A stretch of DNA of 64,000 nucleotides from Bacillota bacterium (lineage in GTDB: Bacteria; Bacillota; Sulfobacillia; JAJYWN01). The notes under the pieces are model-generated. The model worked only from the letters and a program-made list of their open reading frames with translations. It was not told the origin of the DNA and made no database searches. Positions within the stretch are counted from its first letter, which is position 1. The number at the start of each line of letters is the position of its first letter. A program made the position numbers and the translations under genes. The stretch is from contig JAJYWN010000054.1 of assembly GCA_021791495.1 (NCBI GenBank), forward strand, positions 38,646 through 102,645. The letters run 5' to 3'. This document shows positions 1 to 64,000 of the stretch, in pieces.

Positions 1-113
1 AGACCCACGTCAGCAGCATCTTGCAGAAGCTAGGGGTCTCGGATCGCACCCAAGCTGCGCTCTTCGCTGTCCGGGAGAAGCTGGTGGACCCGTCGGACCA
101 GGGTGAGTCCTAG
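1..113 (+). CDS. C-terminal end of a LuxR/NarL-type response regulator (partial)
   Basis: Reading from base 3, the window opens in the middle of a coding frame that ends at the TAG at 111-113. The visible residues THVSSILQKLGVSDRTQAAL are the recognition helix and last helix of a LuxR/GerE (NarL-type) helix-turn-helix, which binds DNA in response regulators of this group. The gene's start and receiver domain lie outside the window. The next gene encodes a lone receiver domain, so this may be a small signalling cluster. Family assignment is good; target genes are unknown. Confidence 0.8.
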   Translation, partial: THVSSILQKLGVSDRTQAALFAVREKLVDPSDQGES

Positions 114-134
114 GGCAAAAGACTGAGATTTATA

Positions 135-160
135 CAGCCATGGGCGGATGCCCGTGGCTG
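135..160. terminator. Short hairpin after the LuxR-type gene, possible terminator
   Basis: An imperfect inverted repeat (CAGCCATGGGC ... GCCCGTGGCTG, one G-T pair) forms a hairpin 22 bases after the upstream stop codon. No T-run follows on the plus strand, so a role in termination is only possible, not shown. Confidence 0.3.
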
Positions 161-238
161 CTCATCACAGTACAATAGAATTGCCAAGAGACTACCCGAC
201 ACGGCACACTATACTGAAGGGTCGGCGACCCAACCGCA

Positions 239-613
239 ATGAACGTCGCTATCATCGAAGACCACATCAACGTCCGACAAGCTCTGAGGGAGGTCTTGGA
301 GGCGGCAGGCTTCCAAGTGACGGTGGCGGCTGCGGCCGAAGGCACGGCCTTGAACCCAGATAGCCTCAAGGGAGCCGATGCGCTGATCATCGATATGGAG
401 ATGCCGGGTCTGGATGGCGTGACCGCCGCGGAACTACTTCGAAAGGCAGGCTACGGCGGTTTTATCGTCCTCATGACCGGCTATCCGAACGACCGCCTGA
501 CCCGGCGCGCCGCCACTGCCGGCGTCGACCGGACGGTGGAGAAAACCACCTGCCCCAAGGAACTGGTTTCCATCGTCAAGGCGGGGTTGTCGCAGCGCGC
601 GGCCCGCGCCTAG
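239..613 (+). CDS. Stand-alone response regulator receiver domain (CheY-like)
   Basis: This 124-residue protein is a single receiver domain with no output domain. The acidic pocket is visible at E7-D8, the phospho-acceptor is D52 in IIDMEMPG, the conserved Thr is T80 (LMTG) and the conserved Lys is K102. Such CheY-like proteins take a phosphoryl group from a histidine kinase and act by protein-protein contact. The gene follows a LuxR-type regulator by 125 bases, so the two may belong to one phosphorelay. No cognate kinase is adjacent. The ATG at 239 has no strong SD sequence. Fold is near certain; partner unknown. Confidence 0.88.
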   Translation: MNVAIIEDHINVRQALREVLEAAGFQVTVAAAAEGTALNPDSLKGADALIIDMEMPGLDGVTAAELLRKAGYGGFIVLMTGYPNDRLTRRAATAGVDRTVEKTTCPKELVSIVKAGLSQRAARA

Positions 614-690
614 CCCTGACGTCAAGGGAAACGGCCACCGCGGGCCTTCTCTCTTCGCCTCCTGCCTCATTCGCCCCACCGAATGACCAG

Positions 691-2013
691 CTAGTCCTTC
701 CAGAAAGGTACTACGTTTCCCGAGGTAGGGTTGAAGGTCACCTGGGTGGCCTGGCTCTCGATGGTCAGGTCGCCGCGGCCGGCGATCTCAGGCAGCAGGG
801 CCGGGCTGACATAGAAGGTCTCCAGGTCCCGGGTGTTCTTGATCCAAGCCAGCCGGACCAGCGCCGGGTCCAACTCGGGGGAGCCGGTGAGAATGGACCA
901 CTCCACCCCTTGGCGGTCGTGTTCGCACACCACCGGCAGGCGGCCCTTCTCCGGGATCATGGCGGTGATGGCGTTGGTGTAGGTGGTGTAGAAGTCCACC
1001 TGCTGCGCCGCCCGGCGCGTGCAGAAGTCGGCCAGCCCGATACCGAGGGCGTTACCGTGGGTGACAGGAGTCAGGTCACGCAGGAAGATGCGGCGGATCT
1101 TGGGCGACGTCGGTTCAGGCTCGCCGATGAACATGCGGCGACCGATGACGTTGGGGTCGATGCCGTTCCCGCTGATCTCCTTCCCCGCCCAGTCTACCAC
1201 CAGGACGTCCAGGTCCTCAAAGGGCAGGCGCCCCAGGAGGCTGGTGGAAAGCGCCGTCAGGCGAGTGTCGGCGGCCTCGAAGTCTTCGGGCATGACCCCG
1301 TGGACGCTGTGGGTCTCCTCGCGGTAGTTTTCGACGATGGCCAGCCCGCCCACCACGTGCCCGCCGGCCAGGATCACACGGCCCATTTCGGGGAGCGTGC
1401 CCATGAAAGCGCGGGAAAGCGTCTGCTTGTGGGCGGTGAGGGCGCCGCGGTGCTTCCCAAGGCCGATAACCAGCATCTTCAAGAGGCCGCTGGCGATGGA
1501 GCCGCTGAATTCGGTGTGCGGCTTGGCACGGTTAACCACGAGAATCCCGTCGGCCTCGGTCCAGGCGGTGCGGTCGGCGTAGACGGGGACGCCGTGGCTG
1601 TCGCGGCCGACTTCCACTACCTCCATCGACGACCGGATGGGGGCGCCGACCACCTCCTCGGTGATGCCGATGCGGGCCAGAAGCTCCTTCTGCCCCTCGC
1701 CGGTGGCGCCGCCGTGACTGCCCATGGCCGGGACCAGGAAGGGGGTGAATCCTTCCGCTTTCAGCTCGCCGACGGCAAGGGCAAGAATGCGGGCGATGTT
1801 CGTGATCCCGCGGCTGCCGGCGGTGACGGCTACCTTGGCTCCCGGCGGGAGACGGGCGGGAAGGCGCAGCGACCCGATCTCGCGGCGGACGGCGGCGGCC
1901 AGGTCGTCCACGACTGGGGTGGGGATTACCTGGGTCACGCGGTGCAGTGTCAGGCCGGGGAGGTTCATCCAGCTCTCGATGTGGGTGTCAAACAAGCTAT
2001 TAGCATGGGTCAT
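691..2013 (-). CDS. LarA-like (lactate racemase superfamily, DUF2088-type) protein
   Basis: The 440-residue protein has the LarA-like N-terminal pattern. Residues about 58-115 (PPGAKVAVTAGSRGI, then VPAMGSHGGAT) resemble the Rossmann-like half of nickel-pincer-dependent lactate racemase and its relatives. A lysine/histidine-rich stretch RAKPHTEFSGSIASGLLKM and IGLGKHRGA follows, typical of the DUF2088/DUF362-like branch. Members isomerise or epimerise hydroxy acids; the substrate here cannot be read. The start has a good SD (AAGGAGA, 9 bases before ATG). It lies 90 bases downstream of an amino-acid oxidase gene on the same strand, so a shared role in 2-hydroxy- or amino-acid catabolism is likely. 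No larB, larC or larE cofactor genes are in the window. Confidence 0.7.
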   Translation of the reverse strand: MTHANSLFDTHIESWMNLPGLTLHRVTQVIPTPVVDDLAAAVRREIGSLRLPARLPPGAKVAVTAGSRGITNIARILALAVGELKAEGFTPFLVPAMGSHGGATGEGQKELLARIGITEEVVGAPIRSSMEVVEVGRDSHGVPVYADRTAWTEADGILVVNRAKPHTEFSGSIASGLLKMLVIGLGKHRGALTAHKQTLSRAFMGTLPEMGRVILAGGHVVGGLAIVENYREETHSVHGVMPEDFEAADTRLTALSTSLLGRLPFEDLDVLVVDWAGKEISGNGIDPNVIGRRMFIGEPEPTSPKIRRIFLRDLTPVTHGNALGIGLADFCTRRAAQQVDFYTTYTNAITAMIPEKGRLPVVCEHDRQGVEWSILTGSPELDPALVRLAWIKNTRDLETFYVSPALLPEIAGRGDLTIESQATQVTFNPTSGNVVPFWKD

Positions 2014-2103
2014 CGGACGGTCTCTCCTTATATGAGGTCGCCGCGCCTTCTATCCCCGGCCTGGTCTGAGCCGCGGCTCCCTTGGTGTTGGGGCGATTTC
2101 ACT

Positions 2104-3333
2104 CTAGAAGATGGCCCGCTCCGCGTGGACTTGCTGGGTGTCGAACCGGTCGGGCGACAGGTGGGCCAGGTCGATTTCGAAAGGAACAGGCCGCTCCAAG
2201 GCCATTGCGGCGATGATCTCGCCGATGGCGGGGCTGTGCATAAACCCGTGACCCGAGAACCCACCGGCGACGAGAATACCGGAAAGGCCGCCGGGACGGC
2301 CGACAATGGCGTGAAAGTCGGGCGTCAGGGCGCGGATGCCCACGTAGGCGCGGACCAGACCGGCTTCGGCCAGGCGCGGCACACGCTTGAGAGCCGCGGC
2401 GGCGACCGTATCCAGGCCCGGCCAATCGACAGCCTGACTGGTACCGGGAGCTGTGTCGCGGTCCGTACCACCCATGAGCAAGGCGCCGCCCTTTTCGCGG
2501 TGCGCGTACCAGCCCGTATCCAGGTCAACCAGCAGCGGCGGGTCGCCGGTGGCCAACTCGGGCGGTGTCCAGAACACAAACACCTGCCGGCGATAGGGCC
2601 GGATAGGAAGATCAACGCCGGCAGTGGCGGCCAAAGTGGCCATGGTCGGCCCGGCCGTGAGGATGACCGTTCCGGCGGAGATAGGACCGGCCGACGTCTG
2701 CACACCGGAGACCTTATCGGAGTCATCGTTTTCCGGGCGTGTCAGCGAGGTGACGTGGCAACCGGTGATGAGCTTTGCGCCCAACCGGACCGCCTGGCGG
2801 AGGTAACCATCCAAGACTAGACTGGGGTCGGCCGAGCCGTCGAGGGGGCAGAAACTCCCGCCCGCCAGATCTTCCGTTCGAATACCGGGGAACAAGGCCT
2901 CGTAAGGGTTGGCGCCGGCTCGGGTACGGGCCGCCTCCCCTACCACCGCTTCACCGCCGGACGGACCCTCCAGGATGCGTGTAGGGACGCCCAACGATCG
3001 TTGCAGTTCGGCCGCCGCCTTCAGACCCGCCAGAGTTTCCTTCCTGGCGGTGACGAAGAAGTACCCGTGCTGGCGAAAGCCGATGTCCCCGCCCATTTCT
3101 TCAGGCCAGCGCTGGAACTCCTGGAGGCTACGCTGAGTCAGACGGATGTTCAGCTCCGTGGAAAACTGGTGGCGAATCCCACCGGTACTGTAGCGGGTTG
3201 CTCCTGTACCGGGTAGAGGCTCCTTTTCGACAATGGTAATCCTAAGACCGGGCGCTGCTTTCGCCAGATGGTAAGCGCAGCTCGCCCCGGCGATGCCTGC
3301 TCCAACGATGAGAACATCAGCGGTCTGAACCAG
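2104..3333 (-). CDS. FAD-dependent amino-acid oxidase/dehydrogenase (DAO family), CTG start
   Basis: From 3333 downward the frame encodes a full DAO-type flavoprotein of about 409 residues. It has an N-terminal dinucleotide motif (DVLIVGAGIAGASCAYHLAK), then TRYSTGGIRHQFSTELN near residues 50-66, and a C-terminal GISGHGFMHSPAIGE-like FAD-binding end, as in sarcosine oxidase beta/glycine oxidase-like enzymes. These enzymes oxidise amino or N-methyl amino acids to keto or imino products. The first ATG (3096) would remove the FAD-binding fold. Upstream of it the frame stays open to a stop, and the only plausible start is CTG at 3333, ten bases after AAAGGGG. It probably leads an operon with the LarA-like gene. 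Substrate is unknown. Confidence 0.85.
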   Translation of the reverse strand: MVQTADVLIVGAGIAGASCAYHLAKAAPGLRITIVEKEPLPGTGATRYSTGGIRHQFSTELNIRLTQRSLQEFQRWPEEMGGDIGFRQHGYFFVTARKETLAGLKAAAELQRSLGVPTRILEGPSGGEAVVGEAARTRAGANPYEALFPGIRTEDLAGGSFCPLDGSADPSLVLDGYLRQAVRLGAKLITGCHVTSLTRPENDDSDKVSGVQTSAGPISAGTVILTAGPTMATLAATAGVDLPIRPYRRQVFVFWTPPELATGDPPLLVDLDTGWYAHREKGGALLMGGTDRDTAPGTSQAVDWPGLDTVAAAALKRVPRLAEAGLVRAYVGIRALTPDFHAIVGRPGGLSGILVAGGFSGHGFMHSPAIGEIIAAMALERPVPFEIDLAHLSPDRFDTQQVHAERAIF

Positions 3334-3429
3334 CCTGACCAGGCCCCTTTCGCGTCGCGGCTAGACCTATTATCAGAGTTCGGAGCCTTCTGGAGGGTAC
3401 CTGCCCAGCCGCGGAGAAACCGCAACGTT

Positions 3430-4449
3430 ATGCCGACTTCGAAACCATCGCGCCTTCTAAATGCCCCGAACTCCTCAACTACTCCGTCAAGGCTCACGCA
3501 CGGATACCTTGTCGCCATGGCCGGCACGGTCATCCTCTCCACGACGGCCGTCTTCATCCGCTACCTGACTCAAACTTATAGGATTCCCGCGCTGGTGTTG
3601 GCTTGCTGGCGGCTAGGGTTCACCGCCCTAACGGTCCTGGTCGTCTTGGGCCTGGCACGCCCGGGCCTGTTACGCGTGAGACCCAGGGACGTTCACTACC
3701 TACTCCTCTACGGTCTCCTCTTGGCCGTCTTCAACGGCCTCTGGACGCTTTCGGTGGCCCTGAACGGGGCGGCCGTGGCCACGGTGTTGGTCTATTGCTC
3801 GGCCGGGTTCACCGCCCTACTGGGATGGTGGTTTCTTCGGGAGCGCCTGGGCTGGGCGAAGCTACTGGCGGTGGCCCTGTGCCTGGGCGGGGTGATCTTG
3901 GTTTCCGGAGTGGTGGGGGCGGCCGACTGGCGCTCCGGACTTCCCGGCATCTCCCTCGGGACGCTCTCGGGGCTGGGGTACGCCGGCTACAGCCTCATGG
4001 GAAGGTCGGCCTCGCAACGTGGCCTAAACCCTTGGACCACCCTGTTCTACACCTTCGGTTTCGCCGCCCTGTTCATGCTCATGTTCAACCTGACGCCCGC
4101 CCTGTCCGCCTTCGGCGGGGCGGCGCGCTCGGCCGACCTCCTCTGGCTGGGCAAGGCTTGGGTCGGCTGGGGGATGCTCTTCCTCCTGGCCGCCGGGCCC
4201 ACCGTGGCCGGGTTCGGGCTGTATAACGTCTCCCTTGTCTACCTTCCTTCCAGCGTGGCGAACCTGGTGGCCACCATGGAACCCGCCTACACGGCCGTCA
4301 TTGCCTACTTCCTACTGGGTGAGCGAATGGGGGCGATTCAGGTCCTTGGAGGGGTGGTTATCCTCGCCGGAGTGGTGTTCTTGCGACTCTACGAGGGCCG
4401 CTCAGCCGGTAACGGCCGGACTCCCGGCGGATTGCGGGAGCCAGTCTGA
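3430..4449 (+). CDS. DMT-superfamily exporter with two EamA domains
   Basis: The protein of about 340 residues has ten hydrophobic segments in two EamA repeats, each ending in the typical pattern of a conserved Pro/Glu-containing helix (MEPAYTAVIAYFLLGERMG near the C-terminus). DMT exporters of this type release amino acids or other small metabolites. The frame is open from 3268, but that part overlaps the divergent oxidase gene and is polar; ATG 3430 or ATG 3517 is the likely start. It is divergent from the oxidase, which suggests the exporter may handle the same compounds. Substrate is not readable. Confidence 0.82.
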   Translation: MPTSKPSRLLNAPNSSTTPSRLTHGYLVAMAGTVILSTTAVFIRYLTQTYRIPALVLACWRLGFTALTVLVVLGLARPGLLRVRPRDVHYLLLYGLLLAVFNGLWTLSVALNGAAVATVLVYCSAGFTALLGWWFLRERLGWAKLLAVALCLGGVILVSGVVGAADWRSGLPGISLGTLSGLGYAGYSLMGRSASQRGLNPWTTLFYTFGFAALFMLMFNLTPALSAFGGAARSADLLWLGKAWVGWGMLFLLAAGPTVAGFGLYNVSLVYLPSSVANLVATMEPAYTAVIAYFLLGERMGAIQVLGGVVILAGVVFLRLYEGRSAGNGRTPGGLREPV

Positions 4450-4569
4450 GCCCCTGGGCGCCATCGACCACTTTTTTCGAGAGTGGAACTGGGTATGGTC
4501 GTCGTGAGTCCACTTTCTTCGGCCGGTCGGGAGGGGCATTGGCGTCGTGGACTGGGCAGGTCGAGATGT

Positions 4570-5061
4570 CTACATAACCAGGGAGCCCTGCGCTGGTGCC
4601 AAGCTCTTCCTCAGACAGAGCACGGGGTATTCCCTATCCCTCCAAGTGTCCGTGGATTCCTTGAAGGCGGTGAACCCACATTTCTCATAAAGGCCGAGCG
4701 CGGGACGGTTGTCGGGCTCTACCATCAGAGCCAATTGGGCGAAGCCGCGACCCGAGGCCAGGGCTTCGACCTTCTTCACCAGTGACCGCCCCACCCCCCG
4801 TCGCCTGTGGTCGGGCCGTACCTCCAGCGCTTGGAGGTAGGCGATGGTACGACCGTCACCAAGCTCCGGATCGTCGTGGGAGAGCACGAACTGGACCGTC
4901 CCGATGATCTCGGGGCCATCGACGGCCAAGAGGATGATGCGTCTCCTCGCCAAATGCTCTTCAAACTCGAAGCCGATTACCCCGTCCGTGTAGTTGTCGC
5001 CGCCCCGCCAGTTCCGAAAGGCGAGCCAGTCGGCAGGAGTCATCGTCCGGATTTCAGTCAT
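4570..5061 (-). CDS. GNAT-family N-acetyltransferase
   Basis: The 163-residue product fits a single GNAT domain. The acetyl-CoA-binding motif A is visible as EVRPDHRRRGVGRSLVKKVE (Q/RxxGxG/A type), followed by a C-terminal NRPALGLYEKCGF motif. ATG 5061 is preferred to the TTG at 5106, which would run into the upstream amidohydrolase stop codon. The gap to that gene is 41 bases, so the two are probably co-transcribed. Substrate is unknown; amino groups of small molecules are typical. Confidence 0.85.
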   Translation of the reverse strand: MTEIRTMTPADWLAFRNWRGGDNYTDGVIGFEFEEHLARRRIILLAVDGPEIIGTVQFVLSHDDPELGDGRTIAYLQALEVRPDHRRRGVGRSLVKKVEALASGRGFAQLALMVEPDNRPALGLYEKCGFTAFKESTDTWRDREYPVLCLRKSLAPAQGSLVM

Positions 5062-5102
5062 AGCGCATAGCGGCGCCCCCAGGAGCCGCGGTGAAACCGT
5101 CT

Positions 5103-6341
5103 TCAATCCTGGCGGTACACCTTCCCCGACTTCATCACGAAGCGTACACCCGTCTTCAGCAAGGTGATGTCATCCAGCGGGTTACCGGCGATGGCGATGA
5201 TGTCGGCCACTTTGCCCTTGGCCACCGTTCCGTAGTCTTTCTCCCAACCGATGCACTCGGCGCCGCCCAAGGTCACGGCGCGGATGGCGTCGCGCGTGCT
5301 CATCCCCATCTTCACCATGGTGATGGGCTCGTCGGCGTTATCGCCGTGGGCGCGCAGCGGCGGTCCGAAGTAATCGGTGCCAGCGGCCATCTTGACGCCG
5401 GCCTCGTAAGCTTTCGGGAAACTGACCTCCATGGCGGCGATGCACTCGGGCTGCTTCTTCCGGCGCCAGGGCGGGAGGTCCGCCGGCCGCTCCATCCCCT
5501 TCCGGAAAACCTCGATCAGGGCGATGGTGGGGACGAAGTAGGTGCCGTGCTCCAGCATGAGGTCGATGGTTTCATTATCAAGGAAATACCCATGCTCCAC
5601 GGTGTCGACACCGGCGCGGATGGCGTTCTTGATGCCCGGCGCACCCTGGGCGTGGGTAGCGACACGCCGCCCGGCCCGGTGGGCCTCCTCGGTAATGGCC
5701 TGGATTTCGGGGATGGTGTAGTGCTCGTCCAGCGGGTGGTCCTTCTCCGACCCCACACCGCCGCTGGTGCAGATCTTGATGAAGTCGGCGCCCGAACGCA
5801 ACACTTCTCGGGCGGCGCGACGACACTCGTCGGGACCGTCGGCGATGCGACCGCCGGCATTCGGGTCGGCCTTGACCTGTTCGACCGGCAGGAAGTGCAC
5901 GTCGGCGTGCCCGCCGGTCTGGGTGATGACTTTGCCCGAGGCCCAGATGTGCGGGCCGACCAGGATGCCCTCCTTTTCGGCGCGCGCCAGCGAAAGGCCG
6001 ATGGTGCTGCCGCAGTCGCGCGTCGAGGTAAACCCGGCCATGAGCATCTTCCGGCAGTCTTCCGCCGCCCGCAGCACCAGGAGGTCGTGGGGCGGGACTA
6101 TCGACTCGGCCGGCCCCATGCCGCGCACGCCGAAGAGGTGTACGTGGGCGTCGCACATGCCGGGCATCAAGGTCTTGTCACCGAGGTCGACCACGGTCCC
6201 ATCCACCTCGCCGGCCAGGGGGCCCCTGGTCACGTCGGTGATGCGGTCGTCTTCCACCACTATTACGGGATTGCGGACCGGGTCCGCCCCGCTGCCATCC
6301 AGGAGTAGCGCTGCTTTGATGAAGGTCTTGCCTGGTGCCAT
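5103..6341 (-). CDS. Metal-dependent amidohydrolase, imidazolonepropionase/Xaa-Pro-dipeptidase-like
   Basis: This 412-residue enzyme belongs to the amidohydrolase superfamily branch that includes imidazolonepropionase-like and Sgx9260-type peptidases (dipeptide carboxylases/prolidases). The metal site is intact: HxH in CDAHVHLFG, a likely carbamylated Lys in DFIKICTSGG, then THAQG, VEHGYFL and the final Asp in AAGTDYFGP. ATG 6341 is chosen because AAAGGA sits eight bases upstream, while the ATG at 6350 overlaps that SD. It sits between a TIM-barrel lipoprotein gene (41-base gap upstream) and a GNAT gene. It likely hydrolyses an N-acyl amino acid, dipeptide or cyclic amide. Confidence 0.87.
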   Translation of the reverse strand: MAPGKTFIKAALLLDGSGADPVRNPVIVVEDDRITDVTRGPLAGEVDGTVVDLGDKTLMPGMCDAHVHLFGVRGMGPAESIVPPHDLLVLRAAEDCRKMLMAGFTSTRDCGSTIGLSLARAEKEGILVGPHIWASGKVITQTGGHADVHFLPVEQVKADPNAGGRIADGPDECRRAAREVLRSGADFIKICTSGGVGSEKDHPLDEHYTIPEIQAITEEAHRAGRRVATHAQGAPGIKNAIRAGVDTVEHGYFLDNETIDLMLEHGTYFVPTIALIEVFRKGMERPADLPPWRRKKQPECIAAMEVSFPKAYEAGVKMAAGTDYFGPPLRAHGDNADEPITMVKMGMSTRDAIRAVTLGGAECIGWEKDYGTVAKGKVADIIAIAGNPLDDITLLKTGVRFVMKSGKVYRQD

Positions 6342-6382
6342 GTGGGTCATCCTTTCTGGATACAGTCGCTAACCATTTCCTT

Positions 6383-7477
6383 CTATTTAGTCTCGATCCA
6401 TGCCCTCCAGCCGGCCTTGGCGCCGCCGTCAGTACTGCGACGGAGCCCCATGCTGGCGAATGGCACTGCCACAGCTTGGTCGAACATGAAAGACCAGATC
6501 TCCAGTTCGGGGTTCACCGGCGCGGCCAGTTGGAAGAAGCGGGTTATGAATTCCGCTTGCTCCGCTTCGCTACTCTCCCACCCTGCCGGTGATGTCGCCG
6601 TATGCCAGCCGATCTCCGTGAAGGCGATGGGTTTCGCGGTGACGTGCTTCTGGATCTCGGAGTAGTAGTCGGCCGGGATATCCGCCGGACTCTTGTAGAT
6701 AAGCCCCGGGTAGGTGGTGAAGGCGACCAGATCGGCCTTGGGGAAGCGGTCGAGCAAGGCCCACTGCGCCTTGGCCGGGTCATTGGCGCCGCCGAACAGG
6801 CCACCGCCGAGCCCCTTCATCTTCTCAAGGTTGAAGATGGTGAAGACTCGGGTGTCCGGAGAAGCAGCCTTGACCGCATCGTACATCTGGTCGTAGAACT
6901 TGACGAAGGAGTCGAAATCGGACGGGCTTCTCTCGTAGAGGACGTTCACCTCGATACCAAGCCCGAGATACCTGGGCTTATTCTTTTGGACGAAGGCCAC
7001 CGCGCCGTCCCGATAGCTTCTCTGCGTGGAGGTGTCGAGAGGGCGCAGAAGCTTGCCAACGGACTGGCTGAAGAACTGGAGTTCCAACACGGGAGTCAGC
7101 TTGGCACCGGCCGCCAGGGAAACGGTCACGGCCGGCCCTCCCTTTTCCCCGGCGATTTCGTTCCAGTCACCGGCCCAGCTGAGGGCTCCGCCCATCTGGG
7201 CGGCGAGGCCCGGGAATTCCTTGAAGTCATCGGCGCCGAAACTCCGCGGAGAGAGAGTCATGCCCCGCACGGTCTTGGTGCCGCCGGTTGTCGCCGGGGG
7301 ATTGGAACCCACCGGTGGGCCGGCTGCCCCGCCCGCGCTCCCTGCCGACGGGCCCGTGTTGGCCTGCTTCGGTTTGGCCGCCTGGCAGCCGGAAGCCACC
7401 GTAACCATCAAAACCAGGCAGACCAGAAGGCCCACAGCCATCACCGCGGACCGGACACGTCGGAGGACAAGGATCAT
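6383..7477 (-). CDS. Lipoprotein with glycoside-hydrolase-like TIM barrel
   Basis: The 364-residue protein starts with a lipoprotein signal: basic residues, a hydrophobic stretch and a lipobox VASGC at about residues 26-30, followed by a Gly/Ala/Pro-rich linker. The rest looks like a clan-A glycosidase barrel. Two glutamates sit at strand ends as expected for acid/base and nucleophile (LGLGIEVNVL and PIAFTEIGWH), resembling GH53-type endo-galactanases, though similarity is weak by eye. The start at 7477 is favoured because the longer frame adds a polar 60-residue tail before the signal. It would sit on the outer face of the membrane. Sugar substrate is unknown. Confidence 0.7.
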   Translation of the reverse strand: MILVLRRVRSAVMAVGLLVCLVLMVTVASGCQAAKPKQANTGPSAGSAGGAAGPPVGSNPPATTGGTKTVRGMTLSPRSFGADDFKEFPGLAAQMGGALSWAGDWNEIAGEKGGPAVTVSLAAGAKLTPVLELQFFSQSVGKLLRPLDTSTQRSYRDGAVAFVQKNKPRYLGLGIEVNVLYERSPSDFDSFVKFYDQMYDAVKAASPDTRVFTIFNLEKMKGLGGGLFGGANDPAKAQWALLDRFPKADLVAFTTYPGLIYKSPADIPADYYSEIQKHVTAKPIAFTEIGWHTATSPAGWESSEAEQAEFITRFFQLAAPVNPELEIWSFMFDQAVAVPFASMGLRRSTDGGAKAGWRAWIETK

Positions 7478-7679
7478 CAGGTCGTCATCCCCTTGTGGAA
7501 GGCCATGTCCACGTGTTCTTGAGTACCAGCCGTTTCCCTCCTTCTCCCTTGTCCGGCGCCCGCGGCGGCCGGTGCCGGGAGGAAGTCCCCGGCATCGGGC
7601 CGAAACCGGGACGGGAGAGCATCGTTGATCGTCGACTTTCTGCCCGAAGGTGGCCAATCAAAGAAGCGGAGGGTCTGCC

Positions 7680-8876
7680 ATGACAGAGTTGAGAATCAGC
7701 GTCACGGAACTGAAGGAAAGGCGCGAGCGCGCTCTGCGGGAGGTCAAGGAACAGGGCGCGGGGGGGTTCGTTCTCTTCAATGCCACGTCCGTTTTCTACC
7801 TTACGGGATTCGCCTTCTTCTCCACGGAGCGGCCGGCGGCCTTGATCATCGCCGGTGACGGGTCCACGACGCTGTTCGTTCCGCGCTTGGAGCAGGAGCA
7901 TGCCGCTGAGGAAGCGGCCTGCGACGCCATACACGCCTATCCGGAATACCCCGGTGAGAAGCATCCCATGCTTCACCTGGCCGACCTGCTCCGCGAGATA
8001 GGGCTGGGTGGAGGCGTGGCCATCGCCGCCGACGCTCCCGGATACGGGTCGCCGCAGGGTTACGATGGCCCGAAGCTGGAGGAAGTGTTGCCCGGCACCA
8101 AGGTCATCCTCGCCCCCAAACTCATCGAGCGACACCGGGTCATCAAGTCCCCCGGCGAGGTCGCCCTCATCCGCGAGAGCGCGCGCTGGGGCAATCTGGC
8201 CCACGCTCTATTGCAGGAGTACTCCCTGCCGGGACGTACGGAGACCGAGATTTCCGCTCGCGCCTCCTTGGAAGCCACGGCGGCCATGATCAAGACGCTG
8301 GGCCCCTCTTTCGAGCCGCGCAGCACGCGCGGCGCGGGGGCCCATGCCGGCTTCCGCGGCCAAATCGGCCCGAACGCGGCCCTGCCCCACGCCATCACCA
8401 AGAACCTGCGGCTAAAGACCGGCGACGTCCTGGTCACGGGTGCCGGGGCGGCGGTCTGGGGCTACGGCAGCGAACTGGAGCGGACCATGTTCGTGGGTGA
8501 GCCCGACTCCAAGCAGGCCCGTTTCTTTAACCTCATGCTGGAGATGCAGGAAACCGCTTTCGCCGCCATCAAACCCGGCCTCCCCTGCGCGAAGGTGGAC
8601 GAGGCCGTCCGGGCCGTTTTCGAGCGCCACGGCCTGTGGGCTTACTGGCGCCACCACCAGGGACACGCCCTGGGCCTGCTGGGACATGAGGGGCCCTTCT
8701 TTGACATCGGGGACCAGACCATCATCCAGCCCGGCATGGTCTTCAGTGTAGAACCCGGCATCTATGTTCCGGGGCTGGGCGGGTTCCGGCATTCCGATAC
8801 CCTTGTGGTCACGAACGACGGCATCGAACTCCTGACCTACTACCCGCGGGACCTGGCCAGCCTGATTTGCGGTTAG
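7680..8876 (+). CDS. M24-family (creatinase/prolidase fold) protein with altered metal ligands
   Basis: The 398-residue protein has a creatinase N-terminal domain (1-155) and a pita-bread M24 domain. Substrate-binding histidines are present (ALPHAI, HHQGHALGL) and so is the Glu of FSVEPGIYVPG. However, the two Asp ligands of true peptidases are missing: the stretch LVTGAGAAVWGYGSELERT has Thr and Glu where D...D is usual, and the last Glu is replaced in GGFRHSDTLVV. Creatinase itself needs no metal, so this may be a metal-free hydrolase or lyase rather than an aminopeptidase. ATG 7680 has GGAGGG six bases upstream. It is divergent from the lipoprotein operon. Confidence 0.82.
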   Translation: MTELRISVTELKERRERALREVKEQGAGGFVLFNATSVFYLTGFAFFSTERPAALIIAGDGSTTLFVPRLEQEHAAEEAACDAIHAYPEYPGEKHPMLHLADLLREIGLGGGVAIAADAPGYGSPQGYDGPKLEEVLPGTKVILAPKLIERHRVIKSPGEVALIRESARWGNLAHALLQEYSLPGRTETEISARASLEATAAMIKTLGPSFEPRSTRGAGAHAGFRGQIGPNAALPHAITKNLRLKTGDVLVTGAGAAVWGYGSELERTMFVGEPDSKQARFFNLMLEMQETAFAAIKPGLPCAKVDEAVRAVFERHGLWAYWRHHQGHALGLLGHEGPFFDIGDQTIIQPGMVFSVEPGIYVPGLGGFRHSDTLVVTNDGIELLTYYPRDLASLICG

Positions 8877-8954
8877 CCTTCACTCCTCGTGCATCGGCTG
8901 GGGATGGAGCCGCGGTACCGGAAACATTCGGAACCAAACGGAGGGAATTGTGCT

Positions 8955-9608
8955 GTGGCGGAAAGTGCTGACGGTGACCGAAGGGCCGTTTTCAAGGAGA
9001 TTGACGTCGAACGCATCAACATCCGGGAGAAAGACGGCACCCTCAGGATGGCCTTGTTCAACAATGAGCAGTGCCCCGGTTGGGAGATGGATGGCCTGAC
9101 CTACGAAAGGCCCAAGGCGGCCGGAATCATGTTTTACGACGACAGGGGAGTGGAGTGTGGGGGCTTGGTTTTCACCAGGAAGGGTAGCGCCGATGGCTAT
9201 GCCGCCAATGCTTCGCTGACCTTCGACCGCTTCGATGGTGACCAGGTGATCGGCCTCCAGTACAGTGAGGAGAAGGGCAAACCGTTCTACGGAATCACCA
9301 TCTGGGACCGGCCGGTGGGCTTCGAAGCGGCCAGAAAATGGCTCAAGGCTAACAGTATGGCCGAGGGCCCGGAGAAGGAAGCGGCTCTGCGCGAAGTCCA
9401 GGAGGATGGCAAGCGTGGCGCCTTCGGGCGCACGCGGATGTTCATGGGACGTTCGACCAACGGGGACCTGAAGGTCACCATGGCCGACACTCAAGGCCGT
9501 GACCGGATCCGGATGGTGGTAGACGCCAACGACGTTCCCAGAATCGAATTCCTGAATGAAAAGGGGGATGTCATCTACCACCTGCCACCTGAACTTCCCG
9601 TCCCTTGA
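8955..9608 (+). CDS. Conserved hypothetical protein, beta-rich
   Basis: GTG 8955 is preceded by GGAGGG at good spacing and gives a 217-residue protein; the open frame further upstream lacks an SD. The sequence has no signal peptide or membrane segment. It begins with VFKEIDVERINIREKDGTLR, a pattern I associate with conserved proteins of unknown function, and alternates short beta-like segments (GIMFYDD, GGLVFTRKG) with a charged helix near residues 140-160. It follows the M24 gene by 78 bases on the same strand. I cannot assign a function. Confidence 0.7.
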   Translation: MAESADGDRRAVFKEIDVERINIREKDGTLRMALFNNEQCPGWEMDGLTYERPKAAGIMFYDDRGVECGGLVFTRKGSADGYAANASLTFDRFDGDQVIGLQYSEEKGKPFYGITIWDRPVGFEAARKWLKANSMAEGPEKEAALREVQEDGKRGAFGRTRMFMGRSTNGDLKVTMADTQGRDRIRMVVDANDVPRIEFLNEKGDVIYHLPPELPVP

Positions 9609-9703
9609 ACGTGCTCTCATGCCCTTTCACCCGGAGGAAGGAGGGCGACGGGAGCGTCAATTTTTATTCGCCCCTCGAAAATTACCCTACTGGAAGGAAG
9701 CCC

Positions 9704-9732
9704 TTGATTTTTCTCCCAGCGGAACATACACT
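9704..9732 (+). promoter_or_regulatory. Putative sigma-70-type promoter
   Basis: TTGATT (9704-9709) and TACACT (9727-9732) are separated by 17 bases in an otherwise A/T-rich patch of the 213-base gap after the hypothetical gene. It would transcribe the small membrane peptide gene at 9822. Confidence 0.4.
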
Positions 9733-9821
9733 AGATTTGGGCCGACTTTCACAACTCACAACCCGTTGCAGCAGTCTTGGCGTCCAATCTGTGACACACA
9801 CGTACAAAGGGGGGCACCGAA

Positions 9822-9932
9822 ATGGCAGAGTTCTTCAAGGTTATCGGTATCGTTATCGTAGCTGGCGTCGTCGTAGTCGGTGTGATGGGCCTTCTCAAAC
9901 GGCCCAGCGGTGAGGAAAACAAGAAGGCTTAG
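9822..9932 (+). CDS. 36-residue single-pass membrane peptide
   Basis: ATG 9822 follows a strong purine SD (AAAGGGGGG, about six bases away) and opens a 36-codon frame ending at TAG 9930-9932. The peptide MAEFFKVIGIVIVAGVVVVG continues to a short basic/acidic tail, giving one transmembrane helix with a charged C-terminal end. It has its own likely promoter at 9704 and a clear terminator at 9959, so it forms a complete single-gene unit. Function is unknown; membrane-complex accessory peptides and stress peptides have this shape. Confidence 0.65.
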   Translation: MAEFFKVIGIVIVAGVVVVGVMGLLKRPSGEENKKA

Positions 9933-9958
9933 TCGGAAGCAGGCCCCGCTAGACTACG

Positions 9959-9990
9959 AAAGGCCCCCGGTCCTCCGGGGGCCTTTCCCT
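9959..9990 (+). terminator. Intrinsic terminator
   Basis: A perfect 12-bp stem (AAAGGCCCCCGG, loop TCCT, right arm 9975-9986) is followed by pyrimidine-rich CCCTTTCCCTTTT. It ends the small membrane peptide transcript. Confidence 0.8.
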
Positions 9991-10055
9991 TTCCCTTTTG
10001 TTCGCTCGATCGTTCACTCCCTGTGTCCTGAGCGGAGCCCGTCCGCCGCCCTGTC

Positions 10056-10304
10056 CTACTTTCTCAGGATGTCCAAGAGCCTCTTGTACTCGTCTTCGCT
10101 GATCTCGCCGTTGGCCAGACGCCGCCGCAGCACCGCCTCAGCCTCAAACCGGTCGCCCCACGGACCTCCATAGCCGCCATAGTGACCCATCCCCATGTGC
10201 CAGCAACGCCGGAACATGAAGATGCGTGTGATCAACAGCACTCCGAAGAGCAGAAGCAGCAAGGCCGGGAAGAACGCAAAACCGTAGCCGTGCCACCACC
10301 ACAT
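10056..10304 (-). CDS. Small membrane protein with C-terminal SHOCT domain
   Basis: The 82-residue protein has one N-terminal membrane helix (FFPALLLLLFGVLLITRIFMF), a His/Gly/Trp-rich middle (CWHMGMGHYGGYGGPWG) and a SHOCT domain at the end (AVLRRRLANGEISEDEYKRLL). SHOCT modules are short oligomerisation helices found at protein ends. The His/Cys/Met-rich middle could bind metal, which is inference. It is divergent from a two-component system, which may control it. Confidence 0.83.
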   Translation of the reverse strand: MWWWHGYGFAFFPALLLLLFGVLLITRIFMFRRCWHMGMGHYGGYGGPWGDRFEAEAVLRRRLANGEISEDEYKRLLDILRK

Positions 10305-10320
10305 GAGACGTCACCCCTTT

Positions 10321-10349
10321 TTGAATGATGTGGTCTGACAGAATCTAAA
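10321..10349 (+). promoter_or_regulatory. Putative promoter for the two-component operon
   Basis: TTGAAT (10321-10326), a 17-base spacer and TCTAAA (10344-10349) lie in the 147-base gap between the SHOCT gene and the response regulator. Confidence 0.35.
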
Positions 10350-10451
10350 GTAACAGGACACTTTCGCGGGCGTGTTGCGGAGATGTGGTGTTTTTGTGGA
10401 GGCGGCCGCCACTGCCAAGGAATTGCCACACCGCGCCAGAAGGGTAAACTC

Positions 10452-11147
10452 ATGGCCAACGAGTTGATTCTGGTTGTCGAGGATGATCCGAAGCTTCGCC
10501 CTCTGATGACCGAATATCTGCGCAGCGAGGGCTATGCCACGGCCGAGGTGGCCGACGGCACCGAAGCGATGCGCGTCTGGCGGGAGCGCCAGCCTGACCT
10601 TATTGTGCTGGACTGGATGCTGCCTGGCCTGAGCGGCCTTGATGTGGCGCGCCAGGTCCGCGCCACCGGTCACACACCCATCATCATGCTGACTGCCCGG
10701 AATGAGGAGCCCGACATCATCGTCGGCCTGGAGATCGGCGCTGACGACTACCTGACCAAACCCGTCAGCATGCGTCAACTGGTGGCGCGTATCCGGGCCG
10801 TTCTGCGGCGCACCCACCCTGAAGTGGCGCCACCGGCGGGTGAAATCGTTACCCTGGGGGATGTTCGCATCGACCTGGCGGGACAGACCGTGCAAAGGGC
10901 GGGCCAGGACGTGCCCCTCACCGCCACCGAGTTCAAGGTACTCGCCGTACTGGCCCGCAATCCCAACCGGGTCTTTTCGCGGGGGCAATTGATGGAAGCG
11001 GCCACCGGCGACTATTACGAGGGGTATGAACGCAGCATCGACAGCCATATCAGCCACTTGCGCCGTAAGCTCGGCGTCGACCAACTCATCCAGACGATGC
11101 ACGGCACGGGCTACAGACTTGTGCCCCCGAAAGGGGACCGGCCATGA
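10452..11147 (+). CDS. OmpR/PhoB-type response regulator
   Basis: This 231-residue regulator has a receiver domain (E10-D12 pocket, phospho-acceptor D54 in LIVLDWMLPG, T81, K103) and a C-terminal winged helix (ALARNPNRVFSRGQLMEA, then RSIDSHISHLRRKLG). ATG 10452 has AAGGG seven bases upstream. Its stop overlaps the start of the histidine kinase gene by four bases (ATGA), so the pair is translationally coupled. The kinase has almost no extracellular domain, so the signal may be in the membrane. The divergent SHOCT gene is a likely target by position. Confidence 0.95.
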   Translation: MANELILVVEDDPKLRPLMTEYLRSEGYATAEVADGTEAMRVWRERQPDLIVLDWMLPGLSGLDVARQVRATGHTPIIMLTARNEEPDIIVGLEIGADDYLTKPVSMRQLVARIRAVLRRTHPEVAPPAGEIVTLGDVRIDLAGQTVQRAGQDVPLTATEFKVLAVLARNPNRVFSRGQLMEAATGDYYEGYERSIDSHISHLRRKLGVDQLIQTMHGTGYRLVPPKGDRP

Positions 11148-12247
11148 GCTATGGATGGGGTCCGCGGTTCCGGCACCGGCGTCGCTCAGGTCTCCGGAGG
11201 AGGATGGCCATCTACTTCATCATCGTGGCCTTCGCTTCCCTGGGCGTGGCTTTAAGCCTGACCAGCCTGGGGCGGATGGGCTTTGGTCTGCCGCCGACCC
11301 ACATGCGGATGCTGTTTCCAGGGCTGGCGATTATGGCGGCGGCCTTCGGAATCGGTACGGCAAGCATGATCGTCCGGCGCCTCGGCCGTCTGGAGGACGC
11401 CGTGGAGCGGCTCGACCTGCGCGATCTATCGCTGCGCGTCCCCGTGGAAGGTGACGATGAGGTAGCGGCGCTGGCACGGTCTTTCAACCGCATGGCGGAT
11501 CGCCTGGAGAGGGAGGAGAAAGCGCGGCGGCAGCTCCTGGCCGACGTGGCGCACGAGCTGCGCCACCCCTTGGCGGTGCTGAAAGGCCGTCTGGACATGA
11601 TGCAGGACGGCGTGGAACCCCTGAACCCGGAACAGGTCCTGCATTTGCAGGATGCCGTGATTGCCTTGACCCGCCTGGTGGACGACGTGCGGGATCTTTC
11701 TCTGGCCGAAGTTGACCGGCTATCTCTGAACATGGCCCCGGTCGACCTGGGACACCTGGCGACCGACGTTCTGGACAGCATGAGTCCCGCGGCGATGGAC
11801 CGGGGCATCACACTGGCGCTGGATACAAAACCCGGGCTGCCCACGCTCACCGGCGATGAGGGCCGCCTACGCCAAGTGCTGGTCAATTTGCTATCAAACG
11901 CATTACACTACACGCCGGGCGGCGGTCGGATAACTGTCCGGGTCTGGGCGGAGGGCGCCCGGGTCCGGATGGCTGTAGCCGACACCGGACCCGGGATCTC
12001 CCCGGATGACCTCCCCCACGTCTTCGACCGGTTCTACCGCACGGACAAGGCCCGGAACCGGTCTACCGGCGGAACGGGCCTCGGGCTGGCCATCGTGCGC
12101 AGCCTGATCGCCTTGCACGGTGGCACCGTGGAAGTGCGGTCCGTCTTTGGTCAAGGGACCTGCTTCACCGTTACCTTGCCGGCTCGTTCTATATCAAATG
12201 GAGGCTGGTCTGCCTGCCGTCCAGGAAGTGAACCTGACCCCCGCTGA
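11144..12247 (+). CDS. HAMP-containing sensor histidine kinase
   Basis: The 367-residue kinase has two membrane helices (about 21-40 and 56-77) with only a short outside loop, then a HAMP domain (78-130), a dimerisation/H-box helix with phospho-accepting H137 (DVAHELRHPL), and an HATPase domain with N-box (VLVNLLSNALHYTPGG), DTGPGI and GGTGLGLAI. The domain proper ends near TVTLPA; the last 18 residues read into the 3' end of the convergent M24 gene, giving a 59-base overlap. The HAMP plus short loop suggests membrane or intramembrane sensing. Confidence 0.95.
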   Translation: MSYGWGPRFRHRRRSGLRRRMAIYFIIVAFASLGVALSLTSLGRMGFGLPPTHMRMLFPGLAIMAAAFGIGTASMIVRRLGRLEDAVERLDLRDLSLRVPVEGDDEVAALARSFNRMADRLEREEKARRQLLADVAHELRHPLAVLKGRLDMMQDGVEPLNPEQVLHLQDAVIALTRLVDDVRDLSLAEVDRLSLNMAPVDLGHLATDVLDSMSPAAMDRGITLALDTKPGLPTLTGDEGRLRQVLVNLLSNALHYTPGGGRITVRVWAEGARVRMAVADTGPGISPDDLPHVFDRFYRTDKARNRSTGGTGLGLAIVRSLIALHGGTVEVRSVFGQGTCFTVTLPARSISNGGWSACRPGSEPDPR

Positions 12248-13532
12248 AGAGGATGTCTTCCTCCAGGGCCATCCGCACCTCCTGGCCGCCCCATTCCGGC
12301 ATCCCACACCGGACGTTTAGCTCCAAGGCATGGCAGGTGTGGTCAAACAGTTCGTAATCACCGCGCCCGGGCACCCCTCCCTGCGCGTCCCAAAGCCCGA
12401 TCGTGGGCCCGGCGGCGTGGCCGTGGTATCCCAGCGGGTGAGTGTAAAGGCTGGCCTTGATGCCCTCGGCCGCCGCCCGCTCCAGCGCGCCGGCCAGGAT
12501 CTGGTTCCCCGTGCGTCCGGCGACGAACTGGGAGACAGTGATGTCTTGGAATCGGTTACCCACCGCCAAGGCGGCCTTGAGGCCGGCCGGCGCGTCCGTC
12601 TCCCCCGACCTCCTGACGTAGGCGTTCTGCTGAGTGTCGGTGCACAAGCCCAAATAGACCAGCCCCACGTCGCAGTGAAGGACATCACCCGGCAGGATCA
12701 GCCGCCGGCGGGATGGCGCCGGTGCGGGCGGTGTGGGCGGTGTGGGCGCAGCCGGCGCCGCAGTGGTCCGGTCCGCCTTGGGACGGGCCGCCGCCGCGCC
12801 CGGACCCGGGTCGGTCAGGCCCTCCGCCTGGACGGAGATGGTCGGCTGGAACCACGCCCTGAGCCCCAAGTCCGTGAAACGCTGCCGGACCCACCAGACG
12901 ACGTCGTCGGCCGTGGTGACCCCGGGGTGGATCACCCGCCCCGAGAAAGCCTCGGCCACCACCTCGTGGGCGATCCGGACGATGCCGGGGTAGGCGTCCT
13001 CCTCCGGCCTGGTCCGCCACTCCAACCAGCCGACGGCCAGCCGCTCCGCGCCACGGCAGCGCAGGGCGTAGGTAGAACCGAGGGACTTCATCAGCAGTTC
13101 ATACTCGGAGTGGGTCAGGCCGTCGCCGTAGGCGAAAGTATGGGAGACGTCGACCCCAATGACCTTGGGGTCGCGTTCGGCGACGAGCCGCCCCACGCAG
13201 GACCACTCATCACCTCCGTCGGGGTCCCAGACCGCCTCGTAGTACTCGCCCAGGCCGTAGCGGGAGACCACGTAGCGGTCCACACCACCGTCGGGACGCC
13301 GGAAGAACAAGAGGATGGTCCGCCGGCGCGCCGCCATCATCGGCTCCGGAAGCATGGTCATGATCACGGGGTCCTCGTTATTCTCGCGGGCGGCGATGAT
13401 CCAGAGATCGAATCCCTCGCGGGCCATCAGGGCGGGCAAGACCTCATCCAGCCTCACGGACAGCCATCTGTTCCGGACCTGGGCGCGTTCCCTTAACGGC
13501 AAGACGTTTACATTCGGCATGATGCCGCTCAT
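12189..13532 (-). CDS. M24-family metallopeptidase (Xaa-Pro peptidase-like) with Pro/Ala-rich insert
   Basis: The 447-residue protein carries a creatinase-type N-domain and an M24 domain with the full ligand set: two Asp (LHCDVGLVYLGLCTDTQQ), His (YHGHAAGPTIG), Glu (ALELNVRC) and the last Glu (MALEEDILF). It is therefore expected to be a di-metal aminopeptidase or related hydrolase, unlike the M24 protein at 7680. A low-complexity stretch (AAPTPPTPPAPAP) of about 35 residues sits just before the first metal Asp. The 3' end overlaps the kinase gene, and the 5' end is divergent from the penicillin-acylase gene. Confidence 0.85.
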   Translation of the reverse strand: MSGIMPNVNVLPLRERAQVRNRWLSVRLDEVLPALMAREGFDLWIIAARENNEDPVIMTMLPEPMMAARRRTILLFFRRPDGGVDRYVVSRYGLGEYYEAVWDPDGGDEWSCVGRLVAERDPKVIGVDVSHTFAYGDGLTHSEYELLMKSLGSTYALRCRGAERLAVGWLEWRTRPEEDAYPGIVRIAHEVVAEAFSGRVIHPGVTTADDVVWWVRQRFTDLGLRAWFQPTISVQAEGLTDPGPGAAAARPKADRTTAAPAAPTPPTPPAPAPSRRRLILPGDVLHCDVGLVYLGLCTDTQQNAYVRRSGETDAPAGLKAALAVGNRFQDITVSQFVAGRTGNQILAGALERAAAEGIKASLYTHPLGYHGHAAGPTIGLWDAQGGVPGRGDYELFDHTCHALELNVRCGMPEWGGQEVRMALEEDILFSGGQVHFLDGRQTSLHLI

Positions 13533-13666
13533 TGACGATGCCCCCGTATTCCTGGATTTTCAGAAGGAAAGGCCGGGCTTTCCGGCGAAGCCGACGGACG
13601 GTTTCGCCCTATGCACCCGCATGCATCCGCTGTATCCGCATCCATCGTTCGGGAGGTCGACAGCCG

Positions 13667-16300
13667 ATGTCCTTCAAGCCCCCGCGCTCCCAAAGCGTTG
13701 ACCGCGCCGACCGCACCGGCCGCACCGGCCACGCCGGTCGCGTCGGTCGCATCATCCGCTGGGTCCTGGCGACCGTGCTCATCCTGGTGATCGTGGCCGG
13801 AGGGGCTTTCACCTGGGTGGCCCGCCGGTCGCTCCCGGTCACTTCCGGCCGTCTGACCGTTTCACCGGCCGGCCCCGGCCTGGCCTCCGGCGTGTCCGCG
13901 CCAGTGAACATCTACCGCGACTCCTACAGCGTCCCTCACATCTTCGCCCAGACTATGGAAGATGCCTTCTTCGCCCAGGGCTACGTGCAGGCGCAGGATC
14001 GCCTTTGGGAGATGGACCTTTCCCGGCGCGCCGTGCGCGGCCGCCTGGCGGAAATCTTCGGCGAGAGCTATGTGAGCGCCGATGTGTTTCTGCGCACCCT
14101 TGGCTTTCTACGCACGGCCGAAGGCACTTACGGGCTCCTCGACGCGGGCACCAAGTCGCTGCTCCAGGCGTACGCCGACGGGGTGAACGCTTTCCTGAAG
14201 GATGCCGGCGGCGAGCTGCCCCTGGAGTTCACCATCCTGGGCTACAAGCCGGACCCGTGGACGCCCGTGGATTCGCTGGCCATCGGCAAGTACATGGCTT
14301 GGGTGCTGGGCGGGAATCTCAGCACCGAGCTGTTCTTCATGGCCCTGAACACCAAGGTCGGCCCCGAGCGCGCGGCCGAGCTTTTCCCGGTCTACCCGGA
14401 GTACGGGCCCATCACCATACCATCATCCCAGTCGGCGACGCCGGTATCGCGGACGGACGAGGTAGAGGAGGAAACATCTCTCCTTGCGCAGTCCCCTGCC
14501 CTCCCCCTGCAGACCTTCCTGGACATGGCCGACACCATCGACCAGTCCCGGTTCGACGCCTCCACCTTCGGCCTCGGCAGCAATGACTGGGTCCTGTCCG
14601 GCTCGCGCACCACCACCGGCCAGCCGCTCTTGGCCAACGACATGCACCTGGAGATCAAGCAGCCCGCCATCTGGTATCAGAACCATATCTCCGTCGCCGG
14701 GAAGATGAATGTCACCGGCGTCATGTTCCCCGGCATCCCCGGCGTCGTGGCGGGCCATAACGACCACATCGCCTGGGGAGAAACGAACGTAGGTCCCGAC
14801 GTGCAAGACCTCTACATCGAAAAACCGAACCCGAAGGATCCCACCGAGTTCGAGTACGAGGGCAAATGGGAGAAAGCCACCGTCATCCCCGAGGATATCA
14901 AGGTCAAGGGCAAGACCCAACCCGTCCACAAGGAGATCCTCGTCACCCGCCACGGTCCCATCATCACCGGCCTCTTCCCCGGCGCCGACCAGCCCCTGGC
15001 TTTGAGGTGGACCGCCTATGAGAAATCCTTCGAAGTCAAAGCGATCCTCGCTATGGACCAAGCCCGTAACTGGCAGGAGTGGACCGACGCCCTGAAGTAC
15101 TTCTGGACGCCCGCCCAGAACTTCGTGTATGCCGACGTCGACGGGAACATCGGCTACAAGGCCAACGGCCTCTACCCCATCCGCAAGAAGGGAAACGGCC
15201 TCTTCCCCGTGCCCGGCTGGGCGGGCGAATACGAGTGGCAAGGCTACGTGCCCATGGACCAAGTGCCAACGCTGTTCAACCCGCCCGACGGCTTCATCGC
15301 CACCGCCAACAACCGCGTCGCCGGGCCAGACTATCCCTATTTCATCAGTTCGGAGTGGTCTTCTCCCTACCGGATCATGTCCATCCGGTCGTACCTGACC
15401 TCCAAACCCAAGCTCAGTCTGGACGATATGCAAGCACTGCAGAACTACACCGGCAACGCGCAGGCCAAGTTGCTGGCCCCGGTTATCCAGAAGGCACTGA
15501 AAGAGAAGGACGTGCTGGCGGAGGCGGGCCTTCCGGCGGACCAGCAGACCGCGGCCAAGGCCGCGCTGGTCGCGCTCGACAGTTACTTCACCAAGGAGAT
15601 CTTCAACGACGCCGCCGGTTCAGTGGGCCCGTCGGTCTACCACGACCTGTACCGGAAACTGCTGGAGGCCACGTTCCAGGACGAGATGGGGCCGGACCTG
15701 TTCAAGCGTTACATTGGGGCGGGGACGGCCACCAACACCCTAGACCGCATGCTCACCGGCGCCGACCCGAACCAGAAGTGGTTTGACGACATTGCCACGT
15801 CCGGAAAGGTGGAGACCGCCGGGGACTGCATCCGCAAGGCTTTCGGGATGGCCGTGGCGGAGCTGACCAAGGTGGCCGGCCCCGACGAGGCCAAGTGGAC
15901 CTGGGGGCGGCTGCACACCATCACCTTCGACCACCCCATGGGTGCGAGAAAACCTCTGGACAAACTGTTCAACGTCGGCCCCCTGCCCGTCGATGGGAGT
16001 TGGGCCACGCCGAAGGCCGAGTCCTTCTCCCTTGGCAGTGCACCTTTCCCCGTCACCTCGGCGGCGCCGTGGCGTTTCACCGTGGACTTATCCGCCATGG
16101 GCGGAGCCGGCCAGGGGTCCATGGACGTCATGGCCGTGGGCGAGTCCGGCCAAAGGTTCTCAAGCCACTACGCCGACCAGCGTAACCTGTGGATGAGCGG
16201 TAAGTACAAGACCATGCCCTTCACTGAGGACGCTCTGAAGAAGGCTCCGGGCGTGCAAGTCCTGCAGATGGTGCCGGCTTCGACCACGGCTAAGAAGTAA
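13667..16300 (+). CDS. Penicillin-acylase-family Ntn hydrolase, membrane-anchored
   Basis: The protein of about 877 residues has an Arg/Thr-rich cytoplasmic start, one membrane helix (about 30-52) and an S45-family penicillin amidase fold. The mature beta chain would begin at Ser305 in GLGSNDWVLSG, made N-terminal by self-cleavage; FIATANNRVAG supplies the usual conserved Asn region. Family members hydrolyse N-acyl side chains of beta-lactams, acyl-homoserine lactones or acyl amino acids. ATG 13667 follows GGGAGG by about ten bases; the longer frame upstream is low-quality. The short repeats around 13700-13750 encode an RxGRxG-like tail. Confidence 0.88.
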   Translation: MSFKPPRSQSVDRADRTGRTGHAGRVGRIIRWVLATVLILVIVAGGAFTWVARRSLPVTSGRLTVSPAGPGLASGVSAPVNIYRDSYSVPHIFAQTMEDAFFAQGYVQAQDRLWEMDLSRRAVRGRLAEIFGESYVSADVFLRTLGFLRTAEGTYGLLDAGTKSLLQAYADGVNAFLKDAGGELPLEFTILGYKPDPWTPVDSLAIGKYMAWVLGGNLSTELFFMALNTKVGPERAAELFPVYPEYGPITIPSSQSATPVSRTDEVEEETSLLAQSPALPLQTFLDMADTIDQSRFDASTFGLGSNDWVLSGSRTTTGQPLLANDMHLEIKQPAIWYQNHISVAGKMNVTGVMFPGIPGVVAGHNDHIAWGETNVGPDVQDLYIEKPNPKDPTEFEYEGKWEKATVIPEDIKVKGKTQPVHKEILVTRHGPIITGLFPGADQPLALRWTAYEKSFEVKAILAMDQARNWQEWTDALKYFWTPAQNFVYADVDGNIGYKANGLYPIRKKGNGLFPVPGWAGEYEWQGYVPMDQVPTLFNPPDGFIATANNRVAGPDYPYFISSEWSSPYRIMSIRSYLTSKPKLSLDDMQALQNYTGNAQAKLLAPVIQKALKEKDVLAEAGLPADQQTAAKAALVALDSYFTKEIFNDAAGSVGPSVYHDLYRKLLEATFQDEMGPDLFKRYIGAGTATNTLDRMLTGADPNQKWFDDIATSGKVETAGDCIRKAFGMAVAELTKVAGPDEAKWTWGRLHTITFDHPMGARKPLDKLFNVGPLPVDGSWATPKAESFSLGSAPFPVTSAAPWRFTVDLSAMGGAGQGSMDVMAVGESGQRFSSHYADQRNLWMSGKYKTMPFTEDALKKAPGVQVLQMVPASTTAKK

Positions 16301-16302
16301 GG

Positions 16303-17160
16303 CTATAGCCCGCACTCTTTCTCTATGATCTCATTGACCCCGTTCCAGAGGGCCGTGGCCACCGGCCCCGGCTTGCCGTCGCCAACGGGACGCCCATCCA
16401 CCTGCACCACCGAAATGACCTCGCATCCGGTGTCGGTGAAGAAAACTTCGCTGGCCCGCGCCAGCTCGTCCAAGCCGATAGCCCGCTCCTCCACGGCCAT
16501 CCCGGCCGCCCTTGCCACTTCCAGCGCCGCGCCGCGGCTGACGCCTTCCAGAATGCGCCCGTCCAAGGGGTGGGTGCGGATGACGCCGTCGATCACCGCG
16601 AAAGCGTTGCACACTGTGCCCTCGGTTATCACGCCGTCCTCGTGGAGAATGGCGTCGTAGTGGCCGCCGTTCACCGCCTTGGTACGCACCAACACGTTGG
16701 CCAACAGCGTGGTGGCCTTGATGGAGCACCACTGCCACCGGATGTCTGGGTGGGTGATGGCCGTAACGCCGTTCTTCCGGACCTCGAGAGGGTAGCGTTC
16801 GGCCGGGCGGCAGGTGAGGATGACATTCGGCTGGATCCGCTGCTGCGGGATGGGGTGGTTGCGGGGCATGACGCCGCGGGTGATCTGGATGTAGACGAAC
16901 GCATCGGACACGGCGGCGCGACGGGCCAGTTCGACGACCGCGCCCTCAAGTTCACCGGGCGAAAGACCGGGGTCTAGGTCGATCATCTTGAGGCCGCGGT
17001 AAAGGCGCGCTAGGTGCTGGGGTGCGCGATAGGGTTTTCCACCGTATAGGCGGATCACCTCGTACAGGCTATCACCGAACTGGAAACCGCGGTCTTCGAT
17101 ATTGACGGTAGCTTCTTCGATAGGAAGGAAACGTCCATTCAGATAGGCGATGGCTGGCAT
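16303..17160 (-). CDS. Class IV aminotransferase, D-amino-acid transaminase-like
   Basis: At 285 residues from ATG 17160, this matches the length of D-alanine transaminases. Visible features are YLNGRFLPIEEATVNIEDRGFQFGD at the N-terminus (a class IV hallmark), the PLP lysine in CSIKATTLLANVL, and TEGTVCNAF. Class IV enzymes interconvert D-amino acids or branched-chain amino acids with keto acids; the N-terminal pattern favours the D-amino-acid type. It ends two bases from the penicillin-acylase stop, convergent. With the oxidase and LarA-like protein it suggests D-amino-acid use. Confidence 0.85.
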   Translation of the reverse strand: MPAIAYLNGRFLPIEEATVNIEDRGFQFGDSLYEVIRLYGGKPYRAPQHLARLYRGLKMIDLDPGLSPGELEGAVVELARRAAVSDAFVYIQITRGVMPRNHPIPQQRIQPNVILTCRPAERYPLEVRKNGVTAITHPDIRWQWCSIKATTLLANVLVRTKAVNGGHYDAILHEDGVITEGTVCNAFAVIDGVIRTHPLDGRILEGVSRGAALEVARAAGMAVEERAIGLDELARASEVFFTDTGCEVISVVQVDGRPVGDGKPGPVATALWNGVNEIIEKECGL

Positions 17161-17226
17161 TGCGGTCGGCACCCCCGGGGAGAGTTTTCCCAACATCCTC
17201 TGGGCATCCGATTCGCTCCGGCGGCG

Positions 17227-17269
17227 CCCGTTCCCTGCGGTCGCCTGGCCCGTTCCCTGCGGTCGCCTG
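17227..17269. repeat. Perfect 21-bp direct repeat, period 22
   Basis: Two identical 21-base copies (17227-17247 and 17249-17269, beginning CCCGTTCCCTG and ending GGTCGCCTG) lie in the 117-base gap between the transaminase start and the c-di-GMP gene stop; a third partial copy follows. Likely slippage product; no role visible. Confidence 0.8.
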
Positions 17270-17277
17270 CGGTCGTC

Positions 17278-19923
17278 TCAGCTGTCGCCGGCCACATTCT
17301 CCGCACGGGCCTCGCGGGTACCCGCGGCGCCCCGCGGCTGAGATTGAGCTTGGACCTGAGCCTGAGCCCGAGGTTGAGGGCGGGCTTGGAGCTGAGCCTG
17401 ACATTGGAGCTGCTGCACGAAGAGCCGCACCAGCCGCCGGTCGAACTGCTTGCCGGTACAGTTTTGTAATTCCCTCACCGCTTCGGCCTGCCCCATGGCT
17501 CTCCGGTAAGGCCGGTCGTTGGTCATGGCGTCGTAGGCATCCACGATGCCCAGGATTCGGCAGGCCACGGGAATCTCCGGCCCTTTCAGTCCGGATGGGT
17601 ATCCCTGCCCATTCCACCACTCGTGGTGGTGGAGGATCATGTCCGCGATGTGGGCCAGCTCGGGTGAGGCCCGGGCGATGCGGTATCCGATGGCGGAGTG
17701 TTCGCGGATCTGCAGCCGCTCTTCCGCGGTCAGCGGCCCCTCCTTAAACAGAACGTGGTCCGGGATGCCCACCTTTCCTAGGTCGTGCACTTCGGCTAGA
17801 AGCTCCAGTTCGGACAGGGCTTTGTTCGCCAACCCAGCGGACTTGCCCAGTTGCCTAGCCATGGCCGTCACCCGGCGCGTGTGCCCTTCCGCCACATAGT
17901 CCTTGGCGGCCAGCGCGGTCAAGAGCGCCTTAACGATGCCGTGTACGGCGCTGGAACTGCGATGGAGCTTGTCGCGGTACATGTTCTTGTCCGCCATGTT
18001 GAAAGTCTCTTCCAGAGAGAAGGAGTCGTCCGCCGCGGTCGCCGAGCCCACCGATACACTGAGGACGAGGTCGTCGTGGGAGTTGTTGAAGGCGGTCAAT
18101 TCCTCTTCCAGGGCTTTCTGGAGCTTCTCCACTTCCCGCGGCCCGGTACGGGGGAGGATGGCGGCGAATTCATCTCCGCCGACGCGGGCTACGACATCGC
18201 CATGGCGGAAGCACTTCCGGAGCATAGCGGCATAGGCACGGAGCAGTTCGTCACCCTGGCGGTGACCCATGGTATCGTTGATGAGTTTCAGTCCGTCCAC
18301 GTCGGTCGAGACGAGGCTGATCGGGTAGGAGTTGGAGCCGCGCAGGCGCTCCAGCGTCTCCCCGAAGTAGGCCCGGTTATAGAGGCCGGTCAACGGTTCG
18401 TGCAGGCTCAGGAAAGTCAGACGCTGCTCCATGCGGCGGCGCTCCGTGACGTCGCGGCAGATGGCCTGCAGCGCCACAAGGGTGCCCGCGGCGTCGCGGA
18501 CTGGGCTGATCCGTTGTTCCACGTATCTGATTTCCCCGCTCTTGGCGATCCAGCGGACAATGACCGGAAGCCGGTAATCGTCCCGCTGATTACCCATATC
18601 GATCATGATGTGCCAGTCGTTCCGGTGAACGACTTTCCATATTAGCTCATCATCGGCGTAGTACTCGTCCGGGGTGTACCCGGTGACCTCCGCCACAGCC
18701 GGGCTTACGTACTCCAAGACCGGTTTCGGGCGCAGCTTGACCCGGTAGATGACGTCGGTGGCGTTCTCGGCGATGAGCCGGAACCGCTCCTCACTGGCTC
18801 GGGCCGTCGCCTCGGCCCGCTTTCTTTCGGTGATGTCCACCGCCAGGTGAAACCGCACCTCGCGGTCATCCTTCCACTTGATGACCCGGTCGAAGGCCAT
18901 GTAGTCCCGGCCGGTCACCGGGTGGTGGAATTCCCATTTCAGGGGCACTTCCTTCAGCCCCCTGTTCACTTCCTCCGTGCAGGAAACGCAGGGCTGATCG
19001 GACCCCCGCAACTCCGAATGACACACGCCCCCGACGGGGTTCTTGCCCAACAACAGGCGGGTCGCCCGGTTGGCGAAGAGGACCCTGCGGGTAGCAGGGT
19101 CTGAGACGTAGACGGCTTGGTCGAGTGACTCGAAGAGCGACATGAGCTGGGATCGTTCGGTCTCGATGGTCAGCGCGAGCGACTCGACCTGCTCCAGGGT
19201 GTCCTGCTCCATCTCCAGGTTATCGAGCCACTGGCGCACTTCGGCCTCGGAGCGCGACGGCCCCAGAAAGTCCTGGGCGGGAATGTAGTAGAAGTTCCGA
19301 AAGAAGCGCCCGTGCCGGATCAGCCAAGGGTAGATGGACAGGACGCCCTGGATGGCTTCCGGCAAAAAGCGCGCCCGGTAGAAGTGGCCTATCCCGACGA
19401 CAGGGTACTTCGAGAACACCTGCGCCTGCGCGGCGGCCCGGAACTGCAGGAAAGCGTTCCGACCAAGGTCGGTGTCACCTTCTCTTGGCGCGAAGGCGCC
19501 CCAATCGGCGAATATGCGGATGCCAGGGAAGCCGGCGGCCAGCGCTTTCTCACACGCGGCAGCCACAAGGCTGTTGACTCGGGCAGGATCGACGGGGCCG
19601 GCGGACCGGAGGGCGTCCCTCGGGATGACCCGGACCGCCCTGGAAGCTGTCGCGCCGACGGCGGGCACGGGGGCGTCATCCGCACCCCGCACGGGCACTC
19701 TCTCCTTAAGCGCCGCGATCCCGGCCCGGTCTCCGACGAATACGCACCGTTCTCCACGCTCCAGCCCCGCTTCGAAGTAGGCGACGGCGACGTCCAGCCA
19801 CTCATCGGGAGTCTCAGCGATGAACCCCACCTGGTCGTGGGGCCGTAAGCTTGCCAAGGCCTGCTTCAGGGTACGGGTGTGTTTGGGAGGCGTGCTCTGC
19901 GCTAGTAGGTCTGTGGCGTCCAT
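17278..19923 (-). CDS. MEDS-PAS-PAS-GGDEF-HD-GYP cyclic-di-GMP signalling protein
   Basis: The 881-residue cytoplasmic protein has an N-terminal MEDS/DcmR-like sensory domain (about 15-220), a first PAS with a CxxC-type end (PCVSCTEEVN), a second PAS/PAC (about 380-500), a GGDEF domain with intact RVGGDEFAAI, and an HD-GYP domain with HDLGKVGIPDH and HHHEWWNGQGYP. It could both make and degrade c-di-GMP. The last 45 residues are a Gln/Pro/Arg/Ala repeat (LQARPQPRAQAQVQAQ). ATG 19923 follows GAGGGGG; the GTG at 20022 has no SD. Confidence 0.92.
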   Translation of the reverse strand: MDATDLLAQSTPPKHTRTLKQALASLRPHDQVGFIAETPDEWLDVAVAYFEAGLERGERCVFVGDRAGIAALKERVPVRGADDAPVPAVGATASRAVRVIPRDALRSAGPVDPARVNSLVAAACEKALAAGFPGIRIFADWGAFAPREGDTDLGRNAFLQFRAAAQAQVFSKYPVVGIGHFYRARFLPEAIQGVLSIYPWLIRHGRFFRNFYYIPAQDFLGPSRSEAEVRQWLDNLEMEQDTLEQVESLALTIETERSQLMSLFESLDQAVYVSDPATRRVLFANRATRLLLGKNPVGGVCHSELRGSDQPCVSCTEEVNRGLKEVPLKWEFHHPVTGRDYMAFDRVIKWKDDREVRFHLAVDITERKRAEATARASEERFRLIAENATDVIYRVKLRPKPVLEYVSPAVAEVTGYTPDEYYADDELIWKVVHRNDWHIMIDMGNQRDDYRLPVIVRWIAKSGEIRYVEQRISPVRDAAGTLVALQAICRDVTERRRMEQRLTFLSLHEPLTGLYNRAYFGETLERLRGSNSYPISLVSTDVDGLKLINDTMGHRQGDELLRAYAAMLRKCFRHGDVVARVGGDEFAAILPRTGPREVEKLQKALEEELTAFNNSHDDLVLSVSVGSATAADDSFSLEETFNMADKNMYRDKLHRSSSAVHGIVKALLTALAAKDYVAEGHTRRVTAMARQLGKSAGLANKALSELELLAEVHDLGKVGIPDHVLFKEGPLTAEERLQIREHSAIGYRIARASPELAHIADMILHHHEWWNGQGYPSGLKGPEIPVACRILGIVDAYDAMTNDRPYRRAMGQAEAVRELQNCTGKQFDRRLVRLFVQQLQCQAQLQARPQPRAQAQVQAQSQPRGAAGTREARAENVAGDS

Positions 19924-20037
19924 GCCTTGGCTATCCCCCTCGAATGATGTGCCCTCCGCAAGCAAGTGTCCCTTATGGCAATATCGTCCGGCGACGCCCT
20001 CCGGTGAAGGGTACGTGGCCACACGCGGGGGGCCTGT

Positions 20038-20919
20038 CTAGAACATGTTCTTTTTGTAGAGGTAGACGGCGGCGGACCCGGACAGCAGCACCGCCACCCC
20101 CATGATTACCCAGAAAGCCGCCGGGTGGGCCTGTCCGGGGAGGGCCACGTTCATGCCGTAGAACGCCCCCACGATAGCCGGCAGGGCCAGAACGATGGTA
20201 ATAGCTGAAAGGAACTTCATGACGATGTTCAGGTTGTTCGAAATGATGGAGGCGAAAAACTCCATGAGGCCGCTGAGGATTCCGTTATAGGTCTCGTTCA
20301 TCTCCATGGCCTGCCGGTTCTCGATAATCACGTCCTCCAAAAGGTCCTCGTCCTCTGGCGTCACAGGGAACGGCCGCGCCCTCTGCAGCCGCTCGATGAC
20401 CAGGTTGTTCGACTTCAGGGAAGTGAAGAAGTAGACCAGGCTCTTCTGGACATTCAGCAGTTTCATGAGCTGCTCGTTCTTCATGGACTGGTGCAGGTGC
20501 TGCTCGATGGCGTCGGTCTGGTGGTCCAACTGCCGCAGGTAGTGCAGGTAGAGAGCGGATGTCCGATAGAGCAGGCGAAACACGAAATTGGCCGGCGTGG
20601 AGGTGAAAGTGGCCGAGGTCTCCTTCTTAAGGTTCTCAAGGAGAGGGTTCTCCCGCAGACAGACCGTGACCACGCCGCCACCCGACACCACGATGCCGAA
20701 GGGAACGGTGTTATACCGTGTTCCTGATGGCCCTTGCTCCATCACCGGGACGCGGATGAGGATCAAGGTCACACCCGGTACCTCGCACTCCAAACGCGAC
20801 TGCTCTTCTTCGTCCAGGGATGCCCTAAGAAAGTCCAGCGGGATGCCCCAGGTCTCCGCGGCATGATTCAGTTCCTGGTCGGTCGGCGCCACCAGACTGG
20901 TCCAAGTAGTAGCTTTCAT
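20038..20919 (-). CDS. corA: CorA-family divalent cation transporter
   Basis: This protein of about 293 residues has the CorA layout: a soluble alpha/beta N-domain, a long helical stretch (about 115-235) and two C-terminal membrane helices with the GMN selectivity motif (IVGAFYGMNVALPGQ). CorA proteins form pentamers and take up Mg2+ or Co2+. The start is either ATG 20919 or the in-frame GTG three codons earlier; neither has well-spaced SD. It ends 114 bases upstream of the c-di-GMP gene's ATG, on the same strand. Confidence 0.93.
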   Translation of the reverse strand: MKATTWTSLVAPTDQELNHAAETWGIPLDFLRASLDEEEQSRLECEVPGVTLILIRVPVMEQGPSGTRYNTVPFGIVVSGGGVVTVCLRENPLLENLKKETSATFTSTPANFVFRLLYRTSALYLHYLRQLDHQTDAIEQHLHQSMKNEQLMKLLNVQKSLVYFFTSLKSNNLVIERLQRARPFPVTPEDEDLLEDVIIENRQAMEMNETYNGILSGLMEFFASIISNNLNIVMKFLSAITIVLALPAIVGAFYGMNVALPGQAHPAAFWVIMGVAVLLSGSAAVYLYKKNMF

Positions 20920-21069
20920 GCCCCCCACATTTCGCCGCGACCGGGCGTCCTCCTACTAGCACCAATCTGTGCCTTTGGTGGCAAAGCAGCCCTCAGAAAG
21001 CAGGAATTATCCAAAATGGTCTTGAATCTGAGAAAGGACTGAGAATTCCGTTAAAAGGGGGGCTATCTG

Positions 21070-22056
21070 GTGCGTTCAGTCAGGACTTCACTAGCGATCA
21101 TCATTATTCTTTCTCTGGTCACCGGATCGGTTTTGTTGGCGGGGTGTTCAAAGCCGGCGACCAAGGTTAACCTGTCGGTCGCCACAGGGGGGACGGGGGG
21201 CGTCTACTACATCTACGGCGGCGGGTTGGCCAACGTTATTACTAAGAACGTTCCCAACGTTGAGGCCACGGCTGAGGTGACTTCCGCCTCGGTGGATAAC
21301 GCCAAACTGATCCAGTCCGGCAAGGCAGACCTGGCCTTCATGATGGCCGACGTCGTCTACGACGCGTCCAAGGGGACGGGCAAGTTCGCCGACACCGGCA
21401 AGGTCTCACTGCGCTCCTTAGGGGTCCTTTACTCGAACTACACCCACATCGTTGTGCTCGACGGGAGCTCGATCCAGAAAGTCGCCGACCTGAAAGGCAA
21501 GAAGGTCTCCACAGGTTCGCCCGGGAGTGGCACTGAGGTTCTGGCCAACCGCATTCTGGAGGCCGCCGGTCTGAACCCGGCCAAAGATATCATCCCAGAA
21601 CGACTGGGCGTGGCCGAGTCGGCCGGCGCTCTGAAAGACCGCAAGATCGACGCTTTCTTCTGGTCAGGCGGGCTTCCGACCGCGGCCGTCCTCGATCTGG
21701 CCTCAACTCCGGGCATCAAGATCCGGCTTGTCCCTCAGGAGGCCGAGCTGAAGAAGATGACCGAGAAGTACGGTCCCATCTACTTCAACCTGGTGGTGCC
21801 CAAGGGAACGTATAAGGGCTTTGATCAGGACGTTAACGTTGTCGGCGTGGCCAACGTCTTGGTGGTCTCCGATAAGATGAAGGATGACCTGGCTTACAAG
21901 CTGATTAAGGTGATGTTCGACAAGCAGGCCGACCTCGTGGCCGTTCACTCCGAGGCCAAGAACCTGTCTCTGAAATCGGCTGTCGTCGGCTCGCCCATTG
22001 ACTTCCACCCCGGCGCCATCAAGTACTACACCGAGAAGGGCGTCTGGAAGAAGTAG
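21070..22056 (+). CDS. TAXI-family TRAP transporter substrate-binding lipoprotein
   Basis: The 328-residue protein has a lipoprotein signal ending LLAGC (about 22-26) and the TAXI receptor pattern (LSVATGGTGGVYYIYGGGLANVI, then KGKKVSTGSPGSGTEV). TAXI proteins bind organic acids such as glutamate, 2-oxoglutarate or other carboxylates outside the cell and hand them to a fused TRAP permease. GTG 21070 follows AAAAGGGGGGC. The next two genes, DUF1850 and the fused permease, complete the usual set. Carboxylate uptake would suit the neighbouring succinate/2-oxoglutarate enzymes. Confidence 0.93.
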   Translation: MRSVRTSLAIIIILSLVTGSVLLAGCSKPATKVNLSVATGGTGGVYYIYGGGLANVITKNVPNVEATAEVTSASVDNAKLIQSGKADLAFMMADVVYDASKGTGKFADTGKVSLRSLGVLYSNYTHIVVLDGSSIQKVADLKGKKVSTGSPGSGTEVLANRILEAAGLNPAKDIIPERLGVAESAGALKDRKIDAFFWSGGLPTAAVLDLASTPGIKIRLVPQEAELKKMTEKYGPIYFNLVVPKGTYKGFDQDVNVVGVANVLVVSDKMKDDLAYKLIKVMFDKQADLVAVHSEAKNLSLKSAVVGSPIDFHPGAIKYYTEKGVWKK

Positions 22057-22070
22057 CGGCCACGTTTCCA

Positions 22071-22646
22071 ATGAGTCCTGTCCCGGCCCCTTCTCGCGTG
22101 AAGGGTAGAAGAAGGGCCTTACCGACGCTGGCGGCGGCTTTGACGGTCTTGGGGGTCTTAGCCGCCGCCGGGTTCGTGTCGGTCGCCGGCCGGGAGTCGC
22201 TCTTGGCAGGACCGGTGCTGGTGGTCCGTACCAGCGGCGGCCGTCTGTGTGACGCCTTCCCCGCGGAAGCGGGAGATGGCTTCTCTCTCAGCTACATCCA
22301 TTCGATCTACGGTGCGCCGGCGGAGGAGCGGTTCGTCATCCAGAATGACGGCCGGCTGAAGCTGGTGAGCGTGACTTCGCCGAGCCGGGCCGTACTCGAG
22401 TACTACGGCCCGGCCGCCGGCGACCCCAGTCTGGTGCCCCCGGTGAGGACTCTGCCGCTCATCGCGGACCGGGTGGGCCGCCGGACATTGAATATCGCGG
22501 GGCAGCAGATACCGCTTTACGCCTTCGGAGACGGCGCCCACCTGCGTCTGCAGGTCGAGCACTGGGGGGTCCTGCGGGCCGCCATGGGTGTCCTTCTTCT
22601 GCGCGTTCGGCACGCCGCCGCGCCCGTGGCGGCTCTACCGGAGTAG
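22071..22646 (+). CDS. DUF1850 protein of a TAXI-TRAP operon
   Basis: This 191-residue protein has an N-terminal membrane helix (about 17-40) and the DUF1850 core with FSLSYIHSIYGAPAEERF, the conserved Ser-His-Ser-type segment of the family. DUF1850 genes regularly sit between TAXI binding proteins and fused TRAP permeases, as here (14 bases after one, 33 before the other). The role is unknown; an accessory subunit exposed outside the membrane is plausible. Confidence 0.85.
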   Translation: MSPVPAPSRVKGRRRALPTLAAALTVLGVLAAAGFVSVAGRESLLAGPVLVVRTSGGRLCDAFPAEAGDGFSLSYIHSIYGAPAEERFVIQNDGRLKLVSVTSPSRAVLEYYGPAAGDPSLVPPVRTLPLIADRVGRRTLNIAGQQIPLYAFGDGAHLRLQVEHWGVLRAAMGVLLLRVRHAAAPVAALPE

Positions 22647-22679
22647 AGCCACACAAATCGTAAGGGGGGGTGTTCCCGC

Positions 22680-24791
22680 GTGCCGGGAACCAAGAAGGAC
22701 ATCGAACGCACGGAACCGGTGGATCTGGCTAAAGCTGCTCAGGAGATCATCGACGAGTACGAAGCCCCCACCCGCGACTTGGCCAAGACCGCGAAGTTCA
22801 TCACCGCCGGCCTGGCCATCGGTCTGTCTCTCTTCAGCCTGTACGGCGCCATAGCCACCATCCCGGCGCAGATCTTCCGGACCGTGCACGTCCTCTTCGT
22901 GCTGGTCCTGACCTTCTTGTACTACCCGGCTCGGAAAGGCGCCCGGAAATCCAATCTGATCACGCCCTTGGACTTCGCCCTGATTCTGGCAGCCATAGTC
23001 TCACTGGGATACGTCCTCATCGATTTCGATAGGTTCATTTACCGCGCCGTCACTCCGACCACCATTGACCTCCTCCTCGGGTCCATCACCATCTTGCTAG
23101 TGCTGGAAGCCACGCGGCGCACCACCGGCTGGATCCTTCCCGCGATCGTGGTGGCTTTCATCATCTACGCCTACATCGGACCGTGGCTCCCCGAGCCCTG
23201 GACCCACCGCGGCTACGACTTGGGCCGCATCGTGGGCCACATGTACATGACTTTGGAAGGCATTTTCGGCGTCCCCATCGACGTTTCGTCGACTTTCATC
23301 ATCCTGTTCACGATCTATGGAGCCGTGCTGGAGTTTTCGGGTGCCGGCAAGTTCTTCGTCGATTTCAGCTTCGCGGCCATGGGCCGGAAGGAAAGCGGCG
23401 CCGGTCGCACGGTGACGATGGCCTCCTTTCTCCTGGGGACGGTCTCGGGGAGCGGCGTGGCCACCACCGTCACCCTTGGGTCGGTCGCCTATCCCCTTCT
23501 AAAGAGGGCCGGCTATGACAAGGACACCGCCGGCGCCATCCTTTCCGCGGGCGGCATCGGCGCCGTGATTTCGCCCCCGGTTCTGGGCGCGGCGTCCTTC
23601 CTCATCGCCGAGATTCTGAAAGTCTCCTACCTGCAAGTTCTGCGGATGGCCATGGTCCCGACCATCCTTTACTACCTGGGTATCTGGCTGATGATCGAAC
23701 TGGATACGGCCAAGCGCCGTCACCACCGCCAGACGGAGGCCGCGGCGGCGGCGGGAGTGGCAGGTACGACAAGTGAGGCGGGCACGGCCGGAGCAGCCGG
23801 GGTGGGTGCCGCGAGTGGGGCGGATGCGGGCGCCGCGGCTTTCCCCGCGGAGAAGATCCCCACCCTGGGTGAACTCACCCGTAACTACTGGTTCCATTTC
23901 ACCTCCCTGATCTCCATCGTTGCCCTGATGGTCGCGGGTTTCACGGCTATCTTGGCGGTGTTCGTGTCCATCATCCTGGCCGCCCTGGTCAGCTATTTCC
24001 GGCGTGATACGGCGCTGACCTTGCCGAAGATTGCCAAAGCCCTGGAGGGAGGGGCCAAGGGAATCCTGTCCGTGGCCCCCACCTGCGCTTCAGCGGGCAT
24101 TATCGTCGGCGTGGTGACCCTCACCGGCCTGGGTCTGAAGTTCTCCGGAATCATCTTGGACCTGGCCCACGGCAACCTCTTCCTGACCCTGCTCTACACG
24201 GCCCTGATCCTGATGGTGTTAGGGCTGGCACTGCCCATCACCGCCTCCTACATCGTGGCGGCCGTCATGACCGCGCCGGCCTTGATCAAGCTGGGTGTGC
24301 CGGATGCGGCGGCCCACATGTTCATTTTTTACTACGCCGTCCTGTCCGAGGTCTCACCTCCGGTGGCCCTGTCTCCGGTGGCGGCGGCGGCACTCACGGG
24401 TGGCAACCCCTTCCGGACGATGATGATCACCTGGAAGTACGCCTTGCCCACCTTCCTGGTGCCCTTCATGTTCACGGCCACACCGGCCGGCATGGGCTTG
24501 CTCCTGATGGGCAGTCCGGCCAACGCCGCGTGGGTTACCTTGACGGGCATTTTCGGCGTTACCGGTCTGGTGCTGGGCGTCGGCGGCTACGTGTCGGTTC
24601 CCGCCACCTGGTTGGAGCGAGCGCTTCTGACGGTGGGCGGGCTGGCCTTGCTCTACCCGGCGGCGTTGCTCGACATGTTCGGGTTGGCCGCTGTCGGAAC
24701 CGGCTTGGTGCTGAACTTCTGGCGGGCGCGCCGTCAGGCCGGGCCGTTGGGGATTCCACCGGCCGCCGCCGGTACGCCACCCCTTGCGTGA
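22680..24791 (+). CDS. TRAP transporter fused permease (DctQM type, 4TM/12TM)
   Basis: The 703-residue permease joins the small (four-helix) and large (twelve-helix) TRAP subunits in one chain. The large-subunit signature is visible as GTVSGSGVATTVTLGSVAYPLLKRAGYD and IGAVISPPVLGAASFLIAEIL. An Ala/Gly-rich loop of about 35 residues (around 358-392) interrupts it between helices. A further hydrophobic C-terminal region follows the large domain, as in TAXI partners. GTG 22680 has AAGGGGGGGG upstream. It should drive Na+- or proton-coupled uptake of a carboxylate. Confidence 0.94.
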   Translation: MPGTKKDIERTEPVDLAKAAQEIIDEYEAPTRDLAKTAKFITAGLAIGLSLFSLYGAIATIPAQIFRTVHVLFVLVLTFLYYPARKGARKSNLITPLDFALILAAIVSLGYVLIDFDRFIYRAVTPTTIDLLLGSITILLVLEATRRTTGWILPAIVVAFIIYAYIGPWLPEPWTHRGYDLGRIVGHMYMTLEGIFGVPIDVSSTFIILFTIYGAVLEFSGAGKFFVDFSFAAMGRKESGAGRTVTMASFLLGTVSGSGVATTVTLGSVAYPLLKRAGYDKDTAGAILSAGGIGAVISPPVLGAASFLIAEILKVSYLQVLRMAMVPTILYYLGIWLMIELDTAKRRHHRQTEAAAAAGVAGTTSEAGTAGAAGVGAASGADAGAAAFPAEKIPTLGELTRNYWFHFTSLISIVALMVAGFTAILAVFVSIILAALVSYFRRDTALTLPKIAKALEGGAKGILSVAPTCASAGIIVGVVTLTGLGLKFSGIILDLAHGNLFLTLLYTALILMVLGLALPITASYIVAAVMTAPALIKLGVPDAAAHMFIFYYAVLSEVSPPVALSPVAAAALTGGNPFRTMMITWKYALPTFLVPFMFTATPAGMGLLLMGSPANAAWVTLTGIFGVTGLVLGVGGYVSVPATWLERALLTVGGLALLYPAALLDMFGLAAVGTGLVLNFWRARRQAGPLGIPPAAAGTPPLA

Positions 24792-24865
24792 TTGCCGTTC
24801 CAGTAACCGCCCTTTGCTGAACACAACTTTCGACGAATCAGCCAACGAGGGGAGCCGGAGCAAAA

Positions 24866-26056
24866 GTGCCAGGTCCTCTATCCGACGTAAGAGTCCTAGA
24901 CCTCTCCCGCGTGCTCACGGGGCCTTTCTGCAGCATGATGCTGGCGGATATGGGTGCCGAAGTCATCAAGGTGGAGCTGCCGGGCCGCGGCGACGACACC
25001 CGCCAGTGGGGTCCACCGTACCTGGAGACAGAGAGTTACTACTACCTTAGCGTGAACCGTAACAAGAAGAGTGTGGCCCTGAACCTCAAGGATCCGCGCG
25101 GGCGCGAGGCCGTCCTGAAGCTGGCGGCCCGGTCCGATGTGGTCCTGGAGAACTTCCGCCCGGGGACCATGGACGATCTGGGGCTGGGCTACGAGACATT
25201 GCGGGCCGTCAACCCGCGTCTGGTCTACGCCTCCATCACCGGGTTCGGCCCGGACGGCCCTTACCGTGACAAGGTGGCCTACGACCTGATTCTTCAGGGG
25301 ATGGGCGGCCTGATGGGCATCACCGGCGAGGAGGGCGGCGCCCCGGTCCGCATCGGGGTGGCCATCGCCGACATCGGTGCCGGTATGTGGACGGCCTATG
25401 GAATTCTGGCCGCCCTCCACGCTCGCGAGCGCACCGGGGCCGGGCAGAAGGTGGAAACCTCGCTCATGGACGGCCAGGTGGCCTGGATGACCTACATGGC
25501 CCACCTCTACTTCGCCACCGGCGCCAGTCCGGGCCGCATGGGCTCGGCCCACCCAACCATCGTGCCCTACCAGGCCTTCCGCGTGAAGGACGGCTACATC
25601 AACATCGCCGTGGGGAACGACTCTTTCTGGGTCAAGTTCGGGCGCGCCCTGGGACTGACGGCTGAGGTCATCGCCGACTCACGCTTCGCCACCAACTCGG
25701 CGCGGGCCACACACCGCCAGGAAGTCCTGGACCTCATCGAGCCCATCCTGGCGACGCGGGGTTCCCGGGAGTGGCTGGAGGCCCTTGAGCAGGCCGGTGT
25801 TCCTGCCGGCCCCATTTACACCATGGAGCAGCTCTTCAGCGACCCGCAGGTGCTGCACCGTAGCATGGTGCTGGATGTCCCCCACCCCACCCTTGGCAGC
25901 GTCCGCTTGACCGGGATCCCGCTGAAGCTGTCGGAGACGCCGGGCGAGGTGCGCACCGCTCCGCCGCTGCTGGGCCAGCACACTGAGGAGGTCCTGACCT
26001 CCCTGGGTTACACCAGGGAACAGTTGGCGGCGTGGAAGACGGACAAGGTGATCTAG
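24866..26056 (+). CDS. CaiB/BaiF-type (family III) CoA-transferase
   Basis: The 396-residue protein has the family III layout: VLDLSRVLTGPFCSMMLADMGAEVIK at the N-terminus, ENFRPGTMDDLGLGYE, and the catalytic Asp169 in IADIGAGM. These enzymes move CoA between carboxylic acids through an aspartyl-CoA thioester. GTG 24866 follows GAGGGGAG. It lies 74 bases after the TRAP permease on the same strand, so it may activate the imported acid. It meets the CitE-like gene tail-to-tail. Candidate pairs are succinyl-CoA with malate, citramalate or oxalate-like acids; which one cannot be read. Confidence 0.92.
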   Translation: MPGPLSDVRVLDLSRVLTGPFCSMMLADMGAEVIKVELPGRGDDTRQWGPPYLETESYYYLSVNRNKKSVALNLKDPRGREAVLKLAARSDVVLENFRPGTMDDLGLGYETLRAVNPRLVYASITGFGPDGPYRDKVAYDLILQGMGGLMGITGEEGGAPVRIGVAIADIGAGMWTAYGILAALHARERTGAGQKVETSLMDGQVAWMTYMAHLYFATGASPGRMGSAHPTIVPYQAFRVKDGYINIAVGNDSFWVKFGRALGLTAEVIADSRFATNSARATHRQEVLDLIEPILATRGSREWLEALEQAGVPAGPIYTMEQLFSDPQVLHRSMVLDVPHPTLGSVRLTGIPLKLSETPGEVRTAPPLLGQHTEEVLTSLGYTREQLAAWKTDKVI

Positions 26057-26155
26057 AGCCGCCGGAATCAGGACGGTCACATAGCCTGCAAAGAGTCCGG
26101 TCAACAGGGTCACGTTCCGATCTGATGTGAGCTGCATCCGGAAACCCATGCTCAT
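26057..26155 (-). pseudogene. Possible remnant of a membrane-protein gene start after the CitE-like gene
   Basis: ATG 26155 overlaps the lyase stop codon (ATGA) and opens a frame whose first 33 residues end in a hydrophobic helix, VTLLTGLFAGYVTVLIPAA. The frame then runs into the antisense of the convergent CoA-transferase gene and loses protein-like character. This looks like the start of an operon gene truncated by a rearrangement, but chance cannot be excluded. Confidence 0.3.
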
Positions 26156-27075
26156 CTCGAGCCGGTCACCCGTTCAAAGGTGGCCAGAGTTCTCAGGGCG
26201 CGCTCCACTACGGGACGGTCGACCATCTTTCCATCGACGACGACCACGCCTTTGGGCGCAGCGGTCGCCCCTTGGAACGCGGCCACCACTCTCCTGGCGT
26301 ACTCCACCTCGGCCTGGGTAGGGGAAAAAGCCCGGTTCATGGCGTCCACCTGCTTAGGGTGGATGGCCAGCTTACCTCCGAACCCGAACCGCCGGGCCAG
26401 CAGGCACTCCTGCTCCAGCCCGGCAGCATCGTTCAGGTCGACGTAGACGGTGTCCACCGCCTGCACCCCGGCGGCCGCCGCCGCCAGCACCACCGCCCCG
26501 CGGGCGTGCGCGATTTCCAGGCCGTCCCGCGAGCGACTGACGGCCATGTCGCGGGTGAGGTCCTCGGCCCCCAGGCATACGGCCCGGACCCGCGGAGAGG
26601 CCGAGGCCACTTCGTAGGCTTTCACGATGCCCAGCGCCGTCTCGACCAGGGCCAGGATGGCCACGCTACCTTCGGCCAGGCCCCGTTCGGCCTCTAACCG
26701 GCTGAGGGTCCGGCACACAGCGGCCACCTCGGCGGGGCTCTCGGACTTGGGCAACATCACCCCAGTCAGACCAGGCCCCACCACGGCCTCGAGGTCGGCC
26801 TCAGTCAGCCCGGTGGGGGTGGCGTTCACCCGAACGACGATGGGAACGTACGGACCGGTAGCGGACTGCCCCGCGCCGGAGGCCGCCCGGCCGAGTTCAC
26901 TCAACATTTGGCTCACCAGTAGGCGGGCGGCGCCCTTGTCCTGCGGCGCGACGGCATCCTCCAAGTCCCAAATGACGGCGTCGGCCGTCACCCCCGGCGT
27001 CTTGGCCATCATCCGTTCCTGGTTCCCGGGCATGAAGAGTAAGCTGCGAAGGAGGCCAGTACTCTGAGTGCTCAT
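26152..27075 (-). CDS. CitE/HpcH-family lyase (malyl-CoA/citramalyl-CoA lyase-like)
   Basis: The 307-residue protein is a CitE-like TIM barrel: LFMPGNQERMM, the acidic metal-site segment AVIWDLEDAVAPQDK, CLGAEDLTRDM and the late KLAIHPKQVDAMN. Stand-alone CitE-like proteins without CitD/CitF usually cleave malyl-CoA, citramalyl-CoA or similar thioesters with Mg2+, and no citrate lyase partners are here. ATG 27075 has AAGGGG upstream. It closes the operon with 2-oxoacid:ferredoxin oxidoreductase, succinate dehydrogenase and a CoA-transferase, which supports a CoA-thioester C4 or C5 substrate. Confidence 0.88.
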   Translation of the reverse strand: MSTQSTGLLRSLLFMPGNQERMMAKTPGVTADAVIWDLEDAVAPQDKGAARLLVSQMLSELGRAASGAGQSATGPYVPIVVRVNATPTGLTEADLEAVVGPGLTGVMLPKSESPAEVAAVCRTLSRLEAERGLAEGSVAILALVETALGIVKAYEVASASPRVRAVCLGAEDLTRDMAVSRSRDGLEIAHARGAVVLAAAAAGVQAVDTVYVDLNDAAGLEQECLLARRFGFGGKLAIHPKQVDAMNRAFSPTQAEVEYARRVVAAFQGATAAPKGVVVVDGKMVDRPVVERALRTLATFERVTGSR

Positions 27076-27163
27076 GATGTTCCCCTTCCGTATCTGTGAA
27101 CGCGCCACCACAGTGCCCAGGTTGGCCCTGCGGACCTGGGCGTCCGGGCAGTCAACCGGGCCA

Positions 27164-27382
27164 TCAACCGCGCCGGTGTATCTCCAGAGCCACCTCCGGG
27201 CACATCACAGCGCATGAGGTGCAGCCATTGCACTTCTCGGGCGCCGCCAGTTCCACCACCGCGTAGCCGGCGTTATTGATCTTCCGTCCCATGGCCAGGG
27301 CGCCGTGGGCGCAGGCGTGAACGCATAGACCGCAACCCTTGCAGTATTCAGTGCTGATGATGACCGTACCGGTGGCGGCCAC
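27164..27382 (-). CDS. korD: 2-Oxoacid:ferredoxin oxidoreductase delta subunit, 2x[4Fe-4S] ferredoxin
   Basis: This 72-residue ferredoxin-like protein carries two cluster motifs: CKGCGLCVHAC at 14-24 and CNGCTSCAVMCP at about 50-61. It is the electron-carrier subunit of four-subunit 2-oxoacid:ferredoxin oxidoreductases. Its start abuts the stop of korC (27383), and korA, korB and korC precede it in order. Confidence 0.92.
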   Translation of the reverse strand: MAATGTVIISTEYCKGCGLCVHACAHGALAMGRKINNAGYAVVELAAPEKCNGCTSCAVMCPEVALEIHRRG

Positions 27383-28009
27383 TTACCTCGCCCCCTTCGC
27401 CATGCCCACCACGCCCACCGCGCCCGCGGCGTTCGCGGCGTTCTCGGCACCCGTGGTGCCTTCAGCGGGATGAGCCCTGACCCAGTCCACTCCCTGATCA
27501 AGGGCCCTGAGGTTCACGGCCACCATTCGTTGGCGGTGGGGCGGCGTGACCTTCCAGATAGCCGCCTCCACGTCTTCCCGCCGGAGGAGTGGGTCCACGG
27601 CCAGCAAGGCGCCTGCTACCACCATGTTCAAGGTGGCCGGTTCACCGGCGGCGTCGGCCAGGCTCTTGGCGGGTACCGCGTAAACGGCGATGTCGCTCCG
27701 GCCCGGTGAGGTGTCGATGAGGTCGGAGACCAGAACAACGATGCCGCCGGGCTTCACGTCGGGGGAGAACCTTTCCAGGGACGGCTTGTTGAAGATCAGG
27801 GCCACGTCGGGATTGTACACCAAGGGCGACCGTACGCGGCGGTCGGAAAGGACCACCTGACAGTTGGCCGTACCGCCCCGCATCTCAGGGCCGTAGGATG
27901 GGATCCAGCAGCTCTCGAGGCCGGACTGCATCCCGGCGTAAGCCAGGACTTGGCCGAGGAAGAGGATCCCCTGGCCGCCGAAGCCGGCGATCTTGTACTC
28001 GCGTTTCAC
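27383..28009 (-). CDS. korC: 2-Oxoacid:ferredoxin oxidoreductase gamma subunit
   Basis: GTG 28009 overlaps the korB stop by four bases (GTGA) and follows GGGAGGTGG, so it is a better start than the upstream ATGs. The 208-residue product shows YKIAGFGGQGILFLGQVLAYAG and SYGPEMRGGTANCQVVLSD, hallmarks of the gamma domain that helps bind CoA. The C-terminal 25 residues are Ala/Gly-rich (AENAANAAGAVGVVG), an addition not needed by the fold. Confidence 0.92.
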   Translation of the reverse strand: MKREYKIAGFGGQGILFLGQVLAYAGMQSGLESCWIPSYGPEMRGGTANCQVVLSDRRVRSPLVYNPDVALIFNKPSLERFSPDVKPGGIVVLVSDLIDTSPGRSDIAVYAVPAKSLADAAGEPATLNMVVAGALLAVDPLLRREDVEAAIWKVTPPHRQRMVAVNLRALDQGVDWVRAHPAEGTTGAENAANAAGAVGVVGMAKGAR

Positions 28010-28845
28010 TGGCAGCCACCTCCCGCGCATGTGCGTCCGCCAGCGCCTTCGCCGCCTGTAGCTCCAACGCCCGTGCCGCCGGCAGCTCGGGCCGGTGGCG
28101 CCGCCGGCGGAGACTTCAGCTCCCCGAGCGGGTAATACCGGACCATGTTCTCCTCCACCCACTTCAGAGCGTCGACCGGGGGCAGTTTGAGGTTGATGGG
28201 GCAGGCCGCCAACAGCTCCACCATGGCGAAGCCACCGCCGGCCAGTTGCACCTCGAAAGCTCTCCGCACCGCTTTCTTGGCTGCCAGGACGTGTTTGGGG
28301 CTGCTCAGGGCTTCGCGGGCGATGTAGGCAGTCGCCGGAAGCTGCGCCAGCATCTCGGAGACCTTGATGGGCATTCCGACGTGGCCGGGGTCACGCCCCT
28401 TGGGGTAGGTCGTCGTTTTCTGGCCCACCAAGGTCGTGGGGGCCATCTGGCCCCCCGTAGCGCCGAAGACGGCGTTGTTTACGAAGATCACCGTGATGGC
28501 CTCGCCGCGCGCGGCGGCGTGGACCGTTTCCGCCATGCCGATGGCCGCCAAGTCGCCGTCACCTTGGTAGGTGAAGACCACCTTATCCGGGAGGGCTCTC
28601 TTCAGGCCGGTGGCCACCGCCAGACCGCGCCCGTGGGCGCCTTGGACGACATCGAGGTCGAAGTTCCGCCAACACCGCACGGAACACCCGATGCTGGACA
28701 CACAGACCGTGCGGCCGCGGATGCCCAGCTCATCGATGGCCTCAGCCACCAGTCGGTGGGCGATGCCGTGGCTGCATCCCGGGCAATAGAGAAAGGCTTT
28801 GTCCGTGAGGCACTGGGGCTTCCTGAAGACAACCTTGTCGGTCAT
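28006..28845 (-). CDS. korB: 2-Oxoacid:ferredoxin oxidoreductase beta subunit (TPP-binding)
   Basis: The 279-residue subunit binds thiamine pyrophosphate and a [4Fe-4S] cluster. Visible are FLYCPGCSHG, SSIGCSVRC, GAHGRGLAVATGLK and the TPP/Mg motif GDGDLAAIGMAETVHAA with FVNNAVFG. Its ATG overlaps the korA stop (ATGA). A Gly/Ala-rich tail of about 30 residues ends in a Cys-Gly cluster (RTCAGGGCQ). Pattern fits 2-oxoglutarate rather than pyruvate enzymes, but the acid is not proven. Confidence 0.93.
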   Translation of the reverse strand: MTDKVVFRKPQCLTDKAFLYCPGCSHGIAHRLVAEAIDELGIRGRTVCVSSIGCSVRCWRNFDLDVVQGAHGRGLAVATGLKRALPDKVVFTYQGDGDLAAIGMAETVHAAARGEAITVIFVNNAVFGATGGQMAPTTLVGQKTTTYPKGRDPGHVGMPIKVSEMLAQLPATAYIAREALSSPKHVLAAKKAVRRAFEVQLAGGGFAMVELLAACPINLKLPPVDALKWVEENMVRYYPLGELKSPPAAPPARAAGGTGVGATGGEGAGGRTCAGGGCQ

Positions 28846-30011
28846 GCCGTCCTTCGCCCCCCTTCAGCCGGGACCGAGCCCGACGCGCTGGCGGTGCGGA
28901 CCGCGCCGACCGCCTCCGAGGCGCCGACCGCCTCGCGGAGCAGTCTCGCCAACTCCATTACCCGCTCCCTGATCTCGGTCGCCGTGGGCACGTAGCCACC
29001 GCCGTGGCCGAGGAACCGGATGGTGGGCGCGGCGCCCGGAACCCTTCCGTTCACCATGTCACTCACGGTAAGGCGAACGTCCTGAACCATCTGACCTTCG
29101 TTCATCTCCACCACCAGGTAACCCCTAACCTTCGGATAGGCGCGGAAGGCGTTCTCCGGGAATGGCCAGAGGGTGATGGGACGGATCAGGCCGACCTTAA
29201 CTCCGTCAGCCCGCAGGTCGTCGACGGCCGCCAGCGCCAGGCGGGCGGAGATTCCGAAAGCGACAATGCCGTATTCGGCGTCTTCCATCTGCTCGCACTC
29301 GGCCCGCTGCTCGGCCGCCTTGATCCGGGCGTACTTCGCCTGGAGGCGCATGTTCAGTTCCATCAGTTCCTGGTCGGTATAGGGGGCCGAAAGAATGAGG
29401 TTGCGCTCTCGTCCCTCGCAGCCCGTGGCTGCCCAGGGTTTGGATTCGCCTTGGTCCATTGCCGGCGGGAGCGTGACGGTCTCCATCATCTGACCGATGA
29501 TCCCATCGCCCAGGAGCATGGCGGGATTGCGGTACTTGTCGGCCAGTTCGAAGGCCAGCGTGGTGAGGTCTGCCATTTCTTGCACGGATGACGGGGCCAG
29601 GACGATGAGGTTGTAGTCGCCGTGCCCCCCACCCTTGGTGGCCTGCAGGTAATCGGACTGGGCGGGAGTAATACGTCCCAGTCCCGGCCCGCCGCGGGTG
29701 ATGTTCACGATGACCCCCGGTAGTTCGGCGGACGCCAGGAAGGACAGGCCTTCCTGCATCAGGCTGATGCCCGGGCTGGACGAAGAGATCATCGCCCGCT
29801 TGCCGGCCGCCACCGCGCCGTAGAGCATACTGATGCCGGCCAGTTCGCTCTCGCTCTGCAGGAAGACCCCACCGGCCTCAGGCAGGTGGGCGGCCATGTA
29901 CTCCAGGAGTTCGTTCTGCGGGGTGATCGGGTACCCGAAATAGAGCCGGCAACCGGCCCGGATGGCCGCTTCCCCGATGGCCTCGTTTCCTTTCATAAAA
30001 GTGCGCTCCAA
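28842..30011 (-). CDS. korA: 2-Oxoacid:ferredoxin oxidoreductase alpha subunit
   Basis: The 389-residue alpha subunit has KGNEAIGEAAIRAGCRLYFGYPITPQNELLEYM at the N-terminus and the long TITRGGPGLGRITPAQSDYLQATKGG-like region, both typical of KorA/VorB. With korB it forms the site where a 2-oxoacid is decarboxylated, or carboxylated in reverse, using ferredoxin. TTG 30011 is the start because AGGAGG lies eight bases upstream; the ATG six codons later lacks this. An Ala/Ser/Gly tail follows the core. Confidence 0.93.
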   Translation of the reverse strand: MERTFMKGNEAIGEAAIRAGCRLYFGYPITPQNELLEYMAAHLPEAGGVFLQSESELAGISMLYGAVAAGKRAMISSSSPGISLMQEGLSFLASAELPGVIVNITRGGPGLGRITPAQSDYLQATKGGGHGDYNLIVLAPSSVQEMADLTTLAFELADKYRNPAMLLGDGIIGQMMETVTLPPAMDQGESKPWAATGCEGRERNLILSAPYTDQELMELNMRLQAKYARIKAAEQRAECEQMEDAEYGIVAFGISARLALAAVDDLRADGVKVGLIRPITLWPFPENAFRAYPKVRGYLVVEMNEGQMVQDVRLTVSDMVNGRVPGAAPTIRFLGHGGGYVPTATEIRERVMELARLLREAVGASEAVGAVRTASASGSVPAEGGRRTA

Positions 30012-30086
30012 GGTCTCTACCTCCTACCGTCCCACTACTTCGGGGTGCTGCCAAGCGACCGCCTGCCGACGCTTGGCATCGCCGCG

Positions 30087-30851
30087 CTAGCGCCTAAGCC
30101 ATCCCGTCAGAGCCCGGACAGAAGTCTGCCGCCCCAGGTCGGCCAGGACCTGTGTCAGCGGAAGCTGTTTGGGGCAGGCCTTTTGGCAGTTCTGGGCCTT
30201 CCCGCATTCGGCGATGCCGCCCGGCCCCATGATGGCTTCCAGCCGCTCGGGGGCCAGAGGCTGGCCCAAAGGGTGGGAATTGAACAGCTTGACCTGAGCC
30301 AGCACGGCCGGCCCGATGAAACCCGACCGCCGGTTCACCTGCGGGCAGGCCTCCATGCAACAGCCGCAGGTCATGCACCGTGCCAGCTGGTAGTTCAGGG
30401 CCTGGACGCGCGGAGGGACCCGAGGGCCGGCCTCCGCGGTGTCGCTGGTGGTATCCACGGCGGTCCACGCCTTGACCTTCTTTAGGTTTTCGAACATCAC
30501 GGCGCGGTCCACCATGAGGTCGCGTACCACCGGGAATTTCGACAGCGCCTCGAGGACGATCGGTTCCGCCAGGTCCCTGACCAGGGCACTGCACGCCTGG
30601 CGGGCACGGCCATTCACGATCATGGCGCAGGCGCCACACACTTCCTCAAGGCAGTTGCAGTCCCAGACCACGGGCGCCACGCGGCGGCCGGCGGTGTTCA
30701 CCGGGTTCTTCTGTATCTCCATAAGGGCGGCCACCACGTTCATGAACGGGCGGGACGGCACACGGAACTCGTCCCAGTAGGGCGCCGCCGCCGGCGTGTC
30801 CTGGCGCTTGATCCGGAACAAGACCGTTGCCGCGGCCGTCTTCTCAGACAT
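30087..30851 (-). CDS. sdhB: Succinate dehydrogenase/fumarate reductase iron-sulfur subunit
   Basis: The 254-residue protein has a 2Fe-2S domain (CNCLEEVCGACAMIVNG, then QAC), and C-terminal motifs CMTCGCCMEACP and CGKAQNCQKACP for the 3Fe/4Fe clusters. It passes electrons between SdhA and quinone. Its ATG lies eight bases inside the sdhA end, a coupled start with GGGGGCGAGCAGGA upstream. The gene order sdhC-sdhA-sdhB is that of Bacillus-type enzymes. Confidence 0.95.
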   Translation of the reverse strand: MSEKTAAATVLFRIKRQDTPAAAPYWDEFRVPSRPFMNVVAALMEIQKNPVNTAGRRVAPVVWDCNCLEEVCGACAMIVNGRARQACSALVRDLAEPIVLEALSKFPVVRDLMVDRAVMFENLKKVKAWTAVDTTSDTAEAGPRVPPRVQALNYQLARCMTCGCCMEACPQVNRRSGFIGPAVLAQVKLFNSHPLGQPLAPERLEAIMGPGGIAECGKAQNCQKACPKQLPLTQVLADLGRQTSVRALTGWLRR

Positions 30852-32688
30852 TCCTGCTCGCCCCCTTGTCCACGTCGTATTTCCGGACGCGCGGCCGGAT
30901 GAACCGCAGGTCCACCGGCTCGTAGGAGAGCTTGGGGCCGTCAGGCGTGTACGTGGCGATGGTGGTCTTCAGCCAGTTGGCGTCGTCGCGTTCGGGGAAC
31001 TCGGGTTTGTAATGGGCGCCACGGCTTTCGTCACGCTGCAGCGCTCCCAACGTGATGGCCTGAGAAAGCTCCAGCATCCCCCAGAGTCGCCGGACGTAGC
31101 CGACGGCCTGGTTGGACCAGCCGCTGCTATCGGTGACGCCGATGTGCCGGTATCGTTCCTTCAGCTCACCCAGCTTCTCAAGAGTGGTCCGGAGCCGGTC
31201 ATTGTACCGCACCACGGTGACGTTCCCGTTCATGAGCGCGCCCAGCTCGTCCCGGAGCAGGTAGGCATTCTCCGTCCCGTCCATCCGGGCGATGGCGGCG
31301 TCTCTCTCCTGTTCACGGCGGACGGCGGCCGCCAGGGCACCGGCGCCCTCTCCATCGACCGGGGTAGGCGAACCGGCCCTGCCGGCCTGATCAGCTCCGC
31401 CGCCACCAGCCCCACCGCCACCACCCGCGGTGACCTTGGACAGCCCTTCCAGATACCTCACAGCCGCCCGCCCCGCCACCATGCCACCGTAGATGGCCGA
31501 CAGCATGCCGTTGCCGCCCAGGCGGTTGGCGCCGTGGTACTGGTAGTCGAGCTCGCCCGCGGCGAAGATGCCGGGGATATTGGTCATCTGCTCGTAATCC
31601 ACCCAGAGCCCGCCCATGGAGTAGTGCACCGCCGGGAAGATGCGCATGGGCACGCGCCGCGGGTCCTGACCCGTGAAGAGTTGGTAGATGTCGAGGATGC
31701 CTTCCAGGCGGCGCGCCACTTCGGCCGGGTCCATGTGGGTCATATCGAGGTAGACGCACTGCTCCCCGTCCACACCCAACCCCATGTCCACACAGACCTT
31801 GAAAATGGCCCTGGTGGCGATGTCGCGCGGAACGAGGTTCCCGTAGGCCGGGTACCACTCCTCGAGAAAATACCACTTCTGCCCGTCTTTCCACGTCCAC
31901 ACCCGCCCGCCCTCGCCGCGCACCGATTCCGAGATGAGGCGGTTCTTATCGGCGCCCGGGATGGCCGTGGGGTGCACCTGGATGAACTCGGGATTGCCGT
32001 ATTTGACACCCTGGCGCCAGAGAGCGTAGGAGGCGTAGCCGTTATTCGAGGCGGAATTCGTGGTCTGTCCGAAGATCAGGCCCGGCCCGCCGGTGCCGAA
32101 GACCGCGGCGGCGCACGGGAAAGCCCGGATCTCCATGGTCTTCAGGTCCTGGGCCACGATGCCCAGGAAGCGCCCGTCCCCCGTCTCGTCGAAGGCCGCC
32201 GAAAGGAACTCCCAGCCCTCGTAACGGTGGACGCGCCCGGCCGCCTCATGCCGCCGCACCTGCTCGTCGGCGGCGTAGAGGAGTTGCTGGCCGGTGGTGG
32301 CGCCGGAGAAGGCCACCCGTGGGAACTTGGTGCCCCCCAAGAGCCGGAGGTCGATGACGCCTTCCGGCGTCCGGTTGAAGGGGACCCCCATGCGGTCGAA
32401 GAGGTGGATGATGCCGGGTGCCGCGTCGCACATATTCTTGACGGGCGTCTGGTTCGCCAGGAAATCGCCCCCGTAGATGGTGTCGTCGAAGTGCTCCCCC
32501 GTCGAATCACCCAGGTCGTGGGTGTTCAGGGCGGCGTTGATGCCACCCTGCGCCGCGGCCGAGTGCGATCGTTTGGCGGGGCCGAGGGCAAAGAGGTCAA
32601 CCGTAAGCCCTGCTTGGGCCGCCTCCACGGCGGCCATGGAGCCGGCCAACCCACCGCCGATGACCGCCAATCTGGGACCCCTAGTCAT
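30844..32688 (-). CDS. sdhA: Succinate dehydrogenase/fumarate reductase flavoprotein subunit
   Basis: From ATG 32688 (GGGAGGG upstream) the 614-residue flavoprotein shows LAVIGGGLAGSMAAVEAAQAG, HSAAAQGGINAAL with the FAD-linking His, the active-site region HPTAIPG, SESVRGEGG and RIFPAVHYSMGGLWVD. It interconverts succinate and fumarate. A Gly/Ala-rich insert of about 40 residues (TAGGGGGAGGGGADQAGRAG, near residue 430) follows the FAD domain. The 99-codon upstream extension of this frame is antisense-like shadow in sdhC. Confidence 0.95.
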   Translation of the reverse strand: MTRGPRLAVIGGGLAGSMAAVEAAQAGLTVDLFALGPAKRSHSAAAQGGINAALNTHDLGDSTGEHFDDTIYGGDFLANQTPVKNMCDAAPGIIHLFDRMGVPFNRTPEGVIDLRLLGGTKFPRVAFSGATTGQQLLYAADEQVRRHEAAGRVHRYEGWEFLSAAFDETGDGRFLGIVAQDLKTMEIRAFPCAAAVFGTGGPGLIFGQTTNSASNNGYASYALWRQGVKYGNPEFIQVHPTAIPGADKNRLISESVRGEGGRVWTWKDGQKWYFLEEWYPAYGNLVPRDIATRAIFKVCVDMGLGVDGEQCVYLDMTHMDPAEVARRLEGILDIYQLFTGQDPRRVPMRIFPAVHYSMGGLWVDYEQMTNIPGIFAAGELDYQYHGANRLGGNGMLSAIYGGMVAGRAAVRYLEGLSKVTAGGGGGAGGGGADQAGRAGSPTPVDGEGAGALAAAVRREQERDAAIARMDGTENAYLLRDELGALMNGNVTVVRYNDRLRTTLEKLGELKERYRHIGVTDSSGWSNQAVGYVRRLWGMLELSQAITLGALQRDESRGAHYKPEFPERDDANWLKTTIATYTPDGPKLSYEPVDLRFIRPRVRKYDVDKGASRNV

Positions 32689-32705
32689 TCCTTCCTTCCC
32701 TCCCC

Positions 32706-33335
32706 TTAGAGCCGGATGAAGGCCACCATGAACCCCAGCGTGGCCGCGGTCATCAAGGCGAAGAGCCCCCAACACCAGCGGGTCAGGGCGGCTTGGGCGC
32801 GGGGACTGACGACAAAGCCCCAGTCCACCGCGAAGCCCCACAGGCCGTTGGTGAAGTGGTAGATGGCGCTGACCGTGGCCAAGCCGTAGAGGGCGGTCAC
32901 CGCCGGATGGCCCCGGAACACGCCCGCCACCAGGTCGAAGGTGGCCACCCGCCCGGTCAGCAGGCTCTGGAGGCGCAGGGTCCAAAAATGCCAGGACACG
33001 AAGATGAGAGTGATCATCCCAGTCGCCCGTTGGGCCACGTAGGCCCAGTTACGCCCGTAGCCGTAACGACCGATGTTCGCCTGACCGGTCAGCGTGACAT
33101 ACACACCGTAAGCCCCGTGATACAGGAGAGGCAGCAAGATAAAGACTATCTCGATGGCCGGAAGGAACGGCAGCCGGTGGAGCAGGCGCACCTGGGCGTT
33201 GAACCGTTCCGGGCCGTACAGGGCGGCGCTGTTACTGATGATGTGCTCCAGCAGAAACAGCCCCAGTGGCACCACGCCGCTCAGCGAATGTAGCTTCCGC
33301 AGTAAGAAGTAGTTCCTGGCGCTGCTGGCCTTCAG
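32706..33335 (-). CDS. sdhC: Succinate dehydrogenase cytochrome b subunit, CTG start
   Basis: The frame encodes a Bacillus-type five-helix di-heme anchor. The first residues matching the family, RNYFLRKLHSLSGVVPLG, lie upstream of the first GTG codons, so the start must be earlier. The only candidate is CTG 33335, eight bases after GGGAGG, giving 209 residues. Heme-ligand histidines are seen in KLHS, LLYHGAYG, SWHFW and IYHFTNG. It binds quinone and heme and anchors SdhAB. It begins 71 bases after the CoA-transferase stop in the same operon. Confidence 0.9.
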   Translation of the reverse strand: MKASSARNYFLLRKLHSLSGVVPLGLFLLEHIISNSAALYGPERFNAQVRLLHRLPFLPAIEIVFILLPLLYHGAYGVYVTLTGQANIGRYGYGRNWAYVAQRATGMITLIFVSWHFWTLRLQSLLTGRVATFDLVAGVFRGHPAVTALYGLATVSAIYHFTNGLWGFAVDWGFVVSPRAQAALTRWCWGLFALMTAATLGFMVAFIRL

Positions 33336-33406
33336 GCCGATCGCCTCCCAGCTCGGGATCTTCGATGACCACGGGTGATGCCCCGAATGACGCCCCGGAC
33401 GGCGCC

Positions 33407-34609
33407 TCAGATGATGCCTTTCTCTTTCAGCCGCTTCAGATCATCCGGGCTCAAGCCCAGCGCCCCATAGATCTCCTCGTTGTGCTGTCCTTTCGCCGGG
33501 CCGGTGGAGGTGATACGCCCCGGCGTCCGGGAGAACTTGGACACCACGTTCGGCATGGCCACCTTCCCGAAATCCGCGTCTTCGACGTCCACAATGGACT
33601 GGCGATGCTTCATGTGCGGGTCGGTAAAGATCCGGTCCATGTTATAGATGGGGCTGGCGACGGCCCCTGCACCCAGGAGGGTGTCCAGGACTTCCTGGGC
33701 GGTGTGGCCGCCGATCCAGCCGCCGATGATGGCATCCAGCTCATCCACATTCCGCACGCGGCTGGGGTTGTCCTTGAAACGGGGGTCGGTGATGAGTTCC
33801 GGGCGGCCGATGGCGCGAAAGACATTCTCCGCGATGGGCTGGGCGCTGGCCGATAGGGCGATCCATTGGCCATCGCCGGCCTGGTAGACGTTCCGTGGGG
33901 CGGCCGAGACGATGCGGTTCCCCACCCTTCCCGGAATCGTACCAAGCACCCCGTATTCGACGAGATTGCACTCTAGGAGGCGCATCAGCGGCTCATACAG
34001 GCAGATATCGATGGACTGCCCCTCCCCGCTTCCCAGGACGTCGCGCTCGTAGACGGCGATCATGATGGACAAGGCGGCAAAAATGCTGGTCACTCCGTCG
34101 GCCAGGGCGATGGGCGGCAAGGTGGGCGACCCGTCGGGATACCCGTTCATGGCGGCGAAGCCGCTCATTCCTTCGGCCACGGTGCCGAACCCGCCACGCT
34201 CGGAGTAGGGGCCGGTCTGCCCGAACCCGGTACAGCGGAGGAGGATGAGGCGGGGGTTGGCGGCATGCAGGATGTCCCAGCCCAAACCCCATTTCTCTAG
34301 AGTGCCGGGACGGAAGTTCTCGATGAGGACGTCGGCGTCGGCGATGAGCTTCAGGAAGAGGTCCTTGCCCTCGGGCGAGTTCAGGTTCAGCGTCACACTC
34401 TTCTTGTTCCGCGAAATGGACTTCCAGAAGAGGTTGACGCCGTCTTTCTCGGCGCCGAACCGGCGCACTTGGTCGCCGGTTTTCGGGTGTTCGACCTTGA
34501 TCACGTCGGCGCCGTAGTCGCCCAGGTAGGTCGCCGCCCACGGCGCCGCCATCATGGTGGCAGTGTCGATGATTTTCAGTCCTTGCAGAGGCAGCTCAGT
34601 CCGTTGCAT
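33407..34609 (-). CDS. CaiB/BaiF-type (family III) CoA-transferase, first gene of the sdh-kor operon
   Basis: ATG 34609 with GGAGGTGG upstream gives 400 residues. Family III features are LKIIDTATMMAAPWAATYLGDYGADVIK, ENFRPGTLEKWGLG and catalytic Asp171 in ALADGVTS. It heads the operon that runs through sdhCAB, korABCD and the CitE-like lyase, so a succinyl-CoA-dependent transfer is the natural guess: succinate released would feed SdhCAB and the acceptor acyl-CoA could go to the lyase. It is a paralogue of, but clearly different from, the CoA-transferase at 24866; the two could also be subunits of one enzyme, as in SmtAB. Confidence 0.92.
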   Translation of the reverse strand: MQRTELPLQGLKIIDTATMMAAPWAATYLGDYGADVIKVEHPKTGDQVRRFGAEKDGVNLFWKSISRNKKSVTLNLNSPEGKDLFLKLIADADVLIENFRPGTLEKWGLGWDILHAANPRLILLRCTGFGQTGPYSERGGFGTVAEGMSGFAAMNGYPDGSPTLPPIALADGVTSIFAALSIMIAVYERDVLGSGEGQSIDICLYEPLMRLLECNLVEYGVLGTIPGRVGNRIVSAAPRNVYQAGDGQWIALSASAQPIAENVFRAIGRPELITDPRFKDNPSRVRNVDELDAIIGGWIGGHTAQEVLDTLLGAGAVASPIYNMDRIFTDPHMKHRQSIVDVEDADFGKVAMPNVVSKFSRTPGRITSTGPAKGQHNEEIYGALGLSPDDLKRLKEKGII

Positions 34610-34809
34610 TTTCGTCCACCTCCGAATGCGCGTCCGTGCCGGCCATTTCTCCAGTTCACGCGGATGAACGTGTTCTTGCTTCGGCTTCGTCCTCTCCAAC
34701 CCTCCATGGAAGTACAGCGGCTTTGACTTCACGGAAGGTCTTTCAACAAACCTGTCGAACCATCGGGAAATTCGTTTCGACTCCACGTCCGGAGCGGGGA
34801 GGAAAAGCT

Positions 34810-35766
34810 GTGACCTATAAGAGTAGACCACGCATCACTATCGTCGGGGCCGGGAACGTGGGATCGACGGCCGCCATGCGTTTGGCGCACCGAAATCTGG
34901 GAGACATCGTCCTAGTCGACGTCGTTACGGGCCTGGCGCGCGGGAAAGCCCTTGATATCATGGAGATGGCGCCGGTAGAGGGTTTCGACGGTCATCTCCT
35001 TGGCACGTCGGATTACGCCGATACCATTGGATCGGACGTGGCCGTCATCTGTGCGGGCGCGGCGCGGAAACCCGGTATGAGCCGGGAAGATCTGCTGGCC
35101 ATCAATGCGGCGATTGTCCGGGTGGCGGTCGAGCAGGTCCTGCGGTGGTCGCCGGAGGCTTTCCTCATCATCGTCACCAACCCCGTCGACGCCATGACCT
35201 ATCTGGCCATGGACGCCAGCGGGCTGCCCCGCGAGAGGGTCATGGGCATGGCCGGCGTCCTGGACTCCGCCCGGCTCCGGGCCTTCATCGCTATGGAACT
35301 GGACTTCTCGCCGGCGGACGTCCACACCATGGTCTTGGGCGGGCACGGCGACGAGATGGTGCCCATCGTGGGCCTGACCACGGCCGGGGGAATCCCGGTC
35401 CGGGACCTCATGCCGGAGGAAACCATCCGGCGCGCGGTGGAACGGGCGCGGGCCGGTGGCGGAGAGATCGTGAATCTCCTGCAGAGCGGCAGCGCCTTCT
35501 ACGCTCCGGGCGCCGCGGTAGCCCGCATGGTGGACTCCCTGCTGGGAAACAAGCGGCGCGTCCTCAACGTGTCCGGGCACCTGCAGGGCGAGTACGGGCA
35601 CCACGATGTGTGCGCCGGGGTGCCGGGACTGGTGGGGCCGCGGGGGTTAGAGAAGGTCGTCGAGATCGGGCTGACCGCCGAGGAGAAGGCCATGTTCGAC
35701 GGTTCGGTCGGGCGCCAGCGGGAGCTGGTCGAGAAGATGCGGGAGCTGGGACTACTGAAAGGGTAA
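34810..35766 (+). CDS. mdh: Malate dehydrogenase (LDH-like type)
   Basis: GTG 34810 (GGGGAGG upstream) gives 318 residues. The NAD site ITIVGAGNVGS, the substrate Arg region GAARKPGMSREDLL, VTNPVDAMTYLA and the catalytic His in VLGGHGDEMVP are all present. It converts malate and oxaloacetate with NAD. It is divergent from the CoA-transferase/sdh/kor operon across a 200-base gap, suggesting joint control and supply of malate to that pathway. Confidence 0.95.
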   Translation: MTYKSRPRITIVGAGNVGSTAAMRLAHRNLGDIVLVDVVTGLARGKALDIMEMAPVEGFDGHLLGTSDYADTIGSDVAVICAGAARKPGMSREDLLAINAAIVRVAVEQVLRWSPEAFLIIVTNPVDAMTYLAMDASGLPRERVMGMAGVLDSARLRAFIAMELDFSPADVHTMVLGGHGDEMVPIVGLTTAGGIPVRDLMPEETIRRAVERARAGGGEIVNLLQSGSAFYAPGAAVARMVDSLLGNKRRVLNVSGHLQGEYGHHDVCAGVPGLVGPRGLEKVVEIGLTAEEKAMFDGSVGRQRELVEKMRELGLLKG

Positions 35767-35798
35767 TCCTCTCCGGCCCGGCCGCGACGAACAATTCG

Positions 35799-35837
35799 AA
35801 GGCCCCTTTCGGATTCGGTCCGAAAGGGGCCTTTCGA
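35799..35837. terminator. Terminator between mdh and the creatininase-like gene
   Basis: A perfect 15-bp stem (35799-35813 with 35819-35833, loop TTCGG) containing GGCCCCTTTCGGA lies between two convergent genes and ends in CCTTT. It probably serves both strands, though T-runs are short. Confidence 0.7.
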
Positions 35838-35861
35838 CTGCCGAGAGCGGTGAGGGCCACC

Positions 35862-36713
35862 TCACCAGGGCGTCTTGCCCAGCTGGGCCGAGCTCTTCTC
35901 CTTCTCCGGAATGGTCCGCCACAGCTCGATGAACTTGGCCATCCACTCCACCCGCGCCTCGATGTTCTTCTTAGCGGCCTCGGGGTCGGCGTCCTCAGGC
36001 GTGGTCCACCCGTAGATGCCCGACGTGGTGAAGTCGTGGGTGTCGCCAAGGTAGGCCATGGCCAGCGCGCCCGCCAGCAACACGTCTTCCCGGTTGGGAT
36101 CGGCCAGTTTGGCGATGGCCTCGTCCCGCCACGCCGATGTGGGTTTGAAACCCTTCACCTTGCTCATGTCCACCAGGTGTGGGAACATGGCCAAGGCCGA
36201 ACCGGTCTCCCCCTTGCCGCTGTGCACGTCGACCCTGGCCACAGAATCCCGCATGGCTTTCACCGGGTCGGCCACGGGCATGGCGGGCGGCTGCAGCACG
36301 CTGCAATTGAACTTCCGGCTGGCCATCCGGGCGGCGTAGGCCAGGATCTGGACATTCCCGCCGTGGCCGTTGATGAGGAGGATCTTCCGGATGCCGTGGT
36401 GAGTCAGGCATTCGATAGTGTCGTAGAGAATGTGGACCAAGGTCTCCTCGTGGAAGGTGATGGTCCCCTTGAAGTTCATGTGGTGCGGCGAGTATCCGGG
36501 CAGGAAGACTTGGGCCACGATGCAGTTCGCCTTCTCCGCCACTTTCTTCGCGATCTCTGTAGCCGCCAGGATGTCCATGCCAAGGGGAAGGTGCGGCCCG
36601 TGCTGCTCGATGGAGCCCACCGGGATGATGGCCACCGGCACAGGGGTCTCCCGGAGGTATTCTTCGAAGTGGGTGCGCGGCATTTCGTGCAGAAGTACGG
36701 TCTTACGGTCCAA
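35862..36713 (-). CDS. Creatininase-family amidohydrolase
   Basis: The protein of about 283 residues has the creatininase metal ligands in IPVGSIEQHGPHLPLGMDI, the NGHGGN motif and a late Glu in HSGKGETG. The family hydrolyses creatinine, cyclic amides, or intermediates such as 3-dehydro-scyllo-inosose and formamidopyrimidines. TTG 36713 has GGAGG eight bases upstream and is chosen over the TTG at 36731, which has none. It is convergent with mdh. Substrate is unknown. Confidence 0.88.
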   Translation of the reverse strand: MDRKTVLLHEMPRTHFEEYLRETPVPVAIIPVGSIEQHGPHLPLGMDILAATEIAKKVAEKANCIVAQVFLPGYSPHHMNFKGTITFHEETLVHILYDTIECLTHHGIRKILLINGHGGNVQILAYAARMASRKFNCSVLQPPAMPVADPVKAMRDSVARVDVHSGKGETGSALAMFPHLVDMSKVKGFKPTSAWRDEAIAKLADPNREDVLLAGALAMAYLGDTHDFTTSGIYGWTTPEDADPEAAKKNIEARVEWMAKFIELWRTIPEKEKSSAQLGKTPW

Positions 36714-36819
36714 GAGAGGCGCCTCCTTCAAGGTGATGAGCCAGACACGACCAACCCGACACGACGATGATGAGCGCGGATTTCGGCGCGGGGCGGCGGC
36801 GTTCCTGTTAGAACGCGGC

Positions 36820-37698
36820 CTAGCGCCGCAAGTACTTTTCCGGCAGCATCCGGCCGGCGGCCGTGGACCTAGACAGCACGCGGAGGTAGTCGAAGACTAC
36901 GCGTGACACTTCAGCCAGCATGGAACCGTCGGCGTCGTGGACGCAGTAGTTGGTCATCCCCGCGAAGATGCACGGCCGCCCCGGAACCAGCACGATGCCC
37001 ACGTCGGCGCGCACACCTTCCAGGCCCCCGGTCTTGTGGGTCACGGGGATCTCGGGCGGAAGGTGGCGGCGAATGACGCCCTCCTTCGGTTTCTTGAGGA
37101 TGGCGCGCGACTGCCTGGTCACTGGCGACACCTGCTCCGCCGGCCGCCGAACCAGACCCGGCGGCCATGCCCGCCCCCTGGAATAGGAGATCCATGATGC
37201 GGGCCGCTTCCCGGGGTGTGGACGTATTCTCGCGGCGAACCGCCGCCGCTTCCTGGTTGACCATCTTCCGCCGCAGCCGCGTGTGGGTGAACCCAGCGCT
37301 TCCAGCAAACCGTTGACCTTGTCCATACCCACCAGGTCGATGCACAGGTTCGTGGCCGTGTTATCGGACAGAAGGATCATCAAGTTCGCCAGGTCCCGCA
37401 CGGTCAGCGTCACCGGATCATCCAGGTGCTGTAGCACGCCGCTCCCCGGCGTTTTGTCCGCCGGGCGGACGGTGACCGCGGTGTCCAGGGAAAGGCGGCC
37501 CGTGGCGGCCGCCTGGCAGAACGTCATGAGGATAGGGATTTTGATGGAGCTTCCGATGGCGAAGACGGTGTCGGGGTTCACTGCTATCTCGAACCCTGAA
37601 GTCAGATCCCGGATGAATAGACCAACCGTCCCGTCGAAGGACACGGTCGTCTCCAGTACCTTGGCGTGCAGGCGTTCCCTGAAAAGCTCGGCTGTCAA
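36820..37698 (-). pseudogene. Degraded copy of the class A beta-lactamase-like gene (two frameshifts)
   Basis: This is a second copy of the hydrolase at 39503. Beginning at TTG 37698 (GGGGGGGAG upstream), it keeps the SSIK and SDN motifs. It then loses frame near 37294-37298 (one base missing relative to the intact copy), reads the omega-loop region (TRLRRKMVNQEAA, RENTSTPREAA) in another frame, and returns near 37110-37150, where about 40 bases are also missing. The KTG motif and C-terminus are again in the first frame. The region between SDN and KTG is therefore scrambled and the product is unlikely to work. A sequencing error could explain one shift but not the missing segment. Confidence 0.8.
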
Positions 37699-37704
37699 GA
37701 AAGA

Positions 37705-37850
37705 CTCCCCCCCTTTGCAGTCGCGGCGCTGTGGTTCCGCCGAAGCTGCGGCGCGCTCCACCCCGTCTCTTCCATGTCTCTTCTCTCGTCCCCTTTGCCG
37801 CTTTACTCCTGCCCGCCCTGCCAACCCAGCCTCCAGCATTATCCGCTCTC
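37705..37850 (-). pseudogene. Tail of a duplicated ABC-ATPase gene (fragment)
   Basis: The bases just upstream of the degraded hydrolase encode LEAGLAG followed by a basic tail, matching the extreme C-terminus of the ATPase at 40458 (RLEAGLAGAGG...). It shows that the duplication copied the end of the ATPase gene together with the hydrolase. Boundaries are approximate. Confidence 0.5.
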
Positions 37851-37992
37851 TTCTTTGGTCCATGAAAATCATATTCTGACCCACTGTAGCCTCACAACAA
37901 CATGGATTTTGTCGAATGGTACATTCTTACGTGTCCCCAATGATTGAAGTACTATGTTAATGGAGCCAAAATGGATAATGGAGGGATGAAGT

Positions 37993-38640
37993 GTGAAGAA
38001 AATTCTCCTCATTCTTCTTGTGACCGTTCTCCTCTCGGTAGTTGGGTCGGTTTCATTTGCCGAGCCGCGCTTCAAAGTTTCAGCGTCAGAGGTCATGGAC
38101 CGTGTCAGCAAAGGGCAGATTGATCCCACGGTAAGTCTATCCGTTGCTGCGCATATCCCCGGCTTCCAGGTGATTCCTGTCGGAGCAACAACCATGCTCC
38201 TTGGCGAGACACCGCTGGAGGATGGCGGGTACCGGAGAACTTATTCGACTTCGGGTGTGGTCCGCATTCTGGCTGGACCTTTGACAGAAACCCAAACCGA
38301 TACAAGCTATACGGTTTCGAACGTTATCTCTATATACTGGGATGAAACCTATATCGGGGGCCAAGCAAAGGTCAAACTATGGTATACAGAGTCAACGTGG
38401 TCGCGATTGGACAGTACATGGAATTGGCGAGATGCTGAAATGATTGCATGTTCTATGTGGGTTGAGCGTAGCCAGCAGACAATAGGAGTACCCTATCCTG
38501 GCACCACCTATGAACTGTTGGCAAACCATAGCTGGTATAGCGAAGTGCCTGCTACGACATTCGAGGCAACAAATAACATCACCATGTACCGCCAATTGCA
38601 GGACTTCATCTTCACGGCATATCTCAAGAAGACCTTCTAG
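37993..38640 (+). CDS. Secreted hypothetical protein, lower G+C
   Basis: GTG 37993 follows GGAGGG by seven bases and opens a 215-residue protein with a clear signal peptide (KKILLILLVTVLLSVVGSVSFAEP, cleavage likely after SFA). The mature part is Tyr/Trp/Thr-rich and beta-like (ISIYWDETYIGGQAKVKLWYTESTW), as in extracellular domains. Base composition is visibly lower in G+C than all neighbours, and the gene lies inside a broken duplication, so recent transfer is likely. Function is unknown. Confidence 0.75.
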   Translation: MKKILLILLVTVLLSVVGSVSFAEPRFKVSASEVMDRVSKGQIDPTVSLSVAAHIPGFQVIPVGATTMLLGETPLEDGGYRRTYSTSGVVRILAGPLTETQTDTSYTVSNVISIYWDETYIGGQAKVKLWYTESTWSRLDSTWNWRDAEMIACSMWVERSQQTIGVPYPGTTYELLANHSWYSEVPATTFEATNNITMYRQLQDFIFTAYLKKTF

Positions 38641-38657
38641 ACAGACTGGCTGGGAAC

Positions 38658-38700
38658 GCGGGTGACTAGGTGATCCTGGTCACCCGCTCTTTCCGTCTTG
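38658..38700 (+). terminator. Intrinsic terminator-like hairpin
   Basis: A perfect 9-bp stem (GCGGGTGAC / GTCACCCGC, loop of 12) followed by TCTTTCCGTCTT lies 17 bases after the secreted-protein stop codon and just before the next gene. Confidence 0.65.
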
Positions 38701-38717
38701 GTGGAAGGGGGTGTCTC

Positions 38718-39104
38718 ATGTACAAGAGGTGGGGCGTTGTGGCGCTAGTTTTGTTGTTCCTGGCCATATGGCAATTGGGACTCCAGTACCTGTACGACGG
38801 CTTAAGGCATGGCCTTTCCCCGTGGCGGATTGCCACCTACCACATCTTTCGGACGACATTCATAATCGCCAGCGCTGTGGTATGTATGCTGGCAGTCCGG
38901 CGGGGGACGTTCCTCACCATCCCAGAGATGATAGTCGTAGGAGTTCCCAGTGCTTACCTGGCTTTCTACTCGCTCTTGGCACCGTTCTACAGCCCGGTTT
39001 TAGCGAGGATGTTAGGGGAACCACTGCAGGCACCCCTAGCTTCTGTTGGGGGTGTGATGGTTGGTTATGCCATCGTCTCCGCAATAGTCGGCAGGAAACG
39101 ATGA
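38718..39104 (+). CDS. Four-helix membrane hypothetical protein
   Basis: ATG 38718 has GGAAGGGGG six bases upstream; the longer frame from 38670 reads through a terminator hairpin and is unlikely. The 128-residue protein has about four membrane helices (VVALVLLFLAIWQLGLQYL, TTFIIASAVVCMLAV, MIVVGVPSAYLAFYSLLAPFY, ASVGGVMVGYAIVSAIV). I recognise no family. It accompanies the secreted protein at 37993 in the same insert. Confidence 0.65.
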   Translation: MYKRWGVVALVLLFLAIWQLGLQYLYDGLRHGLSPWRIATYHIFRTTFIIASAVVCMLAVRRGTFLTIPEMIVVGVPSAYLAFYSLLAPFYSPVLARMLGEPLQAPLASVGGVMVGYAIVSAIVGRKR

Positions 39105-39114
39105 TAACGGTGTC

Positions 39115-39400
39115 ACTTCTGAACTAGTCCGGAAGACCGGCAGCCGCCGGATACGCGTGGCGAAAATCCCTTTTCGGGCCAGGATGCTGGCTTCGGCGAA
39201 GGTCTGACCCAAGGGTGTCAACGTGACGTCGCCGGCCGCCATCGACACCAAACCAGCATTTCGGCGGCCTCGGTCACCAGCAGCAGGTGGTTGGAGTCGA
39301 TGCCCAAGTCGCCAGCCAGGCGGAAGATATCATCCTTGTTACCCGGCGACTCGTCCAGTCGCTCCAGCAACGCCTCGAGAGACTGGGGTATAGGGTCACC
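39115..39400 (-). pseudogene. Fragment of a duplicated ABC-ATPase C-terminal domain
   Basis: The minus strand encodes AAGDVTLTPLGQTFAEASILARKGIFATRIRRLPVFR, nearly identical to residues of the intact ATPase at 40458 (around 40725-40850), and upstream bases to about 39400 also align with it through small indels. No start, Walker motifs or full frame remain. Together with the tail at 37705 it is the broken duplicate of the ATPase gene, split by the inserted genes. Confidence 0.8.
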
Positions 39401-39502
39401 CTTGAGGCAGCCGCCTAACGATGGCTCTTTTTCAGGCCAGAAACTTGTGGTCCAGGGCCACCTGGCACCGTCTGACCGCCCGGGTGTGGCCCCGCGGCCG
39501 TC

Positions 39503-40426
39503 CTAACGCCGCAGGTATTTCTCGGGCAGCATCCGGCCGGCGGCGGTGGATCGCGACAGCACGCGCAGGTACTCGAAGACCACCCGCGACACTTCAGCCA
39601 GCATGGAACCGTCGGCGTCGTGGACGCAGTAGTTGGTCATCCCCGCGAAGATGTACGGCCGCCCCGGAACCAGCACGATGCCCACGTCGGCGCGCACACC
39701 TTCCAGGCCCCCCGTCTTATGGGCCACCGGGATCTCGGGTGGGAGGTACCGGCGAATGACGCCGTCCTTCGGCTTCTTCAGGACGGCGAGGACCTCCCGG
39801 CAGGCCGCCGTGTCAAGGATGCCGGCCAGGTCGGCCGGTTTGGCGCTACCGCCGGTGGTCGCCGCGCCTGCCGGTGCGTCCGAACTGGCCGGCATCCCCG
39901 CCCCTTGATAAAGGAGTTGCATCAGGCGGGCCGCTTCCCGCGGCGTCGAAGTGTTCTCTCGGCCGGCCGCCGCCGCTTCCTGGTCGATCATCTTCCGGCG
40001 CAGCCTGGTGTGAGTGAAGCCGGCCGCGTCCAGCAGGCTGTTGACATCGTCCATGCCGGCCAGATCGATGCACAGGTTGGTGGCGGTGTTATCGGAGAGG
40101 AGGATCATCAGGTTCGCCAGGTCGCGCACCGTCAGTGTCACGGGGTCATCCAAATGCTGCAGTACGCCGCTGCCAGGTGTCTTGTCTTCGGGCCGGACCG
40201 TGACCGGAGCGTCCAGAGACAGGCGCCCCTCGCCCGCCGCGCGGTACAGGGTCATTAAAATCGGGATCTTGATGGAACTACCAATGGCAAAGACCGTATC
40301 CGGGTTCACGCTGATCTCGAAGCCGGCGCTCAGGTCCTTGATGAATAGGCCGACCGTCCCATCGAAAGACGCGGTCCGCTCTTCCACTTTCACGCGCAGG
40401 CGCTCCCAGAAAAGCTCAGCCGACAA
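39503..40426 (-). CDS. Class A beta-lactamase-like serine hydrolase, no signal peptide
   Basis: From TTG 40426 (GGAAGGGGGC upstream) the 307-residue protein has the serine beta-lactamase/PBP set: S50-x-x-K53 (AIGSSIKIP), SDN at 111-113 and KTG at 237-239, with E150/E157 candidates in the omega-loop region (RKMIDQEAA, RENTSTPREAA). There is no signal peptide, so it may be cytoplasmic; members of this group (beta-lactamase2) include esterases and amidases as well as lactamases. A short Ala/Gly-rich insert lies near 184-196. It starts 31 bases after the ATPase stop in the same operon. Confidence 0.85.
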   Translation of the reverse strand: MSAELFWERLRVKVEERTASFDGTVGLFIKDLSAGFEISVNPDTVFAIGSSIKIPILMTLYRAAGEGRLSLDAPVTVRPEDKTPGSGVLQHLDDPVTLTVRDLANLMILLSDNTATNLCIDLAGMDDVNSLLDAAGFTHTRLRRKMIDQEAAAAGRENTSTPREAARLMQLLYQGAGMPASSDAPAGAATTGGSAKPADLAGILDTAACREVLAVLKKPKDGVIRRYLPPEIPVAHKTGGLEGVRADVGIVLVPGRPYIFAGMTNYCVHDADGSMLAEVSRVVFEYLRVLSRSTAAGRMLPEKYLRR

Positions 40427-40457
40427 GAAACAGGCCCCCTTCCGCGGTCGCGGTTCT

Positions 40458-41882
40458 CTAGGCCTCTCCTTTCGCCCCCTTGCCCTCGCTGTTCCTGCCA
40501 GCCCCCGCCGCCCCGCCTGCGCCGGCTAATCCGGCCTCCAACCGCACCACCTCGGTGTCGTCGTCATAGGCCAGGACCTCGGCGTAACGCCCCCAGTTCA
40601 CCATGGTATCCAATTGCCGCTCCGCTTCGTCGACGGGGAACTCCAGCTCCAGAATACGTAGGAAGAAGTCCCACCGGAGCTGATGGTCCTCCGAAGCCAC
40701 CAACAGGTCGATGGCCCAGCGAAAAATTGGCAGCCGCCGGATGCGTGTGGCGAAGATCTCTTTCCGGGCGAGGATGCTGGCGTCGGCGAAAGTTTGCCCC
40801 AGGGGCGTCAAGGTGATGTCACCGGCCGCCACCGCCACCAGCCCCAGCAGCTCCGCCGCCTCCGTCACGCGCAAAAGGTGGTCCGAATCCACGCCAAGGT
40901 CCCCCGCCAGCCGGAAGATGTCGGCCCGGTTCCCCGGCGCCTCGTCCAGCCGTTCCAGTAGCCCGGCCAGATCATTGATGGCGATGGTGGGCAGCGGGTG
41001 AGTCAAGCCGGGCTCCCCGGGCGCCGTCCCCACCTCCACCTTCTCCGGCTGCGTTTCTCCAGCCAAGAGCCCGTAGATGCGGTCCACGATCCCTAGAAAC
41101 TCGTAGCTCTTGCGGTCCCGTGGGTGCTGTAGCAGGATGGGCATCTCCGCCGTCACCCGCCCCGGCCCCTTGTCCATGACGATCACCCGGTCGGCCATGA
41201 AGACGGCCTCCTCAATGTTATGGCTGACCATCAGGATGGCCCGCGTCGGGATCTTGCCGCTGCTCCACAGTTCCAATAGCTCGCCGCGCAGCGCCTCCGC
41301 CGACAGGACGTCCAGGGCGCTGAAAGGCTCGTCCAGGCACAGCAGTTCCGGTTCGACGGCCAGCGCCCGCGCGAACCCCACCTTCTGGCGCATCCCACCC
41401 GACAGTTCCCGCGGGTAGGCGCTTTCGAACCCGTCTAGACCCACTGTATCAAGGAGTTCGACGGCCCGCGGCGCCCGCAACTTGGCCGGTACTCCGCGCG
41501 CCTGGAGGGCCACCTCGACATTCTCCTGCACCGTTAGCCAGGGGAACAGGGCGAAGGTCTGAAAGACGATGGTGGCGTGCGGGTTTACGCCGCGCAGGCG
41601 CTCGCCCCGGTAAAGGATCTGTCCGGCGGTGGCCTGTTGCAGGCCGGTGATAATGCGCAGGAGGGTGCTCTTGCCGCACCCCGAAGGCCCCAGGAGGGCC
41701 ACGAATTCCCCCTCGTGGATGGAGATGTTGGCGTCCTTCACAGCGACGAACCGGCGGTCGCCCCGGCCGTAGGCCTGGGTGACGTGCTTCACTTCCAACA
41801 AGGGTTCTTTCGACGTTTCCCTCGTCTCCAAAGGCACTGCGCCTCCCCCCACACCCTGCTCACCGCAGACCGGTCTCTTCAT
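40458..41882 (-). CDS. NitT/TauT-type ABC transporter ATPase with C-terminal regulatory domain
   Basis: The ATG overlaps the permease stop (ATGA at 41882). The 474-residue protein has Walker A (GPSGCGKST), Q-loop, signature LSGGMRQKV and Walker B (LLCLDEPFSALD). After residue about 270 it has an AAA-associated C-terminal domain (ADIFRLAGDLGVDSDHLLRVTEAAELLGL), which is seen in a subset of nitrate/sulfonate-like ATPases. That extension probably senses the cargo or a regulator. It works with the fused permease at 41879. Confidence 0.93.
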   Translation of the reverse strand: MKRPVCGEQGVGGGAVPLETRETSKEPLLEVKHVTQAYGRGDRRFVAVKDANISIHEGEFVALLGPSGCGKSTLLRIITGLQQATAGQILYRGERLRGVNPHATIVFQTFALFPWLTVQENVEVALQARGVPAKLRAPRAVELLDTVGLDGFESAYPRELSGGMRQKVGFARALAVEPELLCLDEPFSALDVLSAEALRGELLELWSSGKIPTRAILMVSHNIEEAVFMADRVIVMDKGPGRVTAEMPILLQHPRDRKSYEFLGIVDRIYGLLAGETQPEKVEVGTAPGEPGLTHPLPTIAINDLAGLLERLDEAPGNRADIFRLAGDLGVDSDHLLRVTEAAELLGLVAVAAGDITLTPLGQTFADASILARKEIFATRIRRLPIFRWAIDLLVASEDHQLRWDFFLRILELEFPVDEAERQLDTMVNWGRYAEVLAYDDDTEVVRLEAGLAGAGGAAGAGRNSEGKGAKGEA

Positions 41883-43753
41883 TCCATGCGGTACCTTTCC
41901 GCCGCCTCGGCGTAGAGCCGCCTCCAGAAGAAGCGGTTGATGAGAACCACCGCAAGAATCATGCTCAAGGTCGACGCCAAGAGCAGTGGATAGTCTCCGC
42001 GGGCGGTGGCGTCGGCGATGACCGCCCCGATTCCGATGGTGCTCCGGACCTGCCCCGCAAAGCTCGCGTGCTCGGCCACGATGGACGCGTTCCAGGCGCC
42101 ACCGCCGGCCGTGATGGACCCCGTGATGAGGTAGGGCACCAGCGACGGAAGGATGAGCCGCCGCCACGTCTGCCAGCGGCCCAGCTGCAGCAGCCGGCTC
42201 GTGTATTTCAAATCCTGGGGAATCGAAGCCGCACCGGCGATGATATTGAACAGCAGATACCATTGGGTCCCCATCAGCATCAAGAGGATGGCCGCCGCGT
42301 CCAGGCCACCCCTCCGGTTCGCCAAGGCCAACAACAGCACCGGGAACAGGGCTGTGGCCGGCACCGAGGCGGCGATCTGCACCAAGGGTTGCAGGAGGAT
42401 GGCCAGGCGGCGGTTGGTACCGATGGCCACGCCGACGGGTACCGTCCAGAGGAGGGCAATGGCCAGCGCGGCGGCGACCCGGAGGAACGTGAAGAGCACG
42501 CCCACCAGGATGGCCCCCCACTGGCGGGCCGGGATGGCCGTGAGCATGGCGGCCGCCTGGATACCTCCGTACACAGCCATAGCGACAATGGTCACGAGAA
42601 GGACACTGCCGGCCAGACTCGCGGCGGACCGGCGGTGGGCGTGCCTCGGCGCGCTGTGCGGTCCGCTTTCCCCACCCGCCTGCCGCCACGACTCGACGTC
42701 TGGCCGCGGCCCGGCCGCCTCCCCCCGGCTAACCCCCTTGTCATCCGGTGGCCAGCGCTGTATCACGCGGGCGTCGAACCACTCGTAGGCCGGGTGCACG
42801 AGCCGGCGGCCCAGCCAGGCCACCAACCGCGAGCTTTGCAGGGCGTTGTAGAACCACGAAGTCGGCGGGTCGTCGGCTTCGGTCATCTCCACCTTGAAAC
42901 GGTCTGACCAGGCCAAGAGCGGCCTCCAGACCAACTGGTCCAGCCCCACGATGACCAGGACCAGAGTGGCCAGCCCCCAAACCAGCGCCGGGCCGTCGCC
43001 GGAAACGGCCGCCTGCTGAAGGTAGGCACCCAGCCCCGGCAGACGGAAGTCGCGCTGGCCGACGGTGAACATCTCCGCCGCCATCAGGAAGAACCACCCC
43101 CCGGCCCAACTCATCACACTGTTCCAGATGAGACTGATGGCGGCGAAAGGCAACTCCATGTGGTTCAGCCGCAGCCAGGTATTGAGCCGGAAGGTGGAAC
43201 TGGCCTCGCGCAGTTCCACCGGGATGGTGGTAAGCGACTGATACCAGGCAAAGGTCAGGTTCCAGGCCTGGCTGGTGAAGATGAGAATCACCGCCGCCAG
43301 CTCTACGGCGGTCCGTTCCGGCAGTATGGCCGAAAGGCTCAGCAGCACCACAGGTAGGAAAGAGAGGATGGGCACGCTCTGGAGGACATCAAGGAGCGGC
43401 AAGAGGACGGCGGCTGCCCTTCTATTGTAGGCCGCCGCATAGCCATATAACAAGGTAAACGCCAGGGAGAGGAGGTATGCCAGGAACATGCGGCGGACGG
43501 AGTAGGCTGTGTACCAGGGAAGGACAGCGGGCGACAAGGAGATCTGCGGTCCCTGCACCACGGCCGGGGCACCGACCGCCAGGCGGATGCCGGCGTAGAT
43601 CAGAGTGCCGATGCCGGCTAGGACCACGACATCTCCGCGGGAGAAGGGGCGCTCCCGCATGGACCGGGCCCACGCGAAAACCCGCTCGGAAAAGCGCAAT
43701 CCCACCGCCCCCCCTCCTCGTCCGCCGTCTCCTTTCGTTTTCCCGCCGCGCAT
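41879..43753 (-). CDS. Fused dual-domain ABC permease (NitT/TauT type)
   Basis: The 624-residue protein joins two binding-protein-dependent permease domains: residues about 80-290 (EAA loop ELREASSTFRLNTWLRLNHMELPFA) and about 400-600 (EAA loop IPQDLKYTSRLLQLGRWQTWRRLILPSL). One chain can therefore form the whole channel. No periplasmic-type binding protein is adjacent. The operon continues with the ATPase and a beta-lactamase-like hydrolase. SD is weak. Substrate may be an anion or a beta-lactam-like or peptide amide, judging only by neighbours. Confidence 0.9.
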   Translation of the reverse strand: MRGGKTKGDGGRGGGAVGLRFSERVFAWARSMRERPFSRGDVVVLAGIGTLIYAGIRLAVGAPAVVQGPQISLSPAVLPWYTAYSVRRMFLAYLLSLAFTLLYGYAAAYNRRAAAVLLPLLDVLQSVPILSFLPVVLLSLSAILPERTAVELAAVILIFTSQAWNLTFAWYQSLTTIPVELREASSTFRLNTWLRLNHMELPFAAISLIWNSVMSWAGGWFFLMAAEMFTVGQRDFRLPGLGAYLQQAAVSGDGPALVWGLATLVLVIVGLDQLVWRPLLAWSDRFKVEMTEADDPPTSWFYNALQSSRLVAWLGRRLVHPAYEWFDARVIQRWPPDDKGVSRGEAAGPRPDVESWRQAGGESGPHSAPRHAHRRSAASLAGSVLLVTIVAMAVYGGIQAAAMLTAIPARQWGAILVGVLFTFLRVAAALAIALLWTVPVGVAIGTNRRLAILLQPLVQIAASVPATALFPVLLLALANRRGGLDAAAILLMLMGTQWYLLFNIIAGAASIPQDLKYTSRLLQLGRWQTWRRLILPSLVPYLITGSITAGGGAWNASIVAEHASFAGQVRSTIGIGAVIADATARGDYPLLLASTLSMILAVVLINRFFWRRLYAEAAERYRME

Positions 43754-43817
43754 CCAGACTAATCCTGCTCACAAGTCGTCGGGTTCGCCGCATACACGGA
43801 GTGGGGGAGGTGGTACC

Positions 43818-44138
43818 GTGAAGCCGGTCATCTTGGTTTTGAACGAGGGACCCGGAAGAATGAAGACGTCGAACGCCCTGCTTCTCGCCCACGCCTTGGC
43901 CGGCCAGAAACTGCCGCTACGCATTTTCCTGTTGGACGATGCCGTCTACCTGGCGCGTAAGGGGAAGACCACCGGGCTCTCCGACCTTCTTGACCTGGGC
44001 CTTCCGGTGTACATCAGCGAGCCGTGCGCCCGGGCGCGAGGCCTGACGGGAGCCAGCCTTCTCCCGGGAGTAATCATGGGGAGCATGGTCGATTTGGCGA
44101 CTTCCGTGGCCACATGTAAGCAGGTATTGTCTTTCTAG
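43818..44138 (+). CDS. DsrE/DsrF-like small protein
   Basis: GTG 43818 follows GGGGGAGGTGG and gives 106 residues with the DsrE fold pattern: VILVLNEGPGRMKTSNALLLAHAL, LRIFLLDDAVYLARKGK and a cysteine in YISEPCARARG, plus a late Cys (ATCKQVLSF). DsrE-like proteins carry sulfur or take part in redox relay. It is divergent from the ABC permease by 64 bases and stands alone. Confidence 0.8.
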   Translation: MKPVILVLNEGPGRMKTSNALLLAHALAGQKLPLRIFLLDDAVYLARKGKTTGLSDLLDLGLPVYISEPCARARGLTGASLLPGVIMGSMVDLATSVATCKQVLSF

Positions 44139-44190
44139 AGGCTCGTTGGAACAGATTGACGACCGTTCGACAGCAGTATAGACTGAGGGT

Positions 44191-44249
44191 GCATGGAAGT
44201 GCTTTCCTTAGAAATAGCGGTTTTCTGGTAGGAAATCTCGCTTCCATGC
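44191..44249. other. Long imperfect hairpin (nested inverted repeat)
   Basis: GCATGGAAG (44191-44199) pairs perfectly with CTTCCATGC (44241-44249); inside, TTTCCT/AGGAAA and AGAAA/TTTTCT can also pair. It lies 53 bases after the DsrE-like stop without a T-run. It may be a structured leader or RNA element; see the finding on 44191-44419. Confidence 0.6.
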
Positions 44250-44251
44250 CC

Positions 44252-44317
44252 CCGCGTCGCGCTACAGGCCTGTACACCGGCTTTGGCGCTAATCCAGGAA
44301 AACGCGGGCGGCGAACG
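44252..44317. other. Inverted repeat with inner pairing
   Basis: CCCGCGT near 44252 can pair with ACGCGGG near 44311, with inner GCGC/GCGC arms and a palindromic TACAGGCCTGTA. Second of three adjacent fold-back units. Confidence 0.4.
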
Positions 44318-44320
44318 GGG

Positions 44321-44419
44321 GTGAATGCTTGGACGCTGGCCACAGTCCGGACCCTGCCGGTTTGTCGCACCTTAGTAGGGGTATCGGACGGTCACCGCGG
44401 CGTGAAACCGAGCATTCAC
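44321..44419. other. Large nested stem, candidate structured RNA
   Basis: GTGAATGCTTGG (44321-44332) pairs with CCGAGCATTCAC (44408-44419), with one G-T pair. Further in, ACGCTGGCC pairs with GGTCA...GCGT and GTCCG with CGGAC, giving a long multi-part helix of about 99 bases. No open reading frame fits it. The rest of the 522-base gap (44420-44660) shows no gene; a smaller hairpin GGAGGC...GCCTCC is at about 44460-44480. Confidence 0.5.
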
Positions 44420-44660
44420 GGGACCGTGTTCGCCTCCTCGCCGTCTCTTAGGTGACTTGGGAGGCTGCACAGGCCTCCTTTCTGCTCGCCCTTCCCGCCG
44501 TTTCGGGCCGCCCGCCTATGCCCCTTCCGCCTGCGCCGTCGTACCCTAAATGACCGCGTTTCAGCGAGGGAGGCTCGAAGCACATGGCCGCACATTTCGC
44601 CTGCACAAAGTCCGCAAACCTCGGCTCTCTCACAGCCGCGGCGACAGGGGAGGATGACTT

Positions 44661-46073
44661 ATGGCCCCTGCCATCCTCTACCTCAGCCAAATCGTCGGCA
44701 AGCCCGTCTACGATCCTGAAAACCGTCCTCTCGGTCTCCTGGATGAACTGGTAGTCCGCCTGGGAGGCCCGTTCCCGCCCGTCACCGGGCTGGCGGTTCG
44801 CCTCGGTGGTATCGGTAAGTCCGTGGCTTCGCGGGCGACCTTCCTGCATTGGGCGGACGTCGCCGCCGTCTCGGCCGACGGCATCCGCCTGTCCACCGCC
44901 CGCGTCAACGTGGCCCCCTTCCACCGGCGCCAGGGTGAGATACTGCTGCAGGAGGACCTCCTCGACCAGCAGGTAATGGACACCCACGGCCGCAAGCTGG
45001 TGCGGGTAAACGACGTCCAACTGGTGGCCTTCAACCCGTCCGGCAGCGACCTTCGACTCGCCGGTATCGACGTGGGCCTGCGCGGACTCTTGCGGCGTTT
45101 GGAAGCCGAACGTCTCTGTCGCTGGTTGACTTCCCATACCTCCTTGGACATCCCCGACCGGGTCGTGCCCTGGGAGGAGATCGGTCCCCTCGCGGTGGGC
45201 GGGCCGGAGGCCGAAGGTGAGGCTGGCACGGGACCGGGCGCGGGATTAGGTGCGGGACCGGGTACTGGCCCAGGAGCGGGGCCGAGAGCCAAGCCTGGCG
45301 GTGGCATGCATCTGGCTCACGAGAAACTGGCTGTTCTGCACCCCGCGGACGTTGCCGACATGGTGGCGCAGATGTCCGCGCCGGAGCGCGTCGCGGTTAT
45401 CGGCTCCATGGACGCGGAGAAAGCCGCCGAGGCCTTGGGCGAGTTGGACCCCGAGATGTCCGCCGATGTGCTGGAAGATCTGCCGACGGAGTCCGCCGCG
45501 GAGATCCTGGCGGAGCTGCCCCCGGACGAGGCCGCCGATGCCCTGGCTGAACTGCCCAGCGAGAAGGCGGACGAGCTCTTGGACACTCTGGATGCCAAGG
45601 ACGCCGCGGCCGTGCGTCACCTGATGTCCTTCGACGAGGACGAGGCCGGCGGCATGATGACCACAGAGTATGTGGCCCTCCCGGGTGACCTGACGGCACA
45701 GCAGACCATCGACCGCTTGCGCCGGCTGGCGCCACCGGCCGAGGAGATCCACTACGTTTACGTTGTGGACAGTCGCAGTACGCTCATCGGGATACTGCCC
45801 TTACGAGACCTTATTGTGTCGCCGCCCGACACGAAGCTCTCCGCCATCGTTGCCGGCATCGCCGGTGGCGCCGGCGGTCCTGGTGAAGTCGTTCACATCA
45901 CGGCCCAGGCTCCCAAGGACGAAGTTATCCGCACCATCGACAAGTACAACCTTCTGGCCCTTCCCGTGACCGATGATTCTGGGCGGCTCATCGGCGTCAT
46001 CACCGTTGACGACGCTCTCGCGGCGGCGCTGCCCCCCGAGCCCGGCCGCTGGTTGCGGGGGGTGGTCCGATGA
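44661..46073 (+). CDS. Soluble MgtE-N/CBS-domain protein
   Basis: ATG 44661 has GGGGAGG seven bases upstream. The 470-residue protein has an N-terminal region with two PRC-barrel-like segments (LSQIVGKPVYDPENRPLGLLDEL), a Gly/Pro/Ala linker (about 180-215), an MgtE intracellular N-domain of short helical repeats (DVADMVAQMSAPERVAVI to DAAAVRHLMSFDEDEAGGMMT) and a CBS pair. It lacks the MgtE membrane channel. In MgtE these parts bind Mg2+ and gate the pore. Here the next gene, overlapping by four bases, encodes an NRAMP-type transporter, so this may be its Mg-sensing regulatory subunit. Confidence 0.88.
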   Translation: MAPAILYLSQIVGKPVYDPENRPLGLLDELVVRLGGPFPPVTGLAVRLGGIGKSVASRATFLHWADVAAVSADGIRLSTARVNVAPFHRRQGEILLQEDLLDQQVMDTHGRKLVRVNDVQLVAFNPSGSDLRLAGIDVGLRGLLRRLEAERLCRWLTSHTSLDIPDRVVPWEEIGPLAVGGPEAEGEAGTGPGAGLGAGPGTGPGAGPRAKPGGGMHLAHEKLAVLHPADVADMVAQMSAPERVAVIGSMDAEKAAEALGELDPEMSADVLEDLPTESAAEILAELPPDEAADALAELPSEKADELLDTLDAKDAAAVRHLMSFDEDEAGGMMTTEYVALPGDLTAQQTIDRLRRLAPPAEEIHYVYVVDSRSTLIGILPLRDLIVSPPDTKLSAIVAGIAGGAGGPGEVVHITAQAPKDEVIRTIDKYNLLALPVTDDSGRLIGVITVDDALAAALPPEPGRWLRGVVR

Positions 46074-47365
46074 CGACCAAGCTTGGAACCAAGGTCACCC
46101 CGTTCTCCACCCGTCTAGCCAATTGGCGGCGCAGCCTCGGGCTGGCCTTGGCCATCATCGGTCCCGGAATCATCACCGCTAACGCCGATAATGACGCCGG
46201 GGGCATCAGCACATACTCCGTGGCCGGTGCCCGGTACGGCTATTCGCTCCTATGGATGCTGGTGCTTATCACTTTCAGCCTGGCCGTCACCCAAGAGATG
46301 GGAGCCCGGATGGGGGCAGCCACGGGCAAGGGTCTGGCGGCGCTGATTCGCGAGCGGTATGGCGTGAAATGGACCTTCTTCGCCATGGTCTGCACCCTGG
46401 TGGCGAACCTGGCCACAACAGTGGCCGAGTTCGCGGGCATCGCCGCGGCGGGGGAACTCTTCGGAGTGCCGCGGTGGCTCTCCGTACCCTTGGCGGCGGC
46501 TCTGGTGTGGATTCTGGTCGTCAAGTGGTCCTACCGGTCCGTGGAGCGTGTCTTCCTCATCCTTTCGGCCGTCTACATCGTCTACCCGCTATCGGGGCTG
46601 GTCGTGGGCGCGCCGTGGGGCGAGGTCTTTCGGAACATGGTGGTGCCCAGCTTCCACCTGGATGCCGCGTACATCATGGTCTTCATCGCCACTGTGGGAA
46701 CGACTATTACGCCGTGGGGCCAGTTCTTCATCCAGGCCTACGTGGTGGATAAGGGCATCGGGCCGCGGGAGTACAAGGCGACCCGGGTCGACGTTCTGGT
46801 CGGGGCCTTCGTCACCGACTTCATGTCTTTCTTCATGATCGTCGCCACCGCCTCGACCTTGCATGTGCGCGGCATCCAGATCACTGGTGCGGCCGAGGCG
46901 GCCATCGCGCTGGAGCCCCTGGCCGGCTCGATGGCGCGGATCCTGTTCGGAATCGGGTTGGCCAACGCCTCGCTGCTGGGGGCGTCCATCCTGCCGCTGG
47001 CTACGGCGTACACGGTGTGTGAGGCCTTCGGGTGGGAGGCGGGACTCGACCGGTCGCGACGGGAAGCGCCCATCTTCCACGGGCTGTATGCCTTCGCGGT
47101 CCTCTTCGGCGCGGCGGTGGCCCTCATTCCGCACCTGCCTCTCGTTCCCGTCATGCTGTTATCGCAGGACGTGAACGGGATTCTGCTGGCCGTGGTCCTG
47201 ATCTTCGCCATCCGCATCGCCAGCGACCGGCGGGTCATGGGCGGACTGGCGAACGGACGGGTAGGTAACGGTGTGGCCTGGGCTACGGCGGTGGGCCTCA
47301 TCGTCTTGACCGTCCTGCTCCTGGGCTCATCCGTGGCGCCGCTGTTCGGTGTGAGGCTGGGATGA
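46070..47365 (+). CDS. NRAMP-superfamily transporter with non-canonical metal site (possible Mg2+ type)
   Basis: The 431-residue protein has about eleven membrane helices and the NRAMP layout, but both metal motifs differ. The TM1 DPGN motif reads DAGG (D42-G45 in ADNDAGGI) and the TM6 MPH motif reads TPW (T214-W216 in TTITPWGQFF). Loss of the soft Met ligand is a feature described for NRAMP-related magnesium transporters. It overlaps the MgtE-N/CBS gene by four bases, which fits Mg2+ transport under Mg control. Manganese or iron transport remains possible. Confidence 0.88.
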   Translation: MTTKLGTKVTPFSTRLANWRRSLGLALAIIGPGIITANADNDAGGISTYSVAGARYGYSLLWMLVLITFSLAVTQEMGARMGAATGKGLAALIRERYGVKWTFFAMVCTLVANLATTVAEFAGIAAAGELFGVPRWLSVPLAAALVWILVVKWSYRSVERVFLILSAVYIVYPLSGLVVGAPWGEVFRNMVVPSFHLDAAYIMVFIATVGTTITPWGQFFIQAYVVDKGIGPREYKATRVDVLVGAFVTDFMSFFMIVATASTLHVRGIQITGAAEAAIALEPLAGSMARILFGIGLANASLLGASILPLATAYTVCEAFGWEAGLDRSRREAPIFHGLYAFAVLFGAAVALIPHLPLVPVMLLSQDVNGILLAVVLIFAIRIASDRRVMGGLANGRVGNGVAWATAVGLIVLTVLLLGSSVAPLFGVRLG

Positions 47366-48273
47366 CCATGGCGACAGGCGGGGAGGCCACCGGTATGCGC
47401 GGACAAGGGATAAGCGTCGTCGCTCTCGGCACGGCTCAGGACGGCGGCATCCCGCAGGCGGGATGTCAGTGCCCGAACTGCCGTCGGGCACGCCGTAGCT
47501 GGCGGCACGCGGCCAGGCTTCCCGCTTGTCTGGGGCTGATCGATTCCGGGGCCGGGCGGGCGTTCCTGGTGGACGCTACGCCCGGCTTGCCCGAGCAACT
47601 CGAGAGATTGGGGGGGCCGGGCGGTGGTCTGGCCGGTCTAGCCGGAGTGCTCCTCACCCACGCCCACATCGGACACTACACCGGCCTGGTGCACTTCGGG
47701 CGCGAAGTCATGGGCACGCGAGACCTGCCGGTGTGGTGTACTCCGGCCATGGCTGATTTCCTCCGAGAGAATGCCCCCTGGAGCCAGTTGGTGCACTTGG
47801 GAAACGTGGACCTGCGAGCTGAGGCCGTGCCTGGCAAACCTTTCTCGCTGACGGAGCATCTTGCGCTGACGGCTTTCCCTGTCCCCCACCGCAACGAGTT
47901 CGCGGACACGGTCGGCTACCGCATCCAGGGGCCCACGCGGCACCTGCTTTATGTCCCCGATATCGACCGCTGGGAACTGTGGGACCGTGGCCCAGCCGCG
48001 GAAGTGAGCCAGGTCGACCTGGCTATCCTCGACGGCACCTTCTACTCCGCCGATGAACTGAGGTCCCGCGGGCGGGATCCCAGGGAAGTCCCCCACCCAC
48101 CTATCGTTGAGACGATGGACCGTCTTCAAGCTGCGGTCGAAAGTGGCGCCCAGGTCTTCTTCACCCACCTCAATCACACCAACCCCGTTTTGCGGAGGGG
48201 CTCGCGGGAGCGGGCTGCCGTAGAGGGTCGGGGTTTTCACGTCATCGAGGAAGGCGCGGTGTTTATCCTGTAA
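47362..48273 (+). CDS. PqqB/PhnP-like metallo-beta-lactamase-fold protein
   Basis: The 303-residue protein shows a PqqB-like N-terminus (VALGTAQDGGIPQAGCQCPNC, with a Cys cluster for a structural metal), the MBL motif written HAHIGHYTG (Asp of HxHxDH replaced by Gly) and later ligands in VPHRNEFADT and THLNHTNP. PqqB-like proteins act as hydrolases or oxygenases; no other PQQ genes are here. Its ATG overlaps the transporter stop (ATGA), so it is the third gene of the MgtE-N/NRAMP operon. The altered His motif suggests a single metal. Confidence 0.85.
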   Translation: MTMATGGEATGMRGQGISVVALGTAQDGGIPQAGCQCPNCRRARRSWRHAARLPACLGLIDSGAGRAFLVDATPGLPEQLERLGGPGGGLAGLAGVLLTHAHIGHYTGLVHFGREVMGTRDLPVWCTPAMADFLRENAPWSQLVHLGNVDLRAEAVPGKPFSLTEHLALTAFPVPHRNEFADTVGYRIQGPTRHLLYVPDIDRWELWDRGPAAEVSQVDLAILDGTFYSADELRSRGRDPREVPHPPIVETMDRLQAAVESGAQVFFTHLNHTNPVLRRGSRERAAVEGRGFHVIEEGAVFIL

Positions 48274-48326
48274 CCCAGGATTGTCTGGTTGCGAAAGCCC
48301 ACCGACGGACTTTCTTCTGGAATATC

Positions 48327-48356
48327 TTGCAATCAGTATAGCAGATTGCTATACTG
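48327..48356 (+). promoter_or_regulatory. Promoter with embedded perfect palindromic operator
   Basis: TTGCAA (48327-48332) and TATACT (48350-48355) are 17 bases apart. A perfect 10+10 inverted repeat with a 3-base centre, CAGTATAGCA-GAT-TGCTATACTG (48334-48356), fills the spacer and covers the -10 box. A bound dimer would block RNA polymerase. The next gene, 56 bases on, encodes an XRE-type regulator, so autoregulation is likely. Confidence 0.75.
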
Positions 48357-48411
48357 CTGGTAGAAGGGCGGCCGGCGAAGGCTGCCACCTGGTGACGGGA
48401 GGAACGCCAAG

Positions 48412-48912
48412 GTGCTGTTACAGGACAAGATCAAGCACCTACGCCTGACAGAAGGCCTGGTACGCGGCCTCGGGCGCGAGATGACGAAAGCTGAGGTCCT
48501 CCGGGCCATGGAGACGGAGATGGGCCAGAGCGTGAGCCATGCCTACATGTGCCAATTGGAGAGCGGCGTGCGCGATCACATGTCACCGGGCACCAGATCC
48601 CTACTGGCAACCTTCTTTAAAGTCCATCCGGGGTACCTTGTCAGCGACCCGCCGGACTACCAAGAGGAACTGGCGGCACCGATGTTTTTGGCCGAGACCG
48701 CCGCCGTTACCGCTGCCGGGCCCGGGCCTTCCCTCTCCGGCAACCCGACTCAGGCCGCGGCGCCGGCTGGGAAGGATTTCACCGCCAAGCGACTGCTGCA
48801 GCGGGTGCTCGAGCAAGACGATCCCGAGGTTTACCTGCACTTGATGGAACGGCTGCTGGACCATCCGGCTCTGGCCAAGCAGCTCCACGACGTCCTGAAG
48901 GACTTGAGCTGA
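48412..48912 (+). CDS. XRE-type helix-turn-helix regulator
   Basis: GTG 48412 has GGAGG nine bases upstream. The 166-residue protein has an N-terminal HTH region (MTKAEVLRAMETEMGQSVSHAYMCQLESG, about 24-52), a Pro/Ala-rich linker (about 85-120) and a C-terminal helical part (KRLLQRVLEQDDPEVYLHLMERLL) that could dimerise. The palindrome in its promoter is a likely binding site. It precedes the flotillin/PspA operon on the same strand and may control it. Confidence 0.8.
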   Translation: MLLQDKIKHLRLTEGLVRGLGREMTKAEVLRAMETEMGQSVSHAYMCQLESGVRDHMSPGTRSLLATFFKVHPGYLVSDPPDYQEELAAPMFLAETAAVTAAGPGPSLSGNPTQAAAPAGKDFTAKRLLQRVLEQDDPEVYLHLMERLLDHPALAKQLHDVLKDLS

Positions 48913-49005
48913 GACTGATATCAGAGGAGGGATGTGCAGCGCCACCATTAGTTACCGCGAACCGGTGCCCAGATTCCCCGTCCTTGGTAGCTGGGAGGAA
49001 TGAGT

Positions 49006-49767
49006 GTGAGTACCATGACGGTTCTGGTTATCTGTGCTGGGGCGGCCGTTGGGTTCTACATCGTATTTGATCTCCTTTCGCGTAGGTGGATCACCGCTCT
49101 GAAGGAGGATCCGGAGAAACGGTTTTCGGTGTTGCGTCTCCGGTCCGCCGTCGCCGTACTTTGTAGCTTGGTCCTGATATCCCCAGTCCTCTACGGGATG
49201 GTCCAGGGAGCCAACCGGTCCTCCAAGGCTTTGGAGCCCACCCGTGTCGTCATCGGACCCACGGACCACTCGACCGCCCTACCTCGTTCTCTGTGGACCA
49301 TGGATTTCCCCGGAGACGTATCGGTCTGGGGATACCCGAGCGGGGCAGTGATGTTCGTGCACAGTCTGGAGGGGGAGAATGGCCCGATCGAGGGGTTTCT
49401 CCTGTACGACCCCACTGGGAAGCTCTTCTGGAGGTACATCGAGAGTGCTGGGCAGGGTAGCAATCCGCCCCCGCACGTAGCCATCGTGCGCGAGACGAAG
49501 ACAGGATACGAGTTCCACTACATCGGAGTGACGGGGTCGATTTACCTGGTGACTATCGGGCGAGACGGCAAGTGGACGAAAGAAATGCTGTCCCAAGATC
49601 AGTCTTCCGGTTTCGGAAAGGAGGCGATAGACGCCATCGCGCTGAAATCTTCTTCGACTGACAAATGGACCGAAGTCCCTCTTCCCGCCGGCAAGTACAT
49701 TCTCCGGTATCTCTATGACAGTAAGCAAGCCGTGACCCGCGTCACGCTGACCCAAGTCAGGGAGTAG
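49006..49767 (+). CDS. Membrane-anchored hypothetical protein
   Basis: GTG 49006 is preferred over ATG 49000 because GGGAGG is then seven bases away rather than one. The protein (253 residues) has two membrane helices (TVLVICAGAAVGFYIVFDLL; SAVAVLCSLVLISPVLYGMV) and a beta-rich outside domain of about 180 residues (GPIEGFLLYDPTGKLFWRYI, GSIYLVTIGRDGKW). I recognise no family. It is upstream of the NfeD gene by 52 bases, probably in the same operon. Confidence 0.65.
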   Translation: MSTMTVLVICAGAAVGFYIVFDLLSRRWITALKEDPEKRFSVLRLRSAVAVLCSLVLISPVLYGMVQGANRSSKALEPTRVVIGPTDHSTALPRSLWTMDFPGDVSVWGYPSGAVMFVHSLEGENGPIEGFLLYDPTGKLFWRYIESAGQGSNPPPHVAIVRETKTGYEFHYIGVTGSIYLVTIGRDGKWTKEMLSQDQSSGFGKEAIDAIALKSSSTDKWTEVPLPAGKYILRYLYDSKQAVTRVTLTQVRE

Positions 49768-49819
49768 ACCTGGGGATCGCGCGGCGCGGTAGGCATAGTG
49801 TCGAGAAAGGAGGAACCTG

Positions 49820-50578
49820 GTGATGAACGGTGGGGCCGACCTGCTTACCGCGTTCTACCTCGTCTGTTTCATTGTCGGGTTCGTTCTGACCCTTCTCTCC
49901 TTCCTCTTGGGAGCGCACCATTTCGGTGACGTGAACGCCCACGTGGACGTGGGGCATGCCGGAGACTTGGACCTTGGTCCCGCCCATGCCGACCTGGGCC
50001 ATGGCGGTGGCGTTTCGGTGGAGGGTGGCGACAGCTCGGCGGGTGACCTTGCGTCGGCCGCCCACGTCTCCCCTTTCAACTTCTCCACCATCATGGCGTT
50101 CATCACGTGGTTCGGCGGCGCCGGGTACATCCTACGAGTCTACAGCGGTCTGGCGGCCTTCCTGGGGCTGCTGGTTGCCTTGCTGGCTGGGCTGTTTGGC
50201 GGATCGGTCGTCTTCTACTATCTGGCCCGGATTCTGATTCCCGGTCAGACCCAAATGGACCCGACCGAGTACTACATGCCCGGGACCATCGCACGGGTCA
50301 CTTCGACCATTCATGGCAGGGGTGCCGGCGAGATCGTCTACAGCCAGGGAGGATACCGCAAGACGGCGGGCGCCCGCAGCGCCACGGGGGAGACCATCCC
50401 TCGTGAGACTGAAGTGGTCATCGTCTCGTACGAGAAAGGCCTGGCTTATGTCCAGTCCTGGGATAGTTACATGAAAAACGGGCCCGCCGACCTCGACTCC
50501 GCCGGATCCACCGGTCCTCCCGGTTCCACCGGCAACGTCGGCGCCACCAACTCCACCGGGGAGCGGACCGGTAGCTAG
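49820..50578 (+). CDS. NfeD-like membrane protein, flotillin partner
   Basis: GTG 49820 (GGAGG six bases upstream) or ATG 49823 starts a protein of about 252 residues. It has three or more membrane helices (TAFYLVCFIVGFVLTLLSFL; FSTIMAFITWFGGAGYILRVY; LAAFLGLLVALLAGLFGGSVVFYYL) with a His/Asp/Gly-rich loop between the first two, and a C-terminal OB-like domain (GTIARVTSTIHGRGAGEIVYSQGG). The layout matches YuaF/NfeD proteins encoded next to flotillins. The last 30 residues form a collagen-like Ser/Thr/Gly/Pro tail. Confidence 0.82.
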   Translation: MMNGGADLLTAFYLVCFIVGFVLTLLSFLLGAHHFGDVNAHVDVGHAGDLDLGPAHADLGHGGGVSVEGGDSSAGDLASAAHVSPFNFSTIMAFITWFGGAGYILRVYSGLAAFLGLLVALLAGLFGGSVVFYYLARILIPGQTQMDPTEYYMPGTIARVTSTIHGRGAGEIVYSQGGYRKTAGARSATGETIPRETEVVIVSYEKGLAYVQSWDSYMKNGPADLDSAGSTGPPGSTGNVGATNSTGERTGS

Positions 50579-50614
50579 GACGCTCGTAGGACGAAGGACG
50601 AAGGAGGAGAACGA

Positions 50615-52156
50615 ATGATACCTGTTTACATCATCGCCGGCCTGATGGTCGTCGGACTGCTGTTCTTGCTCACGCTCATCTCCAGCATGTTTCGAAAGGT
50701 TGGCCCGAACCAGGCCCTGATCATCTACGGCCTGGGTGGCACCCAGATCGTCCAGGGCGGCGGCAAGGTCGTCTGGCCGCTGATCCAGAGCTGCCGCGAG
50801 CTATCCCTCGAGCTGATGTCCTTCGATGTGGCGCCGCAGCAGGACCTGTTTACCATCCAGGGTGTGGCCGTCACTCTTGAGGCCGTCACCCAGATCAAGG
50901 TGAAATCGGACCCCGAGAGCATCCGCACCGCCGCCGAGCAGTTCCTCACGAAGACGGAACAGGAGCGCGAGAACCTCATCCGTCTGGTGATGGAAGGGCA
51001 CCTCCGCGGCATCTGCGGCCAGCTGACCGTGGAACAGATCGTCAAGGAACCGGAAAACGTCGCCGACAAGATGCGCAGCACCTGCGCGGAAGACATGAAC
51101 AAGATGGGGCTGGAGGTCATCTCCTTCACCATCAAGGAAGTGCGGGATAAGAACGACTACATCACCAACATGGGCAAACCGGACGTCGCCCGGATCAAGC
51201 GGCAGGCGGACATTGCCATCGCCGAGGCCGAGCGGGACACCGCGGTGCGCCGCGCGGAAACCACCCTGGAAGCGGCCCGTGCCAAGGCGGCCGCCGACCA
51301 AGAACGGGTCATCGCCGAGTCGGCGTCCAACACACGCCAGGCCGAAGCCGTGCGCGATCTAGACTTGAAAAAGGCCGAATACGCCGCCACCGTCCGGACC
51401 GCCCAGGCCCAGGCCGACAAGGCTTACGACATCCAGGCCAACATCCAGCAGCAGAGGGTCGTGGCCGAACAGGTCCGCATCGAGCGCGTCCAGCGCGAAG
51501 AGCAGGTCCAGGTCCAGGAAGCCGAGATCAAGCGCCGCCAGCGCGAACTGGAGGCCACGGTCCTCCGGGCCGCCGAGGCCGAGAAGCAGCGCATCGAGAC
51601 CCTGGCCGAGGCCGAGAAGGTCCGCCTGACGCGCGAAGCGGAAGGCCGCTCCCAGGCCACGAAACTCCAAGGCCAGGCCGAGGCCGACGTCAACCGCGTC
51701 CGCGGGCAAGCGCAGGCCGACGTCACGCGGCTGCAAGGTAACGCCGAAGCCGACATCATCCTGGCGAAGGGCCAGTCCGAGGCCCGGGCCATGACCGTCC
51801 GCGCCCAGGCCTTCGAGCAGTACAACCAGGCCGCCATCCTCGACAAGCTCCTGTCGGGCTTCCCCGAGGTCGTGCGCGCCATGGCCGAACCCTTGATGAA
51901 CGTCGATAAGATCACCATCGTCTCCACCGATGGCAAGGAGACGGGTGCCAACAAAATCTCGGCCGATATGGCCAAGTACATCGCCCAGGTGCCGGCCCTG
52001 TTCGAGACTCTGGCCGGCGTGAAGGTCGGCGACCTTCTGGCGAAGGTGCCGGCCCTCTCCGGGAAGTTCGAGACGGCCAAGGCGAAGGAAGAGACCGCTG
52101 CCGCAATCGAAACAGCGGAGCCTGCCTCCGAAGGCAAGCCCCGGGATGAAAAGTGA
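50615..52156 (+). CDS. floT: Flotillin family (SPFH) membrane scaffold protein
   Basis: The 513-residue protein starts with one membrane helix (IIAGLMVVGLLFLLTLISSMF), then an SPFH/band 7 domain (about 25-200, IYGLGGTQIVQGGGKVVWPL) and a long Ala/Glu/Arg-rich coiled coil (about 200-400) ending in a C-terminal oligomerisation part. Flotillins gather in membrane microdomains and support membrane fluidity and signalling complexes. The SD is GGAGG before ATG 50615. It follows its NfeD partner by 36 bases and precedes pspA by 18, tying it to envelope stress. Confidence 0.95.
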   Translation: MIPVYIIAGLMVVGLLFLLTLISSMFRKVGPNQALIIYGLGGTQIVQGGGKVVWPLIQSCRELSLELMSFDVAPQQDLFTIQGVAVTLEAVTQIKVKSDPESIRTAAEQFLTKTEQERENLIRLVMEGHLRGICGQLTVEQIVKEPENVADKMRSTCAEDMNKMGLEVISFTIKEVRDKNDYITNMGKPDVARIKRQADIAIAEAERDTAVRRAETTLEAARAKAAADQERVIAESASNTRQAEAVRDLDLKKAEYAATVRTAQAQADKAYDIQANIQQQRVVAEQVRIERVQREEQVQVQEAEIKRRQRELEATVLRAAEAEKQRIETLAEAEKVRLTREAEGRSQATKLQGQAEADVNRVRGQAQADVTRLQGNAEADIILAKGQSEARAMTVRAQAFEQYNQAAILDKLLSGFPEVVRAMAEPLMNVDKITIVSTDGKETGANKISADMAKYIAQVPALFETLAGVKVGDLLAKVPALSGKFETAKAKEETAAAIETAEPASEGKPRDEK

Positions 52157-52174
52157 TAGGGAGGGAAACGAGGC

Positions 52175-52837
52175 ATGAACCTCCTCGAAAGAGTAAGCAC
52201 CCTGATCCGGGCTAACTTGAACGACTTGATCGACCGGGCCGAAGATCCAGAGAAGATGGTGAAGCAGGTCCTGATGGACATGCGAAACCAACTCATCCAG
52301 GTGAAGACGCAGGTGGCAATCGCCATCGCCGACGAGCATAAACTTGAACGGCGCTACCTTGAGAACGTGGACCTGTCCGGCAAGTGGCAGGAACGGGCGG
52401 AGATGGCCGTGGAGGCCGCTGACGACGACCTGGCACGGGCGGCCTTGGAGAAGAAGAACTCCTACCAGTCCCTGGCCGAAGGGTTCCACGGGCAGTGGGA
52501 AGAGCAGTCAAAGCAGGTGGGCGTCCTGAAGGAAGCCTTGGCCGGCCTGGAGGCGAAGATTCAGGAGGCCGAGATGAAGAAGGACCTGCTCATCGCGCAG
52601 AGCCGGCGGGCGGCGGGCGGCCGCAAGGTGGCGGTGGCGCAGGGGATGGCGGGCGGCCCCGGCCCCTTGGAGACCTTCCGCCGGATGGAAGAGAAAGTGA
52701 GCGACCTCGAACTCCGGAACAGCGCCGAACGGGAACTGGCCCGCGAGTCGGTGGAAGACCGGTTCCGCAAGCTGGAGCGGTCGGCGCTGATCGAGCGCCA
52801 GCTGGCGGACCTGAAGACCAAGAAGGGCAAGGCGTGA
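52175..52837 (+). CDS. pspA: PspA/IM30-family phage-shock protein
   Basis: The 220-residue all-helical protein has the PspA start MNLLERVSTLIRANLNDLIDRAEDPEKMV, with the amphipathic N-terminal helix, and long coiled-coil segments to the end. PspA/IM30 proteins form ESCRT-III-like rods on damaged membranes and protect the proton gradient. It sits directly after flotillin and before a small two-helix membrane gene. Confidence 0.95.
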   Translation: MNLLERVSTLIRANLNDLIDRAEDPEKMVKQVLMDMRNQLIQVKTQVAIAIADEHKLERRYLENVDLSGKWQERAEMAVEAADDDLARAALEKKNSYQSLAEGFHGQWEEQSKQVGVLKEALAGLEAKIQEAEMKKDLLIAQSRRAAGGRKVAVAQGMAGGPGPLETFRRMEEKVSDLELRNSAERELARESVEDRFRKLERSALIERQLADLKTKKGKA

Positions 52838-52841
52838 GAAA

Positions 52842-53090
52842 GTGAGCAACACGGTTATTACCCGGGAGAGAGAGGCCGACGCCTGGCGGCGTTACCGCTT
52901 GACGAACCTCCTCGGGCCCGTTCTGGCCTTGGTGTGTGCGGTGGCCGTCCACTGGATCTGGCCGGACCGTGAGGGTCTCATGCAGTTGCTGCCGGTGGCG
53001 GTAGGAGTAGTCATCTGGTGCATCTGCGTGGCCATAGGAAAACCTCCGAAGAACCACGCGGAGGCACTGGGAGAACGCAAGTACTGGTAG
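52842..53090 (+). CDS. Small two-helix membrane protein of the PspA operon
   Basis: GTG 52842 begins four bases after the pspA stop. The 82-residue protein has a polar start, two membrane helices (LGPVLALVCAVAVHWIW; LLPVAVGVVIWCICVAIG) and a basic end. Position suggests a membrane partner of PspA, like PspB/PspC or LiaI in other groups, but sequence similarity is not evident. Confidence 0.7.
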   Translation: MSNTVITREREADAWRRYRLTNLLGPVLALVCAVAVHWIWPDREGLMQLLPVAVGVVIWCICVAIGKPPKNHAEALGERKYW

Positions 53091-53144
53091 TAGTAGGTTG
53101 GAAAGTACCGGACCGACAAGCAGGTCGGCACCGGTCGGGTGTCT

Positions 53145-53175
53145 GGAGGCGGGGCGGCGTGCCCCGCCTCCTCCG
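53145..53175. terminator. Terminator between the PspA operon and the GH84 gene
   Basis: A perfect 11-bp stem (GGAGGCGGGGC, loop GGCGT, right arm 53161-53171) lies between convergent genes, followed by TCCGTT. It may serve both directions. Confidence 0.6.
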
Positions 53176-54738
53176 TTACCCTGCCAGAGGCCGGGCCCGG
53201 TCGATGACCTTGGCCAGGAAATCTTCGACGTACATCCCACCGATGTAGGCCGAAGCGTCCTCGTTCCGGACATCGTTCTGGACCCTCTGAAGCTGGTCAA
53301 GCCCCGCCTTGACCTGCGGGGCGTCGTTCTGGCCGACCGCCAGATCGATCTGTAGAGCGCTCAGGCCGGCCTCACCCTTGTCGTGCAGGCTGGTGACCCA
53401 CGGGGATACCTCATCGTAGAAGTCGGTGGGCAAAGCGGCAGCTAAGCGCGAGGGCAGACCAATCATGGCCGTGAACAGTTGCCGCAGTCCATCGGCGTCG
53501 GGAGTGGCAGGGGCGGCAGGGGCGCCATCGCTCCAATAGCCAGAGAGGGCCTGAGCCAGCTCGGGAGCTTCAACGTGGTTAAGCATTGAGTACTGCGAGT
53601 AAGAAGCGAAATCGATCAGGGCCTGGGCGCCGGCATCGCCGTTGTTCGCCAGGTGCTTGGCGGCGTCAAGCCAAGCCAGGTCCGGGTCATAGGCGGCTGG
53701 GTCGGCCAGGTAGGCCGCGGCGGTGTACAGCGGCAGTTGGGAAGCCTTCTCTTGCTCCATGGGGTTAAGTAAATAACCGGCCACATGGCCTGCCAGATCG
53801 GATGAGCGCCCCCTCAGAGGTCCGAGGTTGAGGCGCGGTTTGTTGTCCTGGACGTAGGTGTAGTCATTGACCGGGTAGTTGTCCCAGATGATGGGCCGGC
53901 GCCCCACGTCGGACGCGAAGGCGTCGGCGTCGCCCGGCGTGATTTGCGAAGACAACACCTGGGGACCAGTCCAGAGAATCTGGATGCCGGGGTCCAGACG
54001 GTCTCCAAGAGTCGTGAGGTATGGGTCGACCCCGGTCCCCGAGTAGTGACTGGGCGTCATCCAGAGCCGAAAGTCGGGGTCCTGTGCCTCTTCGGTGTAC
54101 CGCAGCCAGTTGGCCAGGTCGGCCTGGGCCCGCGCGAAGTCCTGGCCGTAGACGACCGCGTCGTCCGGTGACAGCTTCTCCGGCACGTCGTCCACTGCCA
54201 GCATGAAAGTGTGGATGCCCAGGACGCGCATCTGGTCGACCTTGGCGGCCAGCGCCCTGCGGTCATCCGCGCTGCTGTAAGTGATGTTCAAGCCCGGGCT
54301 GATCGAGTACACAAAGTTGATCCCCGTTTTGCCGGCCTGGTCCAACAGCGCACGGAAATGGTCCAGGTCCGCCAGCGGATAGAGCTTCCGCCAGTCGGCG
54401 CGTTCGTAGGTGTCGTCCTTTGGCGCGTAGACGTAAGTGTTCATTCCCACCCGGCCCATGAACGTCAGGGCGTCCAGGCGCTTGTCTTGCGTCCAAGGCG
54501 TACCGTAGAAACCCTCCACGATGCCTCGGATGGAAAAGGGGCTGGTATCAGCATTGACCCAGACCTGGGGCTGGTCGGGTGTGGGGTTGGGCGAAGACGA
54601 GCCCCCGGTGGCAGGCGGATTCGCGTCCCCCACCGGTGGGCGGGGAGACGGAATCAGGTGCGGAATAAGGATAAGGTCGAGCAGGAGAATGAAGACGCCG
54701 ATGACGGTGACCACAGTCAACCACGACCGATAGCGCAA
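53176..54738 (-). CDS. GH84-type beta-N-acetylglucosaminidase, membrane-anchored
   Basis: The 520-residue protein has an N-terminal membrane anchor (9-30), a Pro-rich spacer and a GH84 catalytic barrel. The family signature RGIVEGFYGTPW (71-82) and the catalytic Asp pair D183-D184 in LAVDDVPEKL are intact; WTGPQVLSS and DNYPVND follow as expected. GH84 enzymes use substrate-assisted catalysis to remove N-acetylglucosamine from glycans or proteins. TTG 54738 has AAGGTG seven bases upstream. A consensus-like promoter is at 54801-54829. Likely acts outside the cell on peptidoglycan or glycoprotein sugar. Confidence 0.92.
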   Translation of the reverse strand: MRYRSWLTVVTVIGVFILLLDLILIPHLIPSPRPPVGDANPPATGGSSSPNPTPDQPQVWVNADTSPFSIRGIVEGFYGTPWTQDKRLDALTFMGRVGMNTYVYAPKDDTYERADWRKLYPLADLDHFRALLDQAGKTGINFVYSISPGLNITYSSADDRRALAAKVDQMRVLGIHTFMLAVDDVPEKLSPDDAVVYGQDFARAQADLANWLRYTEEAQDPDFRLWMTPSHYSGTGVDPYLTTLGDRLDPGIQILWTGPQVLSSQITPGDADAFASDVGRRPIIWDNYPVNDYTYVQDNKPRLNLGPLRGRSSDLAGHVAGYLLNPMEQEKASQLPLYTAAAYLADPAAYDPDLAWLDAAKHLANNGDAGAQALIDFASYSQYSMLNHVEAPELAQALSGYWSDGAPAAPATPDADGLRQLFTAMIGLPSRLAAALPTDFYDEVSPWVTSLHDKGEAGLSALQIDLAVGQNDAPQVKAGLDQLQRVQNDVRNEDASAYIGGMYVEDFLAKVIDRARPLAG

Positions 54739-54800
54739 AGCGGATCACCTTCGGGGTTAGGGAGTAATGTGGCCTGTAGCTGGACGTTTGGTTCGCCATC

Positions 54801-54829
54801 ATCCTATTGCGGCCACATTATGTTGTCAA
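54801..54829 (-). promoter_or_regulatory. Promoter of the GH84 gene
   Basis: On the minus strand, consensus TTGACA (54829-54824) is followed after 17 bases by TAGGAT (54806-54801), 63 bases upstream of the gene start. Confidence 0.65.
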
Positions 54830-54902
54830 GGTCGGCGAAACAGCTAGGCGCGGACCTTCAATAAGAGGGCTTTGTATTTATCCCAGAATTCGTCGTGGAA
54901 GG

Positions 54903-55148
54903 TTAGCGCATTTCGCTCCTCCACTCCTCGCGGTTATCGGCGATGTGGCGGAGGAAGCGTTGGATAAGGTCGCGGTTGCCGGCGAGGTGGCGGAACCCGC
55001 CAAAGGGGCTGGTCTCGTCTGCCGCCCCTTGAACAAAGTCCTGCTCCGTCAGGCCGGAGGACAAGACGGCATTATGCCGTAGGACGGCCGCATAGGCAGG
55101 ATGCTGTAGTACCTGGCGGGCGACGACCTTACCGTCCAGGTAGGGCAT
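54903..55148 (-). CDS. Small hypothetical protein
   Basis: ATG 55148 follows GAGGGG and opens 81 codons. The product (HPAYAAVLRHNAVLSS, then SPFGGFRHLAGNRDLIQRFL) looks like a soluble helical protein with balanced charged residues. I recognise no family. It lies alone between the GH84 promoter and the divergent ADP-ribosylglycohydrolase. It could still be a chance frame. Confidence 0.45.
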   Translation of the reverse strand: MPYLDGKVVARQVLQHPAYAAVLRHNAVLSSGLTEQDFVQGAADETSPFGGFRHLAGNRDLIQRFLRHIADNREEWRSEMR

Positions 55149-55245
55149 GCGCCCCTCGCATGGGAGAATACGTTATACAGGTAGCATAACACCAACCCCG
55201 CCGCCCCGGAAGGTGCGCCGGCCCGGCCGTAGAAAGCTCTCGGAC

Positions 55246-56349
55246 ATGAGCCCCGCACCCGACAATTCCGCGCTTGATAGATACCGCGGCTGCATCCTCG
55301 GGCTGGCCGCCGGGGACGCCCTGGGCGCCCCGGTGGAATTCATGTCCTGGTCAGCCATCCGCAACATCTACGGGGATACGGGAATCCGCGACTACGCCGA
55401 AGGTCACTACGGGCGCGGCCGGATCACCGATGACACTCAGATGACAGTGGCCACCGCCAAGGGGCTGCTGCGCGCTTCCGTTGGCAGGGGAGCGGCCGCC
55501 GGCGGCACGGGCACCGCCGCGGATGGCACGGGCACCGCCGTCGTTACCCCTGCGGCGCCGGGTTCGACCGTCGATCTCATCTACCAGTCCTACCTTGATT
55601 GGCTACGCACCCAGTCGGACCCCGCCCAGCGGCGCGGTCCTGGGAACACGTGCCTGACCGCCCTCGGTTCCGGGCTGATGGGGACCATCGAGCACCCGAT
55701 TAACGACAGCAAGGGATGCGGCGGCGTGATGCGGGTGGCCCCGGTGGGCCTGGCCTTTCCGGGGCGGCCGGTCGAAGCCTTTGAGATGGGGGCGGCCTCA
55801 GCCGCCATCACCCACGGCCATCCTGGCGGTTACTTGCCCTCTGGATTTCTGGCCGCCCTGATCGCCAGGGCTCTGGCACCAGAAAACGGGCCCGAGAGCG
55901 CGGGATCGAAGGATGGGTCCCCCACCCTCCTGGGTCTGGTAACGTCCATGCTCGCCGGTACCGAAGGAGGGAGCCTCGATGGCACCAGCGCAGCTCTCCT
56001 GCGGCAGGCAGTGGAACTAGCCAAGTCGAACGCCGCCCCGCGCCAGGCCCTGCCCGCATTGGGCGAGGGCTGGACCGGCGACGAGGCGCTGGCCATCGCC
56101 GTCTACTGTGCCCTCCGCTACCCGGAGTCCTTGGAAGAAGCCGTGGTAGCCGCCGTCAACCATTCGGGCGATAGCGACAGCACCGGCTCAATCACCGGGG
56201 CGATCGTGGGCGCCCACCTGGGGGCGGCGGCCATACCGTGGCGGTGGCTGGACGTTTTGGAGGGCCGCGAGGAACTGGAAGCCACGGCAGTCCGGCTGTA
56301 TGAAGCCTTCGGACATGGTGTGACGGGTGCACCTGGTCCGACCTTCTGA
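55246..56349 (+). CDS. ADP-ribosylglycohydrolase (DraG-type)
   Basis: ATG 55246 gives 367 residues with the family metal sites: RYRGCILGLAAGDALGAPVEF and ITDDTQMTVATA at the N-terminus, and NHSGDSDSTGSITGAIVGA at the C-terminus. These enzymes remove ADP-ribose from protein or small molecules using two Mg2+ or Mn2+ ions. A Gly/Ala/Thr repeat (AAAGGTGTAADGTGTAV, around residues 80-105) is inserted after the first metal motif. No clear SD. No nitrogenase genes are near, so the target is something else. Confidence 0.9.
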   Translation: MSPAPDNSALDRYRGCILGLAAGDALGAPVEFMSWSAIRNIYGDTGIRDYAEGHYGRGRITDDTQMTVATAKGLLRASVGRGAAAGGTGTAADGTGTAVVTPAAPGSTVDLIYQSYLDWLRTQSDPAQRRGPGNTCLTALGSGLMGTIEHPINDSKGCGGVMRVAPVGLAFPGRPVEAFEMGAASAAITHGHPGGYLPSGFLAALIARALAPENGPESAGSKDGSPTLLGLVTSMLAGTEGGSLDGTSAALLRQAVELAKSNAAPRQALPALGEGWTGDEALAIAVYCALRYPESLEEAVVAAVNHSGDSDSTGSITGAIVGAHLGAAAIPWRWLDVLEGREELEATAVRLYEAFGHGVTGAPGPTF

Positions 56350-56366
56350 GAGGAGAAACAGCACCT

Positions 56367-57254
56367 TTGGCCGTCACCGCTCTCACCTTGGTCCTCCTGG
56401 CCTCTTCCATCCACGCCGGCTGGAATTTCCTCACTAAGCGGGCCCAGGACCGCCTCGTTTTCCTCTGGCTGGGGGTGGGAGCGGGGTTGGTTCTCTATCT
56501 CCCCGTCGTGATCTGGACCGCCCTCCACTATCCGGTGCCTCTGGCGGGTTTGCCCTTTATGCTGGCGTCCGGCTCCATCCACTTCTGCTACTACTACGCC
56601 CTCTCCCGCCTCTACGAATACGACTTCTCCCTGACCTACCCGATGGCCCGCGGTTCCAGCCCCGTTTTGGTGGCCATCATTTCTCTGCTCTTCCTGGGCG
56701 AGGATCTCAGCGCCTGGGGCGTAGTCGGCATCCTCACCGTGGCCGTCGGGATCGCCGCCCTGCAGATCCAGGTCCTCCCGGCGGACGTACCCGGCAGGCG
56801 CGCGAGAGTCGTTTGGCCCTTGAAGCAGGCCGTTCGGGGACCGGCCGGGCGCGTCGCTCTGGCCACGGCACTGACCATCGCCCTCTACTCCACCGTGGAT
56901 AAGGGTGGCGTGGCCAGGGTCAACCCCATCGTCTACTTATGGGGAGTCCACCTGATCGCGTTCATCGCCTGGTCCTTCCGGATGATTCCCCGCTGGCCGG
57001 AGGTGATGGCCGAAGCGCGCCGCTCGCCACGCTCCCTGCTGGCCATCGGCGTCGGCCAGAACCTGGCCTACATCCTGGTCCTGTTCGCCATGCGGCTGGC
57101 CCCGGTGGCCTACGTCGTCCCGGCGCGCGAGGTATCCACCCTCATCGGCAGCGCGTTGGGGGTTCTGGTACTGCGTGAAGCCTTCCCCACCGCGAAGTTG
57201 ACGGGGGCGGCGCTGATCGTGACGGGGGTGGCGCTGATCGCCACTCTGGGCTGA
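56367..57254 (+). CDS. DMT-superfamily (EamA) exporter
   Basis: The 295-residue protein has about ten hydrophobic helices in two EamA repeats; the second ends LIGSALGVLVLREAFPTAKLTGAALI. TTG 56367 has AGGAGA ten bases upstream. It starts 17 bases after the glycohydrolase gene, likely co-transcribed. Its TGA is back-to-back with the convergent amidohydrolase stop (TGATCA). Substrate is unknown. Confidence 0.85.
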   Translation: MAVTALTLVLLASSIHAGWNFLTKRAQDRLVFLWLGVGAGLVLYLPVVIWTALHYPVPLAGLPFMLASGSIHFCYYYALSRLYEYDFSLTYPMARGSSPVLVAIISLLFLGEDLSAWGVVGILTVAVGIAALQIQVLPADVPGRRARVVWPLKQAVRGPAGRVALATALTIALYSTVDKGGVARVNPIVYLWGVHLIAFIAWSFRMIPRWPEVMAEARRSPRSLLAIGVGQNLAYILVLFAMRLAPVAYVVPAREVSTLIGSALGVLVLREAFPTAKLTGAALIVTGVALIATLG

Positions 57255-58256
57255 TCACACCCCGAACATATGCGCGGCGTTAGCGCCCAGGATCCGCTCG
57301 CGAGTCCCCTCGTCCACGAACAAGGTCTTCATGGTCTTGACCGCCCGGGGCATGTCGCCCACCTGGTGCGGGTAGTCACTACCCAGCATCAGGCGGTCGC
57401 GTCCGACGAAGGCCAGCGCCAACCGGATGGCTTCCTGGTCGAAGTTGACGGTATCTAGATAGCAGTGCTCCTTGATGATCTCGCTGGGCGGGCGATCGAT
57501 GTATTTGTGGCAGTCGTCATAGGCCACGAAAGCCCGGTCCATCCGTTCCACGATGTACGGCACGGTGGCGCCCAGGTGGCCCAGGATGATCTGGAGCCGC
57601 GGGAAACGGTTGAAAAGCCCGGAGTAGACCATGCGCGCTATGGCCGTGGTGGTGTCGAACAAGAAACCGGCCACGGCCACCATCCGGTAATCAAGGAAGG
57701 CGCCCGGATGCGCCGGGGTCGTCGGGTGGATGAAGATTGGGATCCCCAGGGCGTCGGCCACCTCGTAGACGGAGTAGAAACGCTGGTCATCCGGGTAGAC
57801 GCCGTTCAGGTTCGAGAAGAAAGTGGCGCCCGCGAGCCCCAATTCCTTGTGGGCCCGCTCCAACTCACGCGCCGATGCCTCCGGGTCCTGCAGGGGCAAG
57901 GCCGCGAAGGCCTGGAAGCGCCCCGGATGCTGCCGGATGCCCTCGGCGAAATCGTCGTTCACCAGGCGGGCCAGTTCGATGCCCCTGGCCCTCTCTTCGA
58001 CGTGGCAACCCGGCGTCGTCAAACTGAAGACGTGGACGTCCATGCCGGCCTTTTCCATGTCGGCCAGCCGGTGCTCCAGAAGCCGGTGACCGTAGACGAC
58101 CACGTTGTAGTCCCCTTCGTAGTGCAGGTAGCAGTCGCCCGTCCCGTCGGGGTCGCCCTCCAGCCGGGCCACGCCGGGCTTGCGGTAAAGCTCGCGCAGA
58201 TAAGACATGGGGTAAAAGTGATTGTGGACGTCGACCGTCTTCATTGGCGCTGGCAT
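57255..58256 (-). CDS. Amidohydrolase-2 (ACMSD-like) metal-dependent hydrolase/decarboxylase
   Basis: From ATG 58256 (GGGAGG ten bases upstream) the 333-residue protein is a TIM barrel with HNH at residues 11-13 (DVHNHFYP), a His in IPIFIHPTTPAHPG, LILGHLGATVPYIVERMDRA and the final Asp in MLGSDYPHQVG. This branch includes 2-amino-3-carboxymuconate semialdehyde decarboxylase, resorcylate decarboxylases and hydrolases. Substrate cannot be read; no aromatic catabolism genes are adjacent. Confidence 0.88.
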   Translation of the reverse strand: MPAPMKTVDVHNHFYPMSYLRELYRKPGVARLEGDPDGTGDCYLHYEGDYNVVVYGHRLLEHRLADMEKAGMDVHVFSLTTPGCHVEERARGIELARLVNDDFAEGIRQHPGRFQAFAALPLQDPEASARELERAHKELGLAGATFFSNLNGVYPDDQRFYSVYEVADALGIPIFIHPTTPAHPGAFLDYRMVAVAGFLFDTTTAIARMVYSGLFNRFPRLQIILGHLGATVPYIVERMDRAFVAYDDCHKYIDRPPSEIIKEHCYLDTVNFDQEAIRLALAFVGRDRLMLGSDYPHQVGDMPRAVKTMKTLFVDEGTRERILGANAAHMFGV

Positions 58257-58478
58257 CTTGTGGCTGCCTCCCATCTCCTACTTAGCTACCGTCCTGACCC
58301 CATACCTTTTCGGTCCCGGACCGGCGCCATCCTTCCTGACGGCAGACGAACGGCCCAGCGCCGAACGGTCGCCTCGTTGACACTGGGCGGAAGGTATGTC
58401 ACCGGCCTCCGGCGAAGCATCCAGCCCTTAAGATTGAGGCCGGACCGGCCGATACTTCGAGGGAAGGGGGGTGGTCCA

Positions 58479-59330
58479 TTGACTGCAGGCGCTTCCTCGA
58501 ATGTACCGTACAAGGAAATCATCGACCGGATGAGCACGGGAGTTTTGTTCATCGACGCCGGGGACCGCATAGCGTACTGCAACGATGTGGCCGCGACCCT
58601 GTGGCAATCCTCCCCGGCCGACATGATCGGCCGCGTAATCTGGGACTGCCACCCCCCGGAACGTGCTTCCAACGTCCGCGACGTTCTGGACGGGTTCAGG
58701 AACGGCACAGGTATCCATACCACGTGGATGAACGACCGGCGTAGCCAGTTCGTGGAGCATTGGCTCTCGCCGGCGTACGATGACACAGGCGCCTACATCG
58801 GGGCCGTGTTGGTCAGCGTGGACGTGACCGCCCGCGAGGCGGCCCGGGCGCGTTACGAAACTATGGCCCACACCGACGCCGCGACGGGCCTCCTGAACCG
58901 GAACTTCTTCCTGGAAGTCTTTCCCGCGTACCAGCAGCGCCTGGGGCGGGATATCACCAGCCTGGCCATCTTGATGACGGACATCAACGGGCTGAAGAAG
59001 GTCAACGATACCCACGGCCATGCCGCGGGTGACCGCCTCATCGGCAAGGCAGCCGAGGTCATCAAGAGCTGCGTCCGCAGTTCCGACCCGGTTTTCCGCT
59101 TTGGCGGCGACGAGTTTATCGCCCTCTTGCCTGGCGGCACCCGACAGGCCGCCCGCAACGCCTACCGGCGCATCAAGGCCGGGTGCAGGCGCTGGTCGGC
59201 CGCCCACCCCGAACTGCCGTTGAGCCTCAGCGTCGGGTGGGCCGTGGCCCGCACGCCGCAGGAGGCCGCCACCATCTTGGCCGAGGCCGATGAAGCCATG
59301 TACCGCGATAAGGCGGCCCAGAAGACTTAG
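58479..59330 (+). CDS. PAS-GGDEF diguanylate cyclase
   Basis: TTG 58479 follows AAGGGGG by seven bases. The 283-residue protein has a PAS domain (about 10-125, MSTGVLFIDAGDRIAYCND) and a GGDEF domain with FRFGGDEFIALL. The active-site motif is intact, so it should make c-di-GMP. No inhibitory RxxD site is obvious. It is divergent from the amidohydrolase by 222 bases; that gap holds no gene. Confidence 0.9.
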   Translation: MTAGASSNVPYKEIIDRMSTGVLFIDAGDRIAYCNDVAATLWQSSPADMIGRVIWDCHPPERASNVRDVLDGFRNGTGIHTTWMNDRRSQFVEHWLSPAYDDTGAYIGAVLVSVDVTAREAARARYETMAHTDAATGLLNRNFFLEVFPAYQQRLGRDITSLAILMTDINGLKKVNDTHGHAAGDRLIGKAAEVIKSCVRSSDPVFRFGGDEFIALLPGGTRQAARNAYRRIKAGCRRWSAAHPELPLSLSVGWAVARTPQEAATILAEADEAMYRDKAAQKT

Positions 59331-59456
59331 CCGGCCCGCCATCCCACCGGTCCCTGGCATCCTCCCGCTCCCCTGACATAATTTGGAGGTGGGGCAAAGG
59401 CGAAAGCGTGCCCGGAGGCGAACCCGACTACAAACCCGCATCCAAAGGGGGTACCG

Positions 59457-61130
59457 GTGTTGGTCGCCGCGCCGTCCGACTTCGACGGTCTGCCCTACCG
59501 TGATTTCGGGAGCCGCTACCTCCGGCTGACCACCCCGAACACGCGGGGGACCGACGTCAAGACCCTGCAGATCAGGCTGAAAGTGGCCGACCGGTTCGAC
59601 CCCGGGCCCACCGACGGCATTTTCGGCCCCCTCACCTGCCGGGCGGTGAAGGACCTGCAAGGTTACTACGGCCTGCCCCCTGATGGCGTCGTCGGGCCAG
59701 ATACCTTCTGGGTGCTGGGCGAGACGGCGGGGCCATACTCCGGCGGCGCCACAAGGCTCGGCGACCGGAACCTGTCCCAAGGCATGGGGGGAGCCGATGT
59801 CGCGGCGCTGCAGAGCCGCCTGCTCATAGCAGGCCAGACCACCCCAAGCGCCTCGGGCATCCCCTCTGGCTTCTTCGACGCTTACACCCGGGCCGCGGTC
59901 AAGGCTTTTCAGGCGCGTTACGGCCTGGGCCAGGATGGAATCGTCGGAGCACGAACGTTGTACTCACTCAAACTCAGGACCTGGTTGGGCGGGCGCGAAT
60001 TGGCCGCTGAGTCGCGGGGTACCGATGTCCGCCAGTTGCAACGGTGGCTGGTCTCCGTCCTTGGTACGCCGCTGCCATCGACCGACGGCTTCTACGGGAT
60101 CAGCACCGAGGAAGCCGTCCGCGAATTCCAGGCGTCCCGCGGGCTCCCTACCAGCGGCGTGGCGGACGACCAGGTTTTCCGCGCCCTCAGCTACAGTGCC
60201 GGCCGGATCGGGCTCAGTACCGAAGGCCGCATCGTCTTCCGCCACTTGGACCCCTCCACGGGCGCCTACTCCATCCACTCCAGGGGTCCCGACGGCGCGG
60301 ACGCGAGGGACCTGACCGGCGATCTTTCGGTCGTCCCAGGCGGGCCGCGGTGGTCTCCGGACTCGCGTTGGATCGCCTTCGGAGCGGACGACAGCCGGCT
60401 CTACGCCGTGGCGGCATCGGGCGGGAGGGTGGCGCCGCTGGCCACGGACGCCACGGGTGACCTATGGGCTTGGTCTCCGGACAGCAGCACTTTGGCCGTC
60501 ACCACCTGCCGCCGCCAGATCTTTCTGGTGGACCGGGTTTCGGCCTCTCGGAGTCATTTGGTGGACGGCGGTAACCCGGTCTGGTTTCCTTCGGGGGACC
60601 GCCTGGCTTTCGTCTCTCCGGACGGTACTACCGTCGGGGCCGTCAACGCCGACGGCAGCGGCCGCTCCGCCCTGCTGGCGCTGGACCTCCCCATCCATCA
60701 ACTGGCCATGTCTCCCACCGCCGCCAGACTAGCCTTCACGTCTCCGGGCACCAGCACCTCCGCTGTGTACATCCTGGACATCGCCACCGGCCGACTGCGC
60801 CAGGTCGCCGCCGGGCCGCTGGGCAAGGACTACTGCCCGGCCTGGTCGCCCAACGGCCGGTTGCTGGCCTTCAGTTCCTCGGCTCTCCGGGACGATCGGG
60901 GCGGGTACCACGGGCTCCTCCGCGTGGTGGACGACGGGGCTAACGCTGTTCTCCAGGTCGCCCGATCCGACGGTATCTCCGCCTGTCGCATCGCCTGGGG
61001 CCCACGCGGCGACAGACTGGCCTATTCATCTGACGGAGGCATCTATTCGGCCGCCCTTTTCGCTTCGGAGCCGGTCCGTATGGTATCCGGCGGCGGCCGC
61101 GACGACTTCGTCGATTGGTCTTGGCGATAG
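59457..61130 (+). CDS. Peptidoglycan-binding repeats fused to a TolB-like beta-propeller
   Basis: GTG 59457 (AAAGGGGG upstream) gives 557 residues. Three PG_binding_1-like repeats follow each other at about 28-90, 105-175 and 185-245, each with the GxDVxxLQxRL ... DGxFGxxTxxAVxxFQ pattern. From about 250 to the end, YWTD/TolB-like propeller blades appear (GPRWSPDSRWIAFGADDS, DLWAWSPDSSTLAV, YCPAWSPNGRLLAFSS). There is no signal peptide, which is odd for a wall-binding protein. It may scaffold spore or wall structures; function unknown. Confidence 0.85.
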   Translation: MLVAAPSDFDGLPYRDFGSRYLRLTTPNTRGTDVKTLQIRLKVADRFDPGPTDGIFGPLTCRAVKDLQGYYGLPPDGVVGPDTFWVLGETAGPYSGGATRLGDRNLSQGMGGADVAALQSRLLIAGQTTPSASGIPSGFFDAYTRAAVKAFQARYGLGQDGIVGARTLYSLKLRTWLGGRELAAESRGTDVRQLQRWLVSVLGTPLPSTDGFYGISTEEAVREFQASRGLPTSGVADDQVFRALSYSAGRIGLSTEGRIVFRHLDPSTGAYSIHSRGPDGADARDLTGDLSVVPGGPRWSPDSRWIAFGADDSRLYAVAASGGRVAPLATDATGDLWAWSPDSSTLAVTTCRRQIFLVDRVSASRSHLVDGGNPVWFPSGDRLAFVSPDGTTVGAVNADGSGRSALLALDLPIHQLAMSPTAARLAFTSPGTSTSAVYILDIATGRLRQVAAGPLGKDYCPAWSPNGRLLAFSSSALRDDRGGYHGLLRVVDDGANAVLQVARSDGISACRIAWGPRGDRLAYSSDGGIYSAALFASEPVRMVSGGGRDDFVDWSWR

Positions 61131-61214
61131 ACGCGGACGCAGGATAAGCCTCCCCGGTGCCGTACTAGTCAGTGCTTGGCTAGTGCTCTTCACAGGTAGC
61201 TGGGAGGTTTGAAG

Positions 61215-62084
61215 GTGGCTGCACGCTCGCTGGCATCTTTGGGTCCGGCACTATTTCAGGGACTCCGGGCGCAGGTGTTCGCTTGGGATGACGGTCTGGT
61301 CGTCAAGCTCTACCTGGCCGGACGGAGCCGCCGGGCGGTGGACTCCGAAGCCTACGCCACCCGGCGCGTCCACGAAGCGGGCCTCCCGGCCCCAGCCTGC
61401 TACGGCACGGTGGAAATCGCCGGGCGATTTGGGATCATCCTGCAACGCATCGATGGACCCTCCATGGCGCAAGCCCTTCTCTCATCGGGATGGACCAGGT
61501 CGGCTGAGCTGGGGCACACCCTCGGTGAACTGCATGCCAAGATGCATTCCGTATTCACCGACGAAGCGGACCCGCTGGGCCCGGCCATCCGGCACTGCAT
61601 CGAGAGAGCACCCGGACTCCCACCGGAGATGAAAGAGGCCGTCCTCAGGGTCCTGGCCGCCCTGCCCGATGGCCAAGGCGACAGCCTGCTCCACGGCGAC
61701 TTCCACCCCATGAACGTCCTGATGTCCGGGAATGGTCCCGTCGTCATCGATTGGGACAACGTCCACCGGGGGAACCCCTTGGCCGACGTGGGCCGGACCC
61801 TTCTCCTCCTGCGTTCGGCCGGCCGGCACGCCGCCGAACTCATCCCCGGCGCCGAGCCGGCCCAGGCAGAGAGAGGCGTGGACGCTTTCGTCGACGCGTA
61901 CGTTGGAGGATATTTCGGGTCCAGGCCCGGCCGAAAAGCGGATGCCGAAGCCTGGCTGGTACCTTTGGCGACCGCCCGTTTGATCGAAAGAGTACCGGGC
62001 GAGGAAGAATGGTTGACGGGCATAATTGCCGACGGGTTGGCAAAGAGCCAGCCCGAAAGGCCGCTGGCATTAAGCTGTAGTTAA
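61215..62084 (+). CDS. APH/choline-kinase-like phosphotransferase
   Basis: GTG 61215 has GGGAGG seven bases upstream (TTG 61209 has only one). The 289-residue kinase-like protein shows a glycine-poor N-lobe, the Brenner motif LLHGDFHPMNVLMS with catalytic Asp, and VVIDWDNVHRGNPLADVGRT for metal binding. APH-family proteins phosphorylate aminoglycosides, homoserine, choline or other small alcohols. No resistance context is present, so a metabolic substrate is likely. Confidence 0.88.
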   Translation: MAARSLASLGPALFQGLRAQVFAWDDGLVVKLYLAGRSRRAVDSEAYATRRVHEAGLPAPACYGTVEIAGRFGIILQRIDGPSMAQALLSSGWTRSAELGHTLGELHAKMHSVFTDEADPLGPAIRHCIERAPGLPPEMKEAVLRVLAALPDGQGDSLLHGDFHPMNVLMSGNGPVVIDWDNVHRGNPLADVGRTLLLLRSAGRHAAELIPGAEPAQAERGVDAFVDAYVGGYFGSRPGRKADAEAWLVPLATARLIERVPGEEEWLTGIIADGLAKSQPERPLALSCS

Positions 62085-62089
62085 CGCGG

Positions 62090-62148
62090 CCTCGGGCTCT
62101 AAAGTTTTCGCCCAGAGCGTCGATGCTTTTCATTGGAAGAACCCGAGG
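62090..62148. repeat. Inverted repeat upstream of the Lon-like gene
   Basis: CCTCGGGCTC (62090-62099) and GAACCCGAGG (62139-62148) pair at nine of ten positions, enclosing 39 bases in the 85-base gap before the protease gene. It could be an operator or a leader stem. Confidence 0.4.
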
Positions 62149-62169
62149 AGTACTTCATAGGGAAAGGTG

Positions 62170-64000
62170 ATGGCCGTGAACTCTCCCGTTTCCGGAAAAC
62201 CCAGACCCCTGGCGCCCGAGGAACTGCGGCGCATCTGCGATCCGAGAGCCTTCGCTTTCGGCAGTACGGCGGAGCTTCCGCCCCCGGAGGGCCGCATCGG
62301 TCAAGACCGGGCGGTGAAGGCCATGGAGTTCGGTCTGTATATCACGAGCCCCGGTTACAACATCTACATGGCCGGTGCGGCGGGTACCGGTAAGCGCACC
62401 TATGCCCACTCACTTATCAATGAGGTCGCCCGAAAGCAGCCCGTCCCCGATGACTGGTGCTACGTCTTCAACTTCCGCGAGCCCGACCACCCGCTGCCTT
62501 TACGGTTCCCCGCCGGTCAGGGAAGGGTCTTCCGGGCCGAGATGAGCCGCCTTCTCGTGGACATCCTCACCGACATACCCAAGGCTTTCGAGAGCGGTGA
62601 CTACGAGCGCCGGCGACAGGAGATCGTCGCCAAGTTCCAGGAGGACAGCAGCGCCTTGTTCATGAAGGTCGAGGAGGAGGCTGCCAGGCGCTCCTTCGCC
62701 TTGAAACGGACCGAAGGCGGTCTGGCCACCATCCCCCTGGGCGCCGAGGGCAAACCCTTAACGCAGGAGGAATACGAACGCCTGCCGGAGGAGGCCCGCG
62801 GCAACCTCGAGAAAGCGCAGGAAGACATCCACGCTCTGCTGGGCGCGGCCGTCCACGAGGTGAAGCGGCTGGAGCGCGAAGTGCGCGAGGCTGGGAAGCA
62901 GTTGGAGCGAGATCTGGCACGGACGGCGGCCCATCTCCACTTCGATGAGGCCAGAGAGAAGTTCAGCGGGAACGAGGCCGTCCAGACCTACTTGGACATG
63001 GCCGAACGGGACGTGGCCGATCACGCGGCGCTCTTCCGTCCGGCCGACGAGGCCGAAGGCAGTCAGGGGGCCGCGGCTCTGGCGGCAGTCCTCGGCGGTG
63101 GGTCGGCCGCGATGGCGGCCGGGGGCGGAGCCGGTCCAGGGCTGGGCGCGGGACCGGGGGCGGAACCCGGCGGCTTCGAAGACGACGCGGACGGCGGTGG
63201 CAGCGGTGGCGCAAGCGAGAGCGCCGGCGGCAGCGGTGGAAGCAGTGGCGCCAATGCGGTCAGTGGCGCCGGCACAGGCGCGGCAACCACTGCGGCGGCG
63301 GCCATGGGTGCCCGCGGCAGTTTCCTGTCCCGCTACAAGGTGAACCTCCTGGTAGATAACCACGACCGCACCGGCGCGCCGGTCATCCTTGAAGATAACC
63401 CGACCTACTACAACCTGCTGGGCAGCATCGAGTACCGCGGGGAGTTCGGTGTGGCGTCCACCGATTTCACCATGATTAAGCCCGGGGCCATCCACCGCGC
63501 CAACGGCGGCTACCTGATCATCCAAGCCGAAGAACTACTCCGCCTGCCGTCGGCCTGGCCGGGCCTGAAGCGTGCGTTGAAGACCGGTCAGATACGGGTG
63601 GAGAACATCGGAGATCAGGCGCAGATGGTGCCCACGGCCACGTTGCGGCCGGGTGCCATCCCCTTGAACGTCAAGGTCGTGCTCATGGGCAGCCCCTACC
63701 TGCACCTTATGCTCCATAGCCAGGATGAGGATTTCCGGAAGCTGTTCAAGGTCAAGGCGGAGTTCGAGGCGCGCATGCCCCGCACCCGCGAGAACGAACT
63801 GGCCTACGCCCAGTTCGTCGGATCGGTCTGCCAGGCGCGAGGGCTACGGCATTTCGACTGTGAAGCCGTGGCGAAGGTGGTCGAGTACAGCTCCAGGCTG
63901 GCCGAAGACCAGACGAAGCTGTCGGCCCGCTTCAACGACATCGCCGAACTCATCTACGAGGCCAACGCCTGGGCGGGAGCGGAGGGTGTGGACGAACTGG
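62170..64000 (+). CDS. Lon-like ATP-dependent protease (AAA_32/LonB-type), 5' part
   Basis: ATG 62170 follows AGGGAAAGG and the frame stays open to the window end (610 codons), so the gene is cut. The N-terminal part is typical of AAA_32 Lon-like proteins: LAPEELRRICDP, then GRIGQDRAVKAMEFGL, Walker A GAAGTGKRT near residue 70, a coiled-coil segment (150-290), and later LVDNHDRTGAPVILEDNPTYYNLLG with PGAIHRANGGYLIIQAEELL. The peptidase domain should lie beyond 64000. A Gly/Ala/Ser-rich stretch of about 85 residues (around 296-380) is inserted between the coiled coil and the ATPase core, unusual for the family. Confidence 0.9.
   Translation, partial: MAVNSPVSGKPRPLAPEELRRICDPRAFAFGSTAELPPPEGRIGQDRAVKAMEFGLYITSPGYNIYMAGAAGTGKRTYAHSLINEVARKQPVPDDWCYVFNFREPDHPLPLRFPAGQGRVFRAEMSRLLVDILTDIPKAFESGDYERRRQEIVAKFQEDSSALFMKVEEEAARRSFALKRTEGGLATIPLGAEGKPLTQEEYERLPEEARGNLEKAQEDIHALLGAAVHEVKRLEREVREAGKQLERDLARTAAHLHFDEAREKFSGNEAVQTYLDMAERDVADHAALFRPADEAEGSQGAAALAAVLGGGSAAMAAGGGAGPGLGAGPGAEPGGFEDDADGGGSGGASESAGGSGGSSGANAVSGAGTGAATTAAAAMGARGSFLSRYKVNLLVDNHDRTGAPVILEDNPTYYNLLGSIEYRGEFGVASTDFTMIKPGAIHRANGGYLIIQAEELLRLPSAWPGLKRALKTGQIRVENIGDQAQMVPTATLRPGAIPLNVKVVLMGSPYLHLMLHSQDEDFRKLFKVKAEFEARMPRTRENELAYAQFVGSVCQARGLRHFDCEAVAKVVEYSSRLAEDQTKLSARFNDIAELIYEANAWAGAEGVDEL

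Follow-up and report, generated by a model that had tools for sequence, protein, structure and literature searches.

Two overlapping genes in the window (the whole stretch of 64,000 nucleotides of Bacillota DNA that was analysed) probably form a two-component Mg2+ uptake system, consisting of an NRMT carrier and a gating sensor derived from the cytosolic part of the MgtE channel. Neither the gene pairing nor the binding-site signature of the carrier is new, the former having been published in 2014 (PMC4072509) and the latter in 2022 (PMC8806188). Shin et al. (PMC4072509) described a Mg2+-transporting NRAMP clade, observed that an MgtE-N-like gene lies beside most nrmT genes and proposed feedback regulation; no follow-up work on this partner gene was found in a literature search. 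NRMTs carry Mg2+ without coupling, and no off switch has been demonstrated for them. Should the sensor act as a Mg2+ gate in trans, two small proteins would suffice to test how NRMTs are regulated, and a single sensor module would control two transporters of unrelated fold.

Domain and site composition of the gene pair

The features of both genes are collected in Table 1. Pfam searches of the gene 1 protein returned MgtE_N (E=3.6e-26), CBS in two stretches (4.1e-16) and PRC (4.3e-7), without any match to the MgtE channel domain (PF01769); the initial annotation, which had read an MgtE sensor without its channel, is borne out on this point. The channel domain is missing from the whole genome of the window (97% complete) as well, and the gene 1 sensor therefore has no MgtE channel to serve. 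Because PF01769 is absent from both the protein and the genome, gene 1 was not filed as an MgtE channel. As for the two extra PRC-like segments that had also been announced, the first is found by Pfam; the second has no Pfam match in the window protein, yet it is a conserved block across the sensor family and forms a second beta unit in the model of a relative. It is followed by a variable Gly/Pro linker leading to MgtE_N, and a short basic tail stands after CBS2 where MgtE has its acidic plug helix. Compared with the MgtE channel of Thermus thermophilus (2yvx, 2yvy), gene 1 shares MgtE_N, the CBS pair, D91, D95 and D247, but it lacks the channel domain, the plug helix and D214/D226/D250, it has an added PRC region, and its partner is a separate chain of unrelated fold.

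Table 1. Features of the gene pair (window positions) and related sensor genes in other loci (positions within each locus)
Feature	Position	Strand	Basis
Likely ribosome-binding site GGGGAGG, 7 bases 5' of the gene 1 ATG	44647..44653	+	sequence
Gene 1, MgtE-type sensor PRC-PRC-MgtE_N-CBS pair, 470 aa, without channel domain	44661..46073	+	ORF, Pfam
PRC-barrel domain, gene 1 residues 6-73	44676..44879	+	Pfam PF05239, E=4.3e-7
Second PRC-like segment, gene 1 residues ~89-178; invariant D102, D107, D118, R145, R146	44925..45194	+	family alignment and conservation; beta unit in a relative's model
MgtE_N domain, gene 1 residues 226-327; E257, D289, D293 = Thermus MgtE E59, D91, D95	45336..45641	+	Pfam, alignment
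CBS pair, gene 1 residues 336-456; D451 = D247 (kept); P418, N430, A454 in place of D214, D226, D250	45666..46028	+	Pfam, alignment
Gene 2, NRMT-clade SLC11/NRAMP transporter, presumably of Mg2+ (substrate by clade), 431 aa; start overlaps gene 1 stop by ATGA	46070..47365	+	ORF, Pfam, structure match
Helix-1 metal site DAGG, D42-G45 (DxxG of NRMT)	46193..46204	+	alignment
Helix-6 metal site TTITPW, T211-W216 (TxxT of NRMT; Trp replaces proton-accepting His)	46700..46717	+	alignment
Sensor genes of Coriobacteriia-class genomes with a degenerate MgtE channel domain	L064 4063-5949, L066 4105-5982, L155-L170

The Pfam Nramp domain spans almost all of the gene 2 protein (7e-92), which shares this domain and the SLC11/LeuT fold with canonical Nramp/MntH (Deinococcus, E. 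coli) but differs from it in that the DPGN and A/CxxM motifs are replaced and the helix-6b His has become Trp. Its closest solved structure is EleNRMT of Eggerthella lenta (7qia; E=4.1e-110 over residues 21-420), with a score of 372 bits against 86 bits for the next Nramp structure. The defining motifs of NRMTs are DxxG (helix 1) and TxxA/T (helix 6) (PMC8806188). The four-base overlap of the two reading frames (ATGA at 46070) and the unusual metal motifs DAGG and TPW, both pointed out in the initial annotation, were confirmed, the motifs reading D42-A-G-G45 and T211-T-I-T214-P-W216; DAGG and TTIT agree with DxxG and TxxA/T. W216 occupies the first proton-accepting His position of helix 6b, at which EleNRMT also has Trp. 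On its sequence, gene 2 is a member of the NRMT clade, since EleNRMT is by far its closest match and the protein has the DxxG/TxxT site and Trp for His; from this membership it would be expected to transport Mg2+. No proton coupling was reported for EleNRMT, which was studied without a partner and whose helix 6 reads TTIA versus TTIT in the window (PMC8806188). The second Nramp protein of the window's genome (L001) is canonical, with DPGN and MPH.

Conservation of the pair and of its PRC region

How often the two genes are adjacent elsewhere, a question raised with the initial annotation, was examined in 299 genomes across the window's phylum, using a distance of at most 500 bp between sensor and Nramp gene. 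A sensor was present within this distance of 28/28 NRMTs (window included) and of 0/48 other Nramp proteins, and because of this difference the pairing is considered as far from chance. Sensor and NRMT co-occurred in 27 of the 28 sensor genomes; in the remaining genome the sensor sits at a contig end. These data refute the idea that the two genes are neighbours by chance and functionally unconnected, which has a negligible probability. Among the 31 full sensors of the sample, 28 adjoin an NRMT, one is interrupted by a contig end, and the other two are unlinked, with a complete pair elsewhere in the same genome.

In the wider set of 80 named loci (Chloroflexota, Actinomycetota, Bacillota, Magasanikbacteria and other groups) the sensor is the neighbour in 73, mostly directly upstream of the NRMT gene, with few convergent or downstream arrangements (L007, L072, L077). 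Five of the seven exceptional genomes hold a full sensor elsewhere; no sensor was detected in the NRMT-bearing genomes of L058 and L076. Natural fusions of sensor and NRMT were absent from 113 loci. Sensors unlinked from an NRMT occur in the genomes of L003, L045, L047 and L074, which hold NRMTs too.

Three loci of unusual composition were recorded during this survey. A close relative (L003) has two different NRMT genes next to each other (4004-5239 and 5770-7290) and no adjacent sensor, the sensor being on another contig. A distant NRMT-like Nramp of the window's class (L111 1402-2748, G158:C185; 33% identity, DAGG...TIAP) is found just 3' of an M-box, and its genome has no sensor at the threshold used. 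L116 2131-3432 (G155:C3:4878130-4879431) is a lone PRC-MgtE_N-CBS sensor with its own M-box and no adjacent NRMT; its genome also has two complete pairs.

A profile built from 72 sensors was run on the genes of the phylum sample, and its matches fell into two classes. Thirty genes, together with G124 (in which the PRC part is in a separate frame), matched nearly the whole profile including the PRC region with 464-566 bits; the others matched only from position ~154-191 onwards, with at most 301 bits, and the 20 genes of this second class that were fetched all have a C-terminal part of channel length. The PRC region thus occurs in the sensors that are NRMT partners and is absent from channel-bearing MgtEs. 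Pfam recognises PRC in 67/72 sensors, and the invariant columns of the family comprise, besides the five residues of the second PRC-like segment (D102, D107, D118, R145 and R146), P228, L381, Y429 and G445. The literature search returned no paper linking the PRC-barrel and MgtE.

Relation of the sensor to the MgtE channel

For site mapping, 94 sensors were aligned on Thermus MgtE, for which site and mutant data were taken from PMC5882242, and 20-21 channel-bearing MgtEs of the same phylum served as control. The sensors keep D91 (92/94), D95 (93/94), D247 (92/94) and an acid at the position of E59 (85/94), while D214 (kept in 17/94) and D226 (kept in 18/94) are mostly lost and a short tail, frequently basic, stands where MgtE has its acidic plug helix. 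The control MgtEs keep D214 and E216 (20/20), D226 (16/21), D250 (20/21) and an EEATED-type plug helix. In the window sensor the Mg2+-site residues E59, D91, D95 and D247 are matched by E257, D289, D293 and D451, and the Mg5 residues D226 and D250 are missing (N430, A454). Retention of the residues at the MgtE_N-CBS interface with loss of most of those serving the plug helix and channel is what would be expected if the Mg2+ clamp had been given a new output, although the retention of D91, D95 and D247 may be structural.

A form of the partner that has kept more of MgtE was found in Coriobacteriia, the class of L064, where the sensor occurs in 121/149 genomes, most often as frames ~600-650 aa long that have an additional membrane part at the C terminus. 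Eggerthella lenta, the source of EleNRMT, belongs to this class. In 16/16 examined loci of the class the gene adjoins an NRMT, and an MgtE-like plug helix (EEESAEDL-type) precedes the membrane part. Profile comparison of the membrane part (plug helix excluded) with MgtE channel domains gave a local probability of 96.9% (E=1.9e-10, 174 columns), compared with 0.5% for an unrelated membrane family. The pore Asp (D432) is absent from all 16 of these partners and present in 20/20 control MgtEs. In the MgtE_N-CBS tree a well-supported branch (100/97) separates the channel-bearing MgtEs from all sensors, whether or not these have the membrane part. Judging from its residues and profile, the Coriobacteriia partner of NRMT is likely a pore-dead MgtE with PRC domains, which supports an origin of the sensor from a complete channel. 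Anchored by a dead MgtE channel, this form would offer a direct view of a sensor moving between transporters.

A full scenario can be put forward tentatively, as a possibility that we hold at somewhat less than even odds: MgtE would have been taken apart, an MgtE-like ancestor gaining a PRC docking region and its channel losing the pore Asp (the Coriobacteriia anchor) and, elsewhere, being dropped, which would leave the sensor as a near-obligate trans-acting gate of the NRMTs, an unrelated carrier family, that docks via PRC and not via the plug helix. The PRC region, the split between kept and lost sites and the membrane-anchored partners are unmentioned in PMC4072509.

Proposed mechanism, alternatives and genomic neighbourhood

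In the mechanism proposed for the pair, the NRMT carrier would import Mg2+ down its gradient without proton coupling, with Mn2+ as a side activity; rising cytosolic Mg2+ would fill the sites between MgtE_N and CBS and clamp these domains together; and the sensor, docked on the carrier from the cytosolic side by its N-terminal PRC-type domains, would in its clamped state restrain Mg2+ uptake. We infer both the binding of Mg2+ by gene 1 with closure of the clamp and the inhibition of the carrier as its outcome. A dependence of docking on the PRC region is indicated by prediction only. For this prediction the relative L014 was used, in which both genes are in one frame: reading the stop codon of the sensor as Gly joined sensor, spacer and NRMT into a single chain of 881 residues, and this was folded with 24 naturally paired rows. 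The AlphaFold model of the tethered chain had a mean pLDDT of 86.9 and a pTM of 0.71, against ~0.50 in our own estimate for no arrangement between the parts; after removal of the PRC region (692 residues) pTM was 0.63, for an estimate of ~0.62. Its parts resembled EleNRMT (TM 0.92) and the Mg2+-bound cytosolic domain of MgtE (2yvy, TM 0.86). Sensor and transporter appear to take up a defined mutual arrangement only in the chain that has the PRC region, an indicative result from one relative, with estimated baselines and pTM as the sole measure. The suggestion of the initial annotation that the MgtE sensor was recruited to gate a different transporter stands in that the sensor is stably tied to a carrier of NRAMP fold from the Mg2+ clade, with some of the Mg2+ sites retained; it does not stand as a novelty, the pairing and the feedback idea dating from 2014, and gating itself goes no further than a proposal. 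Transport was obtained without the partner (PMC4072509).

The same study, in which co-expression of the Acidobacterium capsulatum partner gave no extra rescue, named chaperoning as an alternative role. The sensor could accordingly have no gating function and be a separate Mg2+-responsive regulator, a metal buffer or a chaperone, co-expressed as both proteins serve Mg2+ homeostasis, and the NRMT-unlinked sensors described above, one with its own M-box, fit such a role. We regard it as unlikely, considering the near-absolute adjacency to NRMTs only, the confinement of the PRC region to their partners, the membrane-anchored partners of Coriobacteriia and the predicted arrangement, which in the model is lost without the PRC region. 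The CBS pair might instead mainly read nucleotides, i.e. the energy state, with MgtE_N as a scaffold, so that the carrier would be tuned by ATP/ADP/AMP and not by Mg2+. Adenosine compounds are common ligands of CBS pairs. Thermus MgtE binds ATP (PMC5529423), and the equivalents of its Tyr170 and Arg187 are mostly kept in the sensors; the ATP-stacking Phe227, however, is Leu in 90/94 of them (but also in 7/21 control MgtEs), and we consider nucleotide sensing as highly improbable.

The identity of the metal has to be weighed together with the regulatory context of the operon. The NrmT genes of Clostridium acetobutylicum and Acidobacterium capsulatum with their MgtE-like ancillary genes (Ca_c0685/Ca_c3329 in the former; PMC4072509) represent the same gene pair as in the window. 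An M-box Mg2+ riboswitch is present 5' of 20/27 sensor-NRMT operons of the phylum sample; neither an M-box nor another leader was found by Rfam search upstream of the window operon, which differs in this from the published M-box-preceded systems and resembles that of A. capsulatum. The A. capsulatum NrmT, with an MgtE-like neighbour but no M-box, rescued Mn2+ uptake and was proposed to act mainly on Mn2+ and not in high-affinity Mg2+ uptake (PMC4072509). The window pair could likewise handle Mn2+, its sensor then reading Mn2+, and EleNRMT transports Mn2+ as well. This reading is quite improbable in view of the DxxG/TxxT site, which includes the Thr on which EleNRMT depends for Mg2+, of the canonical DPGN/MPH Nramp elsewhere in the genome, and of the M-box that precedes most sister operons; a Mg2+ carrier with a Mg2+ sensor is preferred.

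The window's genome has one CorA and one M-box, the latter elsewhere than at the operon. This sole M-box (77.6 bits; L114 5579-5747, G000:C50:154578-154746, minus strand) is found not at a known Mg2+ transporter but at the beginning of genes that encode an ABC ATPase and an ABC-2-like permease. Directly after the pair, a gene at 47362-48273 of the window overlaps the NRMT stop by four bases and encodes a protein of metallo-beta-lactamase fold (PqqB-like, below the family cut-off); it was rejected as a third component, no homologue being found near the NRMTs of the fetched relatives. Further downstream, at 49820-52156, an NfeD-like membrane protein and a flotillin/SPFH protein were recognised by eye.
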